A stretch of DNA of 64,000 bases from a virus. Location of the stretch: positions 35,055 to 99,054 of the IMG/VR virus record IMGVR_UViG_3300017991_000075, one strand, 5' to 3'. A program made the position numbers and the translations under genes. Within the stretch, counting starts at the first letter, position 1; each line of letters starts with the position of its first letter. Under the pieces are notes generated by a model. That model did no database searches, had not been told where the DNA came from, and worked only from the letters and a program-made list of their open reading frames with translations. Of this stretch, positions 1 to 64,000 are shown piece by piece.

Positions 1-357
1 AGCGATAACATCGAGGGACTGAAAGGCATCGGCCCCAAGTGGGCGTGGAACATCGCCAGAGCTGGCGGCTTCACGATGGCGAGGATGCTATGGGCCGATA
101 AGAAGGGCGGGAAGTACGAGTACATTTGTTCTGATGAAGCACTGAGAGATTACGATCTATCAAAGCAGTTATCGGAACTACCTAGCCGCTGGATGACGGA
201 CATGATTCATCGCACGCAGCACTATCACGGTCAGTACCCAGGTAACTACGATGAGTTCGTACGCTGGTGCGAATCGTTGAGTCTGCAGAAGATCCAGCAC
301 GGGGTTTTACAAGAAAGGGCTCGCAATGGCGTTACAGTTGATCAGATGCCCGGATAA
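1..357 (+). CDS. 5'-3' exonuclease / flap endonuclease, C-terminal part (partial)
   Basis: The open frame enters from the left edge and ends at 357; its start lies outside the window. The first codons encode SDNIEGLKGIGPKWA, the helix-3-turn-helix DNA-binding motif of the FEN/5'-nuclease family (T5 D15, T4 RNase H, the Pol I 5'-nuclease domain). The metal-binding half with its acidic residues is not in view. Such enzymes remove RNA primers and flaps during phage replication and recombination. The last 32 nt overlap the SbcD-like gene, so the two are probably translationally coupled in the + strand recombination operon. An internal ATG at 76 lies after the motif and is not a credible start. 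Confidence 0.8.
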   Translation, partial: SDNIEGLKGIGPKWAWNIARAGGFTMARMLWADKKGGKYEYICSDEALRDYDLSKQLSELPSRWMTDMIHRTQHYHGQYPGNYDEFVRWCESLSLQKIQHGVLQERARNGVTVDQMPG

Positions 358-1378
358 AGTCTGGGCGGTGGGTGGTGGAGATCACCACATGCATGATCAT
401 GGGCAGTTCAACGACCCCAGCGTCAGGCCATACGGATCGCGCATCGAACGTAGCGTGACATCGCTGCGTTTCGGGTTCGACCAGGCAAGGTTCTACAAGG
501 TGCCACTGATTCACAACGGCGATCTGATGCACCTCAAGAACTCAATCAGCCCTTTAGTGCTTTGTGCGCTATACCAGATCTGCATAGACAACGCTGATGT
601 TCTGTTTTGGGTCAATACCGGCAACCATGAACGACCCGACAAGCACTCCAACATGACGACACTGACGGCTCTTGGGATGTTTCAGCATATCACAGTCATC
701 CCGGCCGCCTGGGTGTTCGCTACCGAAGAATGTGTCTTCTGTTTCCTGCCGTTTTACTCGACGCAGGGACAGCGTGAAGCAGATCTCGAAGCGATCTGTG
801 ACATGACCAAAGAGATCACGGACAAACCAAAGATCCTGTTCACACACTACCCGCTTGGCGGTGCCGCGATCGGGCGAGGGTTGAAGCTGACTGGAGGGCT
901 GAAGTTCGATGACTTTGCTCCCGCATACTTTGACCTGATATTGTTCAACGACATCCACAAGCACCAGCCCGTAGGCACGCACGGGTATCATCTTGGTGCA
1001 ACTCATGGTAATTCATTCAACGAGGCCGATTATGAATGTGGCTGGTGGTTGATTGGTAAAGACAGCCAAGGGCTTTGCATCTGGCCGGTACGTCAGGGAG
1101 ATCTTCCGGAGTTCAAGATCGCAACTACTGAAGAAGAGGCGAAAGCTCTACAAGAACAAGGACACTTCGTTCGTCTCAATTTGGAAAAGCGTATCGCTGA
1201 CGAACTTGAGATGAGTGAGGCACCCCGTATCACAACATCCGAACTCAACGAGCTGGTCAACGGATGGATTGAACACAAACTCGATAGCCGCAAGGAGCTG
1301 AACGAGGTTCAGATTCAATGCATTCGCGACCGCATTAGCTGGTGCCTTCAGCAGGGAGCAATCGAATGCGGCTCGTAG
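326..1378 (+). CDS. SbcD/Mre11-like metallophosphoesterase (T4 gp47-type) nuclease subunit
   Basis: The 350-residue protein shows the metallophosphoesterase motifs in order: GDHHMHD at about 18-24, NGDLMH at 64-69, GNHE at 99-102, THYPL at 173-177 and NDIHKHQ at 208-214. These residues bind two Mn ions in Mre11/SbcD nucleases. The family partners the SbcC/Rad50 ATPase, which is encoded immediately downstream, to process DNA ends for recombination-dependent replication. The ATG at 326 follows AAGAAAGG at suitable spacing and overlaps the upstream gene. The C-terminus (from about 260) is a helical segment probably used for ATPase binding. Metallophosphoesterase identity is firm; the gp47 role rests on the neighbour. 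Confidence 0.9.
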   Translation: MALQLIRCPDKVWAVGGGDHHMHDHGQFNDPSVRPYGSRIERSVTSLRFGFDQARFYKVPLIHNGDLMHLKNSISPLVLCALYQICIDNADVLFWVNTGNHERPDKHSNMTTLTALGMFQHITVIPAAWVFATEECVFCFLPFYSTQGQREADLEAICDMTKEITDKPKILFTHYPLGGAAIGRGLKLTGGLKFDDFAPAYFDLILFNDIHKHQPVGTHGYHLGATHGNSFNEADYECGWWLIGKDSQGLCIWPVRQGDLPEFKIATTEEEAKALQEQGHFVRLNLEKRIADELEMSEAPRITTSELNELVNGWIEHKLDSRKELNEVQIQCIRDRISWCLQQGAIECGS

Positions 1379-3216
1379 CAAAGAACTTCAGGTCCTACGA
1401 ATACTTCGACCTTCACTTCGTAGAAGGCACGAACAACCTGGTGCTCGGTGACAGTGGCAGCAACTCCGATTACGCTACCACCAACGCATCAGGAAAAAGC
1501 TCGATCATGTACGCAGTGATGTGGGCGCTGTTCGGTAAGTGGCCCGACATGCAGAGCGCTAACAGCCCTGTGAATATCGTCGCTGAAAAAGAATGTGAAG
1601 TCTATTACGAGTTCAAGAATACCCAGGGCCAGGCGTGCGCTGTAAAACGCTGCCGTAAACCCAATAGTCTTGAGTTCTGGTGTAACAGCGAACCCGTGAC
1701 CGGCGACATGGCGGTCGTTCAGAATGCGATCAACGAAGCGATCGGTTGCACTTACGATTTCTATCTCAAGGTGTTTGTATACAGCGGAGATAAAGATACC
1801 AAGTTCTCAAGACTGACTGATGCGAAACAGAAAGAGATCCTCGATACGATCCTGCCGATGGACTTTGAGGCCGCAAAGGAATTGGCTGTCAAACAGGGTC
1901 TTCAGATCAAATCAAAGATCGCCGAGAACAAACATCAGATAGATACTTGGACAAATCAGGTTGAGACCCTGAAACTGAAGAGAGATCTCGCAAAGACCAA
2001 TGCCGCTACTTTCGATCAACAGGCAACCCGTGATCGCACCCCTCTGGAACAGGATATCAGAGAAACGAAACGACGTATCACGGAGTACGAGGCGGTCATC
2101 GAACAGAACAGGGCGGCCATCATAAAGGCCCAGGAAGATCTGAGCGCAGCCAAACTAGCCACAGCCCGATTGAACGATAAACGCAACGAACGACAGCGTC
2201 TCCAGACTGCGATGCTGGAAGCAAATACTGCGCTTCATGGGCACTCTGAAAAACTTGACAAGATCCGAAACGAGGAGACTAAAGACTGCCCCATGTGCGG
2301 GCAGATCCTCGGTGCCCCGTATTCTAAACAGCAAGTCATCGCTACGATGGATAAAGAGTGCGTTGAGCTGATTGCTAAAGCAGCCACAGCTACCAACGAG
2401 TACAACGCTGTCACTGAAGAGTTGAATCTGATGCCTGTTCCACCATTAGACGTTTTCGAGCAGCGATACAGCGCCATTACTGCGGTGGAATCTGAACACA
2501 GAACGTATATTCAGCGAGCGCAGGATAGAATCAGTCGATTACAGAAAGAGATCGAAGCAATACCAGCTCCTGGAACTGAGAATCCGTACCACACCGAAGC
2601 ACGAGTGTATGGACAGCAGATCGTAGATCTCGAAAGCGAGATCTGCACCACAGATCAGCAGATCATCGGTTACGAGCTGGATCTTGACCTGTGGAACCAT
2701 GTTATCGACGCCTTCAGCACCAAGGGCGTCAAGCACTATGCATTCGAAACGTTGTGCCCGGAAATGACAGCGATCGCACAGGCGTTCATGCACCATCTGT
2801 CCGCTGATCAGCTCAAATTGAAGTTCCGTTCTCACAAGGCATCCGGAAAAAAGATCATCGAAGGATTCCATGTCGAAGTCACACGTAAAATCGGTGGCAA
2901 AATCAAAGAAGGTTATGGCGATATGTCGGGCGGTGAGAAATCTCGCGTAGATCTCGTCGTTTTTCTGACGCTATATCTCATGGCACAAAAGCATGTCAAC
3001 AACACAGGCTTACTGTTCCTCGATGAGATCGCAGATACGCTTGATCCGGCCGGTAAAGCGGCGGTTGTGGAGCTGCTTGACTTTTTCACCAAAGAATACG
3101 GCGTTACGTCACTCATCTTGACCAACGATGAGCGTGTAGCGTCATACATTACTCAAGGATACCGTTGCAGACTGCTTGATGGTCGGGGACGTATCGAAGA
3201 ACTGTCAGCAGCGTAG
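1366..3216 (+). CDS. SbcC/Rad50-like SMC-family ATPase (T4 gp46-type)
   Basis: A 616-residue SMC-type ATPase. Walker A is NASGKSS at about 41-47, followed by a long coiled coil (about 165-450) interrupted by a zinc hook CPMC at 308-311, the ABC signature MSGGEKS at 520-526 and Walker B TGLLFLDEIADT at 547-558. This is the compact phage Rad50 layout; cellular SbcC is much longer. With the preceding nuclease it would resect double-strand ends. The chosen ATG at 1366 is preceded by AGGGAG with 7-nt spacing and overlaps the SbcD-like gene by 13 nt; a GTG 24 nt further upstream has no such site. Confidence 0.93.
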   Translation: MRLVAKNFRSYEYFDLHFVEGTNNLVLGDSGSNSDYATTNASGKSSIMYAVMWALFGKWPDMQSANSPVNIVAEKECEVYYEFKNTQGQACAVKRCRKPNSLEFWCNSEPVTGDMAVVQNAINEAIGCTYDFYLKVFVYSGDKDTKFSRLTDAKQKEILDTILPMDFEAAKELAVKQGLQIKSKIAENKHQIDTWTNQVETLKLKRDLAKTNAATFDQQATRDRTPLEQDIRETKRRITEYEAVIEQNRAAIIKAQEDLSAAKLATARLNDKRNERQRLQTAMLEANTALHGHSEKLDKIRNEETKDCPMCGQILGAPYSKQQVIATMDKECVELIAKAATATNEYNAVTEELNLMPVPPLDVFEQRYSAITAVESEHRTYIQRAQDRISRLQKEIEAIPAPGTENPYHTEARVYGQQIVDLESEICTTDQQIIGYELDLDLWNHVIDAFSTKGVKHYAFETLCPEMTAIAQAFMHHLSADQLKLKFRSHKASGKKIIEGFHVEVTRKIGGKIKEGYGDMSGGEKSRVDLVVFLTLYLMAQKHVNNTGLLFLDEIADTLDPAGKAAVVELLDFFTKEYGVTSLILTNDERVASYITQGYRCRLLDGRGRIEELSAA

Positions 3217-3228
3217 CGAGAAACACTC

Positions 3229-3750
3229 ATGGCTAAAGAACCAAAAATCGCGCTGTTTCAATTCGGCTATCTGATCAACGTTCCACCGCTCAAACAGGAG
3301 CTGTTCATCGATAACGATGACATTCTGCTCAAATGGGTGTCTCTTGGATGGCATACGATGCCCGATCAGATGCACAACGACAACACGGCACAGGGCGGTT
3401 TCTTCATTGTCCCTGGTTTGACCATCAAGATTGAAGATTTCGTCTATATGCACCGATGGATCAACATCCAAGCTCCGGGAGCGGGACCGTGGCTTGAGCA
3501 GCACGAGTGGAATTACGACCGCACCGTGATCGGCTATGTTCACAAGATTGTATTCAAGAACGGATGGCAATTAGAAACAGCCTCCCAACACAAGTTCGAC
3601 GATGTGTGGTCGCCGAGGATCGCTGACAACCGCATAGCGCTGCTTGAGAACTCAGCCGTCAACCTGGAGTACGTATCAAAGGTAACGAGCTTCAGGACCA
3701 ACCTGGCTGATTACGTACAGTTTCTGACTGAACGCAAGGAACAAGAATGA
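3229..3750 (+). CDS. Unknown protein of the recombination operon
   Basis: A 173-residue soluble protein with no motif I recognise, no signal peptide and no membrane segment. It begins 12 nt after the SbcC-like gene, and its stop overlaps the start of the RuvC-like gene in an ATGA arrangement, so it is co-translated with recombination genes. The sequence is rich in aromatic residues (several WxxH and W/Y patches around 35-110), which suggests a compact beta-rich fold. A role in DNA metabolism is inferred from position only. The start at 3229 follows a weak GAGAAA site. Confidence 0.75.
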   Translation: MAKEPKIALFQFGYLINVPPLKQELFIDNDDILLKWVSLGWHTMPDQMHNDNTAQGGFFIVPGLTIKIEDFVYMHRWINIQAPGAGPWLEQHEWNYDRTVIGYVHKIVFKNGWQLETASQHKFDDVWSPRIADNRIALLENSAVNLEYVSKVTSFRTNLADYVQFLTERKEQE

Positions 3751-4535
3751 GATACGACTTCATCATCGGTATAGACCCCGGCTATGCGACACTCGGCCTC
3801 GCCATAATCGACCTGCGTAACGGTCGTCCTCAATTCGTTCACATGAGTTCAGCTCTTACCGTAAAAACGGTAAAGGCCCCCACCTCTAAAGAAAAGAAAC
3901 AACTCAAGATCAAATTTCCGATTGAAGAATTTCAAGAACGCGAAGAGACCTTTCAACGAATCAATTTACTCGCTGACTATGTTCGAGGGGCTATACGCCA
4001 CGTATGTAACCCAATATTCAAACTGAATGCTCTTATAGTCATTGAAGAATGGACCGCCAGTCCGAACGCTAGGTACGTAAAAACGATCTACTATCGTGGT
4101 GCGGCTGATGCGGCTGTTCGCCAGGTAGTCAACATGTACGGCGCACAGACTCTAACGGTTGACAATATCTGGGTGAATCAGTTCTCCAACGTACAGGGCA
4201 AGAAAACAATCGACAAAGACAATCCGACACCTATGGAGATCCTGTTGTGCATACAAATGTTGTGTCCTTGGCTCAACGGATTTGACGTACAACAATGGCT
4301 CGAACATCGTGGCACCGCGCATACATTGAATGGTTCAAGACAGCAAAAGGGGGTTCCCGAAAAGGCCAAACTACACTATGCTGATGCTGCGGTGATGGCC
4401 ACCATGGGAGTCCTGGCAATCGATCCAGATCTCGCAGGCCAACGCCCGCCAAATCAGATGGAGAAACTATCGTACCTGTGGGAGCGCCTGCGTGAAGTCC
4501 AAGACCATGATCTTCGACAACGAAGCGGCAACTGA
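3747..4535 (+). CDS. RuvC-like Holliday junction resolvase
   Basis: The N-terminus, IIGIDPGYATLGLAIID, is the first strand of the RNase H-like RuvC fold, with D10 as the first catalytic acid. VIEEW (E100/E101) supplies the second, and HYADAA (D213) fits the third near the C-terminus. At 262 residues it is longer than E. coli RuvC (about 173), with an insertion of charged residues around 40-70. The family cleaves four-way junctions; in phages it clears branches before packaging. The start overlaps the previous stop (ATGA), and the 3' end overlaps the sigma-like gene by 44 nt. Confidence 0.85.
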   Translation: MRYDFIIGIDPGYATLGLAIIDLRNGRPQFVHMSSALTVKTVKAPTSKEKKQLKIKFPIEEFQEREETFQRINLLADYVRGAIRHVCNPIFKLNALIVIEEWTASPNARYVKTIYYRGAADAAVRQVVNMYGAQTLTVDNIWVNQFSNVQGKKTIDKDNPTPMEILLCIQMLCPWLNGFDVQQWLEHRGTAHTLNGSRQQKGVPEKAKLHYADAAVMATMGVLAIDPDLAGQRPPNQMEKLSYLWERLREVQDHDLRQRSGN

Positions 4536-5391
4536 GCTGGTACTCCAGATCAAAGAGCGTAATGCTCAAATCGCTTCCTTCTCAAAACAACGTGATCAAG
4601 CACCCCATATCCTGCAGGAGCTGCACGGTGAATTCTACGACCACTGTCAGCCGTTCCTGAGATCTGCTGTCCGTGAATTCGCTAAGGGTGCCAACATTCA
4701 GGATCACGAAGATCTTGCGCAGGATGCCTTCCTGAAGATCCTTCGAATGATCGATCGCTACAGTCCGAAAAAGGGTCGCCTCCACAACTGGATGACCAAG
4801 ATCACCAGAAACTTGTGCTGGGATTGGCTCCGGAAGAAAAAACCGCAGCTCCTGGCAGAGGGACTGCCCAAGGACACTCTCTCGATCGAACTAAAACTCG
4901 ACGGCGAGTATAACTTTCCTCTGAACTTCGATCGCAAACCGAGTCCGGAGAACTTGATCGAGGATCGCAAGAAAGTCGATAACTACCTTGACAAAGAAGA
5001 CTACGATATCATCAAAGATTCGTTTCCGTTCTACGTCAGCGATCGCCTGATGTTCGATCTACTAACCACCGTCGAACGACACCGCTTCACAGCCTGCCCG
5101 GCCTGCGTCGAAGACGTGCTTGCGCTACTTGAAGAAGAAGAAATCGATTACACCGAGTATGGCAAGCCCGTAGAGATGGTGAACGCGACCATCATCCTGC
5201 TACGAGGGTTATTGATGCGAGTGATCAATCGAGCTGACATCATCAAGATGGCTCTGATCAAAAACCCGGAATTCAACGAACTCCGGGTCTTGACGAGATT
5301 CCTGGGTCTGGAAACAACGGAAAAACTGATCCTGCTACTGGGGGGACTCAGGATACAACTCCCAGCCCCAAGACAATTCTACCGAGATTAG
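4492..5391 (+). CDS. Phage-encoded sigma-70 family factor (region 2) with an unusual C-terminus
   Basis: Residues 72-115 match sigma-70 region 2: EDLAQDAFLKILRMIDRY followed by the NWMTKITRNLCWDWLRKKK helix that binds core polymerase and the -10 element. No standard region 4 is visible. The last 35 residues (FLGLETTEKLILLLGGLRIQLP) instead resemble the small GG..I.IP element seen in Mor-family activators. The GTG at 4492 has GGAG 7 nt upstream and is preferred over ATG 4507, which lacks a site. It is the last gene of the + strand block. It could direct late transcription, possibly through the repeated CGTAGGTAT motif. Region 2 identity is firm; the target is inferred. Confidence 0.85.
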   Translation: MKSKTMIFDNEAATELVLQIKERNAQIASFSKQRDQAPHILQELHGEFYDHCQPFLRSAVREFAKGANIQDHEDLAQDAFLKILRMIDRYSPKKGRLHNWMTKITRNLCWDWLRKKKPQLLAEGLPKDTLSIELKLDGEYNFPLNFDRKPSPENLIEDRKKVDNYLDKEDYDIIKDSFPFYVSDRLMFDLLTTVERHRFTACPACVEDVLALLEEEEIDYTEYGKPVEMVNATIILLRGLLMRVINRADIIKMALIKNPEFNELRVLTRFLGLETTEKLILLLGGLRIQLPAPRQFYRD

Positions 5392-6752
5392 GTGAACAAT
5401 GGCGGGAAGTTATTGATAGCTTCTGCCATCCCCGCAGATGGACAACACGGTATCAGTTTCCTGATGTCAGTCGCATCTGTCACATAGTAGAAATACACTT
5501 CCCAGCCGACAGCCGCATACCATTGACGCATGTCTTCATCGAGGGTCGGGTTGTACGCACCGGGATCTGAAACCGAATGCAGTCTAGGACGCACCGATAC
5601 AGCAGCCGTGTTATTGACTCGATGCCAAAGATCGTGGAGAGCTGTTATACCCGGTACTGGGCTTATTACGGTGGGCCACAGCAGCACCTCTTTACTGTAA
5701 GTCTCAGCCAACGGCCATAGATCCGGATCATCAAAATACTTCATGGCGAAGATTGGAGTGGTCTCTCCAGGTGCCAGCATTTGCTGGTTGTGGAGGAACG
5801 GCATGATGTCCTGGATCTGTGCGCCGGTATCAACGATTACTGTCGGGTTCACGAGGAAACTGCCGACTGTCCTGACAGCACTGTACTGCCCGTAGTACCG
5901 CTGACCCATGCAAACCTGCTGAGCCAACATCGACGCAGACTTTTCACCGCCCGCGTAACGATTCGGGTTGTCTGTGAGAATGAAATACTCGATGTCCAGT
6001 GTAAATGCGTTCGTCGTTTGAACGTCGATCCCAAACTCGAAGTAAAGGGCATCGTCATCAGGCTGGATACCTAGTTCGATCGTTCTCCAAGCCCCTCCCG
6101 TGTCTTCAAGATACTGTGTCCCTGAATCCTCCTTCTGCCAGCCGTTAGCACCACCAGACCAAGTTCCGTACAGCTTGGCTGCCTGGCTGGCGTTACAACG
6201 GTATTTGAGTTTCATAGTGAGAGCCTTACCCGCCCAACGATGTCGAGGCAAGTGATAGCTGACCGGCTGGTAAAACACCGGGAGATCTTCAGTGACAGGA
6301 TTACGATACCGCGTGCCAGCATCGAAGTAGAGCGTGAAGATATCTTCATCGGTTCCTGTGAAATCGCCGAAGTGCGTCGAGCCCAAAAGCAGCTCATACG
6401 CGATGTACCATCCGAGAGCTTGTGTCGGATGATAGGTATAATTGGTGCCTGCATAACCGAGCGTGTTACCGTCTTCCAGATTGAAGAAGTTCGTTGACCA
6501 CACTCGATCTGTTGCGGCCGGGCTGATGTACTGTGGCAGTTTGTTTAGGATACGGGTCAATTGGAAATGCCCATTCACCTCTAAGATGCCAGCACCGAAT
6601 AACGAGCTGTCCGGAGTTCCACTCTGAATGGCTGCGTACAGATTGAGGATCTCTGTTCTTGTGAGAGAAAAGTTACCCTCAATGTCATTGACATAATTAC
6701 TAGGCGTAATCGGCAGGATGTAATCTTGTCCTGAAAATGGTGGGCTCGCCAT
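5388..6752 (-). CDS. Putative tail-tip or distal virion protein
   Basis: A 454-residue protein rich in aromatic, Gly, Asn and Thr residues with alternating beta patterns, typical of phage adhesins. A central part (about 170-255) reads like a jelly-roll or carbohydrate-binding module. No enzyme motif is seen. It is the last gene of the long - strand tail operon and starts 2 nt before the end of its upstream neighbour's message, after GAGGAATAATC. Its stop codon overlaps the stop of the convergent sigma-like gene. Tail location is inferred from position. Confidence 0.65.
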   Translation of the reverse strand: MASPPFSGQDYILPITPSNYVNDIEGNFSLTRTEILNLYAAIQSGTPDSSLFGAGILEVNGHFQLTRILNKLPQYISPAATDRVWSTNFFNLEDGNTLGYAGTNYTYHPTQALGWYIAYELLLGSTHFGDFTGTDEDIFTLYFDAGTRYRNPVTEDLPVFYQPVSYHLPRHRWAGKALTMKLKYRCNASQAAKLYGTWSGGANGWQKEDSGTQYLEDTGGAWRTIELGIQPDDDALYFEFGIDVQTTNAFTLDIEYFILTDNPNRYAGGEKSASMLAQQVCMGQRYYGQYSAVRTVGSFLVNPTVIVDTGAQIQDIMPFLHNQQMLAPGETTPIFAMKYFDDPDLWPLAETYSKEVLLWPTVISPVPGITALHDLWHRVNNTAAVSVRPRLHSVSDPGAYNPTLDEDMRQWYAAVGWEVYFYYVTDATDIRKLIPCCPSAGMAEAINNFPPLFT

Positions 6753-6754
6753 GA

Positions 6755-7021
6755 TTATTCCTCTTCAAGCTCGTAGTACACGGCCATGAACTTATTCCAG
6801 TATTCGAAGTTACCCACGTTGCAGCTCACCAGAACCGCCTTCGGGTGCTTCTTCTGAAAGGTGTCCAAGAATTCTTTTACAGCACTCTCGTGCATAATCT
6901 CGTATTTCAACTTCGCTTGCAGAGCGAAGGCAAACAGTGTCCCGTCAGCGAGAGTCTTCAAAGCTCCCAGCTTAGCGATTTCCGGTATATCGCCGATGTT
7001 TGGAAAAGGCATCCCCGACAT
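6755..7021 (-). CDS. Small unknown tail-operon protein
   Basis: An 88-residue acidic, mainly helical protein with an ATG preceded by GTAGGAGTGCT. It lies between two putative tail proteins with gaps of 7 and 2 nt, so it is co-transcribed with them. No signal peptide, cysteines or membrane segment are seen. It could be a small chaperone for the adjacent adhesin, but nothing in the sequence proves this. Confidence 0.7.
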   Translation of the reverse strand: MSGMPFPNIGDIPEIAKLGALKTLADGTLFAFALQAKLKYEIMHESAVKEFLDTFQKKHPKAVLVSCNVGNFEYWNKFMAVYYELEEE

Positions 7022-7028
7022 AGCACTC

Positions 7029-8306
7029 CTACGGTGTTGAATTACATATTGTTATTGTTTCCTTCAGCCCCCATGAAGATGTTCCGGCCGGCCAACCCGT
7101 GGGGGCGCTCCCCCACTGCCAACGAGGATCATTCCACGGCACGATCACAGTTTCCTGCCTACAGGTCAAGGTTCCGCCTGTAGATCCGCGAGGACCGCCA
7201 TCAGTTGGGATGTACCCGGGCATGTAATCTTCACCGAGAACGTACACGACGGGATCTACATAAACGGCATCACCATCCGCCGAGTAATCAACCTCGTACA
7301 TAAGATCGGCTAACATACCGAGGAACCCGCCGAATGGCGGCGCTCTTTCGACGAGCGTGTTCGTCGATGGAGAAACCGTAAACTCAAGATGAACGGTGAT
7401 GTAATCGGTCGCGGAGACAGGAAGGTCAGATCGAATCTCGATCCAATAAAGATTATCGACCAGAGCCAGTGGAATCGGAGCTGCAGGAGTGCTCGTATGC
7501 CATCCTGGAGATCCCGGCAGTGTTGCTGCATCGAATATCTCGATCTCTTCGATGACAGCACCGAGGTCCTGCGGCTGTGCTGTGTCGTATTCACGAAGAC
7601 GAACGCGGATATTCCCTGATGGCGATCCGACTTTATTCAGGTACAACCGGATCTCGTCAAGATATCCGTTGAACGCCGGGAACGTCGCGTAAACAGCGAT
7701 GTTGGTCGCAGGTGTTCTGCTCAGATGAACTGTAGCTGTAGGAGCTGTCCCGCCGTACACAGTCCCGCTCACAGGAACGTACAGCGGTGGCAGTCCCAGA
7801 GTCGCACGATAAGCATTGATCTGTGTACGAAGATCAACACTGAGATCGGCGAACTGCACATAATCAAGACCGAACAAGAAATCGAGGTTGTTACCATCGA
7901 TATCGTGGATCGGCACGTACTTGACAACGTAATCATCGTTGTCATCAAAGTTCACTGCTGCACGGCCAATAACCTGCATGTTGCCGGTCTTGTCAATCTT
8001 CAGCAAAACAGGAGTGCCAATAGCATCAGCCACCCATTGCCGGGCTTGGTTGGCGACAAGACAATCACGAACAACAGGACGCCCGGATACTTCGATGAGC
8101 TTCACGTTAGCAACGAAAGCCACCTCTGTCGGTTGTCCCGGAGCAGCATCTTCAGGAAATTCTTTGGTACGAACATCCTCAAGCAGAATGCCGGTTGTGA
8201 ATTCACGGCCGGCGGCAACTTCTTTACCGGCCCAGCCACGGATCGTATCACGAACCCGCTGCCATTCAGCTTCTGTCTGCGCACCAAATCTTGTGTCAGT
8301 TGCCAT
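7029..8306 (-). CDS. Putative tail-tip/baseplate structural protein
   Basis: A 425-residue protein. The N-terminal half (to about 165) has charged strands and helices with DIDGNNLDFLFGLDYVQ. The second half (about 170-310) looks like a beta-sandwich with strands such as IRVRLREYD and LYWIEIRSDLP, as in carbohydrate-binding modules. The C-terminus is rich in Gly, Pro and Trp. Its start overlaps the stop of the upstream hub-like gene (TAATG), which implies coupled synthesis and a shared complex. The specific role is unknown. Confidence 0.65.
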   Translation of the reverse strand: MATDTRFGAQTEAEWQRVRDTIRGWAGKEVAAGREFTTGILLEDVRTKEFPEDAAPGQPTEVAFVANVKLIEVSGRPVVRDCLVANQARQWVADAIGTPVLLKIDKTGNMQVIGRAAVNFDDNDDYVVKYVPIHDIDGNNLDFLFGLDYVQFADLSVDLRTQINAYRATLGLPPLYVPVSGTVYGGTAPTATVHLSRTPATNIAVYATFPAFNGYLDEIRLYLNKVGSPSGNIRVRLREYDTAQPQDLGAVIEEIEIFDAATLPGSPGWHTSTPAAPIPLALVDNLYWIEIRSDLPVSATDYITVHLEFTVSPSTNTLVERAPPFGGFLGMLADLMYEVDYSADGDAVYVDPVVYVLGEDYMPGYIPTDGGPRGSTGGTLTCRQETVIVPWNDPRWQWGSAPTGWPAGTSSWGLKETITICNSTP

Positions 8307-10129
8307 TATGCTATCCTGAACACGTTCGCCGACATCATCGGAGCGATACCACGGCCGATTTCTCGGTTGATTGCTTTCACCTTGTACTTGAAGCCCGTGT
8401 CCTCATCGAGAAACAAATCACCAGGCTCCAATAAAATATCCCTCTTCAATTGAATACTGCGCACGATCTGTTCTGACATCCGGATCGATAACTCGCGTTC
8501 AGCGAACGTAAGAAGACCGGGATTCGTAACTTCCGGCTGACCCGCGTTTGGCCCTGCTGCAACAACAGAGTCGTCCTTCGAAGAGAAGATGTAGTTTTTG
8601 ATCTCGACTTCGCGACGCTCATACTGTCGAAAAGGTTGCCCGGCGAATTTAGAGCCAAAGTGTTCAAGAACAACTTCGGTCTTCAGCTCCTTATAAACGG
8701 GTTCATACGGTATTGCCCAAATGTCGAACGAAAAGTTACCGACCTGTTGCAGCAGCCAGATCGCTGCCAACAACGCCGTAGAAGCCAGCAGATCGTAAAC
8801 CATCGCCTGAGCGGTAGCAGTTATGTTGTCTGGGGAAGGTGCCCCTGGCGGGTGTACGTGGGCTGATGCCTGCTGCTTGATGTAAGAAGCAATCCCGATA
8901 TTTATCGTGTAGGTCAGGAACAACGCAACCAATGTCACGTACACAAGATCAGTATTGTTTCTAACAGTGATCTTGTAACCGTATTGATCGTAGCTCAAGA
9001 ACTCAGGATCTTCGATGAAGAATGTAGAACCCCCACCGAACACCCGAAATTCTCGACGCATGTTTCTAATAGCCGGACTTTCCGGAATAACGTTGCCGTT
9101 ACCATCTTCAACATTAGTTCCGGTCAGAACCAGATAGGACCTTTGATTGTCGTCACTCCAAGTATCTTCAAATTCAACACTAGGATCAAAGAACCCGCAG
9201 GTGCCATTACCCGTGGCCATCTTCTGGAAAGGTTTGATGACCTTCGAGATCTCTTTATCAAGACCAACGGCCGTAATACAGTTGACAGTATTGAAAGCCG
9301 TCGCCGACATCGCTGCGTTCGCTATCTGCAGTCCCGAATAAGATCTACTCACGGTGCCATCGATTCGACGCGATACGAAACGCAGCTTACCTTCACCGTT
9401 GAACTGCGGAGCCAGGTGCAGGACCTCTCCGAGTGTCTTGAGAGCCTCAAACGGATTGACCTGAACGAATTGAAGTTGTTTCTCGATACGATAAGGGAGA
9501 GGGCCGATCAGAACTTCATCGTTCTCAAGGCCCATGCCCCATTCTGTGTTAGTAGCCAGTTCACGAGCGATGCTTCCGATATCGTCATAGCTGTCTCGAT
9601 ATGTGAAGTTTGGATCATCGTTATTTTTGACATTCGGATACCAAGAACCGTCGCTCGTGATCTCACGTTCAGTGAACTGAGCCTCCCTACTTACAAATGA
9701 AAGATTCACCGTAGGAAGAGTCCCCCGCTCAGTCTGGCTTTCCTCGATGTTGATCACTTTATCCTGGAGTCCTTCAGTTGCCCCAGGTTGACCAACGTGC
9801 CACCCTGTAAACGTATTCGGCCAATCATCTTCATCGACCCGCGAATCGCCTTCGTAGATCTTGATGATGCAGTTATAGAACATACCTAATGACAGTTTTT
9901 TCAGAGCAATGGTAAGCGAGGCCGAACTGGCGTCACTCTTGCTGTCAAGATTCAAACTGCCGGTAAGAACATAGTCAGTGATGTTGACCGGCGTCTGTTT
10001 GTACGTTCCACGAACGATATCGCTATCGTTGTCCTGCCAACGAGAAAACCACATCACCTTGAAGGCGGGGATGTGGTCATGAGCTTGAGCCTTATCGTCA
10101 AGCTCGGTGCCTACTAGAGAGTTCAACAT
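8306..10129 (-). CDS. Putative baseplate hub / tail-tip protein with two hydrophobic segments
   Basis: The 607-residue protein resembles tail hub proteins (T4 gp27/Mu gp44 class) by size, position and strand-rich N-terminus: binding-surface statements such as DYVLTGSLNLD and a C-terminal stretch with IQLKRDILLEPGDLF. The middle (about 385-465) contains two strongly hydrophobic stretches, LVYVTLVALFLTYTI and LLASTALLAAIWLLQQV, which are unusual for a hub and could be membrane-insertion segments used in DNA ejection. It overlaps both neighbours by one base (TAATG). The hub call is inferred from context. Confidence 0.55.
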   Translation of the reverse strand: MLNSLVGTELDDKAQAHDHIPAFKVMWFSRWQDNDSDIVRGTYKQTPVNITDYVLTGSLNLDSKSDASSASLTIALKKLSLGMFYNCIIKIYEGDSRVDEDDWPNTFTGWHVGQPGATEGLQDKVINIEESQTERGTLPTVNLSFVSREAQFTEREITSDGSWYPNVKNNDDPNFTYRDSYDDIGSIARELATNTEWGMGLENDEVLIGPLPYRIEKQLQFVQVNPFEALKTLGEVLHLAPQFNGEGKLRFVSRRIDGTVSRSYSGLQIANAAMSATAFNTVNCITAVGLDKEISKVIKPFQKMATGNGTCGFFDPSVEFEDTWSDDNQRSYLVLTGTNVEDGNGNVIPESPAIRNMRREFRVFGGGSTFFIEDPEFLSYDQYGYKITVRNNTDLVYVTLVALFLTYTINIGIASYIKQQASAHVHPPGAPSPDNITATAQAMVYDLLASTALLAAIWLLQQVGNFSFDIWAIPYEPVYKELKTEVVLEHFGSKFAGQPFRQYERREVEIKNYIFSSKDDSVVAAGPNAGQPEVTNPGLLTFAERELSIRMSEQIVRSIQLKRDILLEPGDLFLDEDTGFKYKVKAINREIGRGIAPMMSANVFRIA

Positions 10130-13100
10130 TACAGATAGCCTTCTGGTGTCACCTTCAATGCCGCGCTGTAATCCTCTGTCAGCTTGTACATCACTGTCGT
10201 AGTATAGCCGTTCCTATGAGCAGCCGATACCACGATGAAATCTCCTACAGCCAGCCCGCGTCCGGCGTCACCGAGCTGGTACGCGGTGCCTAACACGAGC
10301 GTGCCTATAATCTGCTGTCGTACTCCTGTAGATCCATTGATAAACATCACTTGGGCTGTCTGGTAGGTCGCGTTAGACCCATCGTTCTCAAACTCAATCT
10401 CCGCCGTTTCAGACAGGAACTTCATACGCGGCATCGAGAATGCGTACGCGAGTCCCTTGAGCCCCATCGTCGAAGGACCGCCTCTATTGGCCAGGGCCAG
10501 TGTCCCGTTCGAGCGACCCTGCTCGCGGAAATCGTAGAACGTGTTTGCGACACGAACGGCTGAACGATCGGTTGTCCCATCAAAGTGAATGTCCAAATGC
10601 GGGGTAGCTGGATTCGCGAACAGCCGAGATCCTTTACCCCACAGACCAAGACGATAGATGACGCCTTCAGCAACATCGTAAAGCGGTATAGACCCAACAT
10701 CGCCTTTCAGAATGATGTTCTTCACGCCTCCGGATGCCTGTACTTCAGAAAGTCCGCCGATCGGGAACATGATCGTATTGCCATCAAAGAAAGCTCGCAC
10801 CTGGTTGCTACCGACAAGCTGTTGCGTGACCGCTGTTGTCGGTACATGAAGTGCTATCGTATTGCCGCCGTTCGACCACTGCACCAGCACATAATCGGCT
10901 TCGCGAGACATGATCGTACCGGCGAGATCATAATCCTGCGTTGTACCTGCGCCTTGAACGAGGAACACCTGGCTGCTGACATCTCCGATGATCGTAAAGC
11001 CGGAACCATTCCACGGATTCGGTGTCGTGATCGACAGCACGCCCCACTCATTGAATTCGAACGAAGGCATCTCTTCAATGACATCGAGATCCGGACGCTC
11101 CCACATCAGGGATTCGCCGTCTACATTCAAAGGGAACGTACTTCTGATCGTGTAGTCGTTAGTACCTGTGGCATCGACGATCACATCGTACTCAAGAATG
11201 TAGAATGAATCAGTCGAAGACAACCACGACCTGATATCGAGCACAGGAATCGAGGTCCCTTGATCGGGCAGCCGCATAGAGACCATAGCATTCCACAGCG
11301 TTACATCATCGGCCCAGGTCTGCTGGGTTACACCGTTCTGGTCGATCAGCTTTATGTTTTCGAGATCAGGATACGTATGGGGAGCGGTAGGCGCTGGGTC
11401 AAAGAAATCAAGGAAGTTTGGAAAAGCTAGGAAGGGCCACAGCGGGACCCTTGAGTTGAAAAGATAAGTAGGCGGGGCATCGAGATCCGCTATGGCCTGC
11501 TGCCCCCCAACAGAGTACAGACTTACTGCACGATCCCATAATGGGATCTGTCTTACGACAATCTGTGTATCCGTAATCCCAATGAGCATGACGTGCTGCT
11601 CGTCAAGCCCATACCGGCGTAGAAAACGCTGATCTGTAAAATCGACTATGGAAGAAATGTCAAGTGTGCCGCCGATCTGAATCATCTTTGGCGGTACATC
11701 AAGAAAGCCATTCGGCCCTGCAACGACGGCCGATTCAAAACGAGGACCTACCCCGTACAAATTTTTGACGAAACGAAGTTCTGCTGCGGCCATTGACAGC
11801 TTATAGAAATTAGGATCTGCTGTCGTGTCAGCTCCGGCGTAGAACACATCGAGATCTTCGCGGAAACAAAGACCCTCAAGATCTGCTCCATAAATTCCAC
11901 TCGGATCGAACAGTTCAATCTGTGAGGCGTCATCACGATCGACTATCCAGAATTTCTCCGGGTTCGCATCGTTGGTTCCGATGAGACGATTGCGCAGTGT
12001 ATCGAACGTCAGCCCTACGAACGAAGTACCCATGTTGCCAACCAGCGTTGCGGAGAATCCCGCACTGATATCGATCTCGTACAACGGGTAGGGTGCTGTG
12101 CTGGAGCAACAGTAGATTACGTCACGTTCAGTGTCATATGCCAGACCACGAACAAGATAGGCCCCGATAGTCCCTATCTCGGAAGCAGCGCCGGTTGACT
12201 TGTTGACCTCATAAATCTTACCGTCAGGAGTGCTGTTGAACCCACCAGCGATGAGTCGATCACCGACAGGATCAAAAGCCAATGCCTGACAATGCAGCGT
12301 GCCAGGTATGACGGACCCGCCGATCAACGTCATAACGCCTGTTTCAACATCGACGGTATAGAGCGAGTCTGTACCGCCTCCGTCTTCCATCAAGTACATG
12401 GTGTTAGTGCTGTTATCGTATGCAAGACCGCCAGGGTATTTACCAACGGTCAGATATGTGAACTGACCAACGACCTCAAATTCAGGTTCTCCTGTCGCAG
12501 AGATATACGCTACAGCGACACCGAAATCTGTTCCGCTGTACTGACCCCAATCCGGATAATCCTTACGACGGTACTTCGTGATTGTGTAATCACTGCCTGT
12601 CCACTTATAGGCGTAAGCTACTCGTGCAGTAGCTTCAACAGCTCCGCTCTTGAGAAAGTCAACCACAAACACGCCGTCACGTTGCCGCTGCAGATGCCCC
12701 AGCAGCCACGCTGTGGCTTCGGGGCTGAACGGTGCCATTGACACAGGTAGAATGATGCCATCGCCATCAGAACGAAGACGGATCTCTGTAGATGGCGGAA
12801 CCGATGTGAAATTGAACTGTGACAAGCCTTGATCAAAATTTATTTGTGGCAGAGCGCTATCATCGTACGTTTCAAATTGAATGGGCACCTGCAACGGCGA
12901 CACCACTCTAAACGTAATCACAAAGTCCTTGTAGTTAGGGTCACTCTGAGTCGAACGCAGTCTGATACGGATCGCGTAGATCTTCTGAGGGTCCGGATCT
13001 ACGAGAGTGAATGTGCCAACTTGTTCAATCGGCTGTTGAACGATTGCCAGTACGCTGTCTGTCGAAGTTCCTTCAGTAACTCCGTCTTCAAATATCGAGA

Positions 13101-13281
13101 CAAACTTCGCACCGCCATAGCTGCGAATACCGCCGTCATTACGCCAGAAAGGAAGCACCGACAAGGGGATGCTGACGTTACCTGTGATGCTCGGCACGTT
13201 TATGGTGTGCGGTTCGGCGGGATCAGTAAGATCCGCGAAACCTTCGGGGTTATTGACACCACTTCCCGGCAATCCGGCCAT
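10129..13281 (-). CDS. Large tail fibre/tip protein with a beta-propeller-like domain
   Basis: A 1050-residue protein. Residues about 272-500 hold five repeats of the type GLAYD....L....LY.VD...G..T.IG, for example GGLAYDNSTNTMYLMED and RGLAYDTERDVIYCCSS. This is the blade signature of NHL/YVTN-like beta-propellers, which usually bind proteins or sugars. The flanks are beta-rich with no enzyme motif. A second gene (16180-17520) carries the same kind of repeat, so receptor binding by paired propellers is plausible. The start follows TAGGAGCGACTC; the stop overlaps the hub-like gene start. Confidence 0.7.
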   Translation of the reverse strand: MAGLPGSGVNNPEGFADLTDPAEPHTINVPSITGNVSIPLSVLPFWRNDGGIRSYGGAKFVSIFEDGVTEGTSTDSVLAIVQQPIEQVGTFTLVDPDPQKIYAIRIRLRSTQSDPNYKDFVITFRVVSPLQVPIQFETYDDSALPQINFDQGLSQFNFTSVPPSTEIRLRSDGDGIILPVSMAPFSPEATAWLLGHLQRQRDGVFVVDFLKSGAVEATARVAYAYKWTGSDYTITKYRRKDYPDWGQYSGTDFGVAVAYISATGEPEFEVVGQFTYLTVGKYPGGLAYDNSTNTMYLMEDGGGTDSLYTVDVETGVMTLIGGSVIPGTLHCQALAFDPVGDRLIAGGFNSTPDGKIYEVNKSTGAASEIGTIGAYLVRGLAYDTERDVIYCCSSTAPYPLYEIDISAGFSATLVGNMGTSFVGLTFDTLRNRLIGTNDANPEKFWIVDRDDASQIELFDPSGIYGADLEGLCFREDLDVFYAGADTTADPNFYKLSMAAAELRFVKNLYGVGPRFESAVVAGPNGFLDVPPKMIQIGGTLDISSIVDFTDQRFLRRYGLDEQHVMLIGITDTQIVVRQIPLWDRAVSLYSVGGQQAIADLDAPPTYLFNSRVPLWPFLAFPNFLDFFDPAPTAPHTYPDLENIKLIDQNGVTQQTWADDVTLWNAMVSMRLPDQGTSIPVLDIRSWLSSTDSFYILEYDVIVDATGTNDYTIRSTFPLNVDGESLMWERPDLDVIEEMPSFEFNEWGVLSITTPNPWNGSGFTIIGDVSSQVFLVQGAGTTQDYDLAGTIMSREADYVLVQWSNGGNTIALHVPTTAVTQQLVGSNQVRAFFDGNTIMFPIGGLSEVQASGGVKNIILKGDVGSIPLYDVAEGVIYRLGLWGKGSRLFANPATPHLDIHFDGTTDRSAVRVANTFYDFREQGRSNGTLALANRGGPSTMGLKGLAYAFSMPRMKFLSETAEIEFENDGSNATYQTAQVMFINGSTGVRQQIIGTLVLGTAYQLGDAGRGLAVGDFIVVSAAHRNGYTTTVMYKLTEDYSAALKVTPEGYL

Positions 13282-13290
13282 GAGTCGCTC

Positions 13291-14709
13291 CTAGACTACA
13301 TCCATCTTATAAACGTTCGATGCCTGCGTATTGTCAGGAATCAAGTATCCGAATGGGACAGCAGGCTGCCCCGTCAAAATATTACCAGAGGATACTATCA
13401 GCACCTGTACCGCCATCACATCGCCAGGTACTAACCCAGGAAAGATCGGAAATGAAATCGGGATAGGTCCGGCAGCTACTGCGGCCACTCCCTGTGCTCC
13501 GGGGTTCGTTGACCAGGTTCCGAGTATCCAATTGAAAATTCGAGGAGGCGAGAACGAAGGAGTAACAAGTAAATCCGCAAACGTAGCAGGCGGAGCATAA
13601 GCAAAGTTTTGTCCATTGAGAGCACCCCCATTCCATGTCGCGTCCTTACCCCCAACAAGGACGATCTCAGAAGCTCCCTTGATCCATGACGGAGGAGTCA
13701 TCAGACAAAATACAGTTTGCCCGATAGTAACCGTGTAATCCGCAGGACTCTGCGGATCGAGACGCCAGAAATCGTCAAGTATCGGAAGACCGACATTCGC
13801 CGGTCCCGGAATGAGGCTAGGTCCATCAGCATAGTCGATCGGAATGTTATTAGGAGTCCCTCCCGGTACAGCGGCCGCCACGGATGGGGCCAGATGCTGA
13901 ATCATATACGCATGCCAACGGCCCGTATCCCCTATGACATGAAACCACGCTGGTACAAAACCATTGGTGAACATTTCATCGTCGGATGTCTTAGCAGGAA
14001 TTGCAGGCTCGTCATACCACGGCTCTAAAGGAGTCGGGGCGTTAGGCTGGTGGTAGATGGGGTCGTACGTGCCAGGCACGTAAACACCTTCATCAGGATC
14101 TCGATTAGTTGCTGTGAAAACGCCTTCAGGCTCACAGTCAACCGCAGACGCTCCTACGGAACCAGGACTGAACACCGCACCGGCAGGATCTGCTTCAGCA
14201 GCAGCCGGGGTCCAGTTAGGTTCCTTGTAAAGACAACACGCAAATGGAGCCATGCCGCTCTCGACACGCTCATCGAGTTCGGCGATCGAGCCTGACGGCC
14301 CTGATGCCAGCCAGAAATAGTAGACCTGGCTAACCTCGCGACGGATGTTGCTGGAGATCAATTCCATCCGGAAGCACTGTGGCACACCATAATTCGGCTG
14401 AGGATCTTGCGGGAACCCAAGCTTCATTCCGCCAAGGGCTCCCTCGATCGCCCACTGCTTGTTAGCGACTTCAACGAAACGACGTTCGGCCGCATCTGTG
14501 ATGTCACCATCAACGACACGGCTAAGTTTATAACGGACGTTGATCGTGTCATTGTTGCCGAATACAACGAAGCGAACACCCAAGCCAATAAGCATAGGAT
14601 TATATGACGACATACCGGCGTCACCGTCACCGAGCGTCAAGAAACGTTTGTCCCCAAACCCTCGACGCTCTTTGAGCAGTGAATACCGTAATGTTGTCGG
14701 ACTTCCCAT
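13291..14709 (-). CDS. Putative virion tail protein, related to its neighbour
   Basis: A 472-residue protein. Its N-terminal 120 residues include FLTLGDGDAGMSSYNPMLIG and GLGVRFVVF, which resemble the N-terminus of the next gene (HNPILRGLGMTVILE), suggesting a shared attachment domain. The C-terminal two thirds are Pro/Gly/Ala-rich and beta-prone. The start follows TAGGAAACATAC, and the gap to the next gene is 9 nt. A fibre or tip component is the best guess; no catalytic motif is seen. Confidence 0.65.
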   Translation of the reverse strand: MGSPTTLRYSLLKERRGFGDKRFLTLGDGDAGMSSYNPMLIGLGVRFVVFGNNDTINVRYKLSRVVDGDITDAAERRFVEVANKQWAIEGALGGMKLGFPQDPQPNYGVPQCFRMELISSNIRREVSQVYYFWLASGPSGSIAELDERVESGMAPFACCLYKEPNWTPAAAEADPAGAVFSPGSVGASAVDCEPEGVFTATNRDPDEGVYVPGTYDPIYHQPNAPTPLEPWYDEPAIPAKTSDDEMFTNGFVPAWFHVIGDTGRWHAYMIQHLAPSVAAAVPGGTPNNIPIDYADGPSLIPGPANVGLPILDDFWRLDPQSPADYTVTIGQTVFCLMTPPSWIKGASEIVLVGGKDATWNGGALNGQNFAYAPPATFADLLVTPSFSPPRIFNWILGTWSTNPGAQGVAAVAAGPIPISFPIFPGLVPGDVMAVQVLIVSSGNILTGQPAVPFGYLIPDNTQASNVYKMDVV

Positions 14710-14718
14710 GTATGTTTC

Positions 14719-15465
14719 CTAGCACAACGGATTCCCGTCGTTTGGTGCAAAACCAGGTCCTATGCCATCACCATCAGCGTCTCTCGTAAACACAACACCA
14801 GTATGATGCCCGGCCTGCCAATTCAAGGCCGTGATCATAGAGGCTGTCAAGAACGCACTTATATCGGGAACGAACATTGTCAATCTCTGACCGCTCGCAA
14901 AGTCGTACGTCGGATCACTGACGTGCTTCCAGAACCTGAAGCCTTCCCGCTGGAAGAGTTCGAACATCTCGAAGTCTTCAGTTTCTTCAGTTACCGGGCA
15001 TCTGGCGGGTTCTGACTCGTCAGCGATGTCAAGTTGATACTCAACTCGACTTGTGCGTGTAATGTTTGTAAAGGTGAGGGCAAGTGTGAAGTGTACCCCC
15101 TGTGCGTAATCATTGTCAGTGATAACCGAAAAGCCGAGTCCGTCAGGGTCGCCTGCATATGTTCGCATTTCATACCGCCTGCTCCCGCGAGACTGGAACA
15201 GAGGTTTGAGATTTCTTGTATAAGTCGTGGTTCCATCATTGTAGCGAAGCTCTATTTCAAAGTTGCGGGTGTACTGGTTGAGTTCAAGGATGACAGTCAT
15301 CCCCAAGCCTCGCAGGATCGGATTATGGCCGCCCTCCGGATCTCCGTGACCGGCATCAAACATCGTAAGGTTCAGGATATCCGAACGTGCGCGATTACGG
15401 GGCGGTCGTTCCAACCAATGCCCGTTTCCGTAACCAAGAACTGTTGTCCCGTACTTATACGGCAC
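14719..15465 (-). CDS. Putative virion tail protein (paralogue-like N-terminus)
   Basis: A 248-residue protein starting at a GTG (15465) preceded by GAGGTGTAGCAG. That site is built from the last codon and stop of the upstream gene. Its N-terminal part (GGHNPILRGLGMTVILELNQ followed by IELRYNDGT) is similar in pattern to the 13291-14709 protein. The remainder has alternating strands and acidic loops. It is probably part of the same tip assembly; function unknown. Confidence 0.65.
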   Translation of the reverse strand: MPYKYGTTVLGYGNGHWLERPPRNRARSDILNLTMFDAGHGDPEGGHNPILRGLGMTVILELNQYTRNFEIELRYNDGTTTYTRNLKPLFQSRGSRRYEMRTYAGDPDGLGFSVITDNDYAQGVHFTLALTFTNITRTSRVEYQLDIADESEPARCPVTEETEDFEMFELFQREGFRFWKHVSDPTYDFASGQRLTMFVPDISAFLTASMITALNWQAGHHTGVVFTRDADGDGIGPGFAPNDGNPLC

Positions 15466-15468
15466 CTG

Positions 15469-16176
15469 CTACACCTCGTTGATGTTGAAGAAACCTGCTT
15501 CTTGCGTATCACTACCGCCGATCGACACCAGCGTGCCTTGTGGCATCGCCTCAGCCCTAACACGATAATGAATTTCAAACTGATTGATGGTCCATCTCTC
15601 GTACGACTTCACTATACGGAGGTGCTCCGCGTCATTGGCACTCTCATCGACACAACTTACTTGAGAAAGAATATAGTCAGTACGACCTCTGTATTCGGGT
15701 TTCCACTCCTCGCTTTCAATCATGATCTTCAGAATATCAACCGCGTACGCTTTGTGAGTGCGATCAAACGGTCTCCATATGATGTATTCACCGGCATCCC
15801 AATCAGGATCATTCAGCCACATCTGTTCGACACGATGAATAAATCCCCATGTCACAGCCAGGCCGCCCTCTGGGCGGAAGATCTCTTTGATGATCGTATC
15901 GTCAGTTACCTGCGGGAATTTGGCAAAGACATTCGAACGTAACGTCTTAGCCGTAGCGAGATCTCGATCCGCTTTCACATCGAGTGTGAAGAACACTGTT
16001 TCATCGGGAAGAAACGGATAGATGATCTGCCTGGCGACAAGCCCATCAAGAGCACTGTGATACAGAATGCGAGATCCGTTGACGCTACCAGCGGTCGGAT
16101 CATAGTACGCTGCCGGGTTTTGCCCGAACATGTACGGCCCGAAACGATGTCCTGTGCGTGCGAACGTCAACGACAT
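15469..16176 (-). CDS. Putative tail-tip protein
   Basis: A 235-residue protein with mixed helix and strand character, no signal peptide and no recognised domain. The ATG at 16176 follows GGAGGAGAATAATCC. It ends 3 nt before the GTG start of the next gene and forms that gene's ribosome site, so the products are likely made in fixed ratio. Placement between propeller and fibre-like proteins supports a structural role. Confidence 0.65.
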   Translation of the reverse strand: MSLTFARTGHRFGPYMFGQNPAAYYDPTAGSVNGSRILYHSALDGLVARQIIYPFLPDETVFFTLDVKADRDLATAKTLRSNVFAKFPQVTDDTIIKEIFRPEGGLAVTWGFIHRVEQMWLNDPDWDAGEYIIWRPFDRTHKAYAVDILKIMIESEEWKPEYRGRTDYILSQVSCVDESANDAEHLRIVKSYERWTINQFEIHYRVRAEAMPQGTLVSIGGSDTQEAGFFNINEV

Positions 16177-16179
16177 GGA

Positions 16180-17520
16180 TTATTCTCCTCCGACTTCTCG
16201 AATCGTATCCCCGTTCGAGTCGATAGCCGTTGTGAACTCAAGTTTTTCAGCAAGACCAGTATCGTCATCAAGATTGTCCGGATCGATCGACATATCGACG
16301 ATACCCGGATTGAACATGGCAACCTCATGTTCTGATGGCTGACCGGCCAGCATGTTGAGCAATCTGTACTTGGCGTTATGACCCGCCAAGCCGAGTGCCC
16401 GCTCAAGCATGTCGAGATCTACTTGAGCAGAAGTAGAGTCAAAGATGTCGAGGTTGGCCTTGTCACGATGAAGGATCGAAAAATCAAGCGTACGACTGTC
16501 GCTGACACGAAAGACGCCGATGATGTAATACTCCTCTTGATAAGGAAGTATCGTCGAATCAAAGATCACCGTAGCGACACCACCGTTATCGATAAAGTTT
16601 GGGTTGCCGTCGATGTACAGCGCCGTATCCCATGAAGAGATATTCCATTCGGCTGTTGCCGGTGGAAAGTCGAAACGATACAGACTTGTGCTGGAGTTGT
16701 TATAGAACAGCTTGTCGTCGTCAGTGTCGTAAGCCATCCCAAAAGGAGCTACGCCGACTGTTGCTCCCTTCAACGTAGCGATCGCCGTGTCTGGGTCTAC
16801 CTCGTACAGATTGTGCGTGCCGCCAGAACTGGAAGTCATCCAAAGGACTCTACGACGAGTGTCAAACGCCAGACCCGCCGCGATGCTGCCGATGCCTGTC
16901 GAGGCGATGAGTTGACAGGTCGCATCACTGGTATCGACGAGATAGATCTCATCACTAGAGACCAACAGGTACAACCGGCCAGTGACAGGATCTCGTGCTA
17001 GGCTCTGTGGAGTCGTAATCGGTGTACCGCCAACAGTCAATGCTCCGATCAACGTTGCCACCGCTGTTGATGGGTTGATGCTGTACAGCGAGTTAGTCGT
17101 ATCGCTGACACCCCAAATAACGCCTTCACCCGGTGAGTATTCGAGTCCTTCCATAGATGTAACAAGAGGGCCGATCGTGGCCACTGTTACCCCGGTGGTC
17201 TTATTGATCTTGACCAGGTTATTTGCGGATGAGGACGCGAACAGATGCCCATCACCCGGATCATAGCTGTAGGCGTCGATCGCGATCGTAGTCGCAACAA
17301 ACACATCAGGGAACGTCGGATCATTCAGCGAAGCTACCTGCGGCATACTAAAAGTGAAAGGCGTTCCGTCTGGAGTCGCGACAGGATCAATTCGCTTGAT
17401 TCCGACGCCATGTGTCGCCACTGGCACAAACTGTGATGGTGAAAATGGCGACATGAGCCGAAGGGCATCGCCCTCTCTCACCGGGATCACATGAAGATCT
17501 GGTATATTATTCCAGGGCAT
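16180..17520 (-). CDS. Tail protein with a beta-propeller-like domain
   Basis: A 446-residue protein. From about 75 to 290 it has five repeats in the pattern G..YD....LF....T..LY.VD......IG, for example LARDPVTGRLYLLVSSD and GLAFDTRRRVLWMTSSS, matching propeller blades. The repeat fills half the protein; the C-terminal part (about 300-446) is acidic and beta-rich. The same fold occurs in the 1050-residue protein encoded nearby, which suggests duplication of an adhesin module. The start follows AAGGAGCTACG. Confidence 0.7.
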   Translation of the reverse strand: MPWNNIPDLHVIPVREGDALRLMSPFSPSQFVPVATHGVGIKRIDPVATPDGTPFTFSMPQVASLNDPTFPDVFVATTIAIDAYSYDPGDGHLFASSSANNLVKINKTTGVTVATIGPLVTSMEGLEYSPGEGVIWGVSDTTNSLYSINPSTAVATLIGALTVGGTPITTPQSLARDPVTGRLYLLVSSDEIYLVDTSDATCQLIASTGIGSIAAGLAFDTRRRVLWMTSSSGGTHNLYEVDPDTAIATLKGATVGVAPFGMAYDTDDDKLFYNNSSTSLYRFDFPPATAEWNISSWDTALYIDGNPNFIDNGGVATVIFDSTILPYQEEYYIIGVFRVSDSRTLDFSILHRDKANLDIFDSTSAQVDLDMLERALGLAGHNAKYRLLNMLAGQPSEHEVAMFNPGIVDMSIDPDNLDDDTGLAEKLEFTTAIDSNGDTIREVGGE

Positions 17521-17529
17521 CGTAGCTCC

Positions 17530-18105
17530 TTACTGCACGCGAGCAGAAATCTCACCAACCACACGGTGAGTCTCATCCACAATCTTACGCTGGCTGTATT
17601 GGTAGATGACACTAGAACCCGGATCATCCGGATTGCCGTCATAGATCGTTATTGTTGTCAGGCCAGGAACACCCATCGAAACTTCGTCATGTTCGATGAC
17701 GGTATTCCACCCAAGCAGCCCGGCGATTCGTTTGACGTACTCGTTGATCACCGCTGTGTTGATCGGACCGACAGTGCTGAAAGCAACATCAAATGGTATG
17801 AAGTGCCACTCATCAACGAGAGCAACCAAGCTATTGAAGATCCTCACGCGATAGGTTTCACCCGTGGAATACTTCGTAGGATCAAGATGTATCTTGATGG
17901 CATTGCCCTGTGCCGGCCAGTTCACCGTACCGCTGTCTTTGATGGTCAGCGTTGACATCTCGGTGACTTCATAGCTCCAGGTCGTACTACCGCCAGCCCC
18001 GAAAGTCGGGTCTGGCAGAAACACCAGCACGTTTTTATCGAGCTGGTACTTAGGCAGCGTTGCCACCTCAAGACTGCCACCGTAACTAGGCGCACGTAAA
18101 GGCAT
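17530..18105 (-). CDS. Putative distal tail protein
   Basis: A 191-residue protein encoded directly downstream of the tape measure, the usual place of a distal tail (Dit-like) or tail-tip protein. It is strand-rich (TTWSYEVTEMSTLTIKDSG) with an N-terminal beta region and a mixed C-terminus. The start follows TAGGAGGACTTAG 10 nt after the tape measure stop. The Dit-like assignment rests only on gene order. Confidence 0.55.
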   Translation of the reverse strand: MPLRAPSYGGSLEVATLPKYQLDKNVLVFLPDPTFGAGGSTTWSYEVTEMSTLTIKDSGTVNWPAQGNAIKIHLDPTKYSTGETYRVRIFNSLVALVDEWHFIPFDVAFSTVGPINTAVINEYVKRIAGLLGWNTVIEHDEVSMGVPGLTTITIYDGNPDDPGSSVIYQYSQRKIVDETHRVVGEISARVQ

Positions 18106-18115
18106 CTAAGTCCTC

Positions 18116-21100
18116 CTAGATCGTAGTTCCTCCAGTCGCACCTAACGGATTACCCGCTGACATAGGCGCTCCAGAACGCATGAGTTCAATGATCGTATCC
18201 AGGCGCTTCTCAGTTCCACGCATTGAAGCCCTGAACGCTTCCTCGGTTTCCTTGATGGCGACCGTCGTGGTCCCAGAGATTACACCACGGATCTCTTCAG
18301 TGGAAGCCACTGCATCATCAACCGTGTCCTTGATGATTTCTGCGCTGCCCTGCAGGTTAGAGAGGAAGCCCGTCGCTATAGCGAGAAGACCCATAGCCGC
18401 AGCGGCTAGAGTCTTGTCAAAAACTTTGGTCAACAGGGCAGATAGCCCGCTCTCAGCAGCGTTCACCAGATAAGCGATAGCCTTGTCCGTCAGATCGTCG
18501 AAGATCTTCTTGGCGAACATACTGATCCTGTACAACGTCGCATTGAATGAATTACCTGTCTCCTCAGCGGCTTTTCTAGCTGCATCGACAGCTTTGTTCG
18601 CCGAACCATCGATGACTCCGGTTATGGTGTCACCAAGAGCGGCACCGATCGGTGCTGCAATATTGCTATGTATGAACGGGTAGACCTCGACCTGACGCAT
18701 TGCATCTTCGATGGTCTCCTTGACTTCCGCCGATATATCGCCGGCAGTAGCTGTTGAAAAATCGAAATCAGAATCGAGAGTAATGCCTTCCTTGGCAAGC
18801 TGGAATTCCAATCTACGACGTACTGAAGCAGCCTCTAACTTGGCGGCTTCACCTTCTTTACGACCCTTGAACAGCACTGCAACACGCTCAAGCTCATTCA
18901 GTTTTCTAACAGCCTCGGCAGTTGCAATTTCTGCCGTGCGCATCTCACGCTTCAGATCTTTGGCTTCCTTCACGCCAAAGCCAGCCGCCTCGAAACTGAA
19001 GGCATCCGGACCCGCACCGGATAGTTCTTTGATCCGGGTTTGCAGCAGTTTGTTCTGCTTTTCTTCCTCTTGCGTCGTTTCCTGCTCGGCCTGTTTACGG
19101 TACTGAGCAAGATCTACAAGAGCATGGAGACGTTCTTCAATACGTGCTTCAAGATTGTGCTGCGCTCCGGATATCTGTAACTGCTCAGCAGCATACTGAA
19201 GCCGTTTACGAACCTCTTCCGTGCTGCCCGTGAGGAGCTGCTGCATTGTCTCGAAGACATGTACCAGACGTTCGTCTTCTGGCAGCATCGCATCAAAGAT
19301 CTCGAAGCCGAGATCAGATGCGGCATCCTTTAGAATGGCACGCAGAGCTTCACGTACAGCTAAGAATTGACGACGTTCGATGCTCTTTAGATTTTCTACG
19401 ATACCCGCCGTGAATGGGGCTTTCTTGACGAGAGACTCACGAATCGATTCAGGGAGGGTTTCTCCGAATAAACCCTTGAGCATTTCTGCCATTTTATCTT
19501 CAACGTCTTCTAAAACGCTGGCAGCAACTTCGAGCCCAAACATGTCACCTTTGACCGCACTCTTTCTGGCGTCCTGCATTACTGCGGAAATCAAGTAGAG
19601 CTGATGCCTAATCTTGTTGAGACGCTCCTCGTCACCAACACCGATTGTCTTGGCGATGTCGCTAATGGCTTTGAATCGTTCTTCTGCGGCGTCGAATCCA
19701 ATTTCGGCCTCGCTGCCTATCGTGGCTTCGAGGATCTTAGAGCGTTCGGCCTGCATGCTCGCGATGGCCTGTCCAACTTTATCATAATTACCACCGAGTT
19801 CTGCAACCTTGGTGTTGTACTCTGATTGCTTCGATACAATCTCAACAAGGCGTGTGAGAATCGCATCGAACTTATGAACGTTCTTATCTAGCTCCTTACC
19901 GAGGTTCTCCTGAATCTCGACCTGTTTCTGGACTTCAGCGGATGCATCCTGCAGTCGCTGATCCATGTCGGCCATTTCCTGCTCGTACACGGACCCGATC
20001 TGCTGGCCGAGCCGTACCAGCTCAGGAGCATCCTTCTTGAATCCCTCAAGAGCTGCAGCACCAGCTTCTTTGAACCCTTCGTTGATTTCACCCATCATGC
20101 CGGAAGCTTGCTTACGCAACTCGCGCTGAGCTTCGACTTGTCCGGCAGTAATCGCTCCAGGATCTACCAGGCCAAGCTCCTGCATCATCCGCAGATGCTT
20201 GACCAACTCCTGTGCGGAAACCTTTTCCTTCTTGTGCAGTTCGATATTCTTGAGAATCGTGTCACGCTGTTTTTCAAGAGCTGCCACCTGGTCCCAATAA
20301 CCTTCGGTCATAGGATCGAGTAGCCGTAACTGTTCTGCTTGGGCATCCCACACATCACGAGAAGTAACACCGAGATCACCGATGACATCCCGCAGCTCAT
20401 CAACATTATTACCAATTACCTTGATGGCGTTCTCAACATTTTCAGCGGAGATACCTTCATCAACAGCGGCTTTCAATTTCTTTTGAATCCCGCCGTAGAA
20501 ACTCTCGATACGTGCGGCGTCCTTTTCCTGGCGATCTATTGTGTTACCCCAGATGTCTGCAGTTTCTGCTGCTTCTTCCTTGAGTGTGTCGATGGCATAC
20601 TGTAACCCGCTAGTCAGATCACCCTCATCGACACCGATGAACGGGATCTCTACCAGAATCGATTCCAACCCTGAAGCGATGCTCTCGATAATAACAGCAA
20701 CACCAAGTTTGATCTTGTTCCACAACCATTCACCGAGAGATAGGGCGAAGTTCTTGGCAAAACTAACTGCCTTGGCAGCGAACTTGATGAACTCTGCAAG
20801 AGCGTCAATACCAGCCTTAGCCAAAGTCGATTTGATCTTCGGTGGTATTGCCGCAAAGATCATCTCCAGCCACGTCAGCACCAGACCGCCGCCGTGTTTC
20901 AGTAACGTGTTTATAGCGCCGCCAATGAACGTGAAGAAGGCATTGGCAACGGCACTGACATCGCTCCAGAATTTCTGACTGCCATCCTTGGCCTTGATCC
21001 AATTTTCCTTGACGTAATCGAAGATCAGTCCCAAAGATCTAAATGCGATACGTGTGAATGCACGAACGTGTTCAAGAATCGTCGTAACCAGACTGATACC

Positions 21101-24100
21101 ATCCGTTTCAAGGTTGCTCATCAAATTCGCGAGGAAGGGCGCTAGTTCTTCAAATATAATGATCTTGATGCGCTCGAATATCTGCTTAGAAGTCTCGATG
21201 CTGGCTTTGAATTTTTCTGCGGCCTCAATACCCTTCTTACCGATCGGCGGGATCTTTGATGCGGCAATAATGGACCCGCTGATATCAGCAGTCGCATCCA
21301 TGACCGCACCACGAAGTGTGCCGAATTGAGCACCCATCGCCTGCAGAAGACGTTCTTGGTCCCTCATGCTTAGAGTGCCACTACGGAGAGCTGTAACCAT
21401 CCGCATGAACATCTCGTCAGGCTTCATTTTCTGTAGATCGTTGAATGTGATGCCCACCTTAGCGAAAATCGATGACATCTCACCGACACCGCCCTCACTA
21501 ATCACCTGGGTGACTGTAGATCTCAGTGTCAGGAACGCTTGTTGCACTTCGCTGGCATTCACGCCGAGCATCTCGAAAGCACGAGTCAAACGATCGTACT
21601 GTTCGAGATCTACATCAACAGCAACGGCCTGGCGCTGTAGCTGAACGAGTTTGTTTGCTGTTTCATCAATAAATTTGAACAACTCATTGATGCTACTCTG
21701 AATCATGCCGGTAACAGCGCCGATCACCTTACCGACAATACCAGTGAAAACACTTACCAGACGTAATGGCAACACAGCAACAAAACCTATGAACCCGGTT
21801 AGTGCTTTTACGACCATTCCAATTGTACCGAGGATCAACCCAAGCACGCCTTTGGTCATGCTGGACATCTTCATCAAAAGAGTGCCCGGTAAAGAGATGA
21901 CTTTCTCGAAGGTGTTCGCCAACCAATTTAGTGACGATGATATTCCAGCGGTAACACCTTGAACGACCTTACCAAGACTTCCGAGCACTGTTGAAAAAGC
22001 GCCAACTATTCCCTCATTGAAAACTCTCCCTACCAGTTCTTTTAGGTAGCCGACACCTTTCAACATCTGTTCACCGACAAGAGGTCCAAACTCACGCATC
22101 TTGATAATGCCATCACGGAGTGGACCATACTTCGGCAAAGAACTCGGCATCTGATCTCTGATAGCCGCCTTTAGAATGCCGGCTGTCGCTGCCTTCAGTT
22201 TATTACCGCCAGCGACGATGCCTTTGCCGAGTTCCTGCATCATCGAAATACCGGCTTTTGATGCACCGCTGACAAATTTATTTGTTGCCGTGCCGAGATC
22301 AGCGGTCCCTTTCATCATCTGATTACCGATGATGCTGCCGAACTGCCCCATTGCCACGAAGGTTCTACGGAGGGGTCCTTTCTTTGGCATCGACGACATG
22401 AAGTAATCGGCGACTGTCTGAGCTGCATTTGCGGAAGGCTTTTCGAGACTGCGAACACCTTTCTGCATTTCAGCAGCGATAGCCTCCAGCGTGTTATGTC
22501 CGGTAGCGACGATCTTTTTAGACTTGGCAATTCCGGAGAGACTATTCTCGATCTGTTTGACAACATTCTTCATCTCTGTCGCACGGATCTTGATTTTACC
22601 GAGACCCTTCATCGACAGAGCTTCTTGAATCTTCTTGACGATATTCTCACCAGATAAACCTTCTCCAATACCCTGCAGGAAGGTCTTCATTATGAGATCT
22701 TTGATCGCCTGAGACTGTTCTCCGAACTTATCAATGCCTCTTGTCAAACCGCCAGATAGTTTCTTCTCCAGGCCGTACATAGCATCGGCAACATTGGAGA
22801 ACTGCCGTAAAGTTTCGATACCGAAGTTATCAACAGCCTGGGTCGCCAAACGGCTGTTGGAGCGCATATTGTTATAAAATGCTTTGATACCTTCCGACAT
22901 CTCGGCAAGCTTTGCCGGGACATCACGCTGCATCGTCGCAACAGAACGTTGAAACGCTAGGAAAGGGTCCCCTGTGCGAGCAAGTTCCTCAGAAAACTGG
23001 AATATCTTACTGCCTCGTAGATTACTTTCGATCTTGGAACTGACGCCCTTCACAGCCTGAGCAACAGCAGCCTGGTCCTTGCCGACAGCAAGCACGCCGG
23101 CCAGCAGCTTTTGCAAGCTGAGCCCCGTCTTCTGCATATCCTTAGAAGATGTTGCCAGACCTCCGCTGAGAGCTGCGGCTTTTGTTGTCACCTCAACAGC
23201 ACGACCAGCCTGTACCTCGGATACTTTACGAAGATGAGAAGCGGCTCGTTGACTTTCAGCCATATATGCTTTAGCGGCTGCTGTAGATCCCTCGACAGCC
23301 GTTGTTTTTTCAGCTAGGGCTGCTGCTGTAGTCTGTTGCTGTTTCGTAAGTGCGATCGTTGCTTCAGTATCTGAAATAGCGATCTGCTCGTTGATGTCAC
23401 CACGCTGTCTTTCGAGTGTCTTCTGCACCGCATTCAGCTCGGCAGACATTGCCTTGAGCTGCTCATCGACGGCACCGAAAGTCAATTCTCCGGATTTGAA
23501 TGCTTCTGATACAGCTTCTAACTGCGTCTTCGTGAGACCTGTGGCCTGTATCAGCTCGTCGGTAACTTTCAGCTCGCCCTGTCGAAGCTGCGTCTCCATC
23601 GCCAGGATACGCTCGCCCTTATCGATCTCTGCTGCAAGAGCATCCCGTTTGGCACGCATTTCCTTGAGCGTGACAAGCTCTTGGTTACGCTCATCAATTT
23701 CAGCATTGATAGAATCGATGACAGCTTGAGAGGCCCCTTCAATCCGGGCTCTACCAACACGTTCGACACGCTCCTGCTCGTTACGAGACTGAATCGTCTT
23801 ACCGAGCCGCTCGTTTAGTTTATCGGCGAGCGTATTGCCAGCAGCAACCTCAGCGACGTTGGTATCGAGCACCTTGAACATACGCTCAAAGTTTCCACGA
23901 ATCTTACCGAGCATCCTCTGGTTATCGCCGTAAGCTGTGGAGATACGGTCGATCTCCTTGTTGAGTTCAAGGACCCTGTTGAGTTGAGCGTTGTATTGCT
24001 CGGCAAGTTTCGGCTGCACCTTACCTGTGCGCTCAATGCTGGTGTCGATTGCCTTCATCGTTTCTTTCAACGATGTTTGAGCTTCCTCAAATTCGGCAAC

Positions 24101-27100
24101 TGTCGGCTCTGCTGTCTTCAGAAGATCTCGTAGAGTCACCAATTCCACACGGGCGTCATGCAGCGCATCACGGAATACTCGCATTCCGCCTTCAGGAACG
24201 AGACCTTCGAGTTCTTCAAATGCAAAAGCAGCCTGACGTAACGCCTCATTATTCTGTTTGAGTGTTTCCTCCATTTCACCGACAAGAGCTGTCTCATCCA
24301 GCTTGCCTGACAATGATAGGATATTCTTCTTGTAGAGTTCGTTGGCGGCTTTCAAATCTGGGAATGAGCGCTCGACCTCTGACATCACTGATGTCAGACG
24401 TTCCTGCAGTTTGATAGCTTGTTTTGACTTCGCATCCCGATCCTTTTCACGGGACTCGATCATCTTGGCGCGGCCCTCTTCCAACAAAGCCAACTCGGCC
24501 TCTGCATGCAGCAGTTTGTCGAGAGCTTTATCACTGTGCTCGGCGGGCTCCTGCAGATTCTTGATCTTCTGTTTAGTAGCCTGGATCTCGGCATTGAGTT
24601 CACGAATTGTCTTAGGAACCTGAGCTGAGGCTGTACCCTTCTTCAGGAAACTAATTTCCTTTGTGAGGTTCTTACTCTCCGCATCGAGCTTCATGAAATC
24701 GGCACTGAGTTTCTTTGCCTCCTTCGCAGCAGGACCAAGATCCTCCATCAACATAGCGTACATCATGCCGAGCTTCTTACCGGCCTTAGTATTGTCCGCC
24801 AGGTTGAGAACCATCCCCTTTGTAGCAGCCTCAAGTTTTTCAGCCGCTTTTGTTATATCGATCTGAAACTCGGTCTCTTCAGCAAGTTCTGTTTCAGCTT
24901 TAGCGAACTCAGCCTTGAGTGAAGCGCTGATCTGTTTCTGACGAGATGCCATCTGCGTGACGACATCCTGCACAACCTTCGCAGCGAATGCCCGATCAAC
25001 TTCACCGGCCAGACGTTCTTCCTTGGCTCCTGCGGTTTCACGCCGAACACGACCACCACGAGCCATCCGTTCGATCGGTTTTTCGATGACGACGCCAAGG
25101 GTCTTACCGAACCATGTGATAAACGGACCCATGATCGTTTTGAAATCAGCGCCGACATCTTCCCAGGTCTGCACCATGCGCTGTTCAAAATTCTTAGCAA
25201 ACTCTTCGGCACGATCGATACGGGCCTTCTGATCCTTATCAGAAGCAAAAGACCCCATCGTGAGAAGACCGCTCGCGAACGTACGAGCGAAACCAACCAG
25301 TTTGCCAAACCCTTTGAACAATGTTCCACCAACCCACTTGCCGACAGCAGCCAGGCCCTGGAACGATTTTTTGATGCTTTGGATAGACAGATCGACCGTC
25401 TTGATCGCTGTAGAGAACGAACGGGCAAACAGCCTGCCAAGCTGTGCGCCCATATTGATCATGACCTTCTTTGCGGCGGCTTTGCTGAATGGGGCAACCA
25501 ACGCTAGTAATATCGCATTCTTAGCGAGACCTACGCCATCACCGATGTGCTCACCGATATCACGCCCGACTCTCGCGAGAGCCCCTATAAATCCCGGTTG
25601 TTTCGCAGCTTCACGAATCGTGTCACCGAGACTACGAGCAAGATCTACAGGAACGCCGAACACCTCAGCAATTTTTACACGGGCTGCAACGAACGCCCGC
25701 TTGAAAGCAAGCCCAAGAGGTTCGGTGATGTGTTTGCTGATAAGAGCACCGATATACACACCAACGCGGACAATACCCGGCTTCACCGTGTCGAATGCTG
25801 ATTTCAAAAGCGCGGGGATGCCTTTGACAATATTGAAGATGCCACGAATGACGAGAGGACCAAGAGAAGCGCCGAGGGCGATCCCTATAATATCCATGTT
25901 CTCGGTGACGACAGATAACAAAGAATTGAACGCCTGTTCAGCGTATACCGGTACGGATGCGCTGATGATGCCTAGTTGTGAGAGAGACCAGTCCCAAAAG
26001 TAAGAAAGCCACTGCCGAGCTTCAGATATCTTGATGCGGAGGGTGTTCATAACCCCTCCCATCCAGATACTTGCATCACGGTTGGCGTCATTTAGGAAGT
26101 TCTCAAGCTTCGTTTTCTGCGCAGCATCTGTACCAAAAACAAGTGCTCCGAAGACTCCGCCTGCTGCCATAGCAGCCATGGTCGTTGTCGTTCGGAGCAG
26201 CACTCTGCCGATCTTCATTACGGTGGACTTTGCTTTACCGACCGCGCTAGTAGTATCGACAGTCTTGAAACTGAATGCAGAGCCGATCGTTTTTCCGAGT
26301 TGCTTGAATCGGCCCTCTACCTTGTCTGCGCCGTCTATCGCATCCCGCGCCCCCTTTCGACCGATACGCTCGAATGTCGATACACCGACATCGCGCACGC
26401 CGAGGATCGCCTTGACAATGCGGTCCATTCCCTTTTCCATGCGTTTCACCAGATCATCGATTTGTCTACCGAGCATCTGTACGACCCGCATACCATCCAT
26501 GATAGTCGTCTGTACCTGTTTCACCTTCTTGATGAAACCACCCTTGGCGAACTCCCGGATTAGCTTCGCAATCGGCTTTGCGTTGTCAGCAATCGCCCCC
26601 ATGATCGGGAACATCTGACGAATGGCTCTCAAGAACAATGTCGTTGCAGCACGGCCATCACCGGCTGCAGCTCGAAGTCTTAGTATAAAAGCACTGATTC
26701 TTGTAGCGAACAAACGAACAGCGAACATCACCGTTGTAAACACGCCTACCATCGGCGTAATAACACCAGTAAATCCAACGACCTGAGCCGTCAACAATTT
26801 CATGCTGACGGTTGCTGTCGTTAGTAATGACGTTATCAAACCAAAACGTTCAACGAAAATCTTCGTCCTGTATAACAACCCAATCAAACCGTCGTTCAAT
26901 GCCGCGATAAGGGAGGCAAATCGTGCCAAAGTGCTTTCTGGTTTACGCCCGAGGAACCGCAAAAACAGACTCGTTAGACCCTTCATACCGCCAAAGATCA
27001 GTCCTGTCGTTGCTACGATACCGAGCAAACTCTGTGATATGTTGGTCAAGAAACCAAGCAGCCCCTTGAAGTCGAGCGTTATGATGGCTGTAACAATGTT

Positions 27101-27616
27101 CTTCAGTATCTCTGCAAGAGAACCACCACCTTCAATTGCAGAACGGAGGACACCGGGTATCAATGCTCTAATATCAAATCCCGCTTTTACCAGCCGTTCA
27201 ACAAGAGCTGTAACACCGAGGATGCTACCTAGCACCAACGGGCTCACACGACGAGCACCTTCAGTGATTATTCTGAATACTTTCGTAACGCCATCCTCAG
27301 CATCCTGTCCAACATCCTTGACCTGTTTGCCGAGCCCTTTAGTGATCTGAGTTTGAACGTTGCCGAGTTTGCCGTCGAGCATGTCAAAGAAATTTGTTGT
27401 GATCTTGGCGAACTTCTCAGCGAGATCCGACATGACCGTGATCTTATCAGCGATCTGATCGAGAGCCGTGATGGCCTTGTCATCGATCTTGACTTGAATC
27501 GGTTTACGGCCGGTGAGAACCTTGTCAAGGCGTTCACCGATTTTGTCCAGTTGCTTGAAAACCTGATCGAGGTTCGATTGGAATTCGATTGCAACCTGTC
27601 CGATATTGATCGCCAT
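18116..27616 (-). CDS. Tail tape measure protein, very long (3166 aa)
   Basis: The protein has the hallmarks of tape measures: great length, high helix content, an N-terminal coiled coil (INIGQVAIEFQSNLDQVFKQLDKIG), several Ala/Gly/Ile-rich hydrophobic segments (about 130-320, 1880-2010 and 2990-3080) and long Lys/Glu/Gln coiled coils (about 880-1500 and 2500-2900). It follows the chaperone genes and precedes tail-tip genes, as in lambda-like tails. The family sets tail length and helps DNA transfer through the membrane. At roughly 0.15 nm per residue (family rule) the tail would be near 0.47 micrometres. No peptidase motif was recognised by eye. Confidence 0.93.
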   Translation of the reverse strand: MAINIGQVAIEFQSNLDQVFKQLDKIGERLDKVLTGRKPIQVKIDDKAITALDQIADKITVMSDLAEKFAKITTNFFDMLDGKLGNVQTQITKGLGKQVKDVGQDAEDGVTKVFRIITEGARRVSPLVLGSILGVTALVERLVKAGFDIRALIPGVLRSAIEGGGSLAEILKNIVTAIITLDFKGLLGFLTNISQSLLGIVATTGLIFGGMKGLTSLFLRFLGRKPESTLARFASLIAALNDGLIGLLYRTKIFVERFGLITSLLTTATVSMKLLTAQVVGFTGVITPMVGVFTTVMFAVRLFATRISAFILRLRAAAGDGRAATTLFLRAIRQMFPIMGAIADNAKPIAKLIREFAKGGFIKKVKQVQTTIMDGMRVVQMLGRQIDDLVKRMEKGMDRIVKAILGVRDVGVSTFERIGRKGARDAIDGADKVEGRFKQLGKTIGSAFSFKTVDTTSAVGKAKSTVMKIGRVLLRTTTTMAAMAAGGVFGALVFGTDAAQKTKLENFLNDANRDASIWMGGVMNTLRIKISEARQWLSYFWDWSLSQLGIISASVPVYAEQAFNSLLSVVTENMDIIGIALGASLGPLVIRGIFNIVKGIPALLKSAFDTVKPGIVRVGVYIGALISKHITEPLGLAFKRAFVAARVKIAEVFGVPVDLARSLGDTIREAAKQPGFIGALARVGRDIGEHIGDGVGLAKNAILLALVAPFSKAAAKKVMINMGAQLGRLFARSFSTAIKTVDLSIQSIKKSFQGLAAVGKWVGGTLFKGFGKLVGFARTFASGLLTMGSFASDKDQKARIDRAEEFAKNFEQRMVQTWEDVGADFKTIMGPFITWFGKTLGVVIEKPIERMARGGRVRRETAGAKEERLAGEVDRAFAAKVVQDVVTQMASRQKQISASLKAEFAKAETELAEETEFQIDITKAAEKLEAATKGMVLNLADNTKAGKKLGMMYAMLMEDLGPAAKEAKKLSADFMKLDAESKNLTKEISFLKKGTASAQVPKTIRELNAEIQATKQKIKNLQEPAEHSDKALDKLLHAEAELALLEEGRAKMIESREKDRDAKSKQAIKLQERLTSVMSEVERSFPDLKAANELYKKNILSLSGKLDETALVGEMEETLKQNNEALRQAAFAFEELEGLVPEGGMRVFRDALHDARVELVTLRDLLKTAEPTVAEFEEAQTSLKETMKAIDTSIERTGKVQPKLAEQYNAQLNRVLELNKEIDRISTAYGDNQRMLGKIRGNFERMFKVLDTNVAEVAAGNTLADKLNERLGKTIQSRNEQERVERVGRARIEGASQAVIDSINAEIDERNQELVTLKEMRAKRDALAAEIDKGERILAMETQLRQGELKVTDELIQATGLTKTQLEAVSEAFKSGELTFGAVDEQLKAMSAELNAVQKTLERQRGDINEQIAISDTEATIALTKQQQTTAAALAEKTTAVEGSTAAAKAYMAESQRAASHLRKVSEVQAGRAVEVTTKAAALSGGLATSSKDMQKTGLSLQKLLAGVLAVGKDQAAVAQAVKGVSSKIESNLRGSKIFQFSEELARTGDPFLAFQRSVATMQRDVPAKLAEMSEGIKAFYNNMRSNSRLATQAVDNFGIETLRQFSNVADAMYGLEKKLSGGLTRGIDKFGEQSQAIKDLIMKTFLQGIGEGLSGENIVKKIQEALSMKGLGKIKIRATEMKNVVKQIENSLSGIAKSKKIVATGHNTLEAIAAEMQKGVRSLEKPSANAAQTVADYFMSSMPKKGPLRRTFVAMGQFGSIIGNQMMKGTADLGTATNKFVSGASKAGISMMQELGKGIVAGGNKLKAATAGILKAAIRDQMPSSLPKYGPLRDGIIKMREFGPLVGEQMLKGVGYLKELVGRVFNEGIVGAFSTVLGSLGKVVQGVTAGISSSLNWLANTFEKVISLPGTLLMKMSSMTKGVLGLILGTIGMVVKALTGFIGFVAVLPLRLVSVFTGIVGKVIGAVTGMIQSSINELFKFIDETANKLVQLQRQAVAVDVDLEQYDRLTRAFEMLGVNASEVQQAFLTLRSTVTQVISEGGVGEMSSIFAKVGITFNDLQKMKPDEMFMRMVTALRSGTLSMRDQERLLQAMGAQFGTLRGAVMDATADISGSIIAASKIPPIGKKGIEAAEKFKASIETSKQIFERIKIIIFEELAPFLANLMSNLETDGISLVTTILEHVRAFTRIAFRSLGLIFDYVKENWIKAKDGSQKFWSDVSAVANAFFTFIGGAINTLLKHGGGLVLTWLEMIFAAIPPKIKSTLAKAGIDALAEFIKFAAKAVSFAKNFALSLGEWLWNKIKLGVAVIIESIASGLESILVEIPFIGVDEGDLTSGLQYAIDTLKEEAAETADIWGNTIDRQEKDAARIESFYGGIQKKLKAAVDEGISAENVENAIKVIGNNVDELRDVIGDLGVTSRDVWDAQAEQLRLLDPMTEGYWDQVAALEKQRDTILKNIELHKKEKVSAQELVKHLRMMQELGLVDPGAITAGQVEAQRELRKQASGMMGEINEGFKEAGAAALEGFKKDAPELVRLGQQIGSVYEQEMADMDQRLQDASAEVQKQVEIQENLGKELDKNVHKFDAILTRLVEIVSKQSEYNTKVAELGGNYDKVGQAIASMQAERSKILEATIGSEAEIGFDAAEERFKAISDIAKTIGVGDEERLNKIRHQLYLISAVMQDARKSAVKGDMFGLEVAASVLEDVEDKMAEMLKGLFGETLPESIRESLVKKAPFTAGIVENLKSIERRQFLAVREALRAILKDAASDLGFEIFDAMLPEDERLVHVFETMQQLLTGSTEEVRKRLQYAAEQLQISGAQHNLEARIEERLHALVDLAQYRKQAEQETTQEEEKQNKLLQTRIKELSGAGPDAFSFEAAGFGVKEAKDLKREMRTAEIATAEAVRKLNELERVAVLFKGRKEGEAAKLEAASVRRRLEFQLAKEGITLDSDFDFSTATAGDISAEVKETIEDAMRQVEVYPFIHSNIAAPIGAALGDTITGVIDGSANKAVDAARKAAEETGNSFNATLYRISMFAKKIFDDLTDKAIAYLVNAAESGLSALLTKVFDKTLAAAAMGLLAIATGFLSNLQGSAEIIKDTVDDAVASTEEIRGVISGTTTVAIKETEEAFRASMRGTEKRLDTIIELMRSGAPMSAGNPLGATGGTTI

Positions 27617-27624
27617 TTCAGCTC

Positions 27625-28712
27625 CTACACGCTGATGCCACGCCTCTTCAACTGCTCACGAAGTCCGCCACGCCCTCTGTCGATATCCCTCTTGATATCA
27701 TCGAACTTCGACGTACTCAGGTTCGCTCTGTTATATGTAGCCCATGGGGCGTTTGTTGGCTTTCCTGTCATCTTCGCAAATCCGGCGTCAAGCTTCTGCA
27801 GTATCTTCCACGTCTTCTCAGCTTTCTTGAACTCCGCATCCTCCTCCGGAGGGGGTGGTTGTCGCTCTCGTGGAGCTGAATCACCCTTTTCTATACCTAC
27901 GTCCCGCTCAGCAAACCCAGCTCCATAGAGACCCTTGTATTCACGATCAAGAGTATTCACCTGGTCTGAAATCTTGGTATTCAGCTCGCTGGCGGTCTTA
28001 CCGGCCTCCTCTGAAATGACTGAGGAGATCGCCAGGCTCATTCCAAGGGACTGAGCCTGTTGCGCCTCCAGTTTTTGCTTCAAGGTGAGATAGATGAACG
28101 CTTTGAAGTCCCTAAGCGTCATGCCTTCGCGGATTTCTTCGAGACGGAATCCGGCTCCTATGAGAAGATGCTCGGCCGAAGTCAACCCGATGAGTTCTCC
28201 ATCAGGACCTTCAATCCGCTCACCCTCTTCGACTTGAGCGGCTAGTCTTCGGAGTCCTTCTGGTCCTCCGTCGTCTCCTCCGTCAGGAACTTCTTGGCGT
28301 ATTTTTTTAGCGATCCCTCAACGAAATTCACGCGATAGAGAGCTTGGATCAGCATGATAACGTCATCCAGAAGAACCTCTTCAAGATCAGCTCGTGAAAG
28401 AACGGTGTCACCTGAGTCATTCACCTGACCGGCCACAACCAATCCGAGGATCTCTTCGTAATTGCTTTCTACGAGTTCAGCTCCTACCGCCATCCAGTCA
28501 ACCAGATTGCTGATGTTGGTGGATGAGCCTTCAAAGGCCGTGAAGTCCTTGCCTTTTACGGCGTTGAGGATCTTCTTGATAAATCCAAGAACACCGATGA
28601 CGTTGCGCACGCCGAATTCCTGGACCATGATCTTCTGGCCCGTGGAGATCTCTACGATCTCATTGGCGGCATTCTTGTTTTGTTTGCTTCCAGCAGCAGT
28701 TTCCTTACCCAT
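27625..28712 (-). CDS. Tail assembly chaperone GT, produced by -1 frameshift
   Basis: The frame ending at 27625 has no upstream stop until 28318 and lacks an ATG; its first possible start is a TTG at 28185. It overlaps the end of the G-type gene, where an AAAAAAA run lies in the correct phase for -1 slippage. Shifting there joins 137 residues of G to about 225 residues (IRQEVPDGG onward), giving a 362-residue fusion that ends just before the tape measure. This is the lambda gpG/gpGT arrangement: G and GT chaperone the tape measure during tail assembly. The extension is charged, with a Pro/Glu linker and a helical end. Confidence 0.8.
28242..28712 (-). CDS. Tail assembly chaperone G
   Basis: A 156-residue, mostly helical, acidic-tailed protein between the tube gene and the tape measure, the position of lambda gpG. 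The ATG at 28712 follows TTGGAGGAAAA. Most ribosomes would finish here with a C-terminus of LKKYAKKFLTEETTEDQKD; a fraction would slip at the A7 site to make the longer GT form. Known chaperones of this class are needed for tail assembly but are absent from the virion. Assignment comes from position, overlap architecture and the slippery site rather than from a sequence motif. Confidence 0.8.
   Translation of the reverse strand: MGKETAAGSKQNKNAANEIVEISTGQKIMVQEFGVRNVIGVLGFIKKILNAVKGKDFTAFEGSSTNISNLVDWMAVGAELVESNYEEILGLVVAGQVNDSGDTVLSRADLEEVLLDDVIMLIQALYRVNFVEGSLKKYAKKFLTEETTEDQKDSED
28302..28308 (-). promoter_or_regulatory. Slippery heptamer A AAA AAA for -1 frameshifting
   Basis: On the - strand the codons read CTA AAA AAA TAC, so the seven A residues have the X XXY YYZ phase required for -1 slippage. 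The site lies inside the overlap between the G-type and T-type frames (28242-28317), where tail chaperone genes place it. No strong downstream stem-loop was identified by eye. Confidence 0.82.
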
Positions 28713-28779
28713 TTTTCCTCCAAAAGTAACACCTCAAAAATAGCAGCAAATGTCTGTGTCAGCATACATCCTATGTGTG

Positions 28780-28815
28780 AAAAAGAAACAGGCAGGGAAT
28801 AAATCCCTGCCTGTT
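28780..28815 (-). terminator. Rho-independent terminator after the tube gene
   Basis: A perfect 12-bp stem, AACAGGCAGGGA (28787-28798) with TCCCTGCCTGTT (28804-28815), has a 5-nt loop and is followed on the - strand by TCTTTTT. It lies between the tube gene stop and the chaperone start, so it would lower chaperone and tape measure expression relative to the abundant tube protein. Confidence 0.9.
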
Positions 28816-28838
28816 CAAACACCGCTGCTGGAGGTGTT

Positions 28839-30050
28839 TTATGCGCAAGCTCCAGTAGGACTGACAAAGAAGTCGGTCCATTTCTTGAGCAGCACAAAGC
28901 GGCCACGCCGGCCACGACCATCATTCAGGATGGTCGCCATCATGGACGCCTTAGCGAATTCCGACGGATTGACGGTGATAGCACCGTTCAAACCGAGTGA
29001 AACCCGATAGAACTCGTAGAAGCCCTGCGGGCCGTTATTGCTCAGGATCTGAATCCGGAGCAAGCCCTGGAGCACGATACCGTCCTGCAGTGAGTATTCG
29101 CAGCCTTCACGCAAGAAGCTGTAACGGATACGAATCTCAGCACCATCAGGAATCGCGCCAGTGCTAACACGAGCGATCGTAGCTGCTGTGGTAGCAACCG
29201 CACCAGCAAACGAGAACGGGCCGCCACCAAGATCGGTATCCAGATTACCAGTCGCGGTGATGTCATCAGGATCAACACCATCGTAGTAATTGGATTCGAC
29301 CGTAACGACAGATCCGGCCACGGATGCGGTGAAATGAGCACTGTAGGCATTGATCGCTTCTGCAAGCGCCGCTGCCAGTTCCGCCGTTGTACCGAGACCA
29401 GCCTCGAAGTGCGTGGTCGCAGTAAGCGTCAGAGTAGTGCTGTCCGGGTTGGTAAGTACCAGAGTATCAGTACCACCATACGTAACGCCGCCGACAGTGA
29501 TTGCAACAGATGAAGGCGTACCCTCATTCGCTTGCACGAACGTATAGTCCGTTGTGTCAGCATACGTCACGGAACCATCGGGTGAAGTAACCTCGCCAAT
29601 CGTGACTTGGCGGAAAAACAAGTTACCTCCGAGACCACCTTCAAGAGCGGGATCTGCGAACTCCGTCGCGGTCGTGCCGCTGAGACGCGGACGCGAGGAT
29701 TCATAGATCGTAGCGCTATTGCCGGTCGTATCGTTCCGATCGGTGATGGTAGCCGAGCGGAACATGATCTCAAGGTTGCGGCCAACCAGTTCGGTCAGTG
29801 ACAGCGTGATCTCACCAGTGTTTTCCGAGATCAGACGACGTACGACAGCATAAATGCCGCCCCTGGCAGACTTCTTATCAACGAAAGTTTCGCTGATGTT
29901 GATCTCCAGGTCTTCAACGTCACCCAGCTCGAAAGGATCGCCCTGAACACCACGAGCGTCTTCAGGGGCGAACCACACCGAGATGCGAGATGGCAAGCCG
30001 AAGTTGTCCGGGTTGAATGGCCGCTTCACGGTTTTTGCTATTGCGGACAT
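28839..30050 (-). CDS. Major tail tube protein
   Basis: A 403-residue protein immediately before the tail chaperones, with a start after GAGGAGACTTTCAC and its own terminator downstream, as expected for an abundant tube subunit. The ends (FELGDVEDLEINISETFVDK and FYEFYRVSLGLNGAITVNP) form the strand pattern of tube proteins of the phage V/lambda type. A Thr/Gly/Ala-rich central insertion (about 170-330, with VGGVTYGGTDTL) looks like an extra surface domain. No sheath gene is adjacent, supporting a non-contractile tail. Confidence 0.8.
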   Translation of the reverse strand: MSAIAKTVKRPFNPDNFGLPSRISVWFAPEDARGVQGDPFELGDVEDLEINISETFVDKKSARGGIYAVVRRLISENTGEITLSLTELVGRNLEIMFRSATITDRNDTTGNSATIYESSRPRLSGTTATEFADPALEGGLGGNLFFRQVTIGEVTSPDGSVTYADTTDYTFVQANEGTPSSVAITVGGVTYGGTDTLVLTNPDSTTLTLTATTHFEAGLGTTAELAAALAEAINAYSAHFTASVAGSVVTVESNYYDGVDPDDITATGNLDTDLGGGPFSFAGAVATTAATIARVSTGAIPDGAEIRIRYSFLREGCEYSLQDGIVLQGLLRIQILSNNGPQGFYEFYRVSLGLNGAITVNPSEFAKASMMATILNDGRGRRGRFVLLKKWTDFFVSPTGACA

Positions 30051-30071
30051 GTGAAAGTCTCCTCAACAACC

Positions 30072-30686
30072 CTAAGACCGCGTGAAACGAACACCTAGTC
30101 TGAATTCCACAGTAAACTCGTCATCGCTACTAATCTTGGAGACTTCAGGTTCGCTCAAAGGAAAGACTCGTTGCACCACCAAATCCTGTCTACTGCCGAT
30201 GACTTCCCCTGTGCTTGAGCTGAAAATCTTTCGTCCCATAGTAAACGTGAGATTACTGAAGAACAGACTCCAAAGGCGCATGGCGACATCCATCGCCCGT
30301 TTGCCTGGAGAACTCTCTACGAGAACTCGAACTGCGCCTGTGTCGGCTTTGTTCTTGAACCCGCGAGAGCCCGAAAACGGAGCAGCAATGCCATCCGACA
30401 ATATGCTGACTCGCGTCTGACGAAAACCATCCTCTGATGATAATTCATCTGTTGTCAACCAGTAAAAAAGGTTTTTACCAATTTCTGCGATAATATGTGC
30501 GCTGATACCGTACCGCCTGTCATCACAAGGGTTATCCGGAAATTCGATCGGGAATCCGATCTGCGCTATGAAATGAGCGATCGCCTTACCCAACGGATAG
30601 CGTGCTTCAACATTCGCCTCGTCATAAGAGTAACGGGTGGCGATATAGATGTCGTTGTTGAACTCAGGTCCTTTGGACTTTGACAT
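30072..30686 (-). CDS. Putative tail terminator / completion protein
   Basis: A 204-residue mixed alpha/beta protein placed between a stopper-like gene and the tube gene, where tail terminator proteins sit. The sequence ATGATG offers two starts; the second (30686) has GGGG at better spacing and overlaps the upstream TGA. The strand-rich C-terminus ends in FTVEFRLGVRFTRS. Identification is by gene order only. Confidence 0.55.
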   Translation of the reverse strand: MSKSKGPEFNNDIYIATRYSYDEANVEARYPLGKAIAHFIAQIGFPIEFPDNPCDDRRYGISAHIIAEIGKNLFYWLTTDELSSEDGFRQTRVSILSDGIAAPFSGSRGFKNKADTGAVRVLVESSPGKRAMDVAMRLWSLFFSNLTFTMGRKIFSSSTGEVIGSRQDLVVQRVFPLSEPEVSKISSDDEFTVEFRLGVRFTRS

Positions 30687-31165
30687 CATCTACCCCAGCG
30701 TGAGAAATTATCGACGGTTTCACGGTCGTTCGGATCTCGTTCTTCAATATCAGTTTCAACGATGACAATTTCCTCGTCTTCGATATCCGTACGACGGTGT
30801 GTAGGTCTTACAGCATCCTTGTACTTCATCAGACGTACGTCCATGCGGCCGCCAGCACCACCGAATACGCCATCGTCATAATCGATGTCGAATACCTTGT
30901 AGTATTCAGTTTTGCGTTTCTCGAACCGAAGTAAAGCGCCTCTTTGGATCAAGCGGGAAACCTCATCTGTTTCCTTGAAGTACACCTCAGCATCGAGGTA
31001 CACATAATTCATCGAACCAGATTCGCGGATTCTCTTCGCAACACGATCAAAGAAACAAGGAATATTTACGAGCGTTTCATCTTCATGAAGAATTGGACCA
31101 TGCTCCCGTGCCCGTACGTTGTCGGGAGAAACCACAGCTCTGAGTTTCTCATTGTTGTGAAACAC
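30686..31165 (-). CDS. Putative head-tail stopper / closure protein
   Basis: A 159-residue protein starting at a GTG (31165) preceded by AGGGGATAACC. The middle has YLDAEVYFKE, LIQRGALLRFEKR and YYKVFDIDYDDG, the small beta-barrel pattern common to phage head closure proteins, followed by an acidic, disordered C-terminal tail. It overlaps the next gene through TGA/ATG. The role is inferred from the position between the adaptor and tube genes. Confidence 0.5.
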   Translation of the reverse strand: MFHNNEKLRAVVSPDNVRAREHGPILHEDETLVNIPCFFDRVAKRIRESGSMNYVYLDAEVYFKETDEVSRLIQRGALLRFEKRKTEYYKVFDIDYDDGVFGGAGGRMDVRLMKYKDAVRPTHRRTDIEDEEIVIVETDIEERDPNDRETVDNFSRWGR

Positions 31166-31167
31166 GG

Positions 31168-32049
31168 TTATCCCCTGAGAGCACGAATCATATTCAGAAC
31201 TCGTGAAGCACCGAACGCGATCAGCGTTGGTAGTGCAATCATGCCTCCGACGACAGGATTGATAAGAAACGCTGACACAATTGCGGCCAACGCTCCTGCA
31301 CCTCCTACCATCAAAAGAAGATCCTCAAGATCTTTCCGACTACGTACTCCGGAAACTACCTTGAGAATTTTGTCAGTGGCTTTACTAGCCCTTATGACAT
31401 CAGTACGTAACCCGCGAAGATCCTCGGCTGTCTTCAGAGCATCCTTGAAAGCAGTCTTTGCCTCCGATACCTGTCTGGCGGCCTGAGAGAACGTTTTCTC
31501 ATCACGAGCCTGTGCAAGGATGTCGTTCAACTTATCGATACGCGGTTCGATCTGCGTAGCCAGGTCATTCAAGTATGTGATTTCTCTCGTGATCGTGGCT
31601 ATGAGTTTATTCAGCTCGTCACGAAGATCTTCTGTTGCTCTTTTCACATCTTCAACGGCCGTACGCTCCGATTGAGTCATGGTCCGCTGACGCAAGATCT
31701 TAGAAGGGTCAAGCTCCTGGGCGCTGAACGTTACACCCTGGTACTTGATCGTGAACTCCTGCCCGTTGTCCTTAGCCTTCTGAGCTTCCTCTTTGAGAGC
31801 CTTTACGATACTCCGATCGCTGCTGAACAGTGCTTGTGAAAGCTTATGGGTTTGTTCGACAACACGCTGGTTATACCGCTCAATGTTCTGAAGAATGGAC
31901 TGCTGTTTCTGACGAGATCCATCAATCTGTCGCCGCAGCTTTTCGGCACGCATGAGAACACTCTCAGCTTCCTTGCGAATTTTGGAAGCAGCTTCTCGCC
32001 GTTTATGTTCTTCAACGGCCTTCAATTCTTCAGCAGTCAAGTCAGCCAT
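31168..32049 (-). CDS. Coiled-coil protein with C-terminal membrane segments
   Basis: A 293-residue protein. Residues 1-230 are almost entirely Lys/Glu/Gln/Arg-rich coiled coil. The C-terminus (about 240-290) contains two hydrophobic stretches, LLLMVGGAGALAAIVSAFLI and NPVVGGMIALPTLIAFGA, compatible with a membrane hairpin. It sits among connector genes, overlapping the adaptor gene start by one base, which is an odd location for a membrane protein. It may be an ejected virion protein or a scaffold-like factor. Function unknown. Confidence 0.65.
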   Translation of the reverse strand: MADLTAEELKAVEEHKRREAASKIRKEAESVLMRAEKLRRQIDGSRQKQQSILQNIERYNQRVVEQTHKLSQALFSSDRSIVKALKEEAQKAKDNGQEFTIKYQGVTFSAQELDPSKILRQRTMTQSERTAVEDVKRATEDLRDELNKLIATITREITYLNDLATQIEPRIDKLNDILAQARDEKTFSQAARQVSEAKTAFKDALKTAEDLRGLRTDVIRASKATDKILKVVSGVRSRKDLEDLLLMVGGAGALAAIVSAFLINPVVGGMIALPTLIAFGASRVLNMIRALRG

Positions 32050-32894
32050 TAGTATGTCCCCGTGTAACCAGGTACTGCCTGTGCCAGGAACGGATGAATA
32101 ATTTCATACGCCCGCTGACAGATACGTGTTCTCTTGGCATGAGCCAGATCATAACTCTCGCTGCTCTTGCCGCGACTTGTACTGGACAGACCGCGTGCCT
32201 GCAGTTCCGAACGGCTCTCGTAGTCATGCCCGTTTTGTTCTTGCTGATAGATCCACAACGCCTGTTCACAAGTCGCCTGTTGAATCTGATAGGGTATGAA
32301 CTCATTCGTACCGGCAAAGTAGCCGACTGTTTCATTGATGTTGAAGACCCTCGGAAACTGACGGCTGCCCTTGCTTTGGTCGTACGCAAAGATCCTCAAT
32401 TTCTGACCTTTGTACCTCTCGGTATCAAGATCATCGGAGGCTTCCACCAGCAGCTTGTACGCTGTGGCTGGTTCCGTTCCTATCAAGTCCATGAACGTGT
32501 CACCGCGTCGAAGACCGACGAAATATGTGACAGCAAAAGCCAGGTCAGCGTACGGTTCACGGCCCTCATCAACAGTCGGTATAGCGACTGTAACATCAAA
32601 CAGTATGTATTCGTACCAAGTGATCGTTTGTCCTGACGCCTGATCCGTACCGACGAACTCCGCGATGACATAAATGCCGGGCCAATCGTCAGTATCGCTG
32701 ACATCGTACTGCTGTATCGTATAGGTATACCCGGTGCCGGCATCGTACGACTGCGAGATCCCGCCCGGATAGGTGAGAGAGTCCTTGAGTACGTTGAGCT
32801 GATTCCGCAAATTCACAGTAAGGGCCGAGAGCTGGTTGCCCTTGCCGTCTTGCGGGTTGATCAATTGACTTGAGATATCAACGTAACGGGACAT
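32049..32894 (-). CDS. Head-tail adaptor protein (HK97 gp6-like)
   Basis: A 281-residue protein. The C-terminal 110 residues show the adaptor pattern: QFPRVFNI, then IPYQIQQATCEQALWIYQ, then the small SSTSRGKSSESYD region and a final helix ending IHPFLAQAVPGY. Adaptors of this class form the first ring beneath the portal. The N-terminal half is an added beta-rich domain (YTIQQYDVSDTDDW). It starts after AGGAGAGCGTT and belongs to the connector cluster. Confidence 0.65.
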   Translation of the reverse strand: MSRYVDISSQLINPQDGKGNQLSALTVNLRNQLNVLKDSLTYPGGISQSYDAGTGYTYTIQQYDVSDTDDWPGIYVIAEFVGTDQASGQTITWYEYILFDVTVAIPTVDEGREPYADLAFAVTYFVGLRRGDTFMDLIGTEPATAYKLLVEASDDLDTERYKGQKLRIFAYDQSKGSRQFPRVFNINETVGYFAGTNEFIPYQIQQATCEQALWIYQQEQNGHDYESRSELQARGLSSTSRGKSSESYDLAHAKRTRICQRAYEIIHPFLAQAVPGYTGTY

Positions 32895-32903
32895 AACGCT
32901 CTC

Positions 32904-33419
32904 CTATTTGGGCGTGTTGTCTTCGTAGCGAGTGCTCTTGAAATTCTTGAGACCCTGAGAAGCTGAAGCCGGGACCTTGATCTTATTGGGTTGCACTTCA
33001 CCTTCGGACTGTGGAAGAACGATATCAACTTCGATGTCATCCTTGTAATTGCTGGTCTCGTAAGAATCGCCGTATGGGGTTTTCTTCTTGACCTTGACTT
33101 CCTTGCCGTCTTTGTCTACCTCAACATGCGAGGCACGCTCTTGTTTCCAAGGACCGATGAAACGAAGCTGGCCGTTGTTGACCTTGAATACGGCAGCCTT
33201 GGCGGCGACCTTCAGAGCCTCTTTCCAGTCTTCGAAATTTCGATTGAGCGTTGCGTCATGTCCGCCCATATAGCGGCTGGGGCCGTGCAGTCCGCTGATG
33301 TAACAATCAGCCTCATAACGACCACGACCCGTGCGGTATACGCTGACCTCGACACTGCCTACTCCTTGAGTCCCCTCAATTTCGGCAGTGAAGCAGGCGC
33401 TTTGTAGTTGAAACGGCAT
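32904..33419 (-). CDS. Unknown virion-operon protein
   Basis: A 171-residue protein whose start at 33419 (MPFQLQS) is set by GGAGGAAGTA 5 nt upstream; longer starts lack a site. It has a beta-rich N-terminus (VEVSVYRTGRGRYEADCYISG) and a charged C-terminus (VKVKKKTPYGDSYE). It is the first gene after a copy of the CGTAGGTAT motif, which ends 36 nt upstream. It may be a decoration or connector protein, but no family is recognised. Confidence 0.6.
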   Translation of the reverse strand: MPFQLQSACFTAEIEGTQGVGSVEVSVYRTGRGRYEADCYISGLHGPSRYMGGHDATLNRNFEDWKEALKVAAKAAVFKVNNGQLRFIGPWKQERASHVEVDKDGKEVKVKKKTPYGDSYETSNYKDDIEVDIVLPQSEGEVQPNKIKVPASASQGLKNFKSTRYEDNTPK

Positions 33420-33455
33420 TACTTCCTCCATTAGTAAGACATCAGGACCTCTCAT

Positions 33456-33467
33456 CCATACCTACGA
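33456..33467 (-). promoter_or_regulatory. Repeated motif copy a (TCGTAGGTATGG), candidate late promoter
   Basis: The - strand sequence TCGTAGGTATGG directly follows the TAA of the gp10-like gene and lies 36 nt before the start at 33419. Four other copies with the same core are placed before genes in this window. No -35 hexamer is evident. Confidence 0.6.
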
Positions 33468-33869
33468 TTACACGTCACCCTTCATCTCGACGTACCTTTT
33501 GAATTCTAGCTCGAACAAGTATTGGTAGAAATCCCCGAAGAACATCAGCGGCTTAGTGAGATACTTAGCTGCACCACGGAACCCCAAGCTAGGATGCCAA
33601 TAGTCCTCTTCCTCGTGCTGCCTGAGAGCGTACGGTACGTTGTAAGTAACTCTGATGATACGAAGGGCGTCGTCTGGTGAGGGCATGACTTCAACCCGCC
33701 CACTGTCCTTCAGAGCACCCGTCAGAACAGGAACAAATGCTCGTGAGTCGGCCAGCAGGCGGGTAGCTACTTGTTGCAGTGCGTATTCTGATGCTTCCGT
33801 GAAGCGCTCTTTCAGCCCAGAGATGTTGAGCTGATCATTGATCTGAACTGAAAAAGCGCCTTCTACCAT
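33468..33869 (-). CDS. Minor capsid / HK97 gp10-like neck protein
   Basis: A 133-residue protein with the series FVPVLTGALKDSG, VPYALRQHEEE and GAAKYLTKPL, the pattern of phage minor capsid and gp10-like tail-completion proteins. These link the connector to the tail. It starts after AAAGGCTGCC close to the capsid gene cluster. The family-level call is reasonable; whether it sits in the head or neck is not decided by sequence. Confidence 0.65.
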   Translation of the reverse strand: MVEGAFSVQINDQLNISGLKERFTEASEYALQQVATRLLADSRAFVPVLTGALKDSGRVEVMPSPDDALRIIRVTYNVPYALRQHEEEDYWHPSLGFRGAAKYLTKPLMFFGDFYQYLFELEFKRYVEMKGDV

Positions 33870-33877
33870 GGCAGCCT

Positions 33878-35062
33878 TTATGCTGCAGGAACACCTACTT
33901 GTGGTGCCTGCGGCTGCGGGATAGCCGTAGCGTCCGTCACCTCAGAGACCGGAGTAGGGGCCTGTGGTTTGTCCATCGGGATTGAAGTTTTCATATCCCC
34001 CATCGGGCCTTGCGTCTGCGGCGGTGGGCCTGGGGGCGGAGCTGTTGGCAGCGCCTGCTGCTGATACTGCGGCTGCATTTGTTGTGGCTGCTGCGGCTGT
34101 GGCACAGGATGCTGAACCGGCGGCTGTTGATGTGCGGCGTTCGGATCATTCACAAAAGTCTGACCTGATGGAACCGGTGCCGGTCCTGGCTGCGTTGGCT
34201 GATGACCTGGCGTCTGACCTGGCTGCATCGGCATCTGCGTACCCTGACCCTGTACTGGAGGTGGAGGTGCTACAGAAGCGGGCTGCTGCTGACGGTTTTC
34301 AGGATTCATGTTGAGCAGGAAATTTCCTTCGCCTTGCTGACCCTGCACACGAGATACCGTTCCGTGAAAACGTGACGAGTGATCCGTCTGCATGTTCTTC
34401 TCGGCATCCGTCATTTCACGAAAAGCAAGAAAACCGAGCTGAGGGCGTTCAAAGTCCTGAAGCGGTTCCTGACGACGAACCATACGACCAGACGCAGGAT
34501 CGGTGTATGTGATAGCAGCCATACTGTGCTTGTAGCCTTTGAGCTGGTTCAACAGCATGATCGCAACATGGATCGGAACCTTACGAGCTTCCCACGGAAC
34601 AAACTCGAATTGCATCCGACGCCACTGGCACCGCATGCCACGACCGATGTCTGTACCGGTTTGAGGATCTACGACACCGTTTGGCACGAACACTGAAATA
34701 GCGACCTGCATATCCTGCAGCGCTCTTAGAACATCAGTTTTCTTGGGCTCCATAGTGTACGTGAGAACCTCGATGAGAATCAGCAACTCAGGAATCTGTT
34801 CATGAGGCTGATAGATGTGCTGCTGCCAATCATTCGGGTGTGTGTTACGAATGTGGTCATTAGCTCTCTGACGAGCTGCTGCCACAACCTCCTGAACATC
34901 TGTCCGATTCATTGGGTTGAGAGCACGTTGATCTGATTGGAACACCTGTTGAGTTGTTCCATAGGGCAGGATGCCGGGTTGCTGTGCAACCGCGACTACT
35001 CCCTGCGGCTGCGCCTGTTGGGGAGGCAGCCCTGGAGCTTGCTGTGTTGGTATACCTGACAT
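33878..35062 (-). CDS. Virion-operon protein with Pro/Gln-rich tails
   Basis: A 394-residue protein starting at 35062 (MSGIPTQQ) after AAGGAGAAAACAA; an upstream frame extension rich in Cys/Leu/Arg has no site. The N-terminal 40 and the C-terminal 150 residues are Pro/Gln-rich low complexity (PQQPQQMQPQYQQQ). Residues about 60-240 form a folded domain with WRRMQFEFVPWEARKVPIHV. It lies directly downstream of the capsid gene and its terminator. It may be a capsid accessory protein; unknown family. Confidence 0.6.
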   Translation of the reverse strand: MSGIPTQQAPGLPPQQAQPQGVVAVAQQPGILPYGTTQQVFQSDQRALNPMNRTDVQEVVAAARQRANDHIRNTHPNDWQQHIYQPHEQIPELLILIEVLTYTMEPKKTDVLRALQDMQVAISVFVPNGVVDPQTGTDIGRGMRCQWRRMQFEFVPWEARKVPIHVAIMLLNQLKGYKHSMAAITYTDPASGRMVRRQEPLQDFERPQLGFLAFREMTDAEKNMQTDHSSRFHGTVSRVQGQQGEGNFLLNMNPENRQQQPASVAPPPPVQGQGTQMPMQPGQTPGHQPTQPGPAPVPSGQTFVNDPNAAHQQPPVQHPVPQPQQPQQMQPQYQQQALPTAPPPGPPPQTQGPMGDMKTSIPMDKPQAPTPVSEVTDATAIPQPQAPQVGVPAA

Positions 35063-35108
35063 TTGTTTTCTCCTTCGAAGTAACAAAAAACATCTGCAGC
35101 AGCATAAC

Positions 35109-35133
35109 AAAAAAGGGGAGGTAGAACCTCCCC
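35109..35133 (-). terminator. Strong rho-independent terminator after the capsid gene
   Basis: GGGGAGGT (35115-35122) pairs with ACCTCCCC (35126-35133) around a 3-nt loop, followed on the - strand by six T residues. It would end capsid transcription before the Pro/Gln-rich gene. Confidence 0.9.
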
Positions 35134-35157
35134 CTTTCCGTGGACCAGTCAGACCGT

Positions 35158-36174
35158 TTATGAGGTCTGGATGTCGCGTAGAGAACCCGCCATAAACGAG
35201 TTCTTGTACTGCAACTGCGAGTACGTCTTCGCGAACATGATACTAGCATCCTTGTTACCGGCATCGCGAGGTTCGATCTGGAAGTCAAGAAGCATCTTGA
35301 ACTTCAGCAGGTCGATGTCGATGAAGTCAATGCGACCTTCCTCGTACAGCGGAACGCTGACAACAGGAATGTCGTTGAACATCAGCGCCTCGAAACCGCC
35401 AACGTAACGCAGTGGTGCCGTAGACTGATGCGGGCTGAAGGTGTAGCGCCGATCGACGCCAAGCAACAGACCGAACTCAGTGAATACGGCGGGACTGCAC
35501 AGGATGTGAGTAATCTTGCCCTGTCGCACCGCACGAACCTCGTTGAGGATCTGATGGAACAGAACCTCTGAGATCGGACGCGGGGTTCCAGGTGCCAACG
35601 GGTTACGCAGTACGTATGACTGCCACCAGGTGTTGACGGTACGATCGATGCTGGCGTAGTTTGCTACGTCACCGCCGTCGTCCACCATCGCCTGGATACC
35701 CGTCAGGTCGAGCCCTGTGGCGTCAAGAGCCGGGTTCACACCGTTGAGGTTGCCGACACCATCCGAGAGAGCCTGCAGATTCATATTGTGCTGAAGCTGC
35801 TTGAGAGCCTGCTCGGTGTTTTCTGCAACCGCATCGATGATCGCATTCTTGCTGGTCGTAATGGCCTGAGCAAGACCGGACACCTTGATCGGCACACCAT
35901 TCATCTTCCAACTCAGACGAGCCGTGTCGAAACGCTCGCCCAGGTCGGTACGATTGATGCCGATGTCACCGTCTTCGGAGTACGAACCTGCAGCGGGGTT
36001 GCCGCTGTAGTATACCTTCCAAGTGATGTCCTTTTCGGCGTACTTCTCTTCAGTGGGCTTGAGCAGCTCCATGAAGACGTTGTTACGCTGGAAAGTCCGG
36101 TAGAAGGCAGGTTCGAATTCCTCCTTGACCATGACGGCGGCATCATCAAAATTGAAGCCTACAACTCCGGGCAT
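35158..36174 (-). CDS. Major capsid protein (HK97-fold)
   Basis: A 338-residue protein in the position, size and composition of phage capsid subunits. It has an N-terminal helical arm (DDAAVMVKEEFEPAFYRTFQ), an E-loop-like strand region (ITWKVYYSGNPAAGSYSEDG), a spine-helix-like stretch (AIIDAVAENTEQALKQLQHN) and a P-domain with THILCSPAVFTEF. The start follows CCAGGAGTTCCTGACT. It is flanked by terminators on both sides, consistent with a separately controlled, highly expressed gene. Fold assignment is by pattern, not alignment. Confidence 0.8.
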   Translation of the reverse strand: MPGVVGFNFDDAAVMVKEEFEPAFYRTFQRNNVFMELLKPTEEKYAEKDITWKVYYSGNPAAGSYSEDGDIGINRTDLGERFDTARLSWKMNGVPIKVSGLAQAITTSKNAIIDAVAENTEQALKQLQHNMNLQALSDGVGNLNGVNPALDATGLDLTGIQAMVDDGGDVANYASIDRTVNTWWQSYVLRNPLAPGTPRPISEVLFHQILNEVRAVRQGKITHILCSPAVFTEFGLLLGVDRRYTFSPHQSTAPLRYVGGFEALMFNDIPVVSVPLYEEGRIDFIDIDLLKFKMLLDFQIEPRDAGNKDASIMFAKTYSQLQYKNSFMAGSLRDIQTS

Positions 36175-36245
36175 AGTCAGGAACTCCTGGAAAACGAAAA
36201 ATAAAAAAGGGTTTGGTGGTGCAGCGTGTCAGGCCATCCGGCGCT

Positions 36246-36277
36246 AAACACAAAGGGTGCGATATCCATCGCACCCT
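36246..36277 (-). terminator. Terminator between scaffold-like gene and capsid gene
   Basis: AGGGTGCGAT (36254-36263) and ATCGCACCCT (36268-36277) form a perfect 10-bp stem with a 4-nt loop, followed on the - strand by TTTGTGTTTA. It separates the scaffold-like and capsid genes. Confidence 0.8.
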
Positions 36278-36323
36278 GAGCGTATCCTTATAGTCTATTA
36301 GAAATCAACCACTTTTTTGAGTT

Positions 36324-36348
36324 AGAGGCAACTTATAATGATGCCTCT
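36324..36348 (-). other. Stem-loop overlapping the scaffold-like stop codon
   Basis: AGAGGCA and TGCCTCT pair across an 11-nt AT-rich loop and include the TAG stop of the upstream gene. No T-run follows, so it is more likely an mRNA stability or processing element than a terminator. Together with the terminator at 36246-36277 it fills the 172-nt gap; no clear sigma70 promoter or CGTAGGTAT copy is seen there. Confidence 0.5.
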
Positions 36349-37474
36349 ATGCGGTCGTTCCTGCTTCAGCACTGACACGTTCGTGCAGATTTGCCTTTGC
36401 CTCGGCAAACGTCTCAGGCTTTTTCTTCTGCACTTGCTGCTTCGGTTGAAGCGCCCCACCCTGTGGAGTGCCAGTGTTCTGAGCCCCTGGTTTTATCTGG
36501 GTTTCGCTGGCTTCCTTTTTACCGAACAACGACGGGTACACCTTCTGCATGACCGGGAAAATGTCCTCGTAGGTCATCTCCTTTTGATCTGGATTGTGTT
36601 CCTTGCTGTTGACGATATTCTGTGCGGCCGTGTACGCTAGGTCGTGAGCATCTGACGGTATGCCTGCTTTACCTGCCGCTTTTCCGAACTTCGACTGACG
36701 ATTCTTCTCCTTCAGATCATCGCGCTGTGCGATGACTTCCTTTAGTTTAGAATCACCGTCAGCAACCTGCTGTTTCAGTTCGGTATTCTCTTTCGTGAGA
36801 TTATCAACCTTGGAATTGAACTCGCTCTTGAACGCTTCAATTTGATCACTGACAGCCTTAGTAATCTGTTCTGTCATATCACCCTGTACCGGAGGCTGAG
36901 CCGGGGGCTGATCCGTAGGCGGTTGGGCCGGGGGCTGAGTCGGCGGCGTTTGCTGCGCAGGTGGTGGAGTTTGCTGCGCAGGCGGCTGCTGGGCGGGTTG
37001 AGCTGAGGGCTGCTGTCCTGTAGCTCCACCAGACGCTGGTGGTTGCTGCCCCGAAGTATCTGTGCTTGTTAGCTCTGCCACCTTTTTCTTGATCTCCTCC
37101 AGTTTTTGTTTCTGTTCTTCTGTCAGACCTTCCTCACGGATCTGCTGAAGCTTCGTTGCAAGGTCAAGATCGCTCTCGAACTGCGAGGCTGCTGCATTGA
37201 CCTCTTGAATGAAATTATCGAGATCGAAGTTTTTCAACTTCTCATCAGCGATCGTGTCAGCCTTATCCTTGATAGCCGCTGTCTGAGCAGCCGCAGTCTC
37301 CTGGGCGTCGGCTCTATCACGAACTTTATGACGAGCTTGTGTGAACGAGTCGAAGGTCTTGTCGTCATCCATGCTGCCGCGCTGGACTCCTCCTGGAGCC
37401 TGTGTTTCAGCGCCCTGGTCCGGTTGGGCCGGGGGCACTGCAAGCGGTGTTTCTTGATTAGCTGCTCCTGCCAT
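36347..37474 (-). CDS. Putative capsid scaffolding protein
   Basis: A 375-residue acidic protein directly upstream of the capsid gene. Residues about 60-135 and 215-275 are coiled coils (EEQKQKLEEIKKKVAEL and NSKVDNLTKENTELKQQVAD), separated by a Pro/Gln/Ala linker (about 140-205). The C-terminus is Gln/Lys-rich. Length, position and helical composition fit a scaffold. The start at 37474 (MAGAANQ) is set by GGAGGAACAA; an in-frame ATG 12 nt upstream lies inside that site. No protease motif is seen. Confidence 0.65.
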   Translation of the reverse strand: MAGAANQETPLAVPPAQPDQGAETQAPGGVQRGSMDDDKTFDSFTQARHKVRDRADAQETAAAQTAAIKDKADTIADEKLKNFDLDNFIQEVNAAASQFESDLDLATKLQQIREEGLTEEQKQKLEEIKKKVAELTSTDTSGQQPPASGGATGQQPSAQPAQQPPAQQTPPPAQQTPPTQPPAQPPTDQPPAQPPVQGDMTEQITKAVSDQIEAFKSEFNSKVDNLTKENTELKQQVADGDSKLKEVIAQRDDLKEKNRQSKFGKAAGKAGIPSDAHDLAYTAAQNIVNSKEHNPDQKEMTYEDIFPVMQKVYPSLFGKKEASETQIKPGAQNTGTPQGGALQPKQQVQKKKPETFAEAKANLHERVSAEAGTTA

Positions 37475-37489
37475 TTGTTCCTCCATCGA

Positions 37490-38380
37490 TTAGGCTGGTA
37501 TGTAGTGTGGGTTGCCTTTCTTGCGAAGACGTATTTTCTTACTCTGGGACGGCCATCTCTTGACATCCTTTAGTGTCAGGACAGGACCGTATTTGCCATT
37601 GTACGTGTCCATGGTCGCATTGAAAGAGCGTACCACATGATGACGACAATGCGGATGAAATAAATTTGGACTCAGTGCTCTCTGTACAAATTCAAACGCA
37701 TCCGCTGTAAGCACTCTTCCCTGGCACCATATGCATGTCTGAGCTGACTCTGCACTAAAGCCCTTACTGATCAGGAAGAGGCGATCCTTACGTTTGATCT
37801 TGCGTTCAAGTGCTCGTTCTTTCAAGAGAAGAGTATCAGCTTCTCGTATGAAGTTTGCAGGCAAGGTTTTTACCAAAAGCTTCACATAAGCTGTGATCCC
37901 GATACGAAAAACTTGTCGCTGCCCTCCAACTTTCTTTGTTCGAACGATCCCAGAGATGCCTTTATCAAGTCCTTTGACATTACCTGTCGGTGCTGTAGGT
38001 CCAAGAATGATTTCTTTGATACGCTGCAGAATGGTCTTACCGCGTGCCATTCCACGGTGAGATCCTTCAATTGAATTCTCGGCTGTAGCAAAGGCTTTTG
38101 CCAGATTTTGAGCCCATAGGCCGACATAACGATCGCGAAGAGATCTCATCAGCTCAAGAAACCCGGCTGGAACATTGGCCGTACCGATCGATGCTACGTA
38201 ATTACGCTCAAGAGATCGAATAGCCGCCGTACCGTAATCAACCAGCTCTATATGAATTCTGCGAAGCGTGCCACGATCGTACTTCGTAGCATCCTTTTCG
38301 ACCTCACGCTGAAACTTACCGAGATCTCTCATGATCCGGCGGTAACGTGCGTCATCAAGCTTTGGCGTCCCTTGTGCCAT
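37490..38380 (-). CDS. Minor head protein, SPP1 gp7 / Mu gpF-like
   Basis: A 296-residue basic protein. The C-terminal region carries CIWCQGRVLTADAF followed about 25 residues later by FHPHCRHHVVRSF, the Cys/His motif of the gp7/gpF head morphogenesis family. Members bind the portal and enter the procapsid. The preceding 200 residues are helical. The ATG at 38380 (MAQGTPK) is preferred although only AGGC precedes it; a TTG 36 nt upstream is an alternative. It lies first after a CGTAGGTAT motif copy. Confidence 0.8.
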   Translation of the reverse strand: MAQGTPKLDDARYRRIMRDLGKFQREVEKDATKYDRGTLRRIHIELVDYGTAAIRSLERNYVASIGTANVPAGFLELMRSLRDRYVGLWAQNLAKAFATAENSIEGSHRGMARGKTILQRIKEIILGPTAPTGNVKGLDKGISGIVRTKKVGGQRQVFRIGITAYVKLLVKTLPANFIREADTLLLKERALERKIKRKDRLFLISKGFSAESAQTCIWCQGRVLTADAFEFVQRALSPNLFHPHCRHHVVRSFNATMDTYNGKYGPVLTLKDVKRWPSQSKKIRLRKKGNPHYIPA

Positions 38381-38403
38381 GGTGTACAGCCTATGAACTT
38401 GAA

Positions 38404-38425
38404 GAGGCGGCCGCAAGACCGCCTC
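38404..38425 (-). other. Stem-loop in the leader of the minor head gene
   Basis: GAGGCGG (38404-38410 on +) pairs with CCGCCTC (38419-38425) across an 8-nt loop. It lies between the motif copy at 38472 and the start at 38380 and is followed on the - strand by TTCAAGTT, too weak for a confident terminator. If the motif is a promoter, this hairpin sits in the 5' leader. Confidence 0.45.
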
Positions 38426-38471
38426 AACAAGTCGATGGAGAAAGCAGTACCGTCAGGATTACCACCTTCTA

Positions 38472-38483
38472 CCATACCTACGA
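38472..38483 (-). promoter_or_regulatory. Repeated motif copy b (TCGTAGGTATGG), candidate late promoter
   Basis: TCGTAGGTATGG on the - strand lies 10 nt after the stop of the 38494-39114 gene and 91 nt before the minor head gene start. It is identical to copy a over 12 bases. Confidence 0.6.
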
Positions 38484-38493
38484 TTGAGTCGAT

Positions 38494-39114
38494 CTACGAC
38501 TCTGCCTTCGCAGCATCGAGTGCCTTCTGCGCCTCTTCTAATGCGGCTTCGGCGGCAGCGATGGCTTTTTCCTTGTTGGCCTTTTTCGCCTTGGACTTTT
38601 GAGCTTTGTCGAGGGCTGCCTCAGCATCGGCGACGGCCTTTTCGAGACCTGGGATATCCGGACCCTTGTCGCCATCATCATCTTTTGGGTCATCGTCACC
38701 CGTCACCGCTTTTGCCACGGCACCGGCTCCTGGAACGATCGCATTGAGAACGATCGGCCCGACTTCCTTGAGAGTGGCCTTCATCACGTTCATGATTTTA
38801 CGCCACGCTGCAAAAGCTTCGTTGATGGCCTTGTTGGCAGCAATCACCTGGTAGCTGTTCAAAGCACCATAAACACTGCCGATGATGCGCTCACCCTTCT
38901 CAACATCACCCTGCAGGATGACTTCTTCAGCCGCAGCTCGAAGCTGTAGCAGCTTTTCAACAGTGGCTTTGATGGCTGGCTTCGGCCGCTTCTTGTCAGC
39001 ACCAAGAACCTCCATCACGTCACCGAGTAGATCGTCGAAGGATGCCTTGCTGATCTCCAAGATCTCTGCAAGAGCTGGCGTGAGGGCATCCTTCACCTTG
39101 TCTAATGAACTCAT
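38494..39114 (-). CDS. Unknown helical protein with glycine-rich hydrophobic segment
   Basis: A 206-residue protein starting at 39114 (MSSLDK) after TGAGGATTGAA; a GTG 12 nt upstream forms part of that site. Residues 1-115 are helical, then VGPIVLNAIVPGAGAVAKAV (about 118-137) is a Gly/Ala hydrophobic stretch, then an acidic Asp/Lys linker and an Ala/Lys/Glu coiled coil to the end. It lies next to holin-like genes and could join host lysis or be a virion protein. No family is recognised. Confidence 0.6.
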   Translation of the reverse strand: MSSLDKVKDALTPALAEILEISKASFDDLLGDVMEVLGADKKRPKPAIKATVEKLLQLRAAAEEVILQGDVEKGERIIGSVYGALNSYQVIAANKAINEAFAAWRKIMNVMKATLKEVGPIVLNAIVPGAGAVAKAVTGDDDPKDDDGDKGPDIPGLEKAVADAEAALDKAQKSKAKKANKEKAIAAAEAALEEAQKALDAAKAES

Positions 39115-39122
39115 TTCAATCC

Positions 39123-39488
39123 TCACTTCTGTTTGCCAGCAAGAATACCGGCAATCTGATCGACAGTCATTTTATCGATCTTGGTTCTCGCGAGCGCACC
39201 CTCAACGCCGCGAATGATGGTTTCAGGATCTCCTGTGTGGATAGCATCCTCGGCAAACTTGGATGCCTGTTCCAGCTTGGCGATACTGGAGGGTTTCACA
39301 CCGTGTTTTTCAAGATGTTCCTTGGCCCAGGTCTCAGCGAAATCAACGGCAGCATCAAAAATCTTATGATACTTTTCGTTGATGTTTTTCTTCAGGATCA
39401 GACGAAGAGGTCCAAGGATAAGAAAGATCACCGCTATTACGCCTGCAACAACGGTGATCACGGTTTCTTGAGTGATTTCCAGCAGCAT
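39123..39488 (-). CDS. Putative holin, LLH-type
   Basis: A 121-residue protein with one N-terminal membrane segment (TVITVVAGVIAVIFLILGPLRLIL) followed by a soluble helical part containing AVDFAETWAKEHL and KLEQASKFAEDAI. This is the layout of LLH-family phage holins. It lies beside a lipoprotein and a second holin-like gene in a lysis cluster. The start follows GGGAGTCGTT. It could alternatively be an antiholin for the larger holin. Confidence 0.6.
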   Translation of the reverse strand: MLLEITQETVITVVAGVIAVIFLILGPLRLILKKNINEKYHKIFDAAVDFAETWAKEHLEKHGVKPSSIAKLEQASKFAEDAIHTGDPETIIRGVEGALARTKIDKMTVDQIAGILAGKQK

Positions 39489-39497
39489 AACGACTCC

Positions 39498-39776
39498 CTA
39501 GTCGTCAGCGTTCTTCTCTTCAGCGTTTGAGAGAGCTTCTTCAGCAAGAGCGACGTTAGCGTCAAGGAGCAGTCTAAGGCTCATGCTCTCTGCTGCGTCC
39601 CAATCGTTCTCCCTCGTGTTGTCGAGAATATCCGCTGCGTAGGTTGAATGCTCCCTGAGCTGCTCCGCATTAGACACGAGTTGCTTTGCTATTGCAACGT
39701 CGATCGGTTCTGAGTTTTGGAACAGAGCGCAGCCACTGAGCATCAACAGTGGAATCGTCAGTAGTAACCATCTCAT
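39498..39776 (-). CDS. Small lipoprotein, possible outer-membrane spanin
   Basis: The 92-residue protein begins MRWLLLTIPLLMLSGCALF, a signal peptide with lipobox LSGC, so the mature protein would be lipid-anchored at its Cys. The mature part is acidic and helical. The start at 39776 is fixed by AAGGAGATCCGT; longer starts have no site. In a lysis cluster a lipoprotein suggests an o-spanin, though it lacks the Pro richness of lambda Rz1. Superinfection exclusion is another possibility. Confidence 0.65.
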   Translation of the reverse strand: MRWLLLTIPLLMLSGCALFQNSEPIDVAIAKQLVSNAEQLREHSTYAADILDNTRENDWDAAESMSLRLLLDANVALAEEALSNAEEKNADD

Positions 39777-39838
39777 ACGGATCTCCTTTTTCTCCATCGA
39801 ATTAGTGGTTGCCGGCGCGAGACACCTGTCTCTCCGGA

Positions 39839-39979
39839 TTAGTCTTTCTTCTTGTCCTTGGTTTTTCCAGCTTTAGCATGAGCGATCGCCACTGCCTGAT
39901 CACGGGGCTTGCCTTCACGAATCAGCTTAGCGATGTTTTCACCGATGACCTTCTTACTGGAGCCTTCCTTCAACGGCAT
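39839..39979 (-). CDS. Small conserved-type basic phage protein (46 aa)
   Basis: A 46-residue Lys-rich protein beginning [20 protein letters not shown] and continuing with [17 protein letters not shown]. This pattern recurs in many phage genomes as a small uncharacterised protein. The start at 39979 has GGAGGTGA 4 nt upstream and overlaps the stop of the holin gene (TGATG), indicating coupling. The 62 nt after it (39777-39838) contain a short GAGAC/GTCTC hairpin. Function unknown. Confidence 0.8.
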
Positions 39980-40608
39980 CAGCTCACCTCCGCAGTTTCC
40001 TTTTTCAGCCGGGTAGTCTTTCTGAGAGCTTCGATACTCTGTGTCTGGATGACACGTTTCCGTTTTTCGAGATCCTTCATAGCGGCTTCTATCTCATCTT
40101 CAGAAAACATTTCATCCACCAGGAGTTGTGATAGCGTGCCACTCTTCCTACGATTATCGATCTTCTTCAAAGCCAAGAACTTGTAGACAATATTCAGTAT
40201 CGGCACGCGATACCCAAGATCGTTCAGGTTTTCTATGACGCTGGCTAACTCCGTCAAGGCGATGTACCCGTAGACGACCCCCGGCATGAAGAACAGGTAG
40301 TCCACAGCCAGAGCAGCTTGTGTCGCGATGATGGCAAGGATGCAGTAGACAAACAGTTTGCCACCAGTGCGATACAGCATTCTGCTGTTGAATTCACAGT
40401 GCTTGAATGCACGGATCAATCCGAGAATCAGATCGAGAGCGTACATGATGCCAAGAGCTATCAGGGGATGGATATCCTCGATGACGGTATGGCCCCAAAA
40501 CACGATTGGGACAGCAGCCGTTACAGCTTTCGTTGGTATTCCTGATAACAGAGCTTCCATAGTGCCCGCAGCACCCCTCCATGCAGAAGCTTGAATCACA
40601 GTAGACAT
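39979..40608 (-). CDS. Holin, phage_holin_4 (PF05105-like)
   Basis: A 209-residue protein with three to four membrane segments: about 27-42, [19 protein letters not shown] at 50-68, [20 protein letters not shown] near 85-105 and [16 protein letters not shown] near 110-126. The order ALD..LG..RA, GGKLFVY and [17 protein letters not shown] matches the PF05105 holin family. The charged cytoplasmic tail (about 150-209) is longer than usual. It would permeabilise the inner membrane at lysis. The start follows GGAGAACGAACC. Confidence 0.8.
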
Positions 40609-40667
40609 GGTTCGTTCTCCTGTTCGAAGTGGTTTCCTGCGTGTCCCCCTTCCTCCCAGATGTAAAA

Positions 40668-42023
40668 TTACGGTTGTAGAGGCGTAGCGTTGACGCTACT
40701 AAGAAGTTCAGTGCGAAGACGGTAGTCTACCGTCGAGAAGAAAGCCGATTTGTCCGGGGTAGGATCTCCCGAATCTTCAAGCGTGTCGATCGACATGAGT
40801 CCCTGCAGAATGGCACTGCGATTGGCCGCAGGTCCTAGTTCGAGATCGAATAGCTGATGCGTACCTACGCTTAGTTGTCCGGCGCTTAGGCTGCAGTCGC
40901 ACTTCATGGAACCGCCGCCCAGGTTGGTAAGACCGACAAGAGTGTCAAGATCCTGTGGCGTCAGTGTCATGCTTCCAGGAGTGAAGGCTGAGAGGTTGGT
41001 GACAGTAAAAGCAGCGTGATTTATTTTCGCAGCGGCCGCACCGATAACTGCCATGAATTGCAGTTTCGGATTTGCGGTATCGCTGTTATCAAGCGTAAGG
41101 TAGATGTAGTTCTCGGTAGGATCGAAACGTCCGCGTGACAGCTCCGTATCGAAATTGCGGATACCGAATGCTGGCACGTAACCATGACCACACATCCAGG
41201 CAGCCCACTGCAGGGCTTCCGGACTCGCAGTGCCGACATGCCGCAACCAGACCCTCATGAGCTGGTTCCATGCCAATTCACCGCCACCGGTAACGTCACC
41301 GTGGAGTTTCTCCAAGGTTTCGTTGAACAGCGTGGCAGTGAAAATGTCCTGGCTCTCAGCAATCCATGAGCGGATGTTGATATCATCGATGTACTGTTTG
41401 CTACGAAGGTAACGACGAATATTCGTCACCGTCAACCGCAGAACAGCGTCACCCGGATCGGCGGTGCCGTTCCAGTTGTTGTCGTGATAGAGACGTACGC
41501 ATGCCGTGGCGAGAGATGCAAGATTCTCATCAGCCATTGCGACGGCCTGAGCGGTTGAGGGGAGACCAAGCCCATTCAACCAGGTACGGATCGTAGCAAT
41601 CGTTCCACCACGGGCAGCCTGGTTCTGCATTTCGATGAAGAAACGCAATGCCTGCATTCGAGGCTTCGTGATCGGGCCACCATTAGGGATGATCGCCTGT
41701 GCATAGTCATCGGCCAGATTCGCGTGCGGGAATGCCACGACAGCAGCATCAGATCGCGCTTCGATCAAGCCAAGACGTGCGATGTCCGCATAGATCATCT
41801 TGTGATAGTTCGTCAGGCCGTTATAACCTGCGAACGTCACGCCGGTCTCAGCGAAGTAAGCCTCAAGCCACGCTTGAATCGTGGCACGAGCTGCGGCAGC
41901 GCCTGCACCGAGTGCTCCCGCACCTGGGCCGTACACGGCCAGCATCTTGAGGTATTCCCTCACATTGTCATGGGGAATCGTTGAATAACCCCCTTGAAGA
42001 AGTGCGGTTTCTGGCGTTGCCAT
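40668..42023 (-). CDS. Unknown virion-operon protein
   Basis: A 451-residue protein, Ala-rich and helical to about 290 (GAGALGAGAAAARATIQAW, IRTWLNGLGL), then beta-rich. No cell-wall hydrolase motif was found although it lies next to holins. The start at 42023 follows AAAGGAGACCATGTA. Between the portal and the lysis genes it may be a capsid or neck protein, or an ejected protein. Function not recognised. Confidence 0.6.
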   Translation of the reverse strand: MATPETALLQGGYSTIPHDNVREYLKMLAVYGPGAGALGAGAAAARATIQAWLEAYFAETGVTFAGYNGLTNYHKMIYADIARLGLIEARSDAAVVAFPHANLADDYAQAIIPNGGPITKPRMQALRFFIEMQNQAARGGTIATIRTWLNGLGLPSTAQAVAMADENLASLATACVRLYHDNNWNGTADPGDAVLRLTVTNIRRYLRSKQYIDDINIRSWIAESQDIFTATLFNETLEKLHGDVTGGGELAWNQLMRVWLRHVGTASPEALQWAAWMCGHGYVPAFGIRNFDTELSRGRFDPTENYIYLTLDNSDTANPKLQFMAVIGAAAAKINHAAFTVTNLSAFTPGSMTLTPQDLDTLVGLTNLGGGSMKCDCSLSAGQLSVGTHQLFDLELGPAANRSAILQGLMSIDTLEDSGDPTPDKSAFFSTVDYRLRTELLSSVNATPLQP

Positions 42024-42040
42024 TACATGGTCTCCTTTGG

Positions 42041-44020
42041 TTACGCCGTCATGGCGACATCTGAACTTCCCTCACCCATACCTACGGCTACACCCGCATT
42101 GACACTTTGTGGTCCATTGAGACCGTAGCCAACATCACTGACTGAGGGCTGTTCACCGCCAATAGGTGTTCCTCCGAAACCAGCAAAATCACTGGCCGGA
42201 GTCATGGTTTCTTCTTCCTCTTGTATGAGCGCGAGTTCCTTCAGGACCTCTTCGTCGCTCATATGATCGATGTCTTTCAGGAAGCGTTGGACTGACATCG
42301 AAGATTTGTTACCAAGGCGATCGATCGCCGTGGACATGTCCTGCGGTAGCGATGGCGTCATACGCACATCGATTTCCTTCAGACGAATAATTGCCGACAT
42401 CGCGACATTGCGGTCATCGATATACTGAAGTTGATCCTGCGTGGCCAGGAACTGAAGCTCATCAGTGGTCTTCGCCAGTTTCGGATCTTCAATGAAAAGA
42501 CCCATCGGCGTATCGTGCAGAACCTCAACCTGTCTAAAGAGATCCTCAAAGCTATCAAGCATGATCACGGTCTTATGGGCTTTGATGTACTTCTGCAACC
42601 ACTGAGCCTTCTGCTGCTCTTTGGGGTCCGCACTATTAGCAGCAACTTCCATATAGCCTTCAGCAAGCTTGTTATCACTGTAATAGTCGATCGCGCTCAG
42701 GATGTTGAACACAACTCGTTCAATCGCCTGGCTTTGGTGGCCTGAACGACGATTCGATTTGTTCAACGTCGGTGTCAGATGCAGCTTGTAGGACACACCG
42801 CTCTGAACCTGCTTCGCTGCCTCGGCATTCAACAGAATGGGCGCTGTAGCAGATTCGATGGCGATCATATCGAGCTGAAAGTCTCTGTTAGAACTGCTAC
42901 CCTGAATGTCCGCCTGTGGCTGCAGGTACGAGGGTGTGAAGTTGTCTTGTGCTCTGACAGCAATAACACCCTCGCGTGGAACGTTATAGAAAGCTTTACC
43001 GGTCGTCGGGTCGTATGAAACTGTGCGATCGCTCACCATGAGATTCGGACCTGCGTACTTGTTCAGCAGCTCACTCTCACGGGAGGCTCTATCATTGAAG
43101 GAAAGGTTGAGATCAAGGATCTCATCCCAATCGCTCTTGAATGTTCCGAGTCTGACGATATTCGGAATTATCGTGATAGCGAAATCCTGCAGGCCGGTCA
43201 AAACGACAGGCTTCATATCAGGATTGTAGTATGCCAGCGGAACATCCCCGACGATCTTGCTGCCGGATACCGCAAACAGGTAATTCTCGTAGTAACCTCT
43301 GAAATGACGTTCCTCAAGAATAAAGCCATCGAAACTACCCTTGACGAAACGAGCGACCTTCTGCCAATCAGCGATATTCATTCGTGGTATGTAGATCTTC
43401 TTAGAGACCGACACGATTTCGTTATCCTGCGAGGCAGAGAATTTGGGGTACAGATTGTGCGGAAGAATACGGGACACCTCCAGCGTTCCTGCTTGTTCAT
43501 CACAAACAACCTGCACCCCTACAAATCCAAACACGCTCGCTTCAAACAACCAGTCATAGATCCTCTCACCGAGGCGCATGTCGTCGTTGAGCAGCACATC
43601 CATGTTCTGCATACCGGTCTTGATTTCGACACCGCCACCGACTGTGAGATCTGTGATTGCCTGGCTGATGGTGAGCACCAAATTGTGGGCTTGGTAGATA
43701 CCCTGCTTGTCGGGCTGATCCTTCGTCGCGTGATAGTAATTCGGCATTTGTGTTTTCATGCCGTGACGAAGGATTTGCGTGTACCTGTCGTACCTCTTGA
43801 AACGCTCTATGTCGTCAGCGTTCTTCCAGAACTTGACGACATTCTTCCCGTCTTGAGTTTTGACAATGTACGTCGAATCACGCAGCGGATCTTGGTGGGA
43901 ACGGACGAACGTCGCATCCTCCTGGATGTAACGTTGCAGCTCCTCTGTGAATCTTGAGTAGCGAAGGGCTACTCGAAGACTGTGCGTGAATGCTGTATGT
44001 AACGGCAGGACACCTGGCAT
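42041..44020 (-). CDS. Portal protein
   Basis: A 659-residue protein one short cluster downstream of the terminase. Typical features are an early helical region, the mid-protein stretch RIYDWLFEASVFGFVGVQVV, a clip/wing-like beta region, and AIESATAPILLNAEAAKQVQSGVSYKLH followed by a long helix (QSQAIERVVFNILSAIDYY), which fits the stem and crown of SPP1-type portals. The disordered Gly/Ser tail encodes a copy of the CGTAGGTAT motif. The start follows TCGGAGAATAACAC. Confidence 0.82.
   Translation of the reverse strand: MPGVLPLHTAFTHSLRVALRYSRFTEELQRYIQEDATFVRSHQDPLRDSTYIVKTQDGKNVVKFWKNADDIERFKRYDRYTQILRHGMKTQMPNYYHATKDQPDKQGIYQAHNLVLTISQAITDLTVGGGVEIKTGMQNMDVLLNDDMRLGERIYDWLFEASVFGFVGVQVVCDEQAGTLEVSRILPHNLYPKFSASQDNEIVSVSKKIYIPRMNIADWQKVARFVKGSFDGFILEERHFRGYYENYLFAVSGSKIVGDVPLAYYNPDMKPVVLTGLQDFAITIIPNIVRLGTFKSDWDEILDLNLSFNDRASRESELLNKYAGPNLMVSDRTVSYDPTTGKAFYNVPREGVIAVRAQDNFTPSYLQPQADIQGSSSNRDFQLDMIAIESATAPILLNAEAAKQVQSGVSYKLHLTPTLNKSNRRSGHQSQAIERVVFNILSAIDYYSDNKLAEGYMEVAANSADPKEQQKAQWLQKYIKAHKTVIMLDSFEDLFRQVEVLHDTPMGLFIEDPKLAKTTDELQFLATQDQLQYIDDRNVAMSAIIRLKEIDVRMTPSLPQDMSTAIDRLGNKSSMSVQRFLKDIDHMSDEEVLKELALIQEEEETMTPASDFAGFGGTPIGGEQPSVSDVGYGLNGPQSVNAGVAVGMGEGSSDVAMTA
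42076..42087 (-). promoter_or_regulatory. Repeated motif copy c (CCGTAGGTATGG), inside the portal 3' end
   Basis: CCGTAGGTATGG on the - strand overlaps the last codons of the portal gene (residues VGMG) and lies 52 nt before the start of the next gene at 42023. It is the only copy within coding sequence, which supports a role for the DNA or RNA motif itself. Confidence 0.55.
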
Positions 44021-44034
44021 GTGTTATTCTCCGA

Positions 44035-44208
44035 TTACGGCTTTTCAATGACGTAGACGACCTTTTCTCCGCCTTCAACATTGATTGTATACACAGCCAC
44101 GACTTCAGCACTAGCATCAAATGCCGCAACAGCCGCATTGAGATCTGTCATGCGATCGCTGAGGTCCTGTTTTACGTCAGCTTTGAATTCCGTATATTCT
44201 TTTGCCAT
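44035..44208 (-). CDS. Small unknown protein (57 aa)
   Basis: A 57-residue protein, MAKEYTEFKADVKQDL to VVYVIEKP, with a helical N-terminus and a beta-rich end (VVAVYTINVEGGEKVVYVI). The ATG at 44208 follows GGGAGACGTGCA. It ends 14 nt before the portal start, and its 3' end forms part of the portal leader. It is probably made together with the portal; function unknown. Confidence 0.75.
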   Translation of the reverse strand: MAKEYTEFKADVKQDLSDRMTDLNAAVAAFDASAEVVAVYTINVEGGEKVVYVIEKP

Positions 44209-44231
44209 TGCACGTCTCCCTTAGACTGAAG

Positions 44232-44254
44232 CGGGGGTGCGCACAGCACCCCCG
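44232..44254 (-). other. GC-rich stem-loop between two small genes
   Basis: CGGGGGTGC and GCACCCCCG form a perfect 9-bp stem with a 5-nt loop. On the - strand it is followed by CTTCAGTC, so it is not a classic terminator; on the + strand the tail is GTGTTCTCTTTATT, but no + gene ends there. An mRNA-protecting or attenuating structure is likely. Confidence 0.55.
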
Positions 44255-44292
44255 TGTTCTCTTTATTGACAGAGAGTCAGCGAAGAGGTGCT

Positions 44293-44613
44293 TTAGCCTT
44301 CAGCGCCAGACGGGACGCCCTTCGGGGGCTGACCGCCGATAGCTGGTGCTTCCGCACCTGCAGCGTTGGCGGTTCCGGCCTGGATCTCCTGCTGAGCTTC
44401 ATCCAACAGAACTGCACTCTGCTGCAGCTTCTGAGTAGTTTCGTCGGCGATCGTGGGGGCTGCTTCAGCGTTCTGAACAGCTTCGATCGTAGCCGCCTGA
44501 GCTACGTTGAGAGCCTTGACCGCCGCCTGCTCATGCTCCGCATTGGTCGGGGCAGGTGGCTGAGCGGGAGCCATTGTTCCGCCGGTGTTTGCTGCTGTCA
44601 TCATGTCAGACAT
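44293..44613 (-). CDS. Small Ala/Gln-rich protein
   Basis: A 106-residue low-complexity protein (Ala, Gln, Glu, Pro) with one helical stretch AAVKALNVAQAATIEAVQNA. A strong site, AACAAGGAGAGAAAGCA, precedes the ATG at 44613, and the gene is first after motif copy d. It may be a small scaffold or packaging accessory, but no family is recognised. Confidence 0.65.
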   Translation of the reverse strand: MSDMMTAANTGGTMAPAQPPAPTNAEHEQAAVKALNVAQAATIEAVQNAEAAPTIADETTQKLQQSAVLLDEAQQEIQAGTANAAGAEAPAIGGQPPKGVPSGAEG

Positions 44614-44659
44614 TGCTTTCTCTCCTTGTTATCTGAACGTAACGAGTTTGCACTCTACA

Positions 44660-44671
44660 CTATACCTACGA
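44660..44671 (-). promoter_or_regulatory. Repeated motif copy d (TCGTAGGTATAG), candidate late promoter
   Basis: TCGTAGGTATAG on the - strand starts 6 nt after the terminase stop and ends 46 nt before the start at 44613. The downstream bases TGTAG are shared with copy e. Confidence 0.6.
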
Positions 44672-44677
44672 CTGAGC

Positions 44678-46762
44678 TTACGCATACGGAACAGATTGTA
44701 CAGGGCCTTGACCCTCGGCCGCTTGAATCGGGTTCTCGGTACGAGGATGCTGCTGTCCCCAGGCCATCATCGCGTCATGCTCATCCATCTCACCGCTACG
44801 TACCTTCTCGCTGACATAAGCATAAATTTCAGGATTACCCTGTAAGAGTCTCTTCATGGATGCCTGGGCCGAAAGCCCTCTGTTGAGATGGAGCGACAAT
44901 CTCTGTAATGCCGCAAGACAGTCAACAACTCCGTCAACACAATCATCATGAGCGCCTTGTGGGAACGTGACGAGTTCTTCAAGTCCGGCCTCGATGTCGG
45001 GTTTCGCCATATCACGATGTGCCGTAAGGGGCACAAAGAATTGATGACGCTCAACCAAAGCCGAAACTCCGAGTGCTCTTGTGGTCTTGTGGCGTTTTCC
45101 ACGTTTCACTTCAATCACTTGTGCATAGAGTCCAAGTGCGATCGACAGCTCATCAAGAAGATCCGCGATCACCTTCTGGAACGCGACTGATTCCACCAGG
45201 AACCCCATGTGCTGCCAATTACGATTGGCATCCAATGTTACGACAGGACCGTCGCCGACTTTACCGGACTGCCAATAGCGCCCTCCGAACTGACTGTTGT
45301 AAGCGACGTAATGCTTGAACATCAAATGCAACATCGTAGCCGCAGACGCTCTGAATCTGTCAATATCAATAAGGTAATATCGACGCTGCGATGGTGAGTA
45401 CCCTATCGTAACGATAGCCGTGTAATCTCTATCGGCTTCTTCAGCTCTCTTGCCACGGGAAGGTGCCGGGTCGATAGAAGTAACGACATATAAATCGTTA
45501 GGCAGGACATCGTAACTGAATCCGGCCGCCATGAGGTTCGCTTCTTGCTCTGGCGTGAAGTACACGCTCTTAGAGATCCAGTAGCGGAACCAATCGCGGT
45601 GGAAGAATCTCGTGCTGTCATCAATCGGTTCTAGCAAGAACTCTTTCGAGAATGCACGACTACCTAGATCACGGCGTTTCCATGCCAGGTAAGAAAGGTA
45701 GAACGTTTCATCCGGATCGAGTTTGGCCTCGATTTCCTCTTCTGAATATGGTCGTCCCGTACGATCAACGGGACGACTCATATCGGGCTTCATCCACTTC
45801 TGCGGCCACAGACAGTTGATGGGGTTCATCTGAGAATCGAAACCGCTACAGGCAGGACGCTTGATCTTCTTCCAGGTAGAAGTCTTTTCCTTGTCCTTAT
45901 GTAGCCGCATCACCAGGTCATCATCATGCACGGTTGTACCGACAACGATGATGTTGCCGATCTCAGAATCGATGACGTTGTAAGCGGTATCCCAGAACCA
46001 GTCCCACAGACGATCTCTTACCATCTGCGTCTTGACGTGCTTGTCCTCGATCACGTCATCAAATATCAGTAGATCCGGACGGAACGATCTAATGCGCCTG
46101 TAACGAGGGCGTCCCCAATAGTCCCGACCGAGGTAGTTATCGAGATCGAGCGTATCAGGCAACGACTCGTTCACACCACGAATAGAACCGCCAACACCTG
46201 CGGTGAAGATCACGACGTGATTCGTGGTCTTGATGTAGGATATCCGCCACGTCTCTTTGGCGTTCTTCTCATCCTGACCAACCAAGTCACCGAAGTGCTT
46301 CCTTATATAAGGGTTGTTCTGCAACTCGGTCTTGATCTTGTTGAGGAACTTTTCCGCCTGTTGCGCTGTCGTGGAGATGATGCCGATATGTCGTTTCTTG
46401 CGGTAACAGACACACCATAACACATACAGGAAATTGATGATGGTCGATTTACCATGTTCACGAGGAAGTAACTTGAGGGAATGCTTGCCGGACTTCAATC
46501 TTTCGAGATCTTCAATGGTCTCCAGATGGAAGTCGCCGAACTCTTCCGTGATGTGCTGACTGCCGAAGCCTCTGCAGAAAAGCAGAAAGTTGTACTCACA
46601 CAGATCGGAAAGATAAGGGTCGAGATCTGCAGGTACTACGTCACCACCAGCCTCGAACTCTTCTTTGATCTCAAGCAGGTACTCTTCGAGCTGATCCCAC
46701 TCCTTTTCGGAAAACTGTGAGACCTTCTCATCGAATGTCGAGATATCGACAGCACTAACCAT
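44678..46762 (-). CDS. Terminase large subunit
   Basis: A 694-residue packaging motor. The ATPase has Walker A LPREHGKST (about 99-107), Walker B LLIFDD with D235/D236, and the coupling motif VVGTT near 273. The RNase H-like nuclease domain begins with TSIDPA (D431) and has DRDYTA nearby and a final HDDCVD acidic site. It cleaves and pumps DNA through the portal. The start follows TGGAGGAAAATA. No small subunit is clearly recognisable upstream; the 46883-47551 gene is the positional candidate. Confidence 0.95.
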   Translation of the reverse strand: MVSAVDISTFDEKVSQFSEKEWDQLEEYLLEIKEEFEAGGDVVPADLDPYLSDLCEYNFLLFCRGFGSQHITEEFGDFHLETIEDLERLKSGKHSLKLLPREHGKSTIINFLYVLWCVCYRKKRHIGIISTTAQQAEKFLNKIKTELQNNPYIRKHFGDLVGQDEKNAKETWRISYIKTTNHVVIFTAGVGGSIRGVNESLPDTLDLDNYLGRDYWGRPRYRRIRSFRPDLLIFDDVIEDKHVKTQMVRDRLWDWFWDTAYNVIDSEIGNIIVVGTTVHDDDLVMRLHKDKEKTSTWKKIKRPACSGFDSQMNPINCLWPQKWMKPDMSRPVDRTGRPYSEEEIEAKLDPDETFYLSYLAWKRRDLGSRAFSKEFLLEPIDDSTRFFHRDWFRYWISKSVYFTPEQEANLMAAGFSYDVLPNDLYVVTSIDPAPSRGKRAEEADRDYTAIVTIGYSPSQRRYYLIDIDRFRASAATMLHLMFKHYVAYNSQFGGRYWQSGKVGDGPVVTLDANRNWQHMGFLVESVAFQKVIADLLDELSIALGLYAQVIEVKRGKRHKTTRALGVSALVERHQFFVPLTAHRDMAKPDIEAGLEELVTFPQGAHDDCVDGVVDCLAALQRLSLHLNRGLSAQASMKRLLQGNPEIYAYVSEKVRSGEMDEHDAMMAWGQQHPRTENPIQAAEGQGPVQSVPYA

Positions 46763-46805
46763 TATTTTCCTCCATCGACATCACAAAGGTAGTTACCTGC
46801 AGGCA

Positions 46806-46838
46806 AAAAAGCAAGAGCGGTCATTTCTGACCGCTCTT
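46806..46838 (-). terminator. Terminator upstream of the terminase gene
   Basis: AAGAGCGGTCA (46813-46823) and TGACCGCTCTT (46828-46838) form a perfect 11-bp stem with a 4-nt loop, followed on the - strand by GCTTTTTTG. It ends messages from the accessory region before the terminase gene. Confidence 0.9.
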
Positions 46839-46882
46839 TAGGACTCGACATGATTTTGGAGAAACCGTAGAGGTACTAAACT

Positions 46883-47551
46883 CTAACCGAGTCCAAACTG
46901 GCCGCGCAACATTGGGTTCTGGAACACTGCGTATGCTGCAGCACTCACCAGATAAGCATGATGAGACTTGTCGGTATTACCGAGGTTGATCCCCATGAAA
47001 TCGTACGCCTGTGAGGCTCTGACCATAGGGTCAGGGTCAAAACCACCAGCCTGAGCGATCCTCATGAGAGTACCGTTGTCAGCCGAGGCTACGATGTGCT
47101 GATGAGCTTTCACAACCTCTAACGGGTTATTCGGGTTGAAGGCAGGCTCCTGTGCTGGTGGAGGCGGCATCTGTTGGGGCTGCTCCACCGGCTGTTCTAC
47201 TGGTTGCGGTTCCTCGACAGGAGCTGGTTTGTACTGAGGTTGCACCTGCATCGTTGCGGCTTGAGTTTCTTCAGGGATAGCCGAATTCATAGCCTCTGCC
47301 ACGACATCGTAAGGCTCTGGCTTTTCCTGAACGAGCTGAACGTTCTCGTAGGGGTCTACGTCGGTAGTAATCGCCATCTTGTTGAACTCAGCCACCGAGT
47401 CAGGTATCGGGTTATGCTGAGGATGCTCAGGAGCTGCCTGCGGTCCTGCTCGTAATTTGATCTCGACATCACACCGAGTACGATCGGCGAGGTATTGCAC
47501 GATCGCCTCTATGGGGTGCTCATCGAGAACAGGTCTGATACTTTCATCCAT
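46883..47551 (-). CDS. Unknown protein with Pro/Gln-rich middle
   Basis: A 222-residue protein starting at 47551 (MDESIRPV) after TGGAGAGAGTTCG. Residues about 100-155 are Pro/Gln/Glu low complexity. The C-terminal 65 residues are folded and helical (NNPLEVVKAHQHIVASADN, YLVSAAAYAVFQNPMLRGQFG). It sits where a small terminase is often found, but no helix-turn-helix is apparent. Function unknown. Confidence 0.6.
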   Translation of the reverse strand: MDESIRPVLDEHPIEAIVQYLADRTRCDVEIKLRAGPQAAPEHPQHNPIPDSVAEFNKMAITTDVDPYENVQLVQEKPEPYDVVAEAMNSAIPEETQAATMQVQPQYKPAPVEEPQPVEQPVEQPQQMPPPPAQEPAFNPNNPLEVVKAHQHIVASADNGTLMRIAQAGGFDPDPMVRASQAYDFMGINLGNTDKSHHAYLVSAAAYAVFQNPMLRGQFGLG

Positions 47552-47564
47552 CGAACTCTCTCCA

Positions 47565-47831
47565 TCAAACGACTTGCGAATGTTTGTAGTAAGCGACTCC
47601 TTCATTGCTCACGGTATGCGAATAGACGTGCATGACCATTGCCTCTCCGTAGTCAGCACGTTTGAAGTCCCTCTTGCTGTTGTGCAAGAAGAATATCGGT
47701 TCAAGGTCATCGACGCTCGGACCATAAGCAACGAAAATTCTTCTAGGTGCCTTATTGCGGATCTCCCGATGCCCGTCAATAGGTCCGCCCCTGAAAATAC
47801 ACATCATGCTTGTTTGTGTTTGTTCTTCCAT
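47565..47831 (-). CDS. Small unknown phage protein
   Basis: An 88-residue protein containing CIFRGGPIDGH and ending YSHTVSNEGVAYYKHSQ, a pattern often seen in small phage proteins of unknown role. It overlaps the nuclease gene by 28 nt. The start is uncertain: ATG 47831 has no good ribosome site, and ATG 47807 or 47804 would remove eight or nine residues. The stop lies 13 nt before the next gene. Confidence 0.6.
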   Translation of the reverse strand: MEEQTQTSMMCIFRGGPIDGHREIRNKAPRRIFVAYGPSVDDLEPIFFLHNSKRDFKRADYGEAMVMHVYSHTVSNEGVAYYKHSQVV

Positions 47832-48262
47832 GTTGCCAGCATTTCAATCCAGTTCACATCATGACGATGCTTGTACGAAACCGCCAGACCTTCTTTCAAT
47901 AATATCGACGAGAGCGTGATGGTCGTTGCTGCAGACAGATAGACATCAGCTAGCCAACGTCCGAAAGAATCTCCCTTGTAAGTCTTCAGCCACACTCTCG
48001 TGCCGGTTGCAGCTATGGTGTCCCGTACGTACTCCTCGGCGATCGCCGCCATCTCCTTCTCAGCCTCGCGATGCTCAGGAGTGCCTGTTCGGGGACGCTT
48101 CTCAGCGCACTGAATCCCGTTGATACGGATACGCTGAGTGGTTGTATTGTAGAAACCCTGATCGATACAGCAGTCGATCGTGTCACCATCAACAACGTTT
48201 GTGACGGCAGCTTCAAACTTGTAGACCGGGGCATTGCGTCCCCTCGCCTTCAGAGTCGCCAT
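47804..48262 (-). CDS. Staphylococcal nuclease-like (SNase) endonuclease
   Basis: A 152-residue protein with the SNase signature: VVDGDTID (about 23-30), RIRINGIQCAE (44-54, with R44/R46 near the active site) and GDSFGRWLADVYL (97-109), then LLKEGLAV. No signal peptide is present, so it would act in the cytoplasm or be packaged. SNase enzymes cut DNA and RNA using Ca; host DNA degradation is a plausible role. The start at 48262 (MATLKARG) follows AAGGAGAAAC and overlaps the upstream gene by 50 nt. Confidence 0.85.
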   Translation of the reverse strand: MATLKARGRNAPVYKFEAAVTNVVDGDTIDCCIDQGFYNTTTQRIRINGIQCAEKRPRTGTPEHREAEKEMAAIAEEYVRDTIAATGTRVWLKTYKGDSFGRWLADVYLSAATTITLSSILLKEGLAVSYKHRHDVNWIEMLATWKNKHKQA

Positions 48263-48605
48263 GTTTCTCCTTCCACACCTTTTCAAAAAGCGGCCACAGA
48301 CCGAGGGGCTCAAATCCATCCTCAAGCATCATACCGACCTCAATCGGTTTTCCGGTGCTGAACATATGGTTGACCAGCGTCAACATCTGCAGCTCCTTCT
48401 GGATTAGCTCAAATTCATCTGTCCCTGGACCGTACGATAGAAACAGGGCCATGATAGCCGACTTCCAGATCGTTGTTTTGTCATCCGTCCATGTCGTGTT
48501 TGCAGCACTTCTGAACGCCGTCTCAGCACGGACGATAATAGCATCATCACCAAGGTCGTCACCGATCTCTTGAATGATGATCCTATCAATGTTCGTCAAC
48601 GCCAT
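48213..48605 (-). CDS. Unknown protein
   Basis: A 130-residue acidic, mainly helical protein (IDRIIIQEIGDDLGDDAIIV, IQKELQMLTLVNHMF) with its start at 48605 after ACAAGGAGAACAAA. It overlaps the neighbours on both sides (20 nt upstream, 50 nt downstream). No motif is recognised. The overlapping arrangement is typical of the accessory gene array. Confidence 0.65.
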   Translation of the reverse strand: MALTNIDRIIIQEIGDDLGDDAIIVRAETAFRSAANTTWTDDKTTIWKSAIMALFLSYGPGTDEFELIQKELQMLTLVNHMFSTGKPIEVGMMLEDGFEPLGLWPLFEKVWKEKHGDSEGEGTQCPGLQV

Positions 48606-49182
48606 TTTGTTCTCCTTGTAACTTGCGAATAATGCGCAGCATTAGCCAGTACAACGCCTCTTTGCTGATGTCTTCAAAAACACGTACGGTGAAATCAGGA
48701 AAGGACTTCATGGTGTAATCACACACCTTGGATAGCTCGGCTGTTTCTACATCGATAACGTGCGTATTATCTCGTCCGAAATATACCCGTTGGAACTCTG
48801 TCGTCGATGCCAGGTAGTAGTCCATACCCTCGACTTCAGAATCCCTCACGAGAACAATACCGTCAACAATGGCAACCGGTTCCGGTATCGTAAGAACCTG
48901 CGGCAAGCCCGACATGACAGGAGTGGCTTCTTTGAGGTCGAACAACTCACGCTGCTCCTCACGCCACGCAAAGATGAGATCTTCCCACAGCTCAGATCCG
49001 CAGATCACAAAGTCAGGCCGATTGCCGAAAAACACCGTGTACTGTGACATGGTGGTTCTGATGAAGGCAAGCTTGTGACGAGGCGTCTTGAAATCGTCAT
49101 TCTTCAACAAGTTATTGACAGCCAGCCACCCACGTTCGGTCAGACTGTAATTGAATGCAGTTTTCTCAGCCTCTCCAGCCAT
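48586..49182 (-). CDS. Unknown protein (198 aa)
   Basis: The start is set at 49182 (MAGEAEKTAFNYSLTERGW) after GGCAGGTAAC. The same frame stays open further upstream to 49575, but that part is Arg/Cys/Ser-rich and antagonistic to the gene in the other frame. The protein is alpha/beta with FFGNRPDFVICGSELWEDLIF and a helical end (EALYWLMLRIIRKLQ). Function unknown. Confidence 0.65.
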   Translation of the reverse strand: MAGEAEKTAFNYSLTERGWLAVNNLLKNDDFKTPRHKLAFIRTTMSQYTVFFGNRPDFVICGSELWEDLIFAWREEQRELFDLKEATPVMSGLPQVLTIPEPVAIVDGIVLVRDSEVEGMDYYLASTTEFQRVYFGRDNTHVIDVETAELSKVCDYTMKSFPDFTVRVFEDISKEALYWLMLRIIRKLQGEQNGVDEH

Positions 49183-49527
49183 GTTACCTGCCAACCTTTC
49201 TTCATCGTCATTTTTTTGTAGAGCCTTCTGTTGGCCTCCAAAAGGGCAGTCCAATTCTCGAATTCCCTCACAAGCATCCGAGGGCTGTGACGGAAGTTCA
49301 CAAGAATGATGTCGTTCACAAAGTCTTCGTTGCGAAGCCAGAACGTTTGGAGGCCGTCGAAAACGGCTGCGTATGCTATCACAGGTTGGTCTAATTTGTA
49401 CGCCCACCTGCTTTTCGCTTTTCTCGTTCTTACTCTGGTCAATCCGGTCCTTGAGTTCATTCTTTAGATTGATCCTCCGTTGACAAGGTGAGTCATCTAG
49501 GCCCTGAGTATTGATCCACTCCGACAT
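49140..49527 (-). CDS. Unknown protein with an apparent frameshift
   Basis: The strong site GAAGGAGAACGGG precedes an ATG at 49527 (MSEWINTQGLDDSP), but natural-looking sequence in that frame ends near 49410. A second frame from there to 49140 reads WAYKLDQPVIAYAAVFDGL and is clearly coding. A +1 shift in 49400-49430, around GAAAAGCGAAAAGC, would join them into one protein of roughly 128 residues. Alternatively the second frame starts alone at ATG 49460 (106 aa) with a poorly spaced site. Sequencing error, mutation or programmed shift cannot be separated here. Confidence 0.55.
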
Positions 49528-49547
49528 CCCGTTCTCCTTCGGCGCAT

Positions 49548-49575
49548 ATACTATCCCGGTATGAAATCGTGTCAA
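49548..49575 (-). promoter_or_regulatory. Sigma70-type promoter (TTGACA-16-TAGTAT)
   Basis: The - strand holds TTGACA (49575-49570), a 16-nt spacer and TAGTAT (49553-49548), 21 nt before the start at 49527. Its first 15 bases, TTGACACGATTTCAT, are identical to the promoter at 50938-50966. Confidence 0.75.
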
Positions 49576-49580
49576 TTGAA

Positions 49581-49614
49581 AAAGGAAACCCGCCCCTGGC
49601 TAAGAAAGGGCGGG
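49581..49614 (-). terminator. Terminator directly before the promoter at 49548
   Basis: CCCGCCC (49589-49595) pairs with GGGCGGG (49608-49614) over a 12-nt loop, followed on the - strand by TTTCCTTTTTC. It isolates the downstream operon from upstream transcription. Confidence 0.8.
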
Positions 49615-49674
49615 CACCTCGGTTCTTACTCAAGCGCATAGGAGAACGTCATGAGCACGTACAGTCTAGCAAGC

Positions 49675-49710
49675 CAAAAGAAAACCGCAACCTCCTCCTT
49701 GTTGCGGTTT
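49675..49710 (-). terminator. Terminator after the 49743-50216 gene
   Basis: AAACCGCAAC (49682-49691) and GTTGCGGTTT (49701-49710) form a 10-bp stem with a 9-nt loop, followed on the - strand by TCTTTTGG. It lies 32 nt after the stop at 49743. Confidence 0.75.
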
Positions 49711-49742
49711 CCTGTATGCTCATTCAAACGAATGAACAAGGC

Positions 49743-50216
49743 TCAGGCAGACTTTACAGGGTCTATTCCCGTTTTCAATATCGAAATCCACCTGCCGAGA
49801 TCGGCCGCGTCCACATACACACAGCTATTGACTTCCGAGCGAGAATCTTTTTCTCGAAGGTACTGCTCCTTGTACGCTTCCATGTCACCAATGACTTTCT
49901 GGATGCGCTGCTTCGGTTTCAATGGCCAGTATTTGCGGCTCTTAGCAGCCTTCTTACGTTCCTCTGCCGTACCGCATCTCCACACCTTGGCGACCTTACG
50001 AGATCCTGCTGAGACACGTCTCTGACCGCTGTCAAAGATGTCGCCCATCCTCACCAGATCAAGACGATGCTGGCGTACACGACCTGTCAGGTTTCTAAAC
50101 GCAAGAGCTGCTTCGATCTCGATGTCGGTCGCACCAAAATCACCCTGTTCTTCAATATAAGCAAGAACCTCTTGCCTAGCAGTTTCTGCATCGAGTGTTG
50201 CAATTTCATCTACCAC
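49743..50216 (-). CDS. Putative winged-helix DNA-binding protein
   Basis: A 157-residue protein with a GTG start at 50216 placed 6 nt after AAGGAGAACGTC. Residues about 13-70 (ARQEVLAYIEEQGDFGATDIEIEAAL, then TGRVRQHRLDLVRMG, then a short basic hairpin) fit a winged helix. The C-terminus is Lys-rich and then acidic. It may regulate the accessory genes or be a replication-associated factor. The call is by pattern. Confidence 0.55.
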   Translation of the reverse strand: MVDEIATLDAETARQEVLAYIEEQGDFGATDIEIEAALAFRNLTGRVRQHRLDLVRMGDIFDSGQRRVSAGSRKVAKVWRCGTAEERKKAAKSRKYWPLKPKQRIQKVIGDMEAYKEQYLREKDSRSEVNSCVYVDAADLGRWISILKTGIDPVKSA

Positions 50217-50227
50217 GACGTTCTCCT

Positions 50228-50788
50228 TTATCCGTTCAGCACAAGCCGCCCGGTCTTCTCCTTCTGTTGCAGGCCGTACGTTAGTTTGCTGCCGGTTTGA
50301 GTCATACGAACACGGCCAAATTCACATGTCTCCAGATATCCGCGTTCCAGCAGGTACTGACAGGCATGCTCGGTTGTTTTTGTCCATGCCTGTAATCGGT
50401 TGGCGAGATCCTGATAGGACATGCCGAGTGTCACTTGACTGTGGAACTGATCGTACAGGTAACAAAGCACCTTATACTGGAGTTCTGAAAATCCGTGCTG
50501 GCGTTCCTTACGTTGATCAGGAAACAGCTTTTTCTTGATCTTGGCTTCTTTCTCACGTACCTGCTCTAAAGTCAACAGGCCCTCTTTCATAGCGATAGCA
50601 TGTCTGGCTCTGACGACAGCGTACCGATATTCCGGGTCTTCGGTACTACAGTTTTGATAGGCGGCAGTGACTTCGTTCTTTATGGCGAGAGGGACTTTGT
50701 ACCAATGGTCCCTGCACATGAGATACCGAGCTGGAATTTCCTTCCGACAATTCATGGCCGCACAATTATGCGGCAAGCGCTGCGTCAT
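50228..50788 (-). CDS. Zinc-finger plus winged-helix phage protein
   Basis: A 186-residue protein starting at 50788 (MTQRLPHNC) after GGGAGGATAAGTAAT. The N-terminus has NCAAMNCRKEIPARYLMCRDHW, a Cys/His cluster found in many small phage proteins; the C-terminal half (ELQYKVLCYLYDQF to YLETCEFGRVRMT) fits a winged helix. Together this suggests nucleic-acid binding. It is the first gene after the tRNA-like gene and shares its promoter. Confidence 0.65.
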   Translation of the reverse strand: MTQRLPHNCAAMNCRKEIPARYLMCRDHWYKVPLAIKNEVTAAYQNCSTEDPEYRYAVVRARHAIAMKEGLLTLEQVREKEAKIKKKLFPDQRKERQHGFSELQYKVLCYLYDQFHSQVTLGMSYQDLANRLQAWTKTTEHACQYLLERGYLETCEFGRVRMTQTGSKLTYGLQQKEKTGRLVLNG

Positions 50789-50822
50789 ATTACTTATCCT
50801 CCCTTCTAAAAATAAAAATAAA

Positions 50823-50927
50823 CGGCGCAAGAAGGATTCGAACCCTCGACCTCCCAGGCATCTGTCATTCCCGTAGCATGCATAGGTCCTGACGCCCAGG
50901 CGCTCTCCCAGACTGAGCTATTGCGCC
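50823..50927 (-). tRNA. tRNA-like gene with about 31 extra nt in the anticodon loop
   Basis: The acceptor stem GGCGCAA/TTGCGCC, D arm GCTC..GAGC, variable region AGGTC and T arm GAGGGTTCGAATCCTTC are all intact. The anticodon stem CCTGG pairs with CTGGG (two G-U pairs), but the loop is 38 nt rather than 7. If the insert sits at the usual 37/38 intron position, the anticodon would be GUC (Asp), with C instead of U at position 33. GCGTC/GATGC can extend the stem to 10 bp. No CCA is encoded. It may be an interrupted tRNA, a pseudo-tRNA or a tRNA-like RNA. Confidence 0.7.
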
Positions 50928-50937
50928 GAATGCAAGT

Positions 50938-50966
50938 ATCCTATTACCGACATGAAATCGTGTCAA
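50938..50966 (-). promoter_or_regulatory. Sigma70-type promoter before the tRNA-like gene
   Basis: TTGACA (50966-50961), a 17-nt spacer and TAGGAT (50943-50938) lie just upstream of the tRNA-like gene. Transcription would start near the acceptor stem. Confidence 0.7.
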
Positions 50967-50968
50967 CC

Positions 50969-50998
50969 AAAAAGCCCTCCTACACTGGAGGGCTTTTT
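50969..50998 (-). terminator. Bidirectional-looking terminator before the tRNA promoter
   Basis: AAAAAGCCCTCC (50969-50980) and GGAGGGCTTTTT (50987-50998) form a 12-bp stem with a 6-nt loop; T runs exist on both strands. It ends the gene at 51018, 20 nt away. Confidence 0.92.
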
Positions 50999-51017
50999 GA
51001 TGAGCTGATCGGGCTGC

Positions 51018-51434
51018 TCAGCTCTCGTCTGACGTGGGGGCACCCTCGTCAGAATCGGACGGTTCTTCAGCCGGTTTCTCACCCTCGGCATGAATCACCA
51101 TATCATGGTCATCAAGAGCTTCAGATCGAATAGCCCTAACCTCAAGAGTCTTGGATTCCAGACCGATCTTCACTCTGAAGAAATGTGTGTCACCGTCAAA
51201 TAGACGATTCGCTGGAGCAAGCACCAAACTTTCAGGCTGTCCATCTGTCGCCTTACGGTAGCGCTCGTAGGCCAGCTTACCGAGACGTATTCCCGTGATC
51301 CTGTAATTGCCATCGAACGATTTCATGAATCGTTTGACAGCTTTACGAATCACCTTCGCAATCTTCGGATGAGCCACTCTCTCCGCAGTGCTCACACCCG
51401 GTGCCTGGTAGTCGTTCTGAATCTTCAGCTCCAT
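51018..51434 (-). CDS. Unknown protein with acidic tail
   Basis: A 138-residue protein starting at 51434 (MELKIQND) after TGGAGAACAGA. The N-terminal half is basic and mixed alpha/beta; the last 30 residues are Glu/Asp/Ser/Pro-rich. It follows, and overlaps by 92 nt, the zinc-ribbon gene. No family is recognised. Confidence 0.65.
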   Translation of the reverse strand: MELKIQNDYQAPGVSTAERVAHPKIAKVIRKAVKRFMKSFDGNYRITGIRLGKLAYERYRKATDGQPESLVLAPANRLFDGDTHFFRVKIGLESKTLEVRAIRSEALDDHDMVIHAEGEKPAEEPSDSDEGAPTSDES

Positions 51435-51591
51435 TCTGTTCTCCATTTTTATAACCTATGCGATGCGCACCTTCCTCACCTGTTATCGTGAGCTGTCCAC
51501 ATACACTGCAGTGGTACGCACCATACCTGAAATCGAAAGTAGCCGGTAGGCCACAACGGTAACAACGAGGATGACTGTTGCTGTCATGCAT
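51343..51591 (-). CDS. Small zinc-ribbon-like protein
   Basis: An 82-residue protein starting at 51591 (MHDSNSHPR) with GGAG six nt upstream inside the end of the deformylase gene. It has CYRCG and, 16 residues later, CSVCG, a likely zinc ribbon. The last 30 residues overlap the downstream gene and look less constrained, so the functional part may be the first 55 residues. Probably binds nucleic acid or protein; role unknown. Confidence 0.55.
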   Translation of the reverse strand: MHDSNSHPRCYRCGLPATFDFRYGAYHCSVCGQLTITGEEGAHRIGYKNGEQNGAEDSERLPGTGCEHCGESGSSEDCEGDS

Positions 51592-52093
51592 CATCCTCTC
51601 CGCCCGTCGCCTGGTTATTTCCATTACCGGCATCATGATCGAGTATCGTCTTTCCGTTCAAATGGTCCAGCTCGTGCTGGACACATCGTGCCTCCAACCC
51701 TTTGAATGTCCGCCGTACTTCATTTCCTGTAAAAGGGCTCTCATACACAATTGTAACGATATTTGCACGCTCAATCTGTACTTTTTTGCCAGGAAATGAA
51801 AGACAGCCTTCTTTATCCAAACTTTTTCCGTGTGCTTCCACAATCTTAGGATTCACTAACGCGACCCTCTCAGGACATGCTATGACACAGATCTGTAATG
51901 GGACGCCGATCTGTGGTGCAGCCAAGCCCAGGCCCTTGCCATTGAGGAACCAAAACATGTCATTTATGAGCTGTTTCAGCTCCTTCCGATTCATGACTTT
52001 CAGCGACCATCTTCTGCAGGGTTGTCGCAGAATCTCACTGCTGCCATGAACCATTCGTAGAAAATTCTTAGGCTTCTTGACTCTGATACCCAT
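51584..52093 (-). CDS. def: Peptide deformylase
   Basis: A 169-residue protein with all three PDF motifs: GLAAPQIG (56-63), EGCLSFPG (95-102, Cys ligand) and QHELDHLNG (139-147, HExxH-type metal ligands). The enzyme removes the formyl group from nascent N-terminal methionine. Phage PDFs often lack the C-terminal helix of bacterial forms; here a short Gly/Asn/Asp tail replaces it. The start follows AGGAGAAATACTGA and overlaps the upstream gene by 26 nt. Confidence 0.93.
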   Translation of the reverse strand: MGIRVKKPKNFLRMVHGSSEILRQPCRRWSLKVMNRKELKQLINDMFWFLNGKGLGLAAPQIGVPLQICVIACPERVALVNPKIVEAHGKSLDKEGCLSFPGKKVQIERANIVTIVYESPFTGNEVRRTFKGLEARCVQHELDHLNGKTILDHDAGNGNNQATGGEDDA

Positions 52094-52334
52094 TCAGTAT
52101 TTCTCCTAGATCGTACATCGGTAAAGGCCCTGTCCAAAAACCTTTGATGTGTTTCACCCTCACAGCAGATGTCGATCCGTGAAAGAACGCCGAAAACTCA
52201 CCGTTTATCATTTTGAATTTACGTCGTACAAAAACAATCGTAGGAGCTTGAGCCGCCCGTTCAAGAAGATAGTACCCGACTTCCTCCGGAACGCGATTAC
52301 AGTGATTACGATGTAAGGTGATCCTTCTCTTCAA
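52068..52334 (-). CDS. Small unknown protein
   Basis: An 88-residue protein with no ATG; a TTG at 52334 with GGGAG 10 nt upstream is the best start. It contains YYLLERAAQAPTIVFVRRKF and a strand-rich centre. It overlaps the genes on both sides by about 26-29 nt. Function unknown; the start is uncertain. Confidence 0.55.
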   Translation of the reverse strand: MKRRITLHRNHCNRVPEEVGYYLLERAAQAPTIVFVRRKFKMINGEFSAFFHGSTSAVRVKHIKGFWTGPLPMYDLGEILNGYQSQEA

Positions 52335-52575
52335 GAGGATTCATCTCCCGACTCAACTGAACCTTGTAAACCCTGAGTGCGGCAGCATGCTCTTTGGCAA
52401 AATTACTGATACCTTTGTACCAACGTATCCACATAAAAGCATCCTTGGTAGTGGAAAACAGTCTGGCTTCAGATAGCCCCTCTACACGACCATGTTCGTT
52501 CATGACGTACTTGTCAGAATCGATTTCCTTGATCACGTAGAACGTGTGGATACTCTTGTTACACAGATCAGTCAT
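52306..52575 (-). CDS. Small unknown protein with the EH/A-F module
   Basis: An 89-residue protein. The central part, FYVIKEIDSDKYVMNEHG then EARLFSTTKDAFMWIRW, matches a beta-beta-helix module (x..A.xF....A....) seen in several neighbouring genes. The start at 52575 follows GGGGTAGACATCT and overlaps the next upstream gene by 8 nt. Role unknown. Confidence 0.65.
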   Translation of the reverse strand: MTDLCNKSIHTFYVIKEIDSDKYVMNEHGRVEGLSEARLFSTTKDAFMWIRWYKGISNFAKEHAAALRVYKVQLSREMNPLEEKDHLTS

Positions 52576-52804
52576 AGATGTCTACCCCATCTGCATAATC
52601 ATCATCCTGATCCTCGGCGGCCACATAGAAGTTCTTTTTGCCTTCAGGGCATTCCTCCCGCAGGAGCGCCAGGCATCGTCTCACACTGGCGGGTCCGTGT
52701 CCATAACTCTCTGTGAAATGCCCACACTCCTGACATGTAACCATCACCATTGGTTTACCGTCTTCATCCTCGGTGTAATCCACATCACAGTAAACTCTAG
52801 CCAT
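52568..52804 (-). CDS. Small cysteine-containing protein, possible zinc binder
   Basis: A 78-residue protein starting at 52804 (MARVYCDVD) after TTAGGAGAACATCG. CDVDY, then TCQECGHFTESYGHG and RRCLALLREECP, offer several Cys and His residues for zinc. The C-terminus is Asp-rich. It directly follows ThyX with a 10-nt gap. Function unknown. Confidence 0.65.
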   Translation of the reverse strand: MARVYCDVDYTEDEDGKPMVMVTCQECGHFTESYGHGPASVRRCLALLREECPEGKKNFYVAAEDQDDDYADGVDIYD

Positions 52805-52814
52805 CGATGTTCTC

Positions 52815-53564
52815 CTAAAGCTGCTCGTATAGATCTCCAAAGATTACCGGCAGATACCCATGCATGATCTTCAGAGCTTTCCGTGCAATCCCTTTGATCT
52901 GCCACTGCGCTTTCGGGTTCAAAGCACGCTCCTTGAATACGTGCCTCCACATCCGCAGATTGAACGTCGTAACTACTTCCGTCTTCGATGCCCCCGGTAA
53001 CACCAGGCGTGCATCTTCTGGTTTCAAACCATGATTACGCAACCACAGGTATGTCCAGTAAGCATCGAAATTGATGCCAAGAAATGCGTTTGCTGTTGCG
53101 ATCTCTTGAATCAGCCAACCTTCATCTGCCACAAATTTATCCAGCAGGAACGGACCCTCGCCTGTTTGCTTAGTAAAATAAATCCGCTTGTCATCATGCC
53201 GCTCGTACTTACCTGGTAGAAGCCTGGTATCCGGCGGCGCTATGATCTTCATAGCCTGAACTTTGCCGTAATCACAATAGCGCTGTGACTCTTGTGAAAA
53301 AGCTGATATACGGTGCCGTACGAGTTGATGTGACATTGTGCGATCACCGACAAAACGTCCTGTGATGACACAATGCTCGATCACAGATTCGTGCCCGCTC
53401 TTGATGATCTTCCTTATGAAGTCGTCAGCGGAATCTTCATGCATAGCTTTTTCTGATTTGTAGCAAGTCCTCCCGGCTTTCTCTAACAGCCTCATGTAGT
53501 ACGGAAAGACTTCCGGATCTGTCATCAACTCGAAGTCCGGTTCTACGACTATCAACGTGGTCAT
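52815..53564 (-). CDS. thyX: Flavin-dependent thymidylate synthase ThyX
   Basis: A 249-residue protein with the ThyX signature RHRISAFSQES (RHR at 83-85, then seven residues, then Ser 93) and SGHESVIEH upstream (about 56-64). The family makes dTMP from dUMP using FAD and methylene-tetrahydrofolate without DHFR. The C-terminal ends typical of ThyX (FNLRMWRHVFKERA) are present. The start at 53564 follows AAAAGGAGAACAATC. It supplies thymidylate for phage replication and overlaps the DUF3310-like gene (ATGA). Confidence 0.95.
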   Translation of the reverse strand: MTTLIVVEPDFELMTDPEVFPYYMRLLEKAGRTCYKSEKAMHEDSADDFIRKIIKSGHESVIEHCVITGRFVGDRTMSHQLVRHRISAFSQESQRYCDYGKVQAMKIIAPPDTRLLPGKYERHDDKRIYFTKQTGEGPFLLDKFVADEGWLIQEIATANAFLGINFDAYWTYLWLRNHGLKPEDARLVLPGASKTEVVTTFNLRMWRHVFKERALNPKAQWQIKGIARKALKIMHGYLPVIFGDLYEQL

Positions 53565-53851
53565 GATTGTTCTCCTTTTACGTCTCCAGGATGCGGGATA
53601 CGTGCGTACGCGATAGCATCGGTACAGGACATCCCGCTCTTAGTGGCAATAATCCAATTGAGATACCAGCGAGCCTTTTTGTAATCCTCAATACCGTTCT
53701 TCTTCTCAGCCCGCATCACGTACTTGAGCACATTGCCGATAGAGAATGACATAGAGTGGCCAAACTCATCCATTACCGTAAGCGGATCATGGACCAGATC
53801 CTTGTAGTGAGCGGGGTTCATCGGATCACCGCATTCAGCTTTGTTGTTCAT
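53561..53851 (-). CDS. DUF3310-like (SaV-like) phage protein
   Basis: A 96-residue protein starting at 53851 (MNNKAECGD) after ATAGGAGAACAA. It has NPAHYKDL, then FSIGNVLKYVMRAEKKNGIEDYKKARWYLNW, the core of the DUF3310 family found in many phages and sometimes linked to nucleotide metabolism. Its position directly before ThyX agrees with such a link. A longer frame upstream (to 53914) lies inside the promoter hairpin and is not used. Confidence 0.8.
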   Translation of the reverse strand: MNNKAECGDPMNPAHYKDLVHDPLTVMDEFGHSMSFSIGNVLKYVMRAEKKNGIEDYKKARWYLNWIIATKSGMSCTDAIAYARIPHPGDVKGEQS

Positions 53852-53867
53852 TTGTTCTCCTATGCAA

Positions 53868-53914
53868 TGAAAAAGCGTGGCACGGGATCGTACCACGCTT
53901 TGATGATCTGTCAA
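53868..53914 (-). promoter_or_regulatory. Overlapping terminator-promoter cassette C
   Basis: TTGACA (53914-53909), a 16-nt spacer and TACGAT (53892-53887). The -10 lies in the loop of a hairpin AAAGCGTGG (53872-53880) / CCACGCTTT (53893-53901) followed on the - strand by TTTC. The same DNA can end the upstream KKKV-gene message and start the DUF3310-ThyX message. Confidence 0.75.
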
Positions 53915-53922
53915 TAGGTCGC

Positions 53923-54204
53923 CTAGCGTTTCTTCTTGCCGACCTTCTTTTTGCCGACCTTTTTCTTAGCTACTTTCTTCTTAGCTACTTTCTTCTTAGC
54001 TACTTTCTTCTTGGCTGACTTGACCACGGCCTTGCGCGGGCCTCCAACGTTATCCTTGGTCACAAACTCTTTACCGGCAGCTCCAGCCGCAACGATATGG
54101 CCCGGACCCCAATTACGCTGAACCCACTTGTCACCCATCCACTCATATGCTGTTACACCTGGTGGCCATTCTTCTATCGAAGGTGGTGCTGGTCTTTCTG
54201 GCAT
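53923..54204 (-). CDS. Lysine-rich protein with KKKV(A/G) repeats, histone-like tail
   Basis: A 93-residue protein starting at 54204 (MPERPAPP) after CAAGGAGAACAC. The N-terminus (IEEWPPGVTAYEWMGDKWVQRNWGP) is a short Trp-rich fold. The last 35 residues are repeats of KKKVA/KKKVG. Such tails resemble histone H1-like bacterial proteins and bind DNA or RNA without sequence preference. It is transcribed from cassette D. Confidence 0.75.
   Translation of the reverse strand: MPERPAPPSIEEWPPGVTAYEWMGDKWVQRNWGPGHIVAAGAAGKEFVTKDNVGGPRKAVVKSAKKKVAKKKVAKKKVAKKKVGKKKVGKKKR
53933..54012 (-). repeat. 15-bp tandem repeats encoding KKKV(A/G)
   Basis: About five in-phase 15-bp units (each - strand unit near AAGAAAGTAGCTAAG, with two later units changed to GTCGGC) encode the lysine tail of the gene 53923-54204. 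Three units are almost identical, so the copy number could vary between relatives. Confidence 0.8.
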
Positions 54205-54223
54205 GTGTTCTCCTTGTTCAAAA

Positions 54224-54269
54224 CAAAAAACTCCCACGGCGATGATACCGTGGGAGCTGATGTGGTCAA
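54224..54269 (-). promoter_or_regulatory. Overlapping terminator-promoter cassette D
   Basis: TTGACC (54269-54264), a 16-nt spacer and TATCAT (54247-54242). The -10 lies in the loop of the 9-bp hairpin CTCCCACGG (54231-54239) / CCGTGGGAG (54248-54256), followed on the - strand by TTTTTTG. Confidence 0.8.
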
Positions 54270-54281
54270 GGTTCGCGTCAG

Positions 54282-55850
54282 TTACTTGTCTTTAGCAGGA
54301 GGCATATCGGATTTCTCTGGTGAGAGCACTTGGATATCAAGGATCTGGTACATGCGCCTGGAGTTATCCTGGATCTGTCGAAGCATCTCATATTGAGCCT
54401 CATCAAACGCAAAGATCTTCGCATCCTTCCAGTCTGCGAACAGATCGTCATCAGAGTAATACCCGATGCGTTCTTGTTCGGTGTCCTGTATCTGCAGGAT
54501 GAATCCACTGTGCATGTACCCCTTGCCATCAACACTCATTGCCTGTAGAGCTTCAGCCGATGTCTTCTTAGGCGGCACAGGCTCGCCACATGTGGCTGCA
54601 GCAACTCGATCGACATCGAATGGGCGACCGCCAAGAGGATGATCCTTGTACTTCCTGGCGTATTCAACATCTACCGTAAGCACTAACGCTGTTGAACTCG
54701 GATGTTTTTCCCGCCATGACATGACGACATCATGGGCGTCGTTTGCGTCGGAGAATCTTGTGGCCTTGTCCAGATGTTCGCTCCAATTGTACGTAGGATG
54801 AGCACCTTTCGGATGTATCGTAGACACATAATAATCGATCTTGTCTTCATGCAGACGCCGTACCACGTACAGGCGTTCGGGGAGCTTTGTAGCTACAGCA
54901 ACTCGATTAGCATCAGAGATTGCACGCCCGTCATCTTCCATAGGAACACCCTCCAAAGGAAGCATCTTAGTAGGAGGACCAAGGATCTCATTCTCTTTGT
55001 CCACAGCAACCATCATGACGTGATAAGAAACTCCACAACCTTCTGACTTGAATCTCCATCGATCTCTGGTGTGCACAGCATCCTCAATTTTATCAAACAA
55101 CGATGCTTCAACCCAATGTTCAACCCATTTGTCATTTTCATCATACATCAGTTTTAGATACACGGGTTTCTTCAGCACCGGCTCAGCATCTTTCAACGTT
55201 CTGGCAATCACAAAATTCACAGTAGCATTCTTCGGCCGAAGAATGGTATCGCTGAAATGGACTTCGACAGTACAAGCAACAACATCCACGATGTCATCAT
55301 TCAACAGCTCGAACTTACCATCATCGATATCGTTGTTCACACGAGCCATCAAGCTACCGGCCCTCCTGTAGGAATCAAACGGTGTAGCATGCCTCCAATG
55401 TTCTTCCCATTCGATGCCACCATGATCACGCCCGTGAGAGATATTGGCGAAGAACGTCTTTTGTTCCCCACTCTTGAGAGTCTGCACAAGCATCACCAAC
55501 CAGGCTGACGGTGGTACTGTGTGATCAGACTCTCTTCGTAACAACTCTTGTTCCTCGATAAGACCAGAAAGCGCCTTGTTAGTGATCTCACGAATCTCTG
55601 TGACGGCTGTAGACAGCTCAGGGATAGAAGGACTAGAAGAATGATCCCACGCAATACACCGAACAACTCTTTCAGCGAGTATCTGCAACGGTGACAGTAC
55701 CCCCTGCAACGCCCTCATCGCAGGACGCATATTCTTCTCATCGTAAAGATCGATCTCCTCTTCTCGCACGTCGTACGTACGGATCTTCGCCCGTACACGG
55801 TCTTGTGGTAACGCACCAAGTTTAGCCTGCATTGTTTGTGGGTTCTGCAT
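54282..55850 (-). CDS. Unknown protein with four repeated EH/A-F modules
   Basis: A 522-residue protein starting at 55850 (MQNPQTMQ) after ATAGGAGAACGAAC. Residues 1-110 are helical. Four related modules follow (about 116-172, 232-270, 325-390 and 447-508), each with a strand pair and then WxEHWxxAxxFDxxxxA or close variants, such as EWEEHWRHATPFDSYRRA and NWSEHLDKATRFSDANDA. Similar single modules occur in nearby small proteins. No enzyme motif is seen. It could be a multivalent binding protein acting on a host target. Confidence 0.7.
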   Translation of the reverse strand: MQNPQTMQAKLGALPQDRVRAKIRTYDVREEEIDLYDEKNMRPAMRALQGVLSPLQILAERVVRCIAWDHSSSPSIPELSTAVTEIREITNKALSGLIEEQELLRRESDHTVPPSAWLVMLVQTLKSGEQKTFFANISHGRDHGGIEWEEHWRHATPFDSYRRAGSLMARVNNDIDDGKFELLNDDIVDVVACTVEVHFSDTILRPKNATVNFVIARTLKDAEPVLKKPVYLKLMYDENDKWVEHWVEASLFDKIEDAVHTRDRWRFKSEGCGVSYHVMMVAVDKENEILGPPTKMLPLEGVPMEDDGRAISDANRVAVATKLPERLYVVRRLHEDKIDYYVSTIHPKGAHPTYNWSEHLDKATRFSDANDAHDVVMSWREKHPSSTALVLTVDVEYARKYKDHPLGGRPFDVDRVAAATCGEPVPPKKTSAEALQAMSVDGKGYMHSGFILQIQDTEQERIGYYSDDDLFADWKDAKIFAFDEAQYEMLRQIQDNSRRMYQILDIQVLSPEKSDMPPAKDK

Positions 55851-55860
55851 GTTCGTTCTC

Positions 55861-56310
55861 CTATTCGTCGTTGAGTACAGGGATAGTCCCATTTGTGCGG
55901 GGGTTATTACAGACCATCACATCATGTACCCTATAATAACTACGACCCGTTTTTTTACGACAAGGCGCAGCACCCGCAAAATGAACAGTACCCCCTACGA
56001 TTGCAATATCGGAAGCAATAAAATAGATCATGGCATGATGAGCATACCTCGACAATCTGCATCTCTTCTTCAACTTTTTGAAAGGAATCTGAACATCGAG
56101 TTCCGGAAGCTCACAAGAGTCACCCGGTTCTAAGACAAAGAGAATCTCTTCCTTGGGAACCCTGTGAATCCTGTGAAAGCGACTCTTCTTTCTGATCTTC
56201 TTTCCCATGTCCAGAGAAAGTGTTGTCGGTGTCTCCGCAACAACGTTGGCGATTACCAAGCCAACACCGTATTTACGGACATCCTTCACCTGCCAGATAG
56301 CTACTCGCAT
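55861..56310 (-). CDS. Unknown basic protein
   Basis: A 149-residue protein starting at 56310 (MRVAIWQVKD) after ATAGGAGAACATCA. It is strand-rich with basic patches (GKKIRKKSRFHRIHRV, KLKKRCRLSRYAHH), compatible with nucleic-acid binding. It is transcribed from cassette B together with the downstream 522-residue protein, 11 nt apart. Function unknown. Confidence 0.65.
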   Translation of the reverse strand: MRVAIWQVKDVRKYGVGLVIANVVAETPTTLSLDMGKKIRKKSRFHRIHRVPKEEILFVLEPGDSCELPELDVQIPFKKLKKRCRLSRYAHHAMIYFIASDIAIVGGTVHFAGAAPCRKKTGRSYYRVHDVMVCNNPRTNGTIPVLNDE

Positions 56311-56330
56311 TGATGTTCTCCTATTCGAAA

Positions 56331-56378
56331 ATAAAAACCAGTGACACGAGATCATACCACTGGTTTGTTGTTTGTCAA
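56331..56378 (-). promoter_or_regulatory. Overlapping terminator-promoter cassette B
   Basis: TTGACA (56378-56373), a 16-nt spacer and TATGAT (56356-56351). The -10 lies in the loop of hairpin AAACCAGTG (56335-56343) / CACTGGTTT (56358-56366), followed on the - strand by TTATTTTC. Confidence 0.75.
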
Positions 56379-56393
56379 GATGGTTGTCGGACT

Positions 56394-56627
56394 CTAAGCA
56401 GATACAGCTTTTACGTTCGCTTCCGGGTTACGGGCCTTCACAACCTCGATGATCTTGTTGACTTCCTCGATGTCCGTGAACACCTGGGCATCCTGCGTGT
56501 CATCATCGGTCGTCCACCCAAATAGAATCTTCCCCTTCGAGGTCTCACCCTTCGAGTAATAATACCCTTTAGTTCCGTTCTTGAACGTCTTGAGTATCGT
56601 GTACTTCTTGACAGTTTGTTTTGCCAT
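56394..56627 (-). CDS. Small protein with one EH/A-F-type module
   Basis: A 77-residue protein starting at 56627 (MAKQTVKKYTI) after GGGGATAGTCCAG. It reads as strand, strand (GYYYSKGETSKGKILFGWT), then DAQVFTDIEEVNKIIEVVKARN, the same beta-beta-helix order as the modules in neighbouring genes. It appears to be a stand-alone form of that domain. Function unknown. Confidence 0.65.
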   Translation of the reverse strand: MAKQTVKKYTILKTFKNGTKGYYYSKGETSKGKILFGWTTDDDTQDAQVFTDIEEVNKIIEVVKARNPEANVKAVSA

Positions 56628-56670
56628 CTGGACTATCCCCTATTCCAAAAATTGACCAACGTAAGTCATC

Positions 56671-56698
56671 GGAAAAACCTGACATACTCCAAATCAGG
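56671..56698 (-). terminator. Weak terminator after the 56694-57230 gene
   Basis: CCTGA (56678-56682) and TCAGG (56694-56698) pair over an 11-nt loop, followed on the - strand by TTTTTCC. The stem is only 5 bp and overlaps the stop codon. Confidence 0.4.
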
Positions 56699-57230
56699 CA
56701 CCCTGCAATTTATTCTCCGGTGGATTACGGTACTTACCGCCGTAATGCATGTGGTACAACGAAATAATTCGCATGTCATCGTTATGCCGAGCGCAGTTGT
56801 CGATATACCACTGAGCATTTTCTTTAGTCCTGAAAAGAGGTGTACTAGGATGCATTTCCCCCTCTTTGTCAATCAGTCTAAGTGTCCTGATCGAGCCATC
56901 ATGTTTGACATAACCAACCGTAAACATCTCGTCAAGATATTCTGCAGAATTACACTCGCATCCTTCAATAAATGGTTTATCGACGAGATCTTTCACCTGT
57001 TCTTCAGACATTCCGGTATAACGGCTTTCAAAAGGAACGTTCAGAGCCGCATCAGCCTTAGTCTCCTCACCCATCTCATTCTCCTTCTCTAACAATATTT
57101 TGCACCGTTCTACGCTCATCCATAAAGATGCTGCCACGTAACTACCGTATCGAGCTTCCGTAAACTTGGCAGCCCGCGTCAGGTCGTCGATTGTATCCTG
57201 TAATGTGAATCTGGCAATAACGCCGTTCAT
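56694..57230 (-). CDS. Unknown protein with a module-like C-terminus
   Basis: A 178-residue protein. The N-terminal 50 residues are helical (LQDTIDDLTRAAKFTEARYG). The C-terminal part, GYVKHDGSIRTLRLID then TPLFRTKENAQWYIDNC, resembles the beta-beta-helix module shared with nearby genes. The start at 57230 follows GAGGTGACAC and overlaps the upstream stop (ATGA). An internal methionine near residue 53 could begin the compact domain. Confidence 0.6.
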   Translation of the reverse strand: MNGVIARFTLQDTIDDLTRAAKFTEARYGSYVAASLWMSVERCKILLEKENEMGEETKADAALNVPFESRYTGMSEEQVKDLVDKPFIEGCECNSAEYLDEMFTVGYVKHDGSIRTLRLIDKEGEMHPSTPLFRTKENAQWYIDNCARHNDDMRIISLYHMHYGGKYRNPPENKLQGA

Positions 57231-57487
57231 GTGTCACCTCGCCTGACAACTGTTCCACCAGCTACCAGAGCACGCCATTGCCACAACGTAAGACCTTTAC
57301 CTCGGTATGTATCCAAACCGCCATATTTGATGTCTCTGGAAACTTGCTTCTCCAACGTAACTTCTACCTGACACCCTCGACAAGGGTTCAACGATGTCAC
57401 CTTTACGATATCCCAAGACGCATATCTCTGCAGTTTGATAACATCACCCTTCGCCGGGTACACTAAAGGATCTCGTTCATCAGTCAT
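57227..57487 (-). CDS. Small unknown protein
   Basis: An 86-residue protein starting at 57487 (MTDERDPLV) after AAGGGAGAACGTC. It has a strand-rich barrel-like pattern (KGDVIKLQRYASWDIVKVTSL, CQVEVTLEKQV). It is the first gene after cassette A. Function unknown. Confidence 0.65.
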   Translation of the reverse strand: MTDERDPLVYPAKGDVIKLQRYASWDIVKVTSLNPCRGCQVEVTLEKQVSRDIKYGGLDTYRGKGLTLWQWRALVAGGTVVRRGDT

Positions 57488-57503
57488 GACGTTCTCCCTT
57501 CAC

Positions 57504-57547
57504 AAAAATAATCGGACCACCTTATCAGTGGTCCGATTATGTATCAA
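57504..57547 (-). promoter_or_regulatory. Overlapping terminator-promoter cassette A
   Basis: TTGATA (57547-57542) with a weak TAAGGT -10 after 17 nt lies over the 11-bp hairpin AATCGGACCAC (57510-57520) / GTGGTCCGATT (57528-57538), followed on the - strand by ATTTTTG. The terminator is strong; the promoter is the weakest of the set. Confidence 0.65.
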
Positions 57548-57549
57548 TG

Positions 57550-57634
57550 CCGCGCCTTTCCATGCCTAGCCCGGCCCGGCCTCACCCCGCCCTACCCGGC
57601 ATATCCAAGTCTTGCCGCGTCACGCCATGCCGAG
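57550..57634. repeat. Degenerate 5-bp periodic array (CCNNN)
   Basis: Read on the + strand from 57550 in steps of five, the units are mostly CCNNN (CCGCG, CCTTT, CCATG, CCTAG, CCCGG, CCCGG, CCTCA, CCCCG, CCCTA, and so on) for 17 units with few exceptions. It fills the intergenic space between the 57227 and 57636 genes and is unlike any coding sequence nearby. No open frame uses it. Confidence 0.6.
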
Positions 57635-57635
57635 T

Positions 57636-57977
57636 CTATAATTGATGAACGCCATCAGGAGGTGGCGGCATGTGAATCGTCGTACCTGGTTGTGGAATGT
57701 GTCTCTCTGCGATCGCAGAATGCTTCACCGAAAAGAACCCTCTCAGCTCAGGTTCGTGAAGCATCAACATCCTCGCATAGAACGCAGGGAAGTGGTCGGG
57801 CAGTTTGTACTTGCCGTCATACGACATGCTGTGCTGCCACCTGAGAACCTCCCACAAATTCCTGATTCCCCATTTGGTATGACCACGCCTCTTGAGACCG
57901 AGCGCCATTTCACGGAGCTTCACATACACCTCCGGGTGATTGTTGTAGAACTCCACGAATCGCTCGTACATCCCCAT
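57636..57977 (-). CDS. Conserved-type phage protein
   Basis: A 113-residue protein: FVEFYNNHPEVYVKLREMAL, RGHTKWGIRNLWEVLRWQ and DGKYKLPDHFPAFYARM, a pattern I associate with a small uncharacterised phage family. The tail is Pro-rich. The start at 57977 follows ATAGGAGCTGTC. The stop abuts the pentameric array. Confidence 0.65.
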   Translation of the reverse strand: MGMYERFVEFYNNHPEVYVKLREMALGLKRRGHTKWGIRNLWEVLRWQHSMSYDGKYKLPDHFPAFYARMLMLHEPELRGFFSVKHSAIAERHIPQPGTTIHMPPPPDGVHQL

Positions 57978-57985
57978 GACAGCTC

Positions 57986-58213
57986 CTATGGGACCATCGC
58001 TGTTTCGACTTGTTCCATCTCCTCAACCTGTTTGAGGAAATCCTGTCGTCGCTCCTTGGATTCCATCAACGCTTCCCAGGCGATGCGTGATTCCATGCAA
58101 CGACGTTTCTTGCCGCGCTTGGCGCTGGAGATACTCAACAGCTTGCCGGCAAGACGTTCTGATTCTGCTTCGTAGAACTGCAGTTTGAACTGCGCTATTT
58201 CAAGTTCTGTCAT
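57986..58213 (-). CDS. Small coiled-coil protein
   Basis: A 75-residue, almost entirely helical protein (MTELEIAQFKLQFYEAESER, KERRQDFLKQVEEMEQVE) with a short Lys/Arg-rich centre (AKRGKKRR). The start at 58213 follows GGAAGAAAGTA and overlaps the upstream gene by 14 nt. Function unknown. Confidence 0.65.
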   Translation of the reverse strand: MTELEIAQFKLQFYEAESERLAGKLLSISSAKRGKKRRCMESRIAWEALMESKERRQDFLKQVEEMEQVETAMVP

Positions 58214-58505
58214 TACTTTCTTCCTTTTCTATTTCAGCGATAGCACGACCGAGATCCTTGATGTGCGCTTCGATCTGATCCTTGAGTATAATCAGCGTAC
58301 CCCGAACACCGCGCAGGGCACAACCGGGTTTTGAAGACTCCGCAGTAAGGCGGACACCCCGATATCCGAATTTACTTTCTCGACTTAGATCCCAGCTCGA
58401 AGATACCCCAAAAGAACTATCATTTTGCAAGATATCATCTTTCACCAGCATCTTGACTTCAAGACTCGTCGGTAACGCAAGTATCACATCAGCAGTATGC
58501 GCCAT
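58200..58505 (-). CDS. Small unknown protein
   Basis: A 101-residue protein with a strand-rich first half and a helical C-terminus (ILKDQIEAHIKDLGRAIAEIEK). The start at 58505 follows GGAAGGAAATA. It overlaps the coiled-coil gene and may act with it. Function unknown. Confidence 0.65.
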   Translation of the reverse strand: MAHTADVILALPTSLEVKMLVKDDILQNDSSFGVSSSWDLSRESKFGYRGVRLTAESSKPGCALRGVRGTLIILKDQIEAHIKDLGRAIAEIEKEESNDRT

Positions 58506-58552
58506 TATTTCCTTCCAAAGTAATCATCGAAAAACCGACCTTCTCAAAGGCA

Positions 58553-58711
58553 TCAGTCGTTCTCCACGTCATAACTGTCAGGATCATCGATACCGAGGTC
58601 AGAAAGCTCCTCCCTTATGAGAGCGGCCTTGCTTGCAGCTTCAGCTTCATCAGCTTCAGCATCCTCAAGCTCATCAATCAGTTTCTTGATCCGATCTTTT
58701 TTCTTAGCCAT
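58553..58711 (-). CDS. Small acidic helical protein (52 aa)
   Basis: Starts at 58711 (MAKKKDRIKKLIDELEDAEA) after ACGAGGAATAACGAC. It has a basic start and then a strongly acidic helix (EADEAEAASKAALIREELSDLG). The start lies 4 nt after the stop of the upstream gene. Function unknown. Confidence 0.65.
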   Translation of the reverse strand: MAKKKDRIKKLIDELEDAEADEAEAASKAALIREELSDLGIDDPDSYDVEND

Positions 58712-58715
58712 GTCG

Positions 58716-59555
58716 TTATTCCTCGTCGGCGGGTTCATCTGTATCAACGATGGCACCGGCTTTCCTGAGAGCTTCGAAATGCTCGATACGCTGCTGGTGT
58801 TCTTCCTCTTCTATCTTGAGGATCTCTTGAATGGAGTTCTCACCGATCACCACATCCTTGAACTCCATGATAGCGTAGGCGTAATCTTCGATACCACGCT
58901 CCTTCACCCAGCTCTCAGCAAACTCCTTTGATGAGAACATGATAGCCTGGCTGTGGTACACACGATTGCCGTCATCATCACGGATCTGTCTGAAGAGAGG
59001 TACTGTGCTGTTGGGCATGAACTCCTGCACCCACAACAACGTAGCAGGCGTCTTCCAATCACGATCCTCCTGAGAGATATCCTCGTACGGGACCGCCCAC
59101 ATGACATCACCAGCATCCTCGTCGAACGGATCTTCGTCATCCTTCAACGCCCACACATGTCCACCAGCAGGGTGTACCCGCTCAGGCTCAGCATAGAACA
59201 CCTTCGCTCCTGCCACCTCAGCGTACTCGGCAGCCTCACGAGCTGATTGGAAATCCTTGAATGCCTCTTCCCCCATAGAAGCCTTGATGTTCTTCACCAC
59301 AGGAGGTCCGAATGCTGGTGTGTGATATGACGGTATCGCTATGAGGCGTTGTTGCCCTGTTTCACGATCCATCTCCAGTATCACGAATGCGCTCTCATCA
59401 GCCTCTTTCTGTAGAGCGTTCTTATTGAAGGTTTTCAGCTCCTGTAGTTGATCTTCTGATAGCGTTCGTATTTCCTTCTCAGCTCCCACATCTCCTACCA
59501 CGATATCAGCGTTAGGATCTCCTCTCACAGGCTCTGGTATCGGCATTTCTGTCAT
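58716..59555 (-). CDS. Unknown protein with module-like repeats
   Basis: A 279-residue acidic protein starting at 59555 (MTEMPIPEP) after ACGAGGAGACCGTT. Two segments resemble the beta-beta-helix module: AFKDFQSAREAAEYAEVAGA (about 98-117) and IMFSSKEFAESWVKERG (about 205-221). The last 60 residues are a charged helix. It may belong with the 522-residue module protein. Function unknown. Confidence 0.65.
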   Translation of the reverse strand: MTEMPIPEPVRGDPNADIVVGDVGAEKEIRTLSEDQLQELKTFNKNALQKEADESAFVILEMDRETGQQRLIAIPSYHTPAFGPPVVKNIKASMGEEAFKDFQSAREAAEYAEVAGAKVFYAEPERVHPAGGHVWALKDDEDPFDEDAGDVMWAVPYEDISQEDRDWKTPATLLWVQEFMPNSTVPLFRQIRDDDGNRVYHSQAIMFSSKEFAESWVKERGIEDYAYAIMEFKDVVIGENSIQEILKIEEEEHQQRIEHFEALRKAGAIVDTDEPADEE

Positions 59556-59689
59556 AACGGTCTCCTCGTGACACATCACCAGAATGGTGATGCTTTGTAA
59601 GTTATTGTATTCAAACAAGTTACGTTTATTTCAGCTCCTATTGAATGTGCCTTTCAAAGGCACACGCCTCTCTCATGAAGCTCACCACA
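59556..59689 (-). other. AT-rich intergenic leader with two small hairpins
   Basis: The 134-nt gap contains CATCACC/GGTGATG (59574-59592) and GTGCC/GGCAC (59647-59663) hairpins and an AT-rich middle with TACAAT-like sequence. No convincing promoter, terminator or frame was found. Confidence 0.5.
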
Positions 59690-60229
59690 TCAGAACTTGA
59701 TGATTTCTGACATCCCCTCTTCGAATTCCTTCTCACGCATCTGCATGATATGACCGCCTGCTATGACACGGGTGACAGCCTGAGCGTTCATCATCACAGC
59801 GATGTTGTAGAAAAAGTGGTTGTTGCATGTCTCCTCATCGTCATCAGACTCATCAGCGATGATGGCCTTTTTGAGAAGCTGCATGATGGCCTTCACGTAC
59901 ATGTTCTGAAGACCATGCTCAAAGAAAGCTGCTTCGAACAAACGGCAAGCGTCGATGCTGAGAGAAAATGGAACCGAGACCCATTGATTGAATTTCGGGT
60001 CCCATCTCCACACCTTCTTCTTTGAGATCCAGTTCTTCTGAGAACTAGGTGCCAGATGAGGGCGATCCTCAACATATGAAGCCAGCATGAACTCAGCATT
60101 ATTGATGAGTTCAAAAACCTTGTGATGATCATCTGGCATTCCAAGTGCTGTCAGCTCCTTATCTTCGAGCTGCTGATTGATCTCTTCCTGTTTGTCCTCA
60201 TCGTTAGGAAGACGTTCCAGTTCGGCCAT
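59690..60229 (-). CDS. Unknown protein
   Basis: A 179-residue acidic, mostly helical protein (NEDKQEEINQQLEDKELTAL, FELINNAEFMLASYVEDRP) with NWISKKKVWRWDPKFNQW in the centre. The start at 60229 overlaps the stop of a 32-codon gene (TAATG) and follows GGGATAGAACATA. Function unknown. Confidence 0.65.
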   Translation of the reverse strand: MAELERLPNDEDKQEEINQQLEDKELTALGMPDDHHKVFELINNAEFMLASYVEDRPHLAPSSQKNWISKKKVWRWDPKFNQWVSVPFSLSIDACRLFEAAFFEHGLQNMYVKAIMQLLKKAIIADESDDDEETCNNHFFYNIAVMMNAQAVTRVIAGGHIMQMREKEFEEGMSEIIKF

Positions 60230-60327
60230 TATGTTCTATCCCTTTCTGCCTTGTATCTTGTTTCAAGATTTTTGATCAGCTCAGCCTGCTTGTCGATGGT
60301 TCTCTGAAGTTTATCAGCGTCCGTCAT
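60229..60327 (-). CDS. Very small helical protein (32 aa)
   Basis: MTDADKLQRTIDKQAELIKN followed by a basic helix, with GGGAGAACATCAGGC before its ATG at 60327. The start overlaps the upstream gene by 14 nt and the stop overlaps the next start (TAATG). It may serve mainly as a coupling leader, or be a small peptide effector. Confidence 0.6.
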   Translation of the reverse strand: MTDADKLQRTIDKQAELIKNLETRYKAERDRT

Positions 60328-60583
60328 GCCTGATGTTCTCCCATCGCCTGTTAGGCTCTGACCAGACTGCTACCAGGCTATCTTCACAAACGGTAGTATG
60401 GCGTTTATCGCCGCTGGTCTCGACGTAGTAAAAGACCTCTCTGCTGATCTGATCCTTGCCGTGTTCCTGCAGGAAAACCTGAACGCCTCTGACACGGCCC
60501 GTGTATTTCTTGCGCCGACCACCGGCAACGTAGAATCGTACACGCTCATTGATCTCTGCATGGATCTTGATGTGCCTAAACAA
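60314..60583 (-). CDS. Small basic beta-rich protein
   Basis: An 89-residue protein. The preferred start is a TTG at 60583 with GGAGG six nt upstream; the ATG at 60610 has no site. INERVRFYVAGGRRKKYTGR and VQVFLQEHGKDQISREVFYYVE suggest a small barrel. It overlaps the XRE regulator by 8 nt. Function unknown. Confidence 0.6.
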   Translation of the reverse strand: MFRHIKIHAEINERVRFYVAGGRRKKYTGRVRGVQVFLQEHGKDQISREVFYYVETSGDKRHTTVCEDSLVAVWSEPNRRWENIRHDGR

Positions 60584-60782
60584 ACATGTCCTCCACGTAC
60601 TCATACCCAAGGAACTCAGCGAGCTTTACTGCATCGGCAATACCGGCAACGCCCTCGCCGTTCAGCCAGCGGGCGAGTTTGCCTCTGCAGACGCCGGATT
60701 GCTCTGCGAGTTCCCGGATGCTGAGACCGCTCTCATCGATGACCTTTTTCTTGAGTTTCTTGAATCGCTGTTTCTTTGTCAC
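60576..60782 (-). CDS. XRE-type helix-turn-helix regulator
   Basis: A 68-residue protein starting at a GTG (60782) preceded by AAGGAG inside the end of the upstream gene. After a Lys-rich start, SIRELAEQSGVCRGKLARWL forms a clear helix-turn-helix and AVKLAEFLGYE completes the fold. It probably represses or activates phage promoters as a dimer. A longer ATG start (60812) lacks a ribosome site. Confidence 0.75.
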   Translation of the reverse strand: MTKKQRFKKLKKKVIDESGLSIRELAEQSGVCRGKLARWLNGEGVAGIADAVKLAEFLGYEYVEDMFV

Positions 60783-60787
60783 TGTGA

Positions 60788-61213
60788 CTAACTCCTTCTG
60801 AAGCGATTGCATAGATGCTGGTAGTACGCTTCCCAATCCGCAGGGAAGGGTTGTACCTGGCCCGGCCACAGTCGCGCCAGGGTACGCCAGCCATAAAGTG
60901 TGTGGGCGACCTCCCACGCATGTGATTGTGGGATCTCGCCAAGTCGTTTGATTGTGTAGTCTGTGAATGCTTTAGGATGCCAGGACGTAGCAAGCTGATT
61001 GATCAACCAGTCCCTCCACAGAGGATCTCGAAGCCAATGCCTGATGGGACTTTGGCTAAAGGTGTGGATGTCTTCGAGATCTTTACCCATCTCATGCTCG
61101 AAACACACCATGAACGCGAACCGACCAGGAGCGGTCTTGTCGCCGTTCATGAACCACCACAGGAGATGATCCTGTGTGGTGCAATTAGCTGCTTGTGCTG
61201 AATGCGCTTTCAC
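60788..61213 (-). CDS. Unknown phage protein
   Basis: A 141-residue protein with a GTG at 61213 (GGAG ten nt upstream); an ATG at residue 22 (MNGDK) is an alternative. It is Trp/His-rich: DHLLWWFMNGD, IRHWLRDPLWRDWLINQL, YGWRTLARLWPGQVQPFPADW. It overlaps the HD gene by 29 nt and its end supplies the ribosome site of the XRE gene. Function unknown. Confidence 0.6.
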   Translation of the reverse strand: MKAHSAQAANCTTQDHLLWWFMNGDKTAPGRFAFMVCFEHEMGKDLEDIHTFSQSPIRHWLRDPLWRDWLINQLATSWHPKAFTDYTIKRLGEIPQSHAWEVAHTLYGWRTLARLWPGQVQPFPADWEAYYQHLCNRFRRS

Positions 61214-61868
61214 GGAATACGAACTCCGGTATCTGATAACATTCCTTCAAAAGTGTCTGAAATCGATTGACGAATTTCTGACTGGACTGCTTCGGCTCCA
61301 GGCACATTGGAAATCTGTAGAATCCGTCTTCGAGCATTTTGTTGATCTCTCCCCGGATCTCATCCTGTGACATCTTGATAGCAGACCAATGCTCGCCTTT
61401 GGAAGGAAGTGCGACATGAGCTTCGATCGCCATCATCACGAGATCTACTTTCTTGACAATGTTACGGGTCTCCGGAGTCATGAGAGATGGGAACAGCGGA
61501 TGGATGTAACTCTCGACTATCTTGATGAGAAATTTCTCTTGTTCCTTGAGTTCCGGAGCAAGTTCTTCAGCCACCTGTTTCCACGGGCGGATCTGGTCAC
61601 CCCAATACGCCTCATGGGCATCGTGCATGAAAACAGCCATTCGAGTAATCGGGTCCTTGACACCGAGGATATGATGTGCATAAAACTCGGCAGCGATTGA
61701 ATGCTCCGCTACACTGATACCGGGGTCGGCATGACCGCCGTATCTGTAGGTATAGGCCAAAGAGTGGGCTATATCGTAGATATCTATGTCCGCCACCGTT
61801 GGCAGAGCCAGGTTGACGCCCTTCCCCTTGAAGGTTTCCATCACATATTTTTTACTTAGATCGGCCAT
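61185..61868 (-). CDS. HD-domain hydrolase (YfbR-like nucleotidase candidate)
   Basis: A 227-residue protein starting at 61868 (MADLSKKYV) after ATAGGAGAACAGTC. The HD motifs are visible: H35 region, AEHS (about 54-57), FMHDAHEAYWGD (80-91, with the HD pair) and VDLVMMAIE (about 140-148). YfbR-type enzymes dephosphorylate dNMPs; with ThyX nearby this suggests control of nucleotide pools. The substrate is inferred. Confidence 0.75.
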   Translation of the reverse strand: MADLSKKYVMETFKGKGVNLALPTVADIDIYDIAHSLAYTYRYGGHADPGISVAEHSIAAEFYAHHILGVKDPITRMAVFMHDAHEAYWGDQIRPWKQVAEELAPELKEQEKFLIKIVESYIHPLFPSLMTPETRNIVKKVDLVMMAIEAHVALPSKGEHWSAIKMSQDEIRGEINKMLEDGFYRFPMCLEPKQSSQKFVNRFQTLLKECYQIPEFVFRESAFSTSS

Positions 61869-61902
61869 GACTGTTCTCCTATTCCTCGAAAATGTTTGGC
61901 CT

Positions 61903-61931
61903 AATATAGTGGCGGCACGAACTCGTGGCAA
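61903..61931 (-). promoter_or_regulatory. Sigma70-type promoter (TTGCCA-17-TATATT)
   Basis: TTGCCA (61931-61926), a 17-nt spacer and TATATT (61908-61903), 34 nt before the HD gene start. It directly follows a terminator. Confidence 0.7.
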
Positions 61932-61933
61932 TA

Positions 61934-61960
61934 GAAAAACGGCCGTCATCTCGACGGCCG
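61934..61960 (-). terminator. Terminator after the GroES-like gene
   Basis: CGGCCGTC (61940-61947) and GACGGCCG (61953-61960) form an 8-bp stem with a 5-nt loop followed on the - strand by TTTTTC. It lies 52 nt after the stop of the gene at 62013. Confidence 0.9.
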
Positions 61961-62012
61961 CCTCCCTCACCAAGTTTTCTGAACTGCCAGAAAAGTATGA
62001 AACTGCACCAGA

Positions 62013-62420
62013 TTAGAAAGTCCGCTCAGACTTAGCAAGCACATCCTGCTGCTGAAGCTCGCCCAACACATACCGCTGCTCGCAAATCATCAGGCGTCTG
62101 CAGTCCGACAGCATGAATGTGTGGCGCTGGCAGTCGTGCTGCAGGAATAACACGATCATTTCAGGTTCTAGCTTCAGATCCACAGGCTCGCCTAAAGGCG
62201 TCAGCTCCGGAGGACCTACCGCAAGGATCTTCCCGATACCGAAATTGTCCATGTTGGTCATCTCGGCCGGGACGTACAGCTCGCTGGTTGTGATGTGGAC
62301 TCCGCGAAGCAGCAGCACCTTGCCTTTCGTAGGCTGGGCCTTCGCCATATCGAGGTTCTTGTTGTACGTGGGAAAAGCGACACCCGCAGGCATCTCCATG
62401 GTGGTTGGTCCAGATCGCAC
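62013..62420 (-). CDS. GroES-like co-chaperonin candidate
   Basis: A 135-residue protein with a GTG start at 62420 after AAAGGAGAACGCC. Residues about 33-125 follow the GroES layout: KGKVLLLRGVHITTSEL..VP (first strand and mobile-loop region), then GIGKILAVGPPELTPLGEPV, LEPEMIVLF and a final CRRLMICEQRYVLGEL. GroES shows the same GEVLAVG...V..GDIVIF...I.E.DIL order. Phages such as T4 (gp31) encode co-chaperonins to fold capsid protein with host GroEL. The assignment is by pattern and needs structural comparison. Confidence 0.55.
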   Translation of the reverse strand: MRSGPTTMEMPAGVAFPTYNKNLDMAKAQPTKGKVLLLRGVHITTSELYVPAEMTNMDNFGIGKILAVGPPELTPLGEPVDLKLEPEMIVLFLQHDCQRHTFMLSDCRRLMICEQRYVLGELQQQDVLAKSERTF

Positions 62421-62460
62421 GGCGTTCTCCTTTCTTCCATCGACGATGCCACCATAACGA

Positions 62461-62490
62461 AACCACCGGCCCTTGTCTAGGCCGGTGGTT
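62461..62490 (-). terminator. Hairpin terminator after the 62516-62791 gene
   Basis: AACCACCGGCC (62461-62471) and GGCCGGTGGTT (62480-62490) form an 11-bp stem with an 8-nt loop; the - strand tail TTCGTTATGG is only modestly T-rich. Confidence 0.65.
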
Positions 62491-62515
62491 ATGACGGGCT
62501 TATTTCAGTCTGGTA

Positions 62516-62791
62516 TTACGACCAGGCTACATTGAGCGCTCTTACGATCTCAATGCCATCACGAAGCGTTTCGACCTTATCAACGGCAAGGATGGTCGCT
62601 TCTGTGACTGGAACTCCGAGAGCAACAAGAGCTGCTGCCTGGGCTGCATAAGAACCTGGAGTATCATCCTCCATCCGCTGTTCGAGGAAGTCGAGCATGC
62701 AGAACAGCTCGCCACCGTAGTAGTGGATGTCTGGGTTGGTACTGCCAGAGATCGATGCAGGCACCGTAGTTGGATTGAAAGGTGCGGCCAC
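62516..62791 (-). CDS. Unknown protein
   Basis: A 91-residue protein with a GTG start at 62791 after AGAAGGAGACTATC. It is compact and hydrophobic-rich (GGELFCMLDFLEQRMED, AAQAAALVALGVPVTEATIL) without a membrane segment. It may be a small structural or assembly protein, as it shares a message with the GroES-like gene. Function unknown. Confidence 0.6.
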   Translation of the reverse strand: MAAPFNPTTVPASISGSTNPDIHYYGGELFCMLDFLEQRMEDDTPGSYAAQAAALVALGVPVTEATILAVDKVETLRDGIEIVRALNVAWS

Positions 62792-62867
62792 GATAGTCTC
62801 CTTCTGTAAAAAAGTTCGTTTGAAAAAGTTCTATATTTGCAGAAACGTCCTTCGTCCCTGCGAACGA

Positions 62868-63179
62868 TTAGGCTTTCGCGCCGGTCATGTCACTGGCCGG
62901 TTGAATCACCTCGTCGTTTTCTTCGTTGCCTTTGCCACTGGCTGGATTCGCGAACGCTTTCTGAGCGGCCGCCTTGGCCAGGGACTTCACTTTGTCCTCG
63001 GCCCAATCAGGGTGGTCTTTCTTGAGCTTGTCTTCGGTCTTCGTGATGAAGCTTTCCTTCGCGGCTCCCTCAAGCACCGTCTCATCCTGACGCTCGTGAG
63101 AAGCGTTGTCATCAACGATACCTTCGGGTCCGGCCTTCGAAGTGCCAGGATCGACTTTGCTCTGAGGAATATCTGCCAT
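62868..63179 (-). CDS. Small charged protein
   Basis: A 103-residue hydrophilic protein rich in Lys, Asp, Glu and Ala (TEDKLKKDHPDWAEDKVKSL), with an acidic start and a Ser/Gly tail. The start at 63179 follows ACAAGGAGAAGATA. It is the first gene after motif copy e. Function unknown. Confidence 0.6.
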   Translation of the reverse strand: MADIPQSKVDPGTSKAGPEGIVDDNASHERQDETVLEGAAKESFITKTEDKLKKDHPDWAEDKVKSLAKAAAQKAFANPASGKGNEENDEVIQPASDMTGAKA

Positions 63180-63214
63180 TATCTTCTCCTTGTAAATGGG
63201 CGTTTCTGCCTACA

Positions 63215-63226
63215 CCATACCTACGG
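63215..63226 (-). promoter_or_regulatory. Repeated motif copy e (CCGTAGGTATGG), candidate late promoter
   Basis: CCGTAGGTATGG on the - strand starts 13 nt after the stop of the 63239-63847 gene and lies 35 nt before the start at 63179. Its 3' flank TGTAG is shared with copy d. Confidence 0.6.
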
Positions 63227-63238
63227 ATAACGATTAGT

Positions 63239-63847
63239 CTAGTCCGTTATGGCCTTTGCGCTGAATATTGAAACGTTCTCAGGAGCAGGACTGCCTGTTC
63301 CGAATGACGTGTCATACGTTGAGAAATCAGGAACGATCGCCTCCACGGCGGCTACGCTCTCGGCAGCCTCGATCTGTGATTCAAGAGAAATCCCATAGTC
63401 AACAACGGAGTCCATCCAGGCCCACAAGATCTCCATATGCGCGATGCGATTGGGTTTATCGCCATCGGACTGAGCCTTGCTCAGCATGTGACCAAACGTA
63501 CGTTGTTTCTGTGGTGTAAAATGTTCTTCGATATACTCACACACAGCTTGTTCAACGATAACCGTTTGAGCCGCCTGGGACGCACTCAGGAGCGCCGCGT
63601 CAACGGCGTCCTTTTCAGCCTGCGACATTTCGACAACTTTATCGCCGTAGATGGGGTTACTCTCGCCGTCAACACCAATCTGGACGTTTTCGGCTACCTT
63701 TCGGTACTTTTGAGGAATGGCCACAAGATAGGCTTCATCCTCAAAATGCACGTCAAGGTGATACCGTTCCACAGGATACTGGTCGGTCGTAGCTTCATCA
63801 GCTACACCGCATACCTCTCCATTGAACTTTTGAAAAGCGTACTTCAT
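63239..63847 (-). CDS. Unknown protein
   Basis: A 202-residue protein. The N-terminus (MKYAFQKFNGEVCGVADEA, then VPIYGDKVVEMSQ-like sequence with AEKDAVDAALLSA) and the central helices (IEEHFTPQKQRTFGHMLSKAQ) resemble small virion-associated or tail-assembly proteins in layout, but no family is certain. The C-terminal 45 residues are Ser/Thr/Ala-rich. It ends 13 nt before motif copy e. Confidence 0.55.
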   Translation of the reverse strand: MKYAFQKFNGEVCGVADEATTDQYPVERYHLDVHFEDEAYLVAIPQKYRKVAENVQIGVDGESNPIYGDKVVEMSQAEKDAVDAALLSASQAAQTVIVEQAVCEYIEEHFTPQKQRTFGHMLSKAQSDGDKPNRIAHMEILWAWMDSVVDYGISLESQIEAAESVAAVEAIVPDFSTYDTSFGTGSPAPENVSIFSAKAITD

Positions 63848-63859
63848 AGGAATACCACC

Positions 63860-64000
63860 TTATACAATTGTAGCCATATTAGTGTAAGTCTCAGTTACAT
63901 TGCCGTCCTGGTCTGCGGTGAATCTCGCACGCACCACAGAATCAGCAGACAGATATAACTCCGGATTACCAGAACCACCAGATTTCAAACGACGCCTAAC
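63860..64000 (-). CDS. Unknown protein, C-terminal end only (partial)
   Basis: The - strand frame is open from the right edge to a TAA at 63860-63862. The visible 46 residues (SGGSGNPELYLSADSVVRAR and DQDGNVTETYTNMATIV) are beta-prone with a Gly/Ser linker. The start lies outside the window. It ends 12 nt before the next gene, so it belongs to the same message. Confidence 0.7.
   Translation of the reverse strand, partial: VRRRLKSGGSGNPELYLSADSVVRARFTADQDGNVTETYTNMATIV

Follow-up and report, generated by a model that had tools for sequence, protein, structure and literature searches.

The locus analyzed here raises the question of whether one short DNA segment can both end the transcript arriving from one operon and begin that of the next. 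The window (64,000 nucleotides, bases 35055-99054 of a 99,054-bp IMG/VR virus record) contains four hairpins for which the original prediction proposed this double role: each was described as a terminator with a promoter -10 element in its loop and the -35 element just ahead of its stem, so that the same ~45 bp could serve both purposes.

The phage and its four boundary hairpins

Protein matches to terminase, tape-measure, DNA polymerase, ThyX and holin identify the virus as a tailed phage. Close relatives were not found: searches with terminase, DNA polymerase and ThyX gave distant or single-gene matches only, the nearest known relatives of the terminase and the DNA polymerase show about 22-27% protein identity, and no similar DNA was detected for 19 kb of the phage among 50,697 phage records. 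The ThyX protein (52815-53564, minus strand) has relatives with 73% and 60% identity on viral contigs of 195 kb and 77 kb, respectively. The presence of such close relatives for ThyX, compared to none for terminase or DNA polymerase, suggests that nucleotide-metabolism genes have been exchanged. The ThyX neighbours L011 and L012 do not carry any composite element of the type described below.

All four hairpins, designated A to D, were present together with their T-tails. Each is on the minus strand and is flanked by co-directional genes, and all of the genes surrounding them are also on this strand (Table 1). One gene of this region (53923-54204, minus strand) encodes a 93-aa protein with lysine-rich VAKKK repeats that make up its C-terminal third and have a likeness to nucleoid-binding tails; a tail of this kind also terminates a longer protein (L009:11473-13077).

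Table 1. Coordinates of the hairpin elements, side-by-side boundaries and candidate regulator gene in the window (minus-strand features are read from the higher to the lower coordinate).
Feature	Position (strand)	Hairpin or terminator	Promoter or promoter-like match	Operator-like palindrome	Other
Element A	53870..53914 (-)	stem 53901-53872, 13 bp, then T-tract	-35 TTGACA 53914-53909; -10 TACGAT 53892-53887; 16-bp spacer	53894-53879	
Element B	54224..54269 (-)	stem 54258-54229, 12 bp, perfect, then T-tract	-35 TTGACC 54269-54264; -10 TATCAT 54247-54242; 16-bp spacer	absent	
Element C	56330..56378 (-)	stem 56366-56335, 14 bp, then T-tract	-35 TTGACA 56378-56373; -10 TATGAT 56356-56351; 16-bp spacer	56358-56343	
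Element D	57504..57547 (-)	stem 57540-57508, 14 bp, T-tract	TTGATA-17-TAAGGT		
Side-by-side boundary	49548..49615 (-)	terminator 49615-49588	TTGACA-16-TAGTAT 49575-49548	49573-49558, in spacer	
Side-by-side boundary	50938..50999 (-)	hairpin 50999-50968	TTGACA-17-TAGGAT 50966-50938	50964-50949	
Side-by-side boundary	61903..61967 (-)	terminator 61967-61933	TTGCCA-17-TATATT 61931-61903	61929-61914	
68-aa Cro/C1-type HTH protein	60576..60782 (-)				Pfam HTH_3, E=4.3e-08; PHROG transcriptional repressor families

Read on the minus strand, A is TTGACA-gatcatcaaagcgtgg-TACGAT-cccgtgccacgcTTTTT, B is TTGACC-acatcagctcccacgg-TATCAT-cgccgtgggagTTTTTT and C is TTGACA-aacaacaaaccagtgg-TATGAT-ctcgtgtcactggTTTTT. 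In each of them the -35 hexamer ends 5-7 bp ahead of the stem, and the -10 hexamer falls within or beside the loop (4-6 nt). The stems (12-14 bp) contain G+C pairs and directly precede the T-tract, as expected of intrinsic terminators, and the predicted folding energy of the U-tailed hairpins is -15 to -21 kcal/mol. A Shine-Dalgarno sequence and a start codon follow close behind, and the co-directional genes on either side are separated, from stop codon to start codon, by 71, 77 and 83 bp at A, B and C, respectively. Hairpins placed shortly 5' of Shine-Dalgarno sequences might also represent processing signals or 5'-stabilizing structures within a longer mRNA rather than boundaries. This is very improbable, given the terminator-type U-tails directly after the stems and the consensus hexamers, whose placement would exclude the hairpin from a newly initiated RNA.

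Predicted promoters nested in terminators A, B and C

The putative nested promoters were evaluated in a shuffle test (20,000 trials), in which the base pairs of the stem were permuted without loss of pairing, while loops and upstream bases were shuffled; scoring was against a sigma-70-type consensus, which may not correspond to the preferences of the phage's host. The score of the natural sequence was reached by 2, 9 and 2 of the 20,000 shuffles for A, B and C, respectively. These three elements have hexamers matching the TTGACA/TATAAT-like consensus at 10, 10 and 11 of 12 positions, each pair separated by 16 bp, that is, within the 16-18 bp of sigma-70-type promoters and above chance. Element D was rejected as a promoter, since only 5+3 of its 12 bases match and 1,659 of the 20,000 shuffles were as good, an ordinary chance result. 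The proposed combination of stop and start in the same ~45 bp is therefore retained as the best reading of A, B and C, and abandoned for D.

A simpler view is that the hairpins are ordinary terminators with fortuitous -35/-10 matches, the next gene being transcribed by readthrough or from a promoter elsewhere. This holds for D, and 9/12 promoter-like matches are indeed common in the region (22 observed vs 18.8 expected). As an account of A, B and C it is quite unlikely, because 10-11 of 12 positions match in these elements, always with a spacer of exactly 16 bp, a result that nearly all shuffled hairpins fail to reach. With only roughly 15-20 strong terminators in the genome, shuffle results this rare place the three hits beyond chance.

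A 299-aa protein encoded elsewhere in the window (4492-5388, plus strand) has a sigma-70 region 2 domain (E=6.5e-16), while region 4 was not detected. It is a possible phage-encoded sigma factor, in which case promoter use could differ from the sigma-70-type consensus.

An operator-like palindrome and a candidate regulator

The stems had been described as different in sequence, with architecture rather than sequence being conserved. This requires correction for A and C, whose conserved cores have GTGGTAYGATCYCGTGYCAC in common, a part of an operator-like motif. A repeat family connects the promoter spacers at 49.5, 51.0 and 61.9 kb, and alignment of the sites yielded a 16-bp palindrome, GRYAYGA-NN-TCRTRYC, with six sites, all inside promoters; one of these sites (30.9 kb of G000), in a TTGACA-16-TATCTT promoter, was outside the first matrix. 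This restriction of the motif to promoters also argues against fortuitous matches in A and C.

A matrix trained solely on A and C placed the spacer sites of four further promoters 3rd to 7th among ~99,000 positions. In the reciprocal analysis, with matrices from the spacer sites alone, C came 4th or 5th; A came 6th or 7th and was a weak site in this scoring, inside the random-genome range. The cross-trained matrices thus place one palindrome at several of the phage's promoters, as in a dispersed regulon. In A and C, the inner stem very probably serves as an operator, and each of these two elements looks like a promoter, an operator and a terminator combined in one.

The occurrence of this palindrome at other promoters could mean that the inverted repeats of A and C are merely protein-binding operators over the -10, with incidental T-tracts and no termination. 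We consider this unlikely, as the stems, which end at the T-tract, run well beyond the 16-bp palindrome in both directions, and B is a perfect stem with no operator. Furthermore, the operator-bearing promoter at 30.9 kb has a divergent upstream gene and no terminator ahead of it, as would be predicted for terminators whose role is to stop transcripts arriving from upstream.

The gene of the 68-aa Cro/C1-like protein sits downstream of the operator-bearing promoter at 61931. On the basis of its domain and position, this protein is a candidate regulator of the operator-bearing promoters, and we propose that it would be self-regulating.

Other features were observed near operator-bearing promoters. 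At L010:10866-11010 (G000 about 30.76-30.91 kb), a strong 19-bp terminator hairpin lies no more than about 60 nt past the minus-strand TTGACA-16-TATCTT promoter, with a second, weaker operator-like site between them; this promoter may thus give rise to a short leader or a small RNA. Several near-copies of a short palindrome, GTGCCAAAAATGGCACC, which could be iteron- or operator-like sites, are located at L010:11540-11675, just 3' of the gene of a small HTH_36 protein. Directly 3' of the promoter at 50966 lies a 105-nt tRNA-like gene (50823-50927, minus strand; Rfam tRNA 45.4 bits, not called by ARAGORN) with about 30 additional bases in the anticodon-arm region.

Recurrence in other viral and bacterial DNA

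Public viral contigs were scanned for the pattern TTGACA (or TTGAC)-N16/N17-TATNAT-N9-16-TTTTT-N5-20-(A)GGAG, and a hairpin on the -10 was called at a score of ≥22, the scores being bimodal with the remainder at shuffle level. Such a hairpin was present in 8 of 68 distinct viral elements with a spacer of 16 and, among the matches listed, in 16 of 109 with a spacer of 17. Together this gives at least 24 hairpin-bearing viral elements, counted as distinct by difference in element sequence and not by phylogeny. A small but complete scan with a non-functional spacer of 21 returned 18 stretches (11 distinct), none with a hairpin. The pairing of hairpins with spacings of 16 and 17, and not 21, again speaks against chance matches.

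Among consensus-like promoters at the loci sampled, a hairpin was found in 20 of 171 followed by T5, compared to 2 of 373 without T5 and 0 of 23 followed by A5; the T5 group includes sites chosen by the scan, although the hairpin played no part in that choice. This association with the T-tract is not expected of simple operators, and functional promoter spacing and T-tract dependence together argue that both roles are selected. Contigs L155 and L171 each contain a second element with a different stem, unselected by the scan. The claim that architecture prevails over sequence is supported, between genomes, insofar as unrelated stems recur in other viruses. Among the matches listed from bacterial contigs, 3 of 111 distinct elements (3 of 105 under stricter merging) also carried the hairpin, which indicates that the design is not limited to phages.

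Nested promoters as a general trait of phage terminators were considered and rejected: 121 viral terminators away from the chosen sites showed no excess of them. The expectation that promoter matches inside phage terminators would outnumber those in shuffled hairpins is accordingly borne out, by a wide margin, for A, B and C, but not for these unselected terminators, and the nested elements represent a minority design. In the same 121 terminators, promoters just after the terminator were in excess and constitute the common design. With crude gene calls, the orientation of the upstream gene does not split hairpin-bearing from plain promoters. The hairpin-bearing lineage L095 had no match among isolated phages in a similarity search.

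In many viral promoters (L080, L013, L035, L054 and others), the stop codon TGA of the upstream frame is the TGA of the -35 hexamer TTGACA. By crude calls, and where the upstream frame runs in the same direction, this overlap was seen in 4 of 12 promoters with the hairpin and in about 20 without it.

A stop-and-start model

Taken together, A, B and C are probably composite operon-boundary elements, in which a terminator and a promoter share ~45 bp; judging from the sequence evidence, we assign this reading a probability of about 0.7. A polymerase arriving from the upstream operon would transcribe the ~45 bp into the full U-tailed hairpin and undergo intrinsic termination. A new polymerase carrying a sigma-70-type factor would find a promoter with a 16-bp spacer, made up of the -35 just ahead of the stem and the -10 of the loop. 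Initiation ~7 nt past the -10 would fall within the 3' arm, so that the new RNA would lack the 5' arm and form no hairpin, while readthrough RNA would contain the entire hairpin (13, 12 and 14 bp in A, B and C, respectively). The same bases would therefore stop the arriving polymerase and not the new one, whose RNA, judging from the spacing, would continue to the Shine-Dalgarno sequence and the start codon about 30-45 nt on. Initiation at A and C would be blocked by a regulator of the phage, for which the Cro-like protein at 60.6 kb is the simplest candidate.

The gain from the overlap is likely compaction, as these boundaries occupy 71-83 bp, compared to 144 and 215 bp at the side-by-side boundaries at 61.9 and 49.5 kb, respectively. 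A further function is conceivable but doubtful: the terminated polymerase, still on the DNA a short distance past the nested start site, might be recaptured by the nested promoter in preference, and at A and C the regulator might both block this restart and act as a roadblock that hardens termination. If this were true, one 45-bp site would jointly set the exit from one operon and the entry into the other.

Relation to known systems

Several known systems share part of this design. In temperate phages with dispersed operators, such as the C1 sites of P1, one motif lies over the sigma-70-type promoters of several operons. The present operator-like motif is distributed around the genome in the same way, but it is a different, symmetric 16-mer, and two of its copies are inside terminator stems. 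The hairpin promoters of the phage N4 virion polymerase have a 5-7 bp stem and a 3-nt loop, lack sigma-70 hexamers and are used by a phage polymerase. They resemble our elements in that a promoter is tied to a DNA inverted repeat, whereas A, B and C have stems of 12-14 bp, loops of 4-6 nt, U-tails and sigma-70 hexamers. Stoperators are asymmetric 13-mers in one orientation relative to transcription, mostly located off promoters, which stop polymerase via bound repressor. Here too, repressor-type sites at gene boundaries are tied to stopping transcription; however, the sites are palindromic and confined to promoters, and a U-tailed hairpin would provide the stop. Mycobacteriophage stoperators are mentioned in PMC3029335.

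In Kayvirus 515A1, the early promoter p98 immediately follows the terminator t97 (PMC7698491), and this side-by-side boundary likewise places the upstream terminator and the host-type promoter of the next unit in one short gap. The present phage has this form as well, at 49.6, 51.0 and 61.9 kb; in A, B and C, by contrast, the bases of the terminator are also those of the promoter, whose -10 sits in the loop. Promoters near terminators, at which recycling RNA polymerase initiates (PMC11347151), are similar in that a termination site lies beside a promoter reachable by a polymerase that stays on the DNA after RNA release, but in our elements the distance between the two is effectively zero. In the literature searched, which gave partial coverage, we found no account of a recurring -10 in a terminator loop, or of a promoter, an operator and a terminator in one stem. 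Each component is already familiar, and the novelty of the nested design is provisional.

The rule used here, that is, a promoter at functional spacing with a hairpin on the -10 and a T-tract, cleanly splits composite elements from plain viral promoters. If both roles work, these elements would be very compact natural insulators, and they would provide a test bed for restart at an overlapping promoter by polymerase retained after termination.
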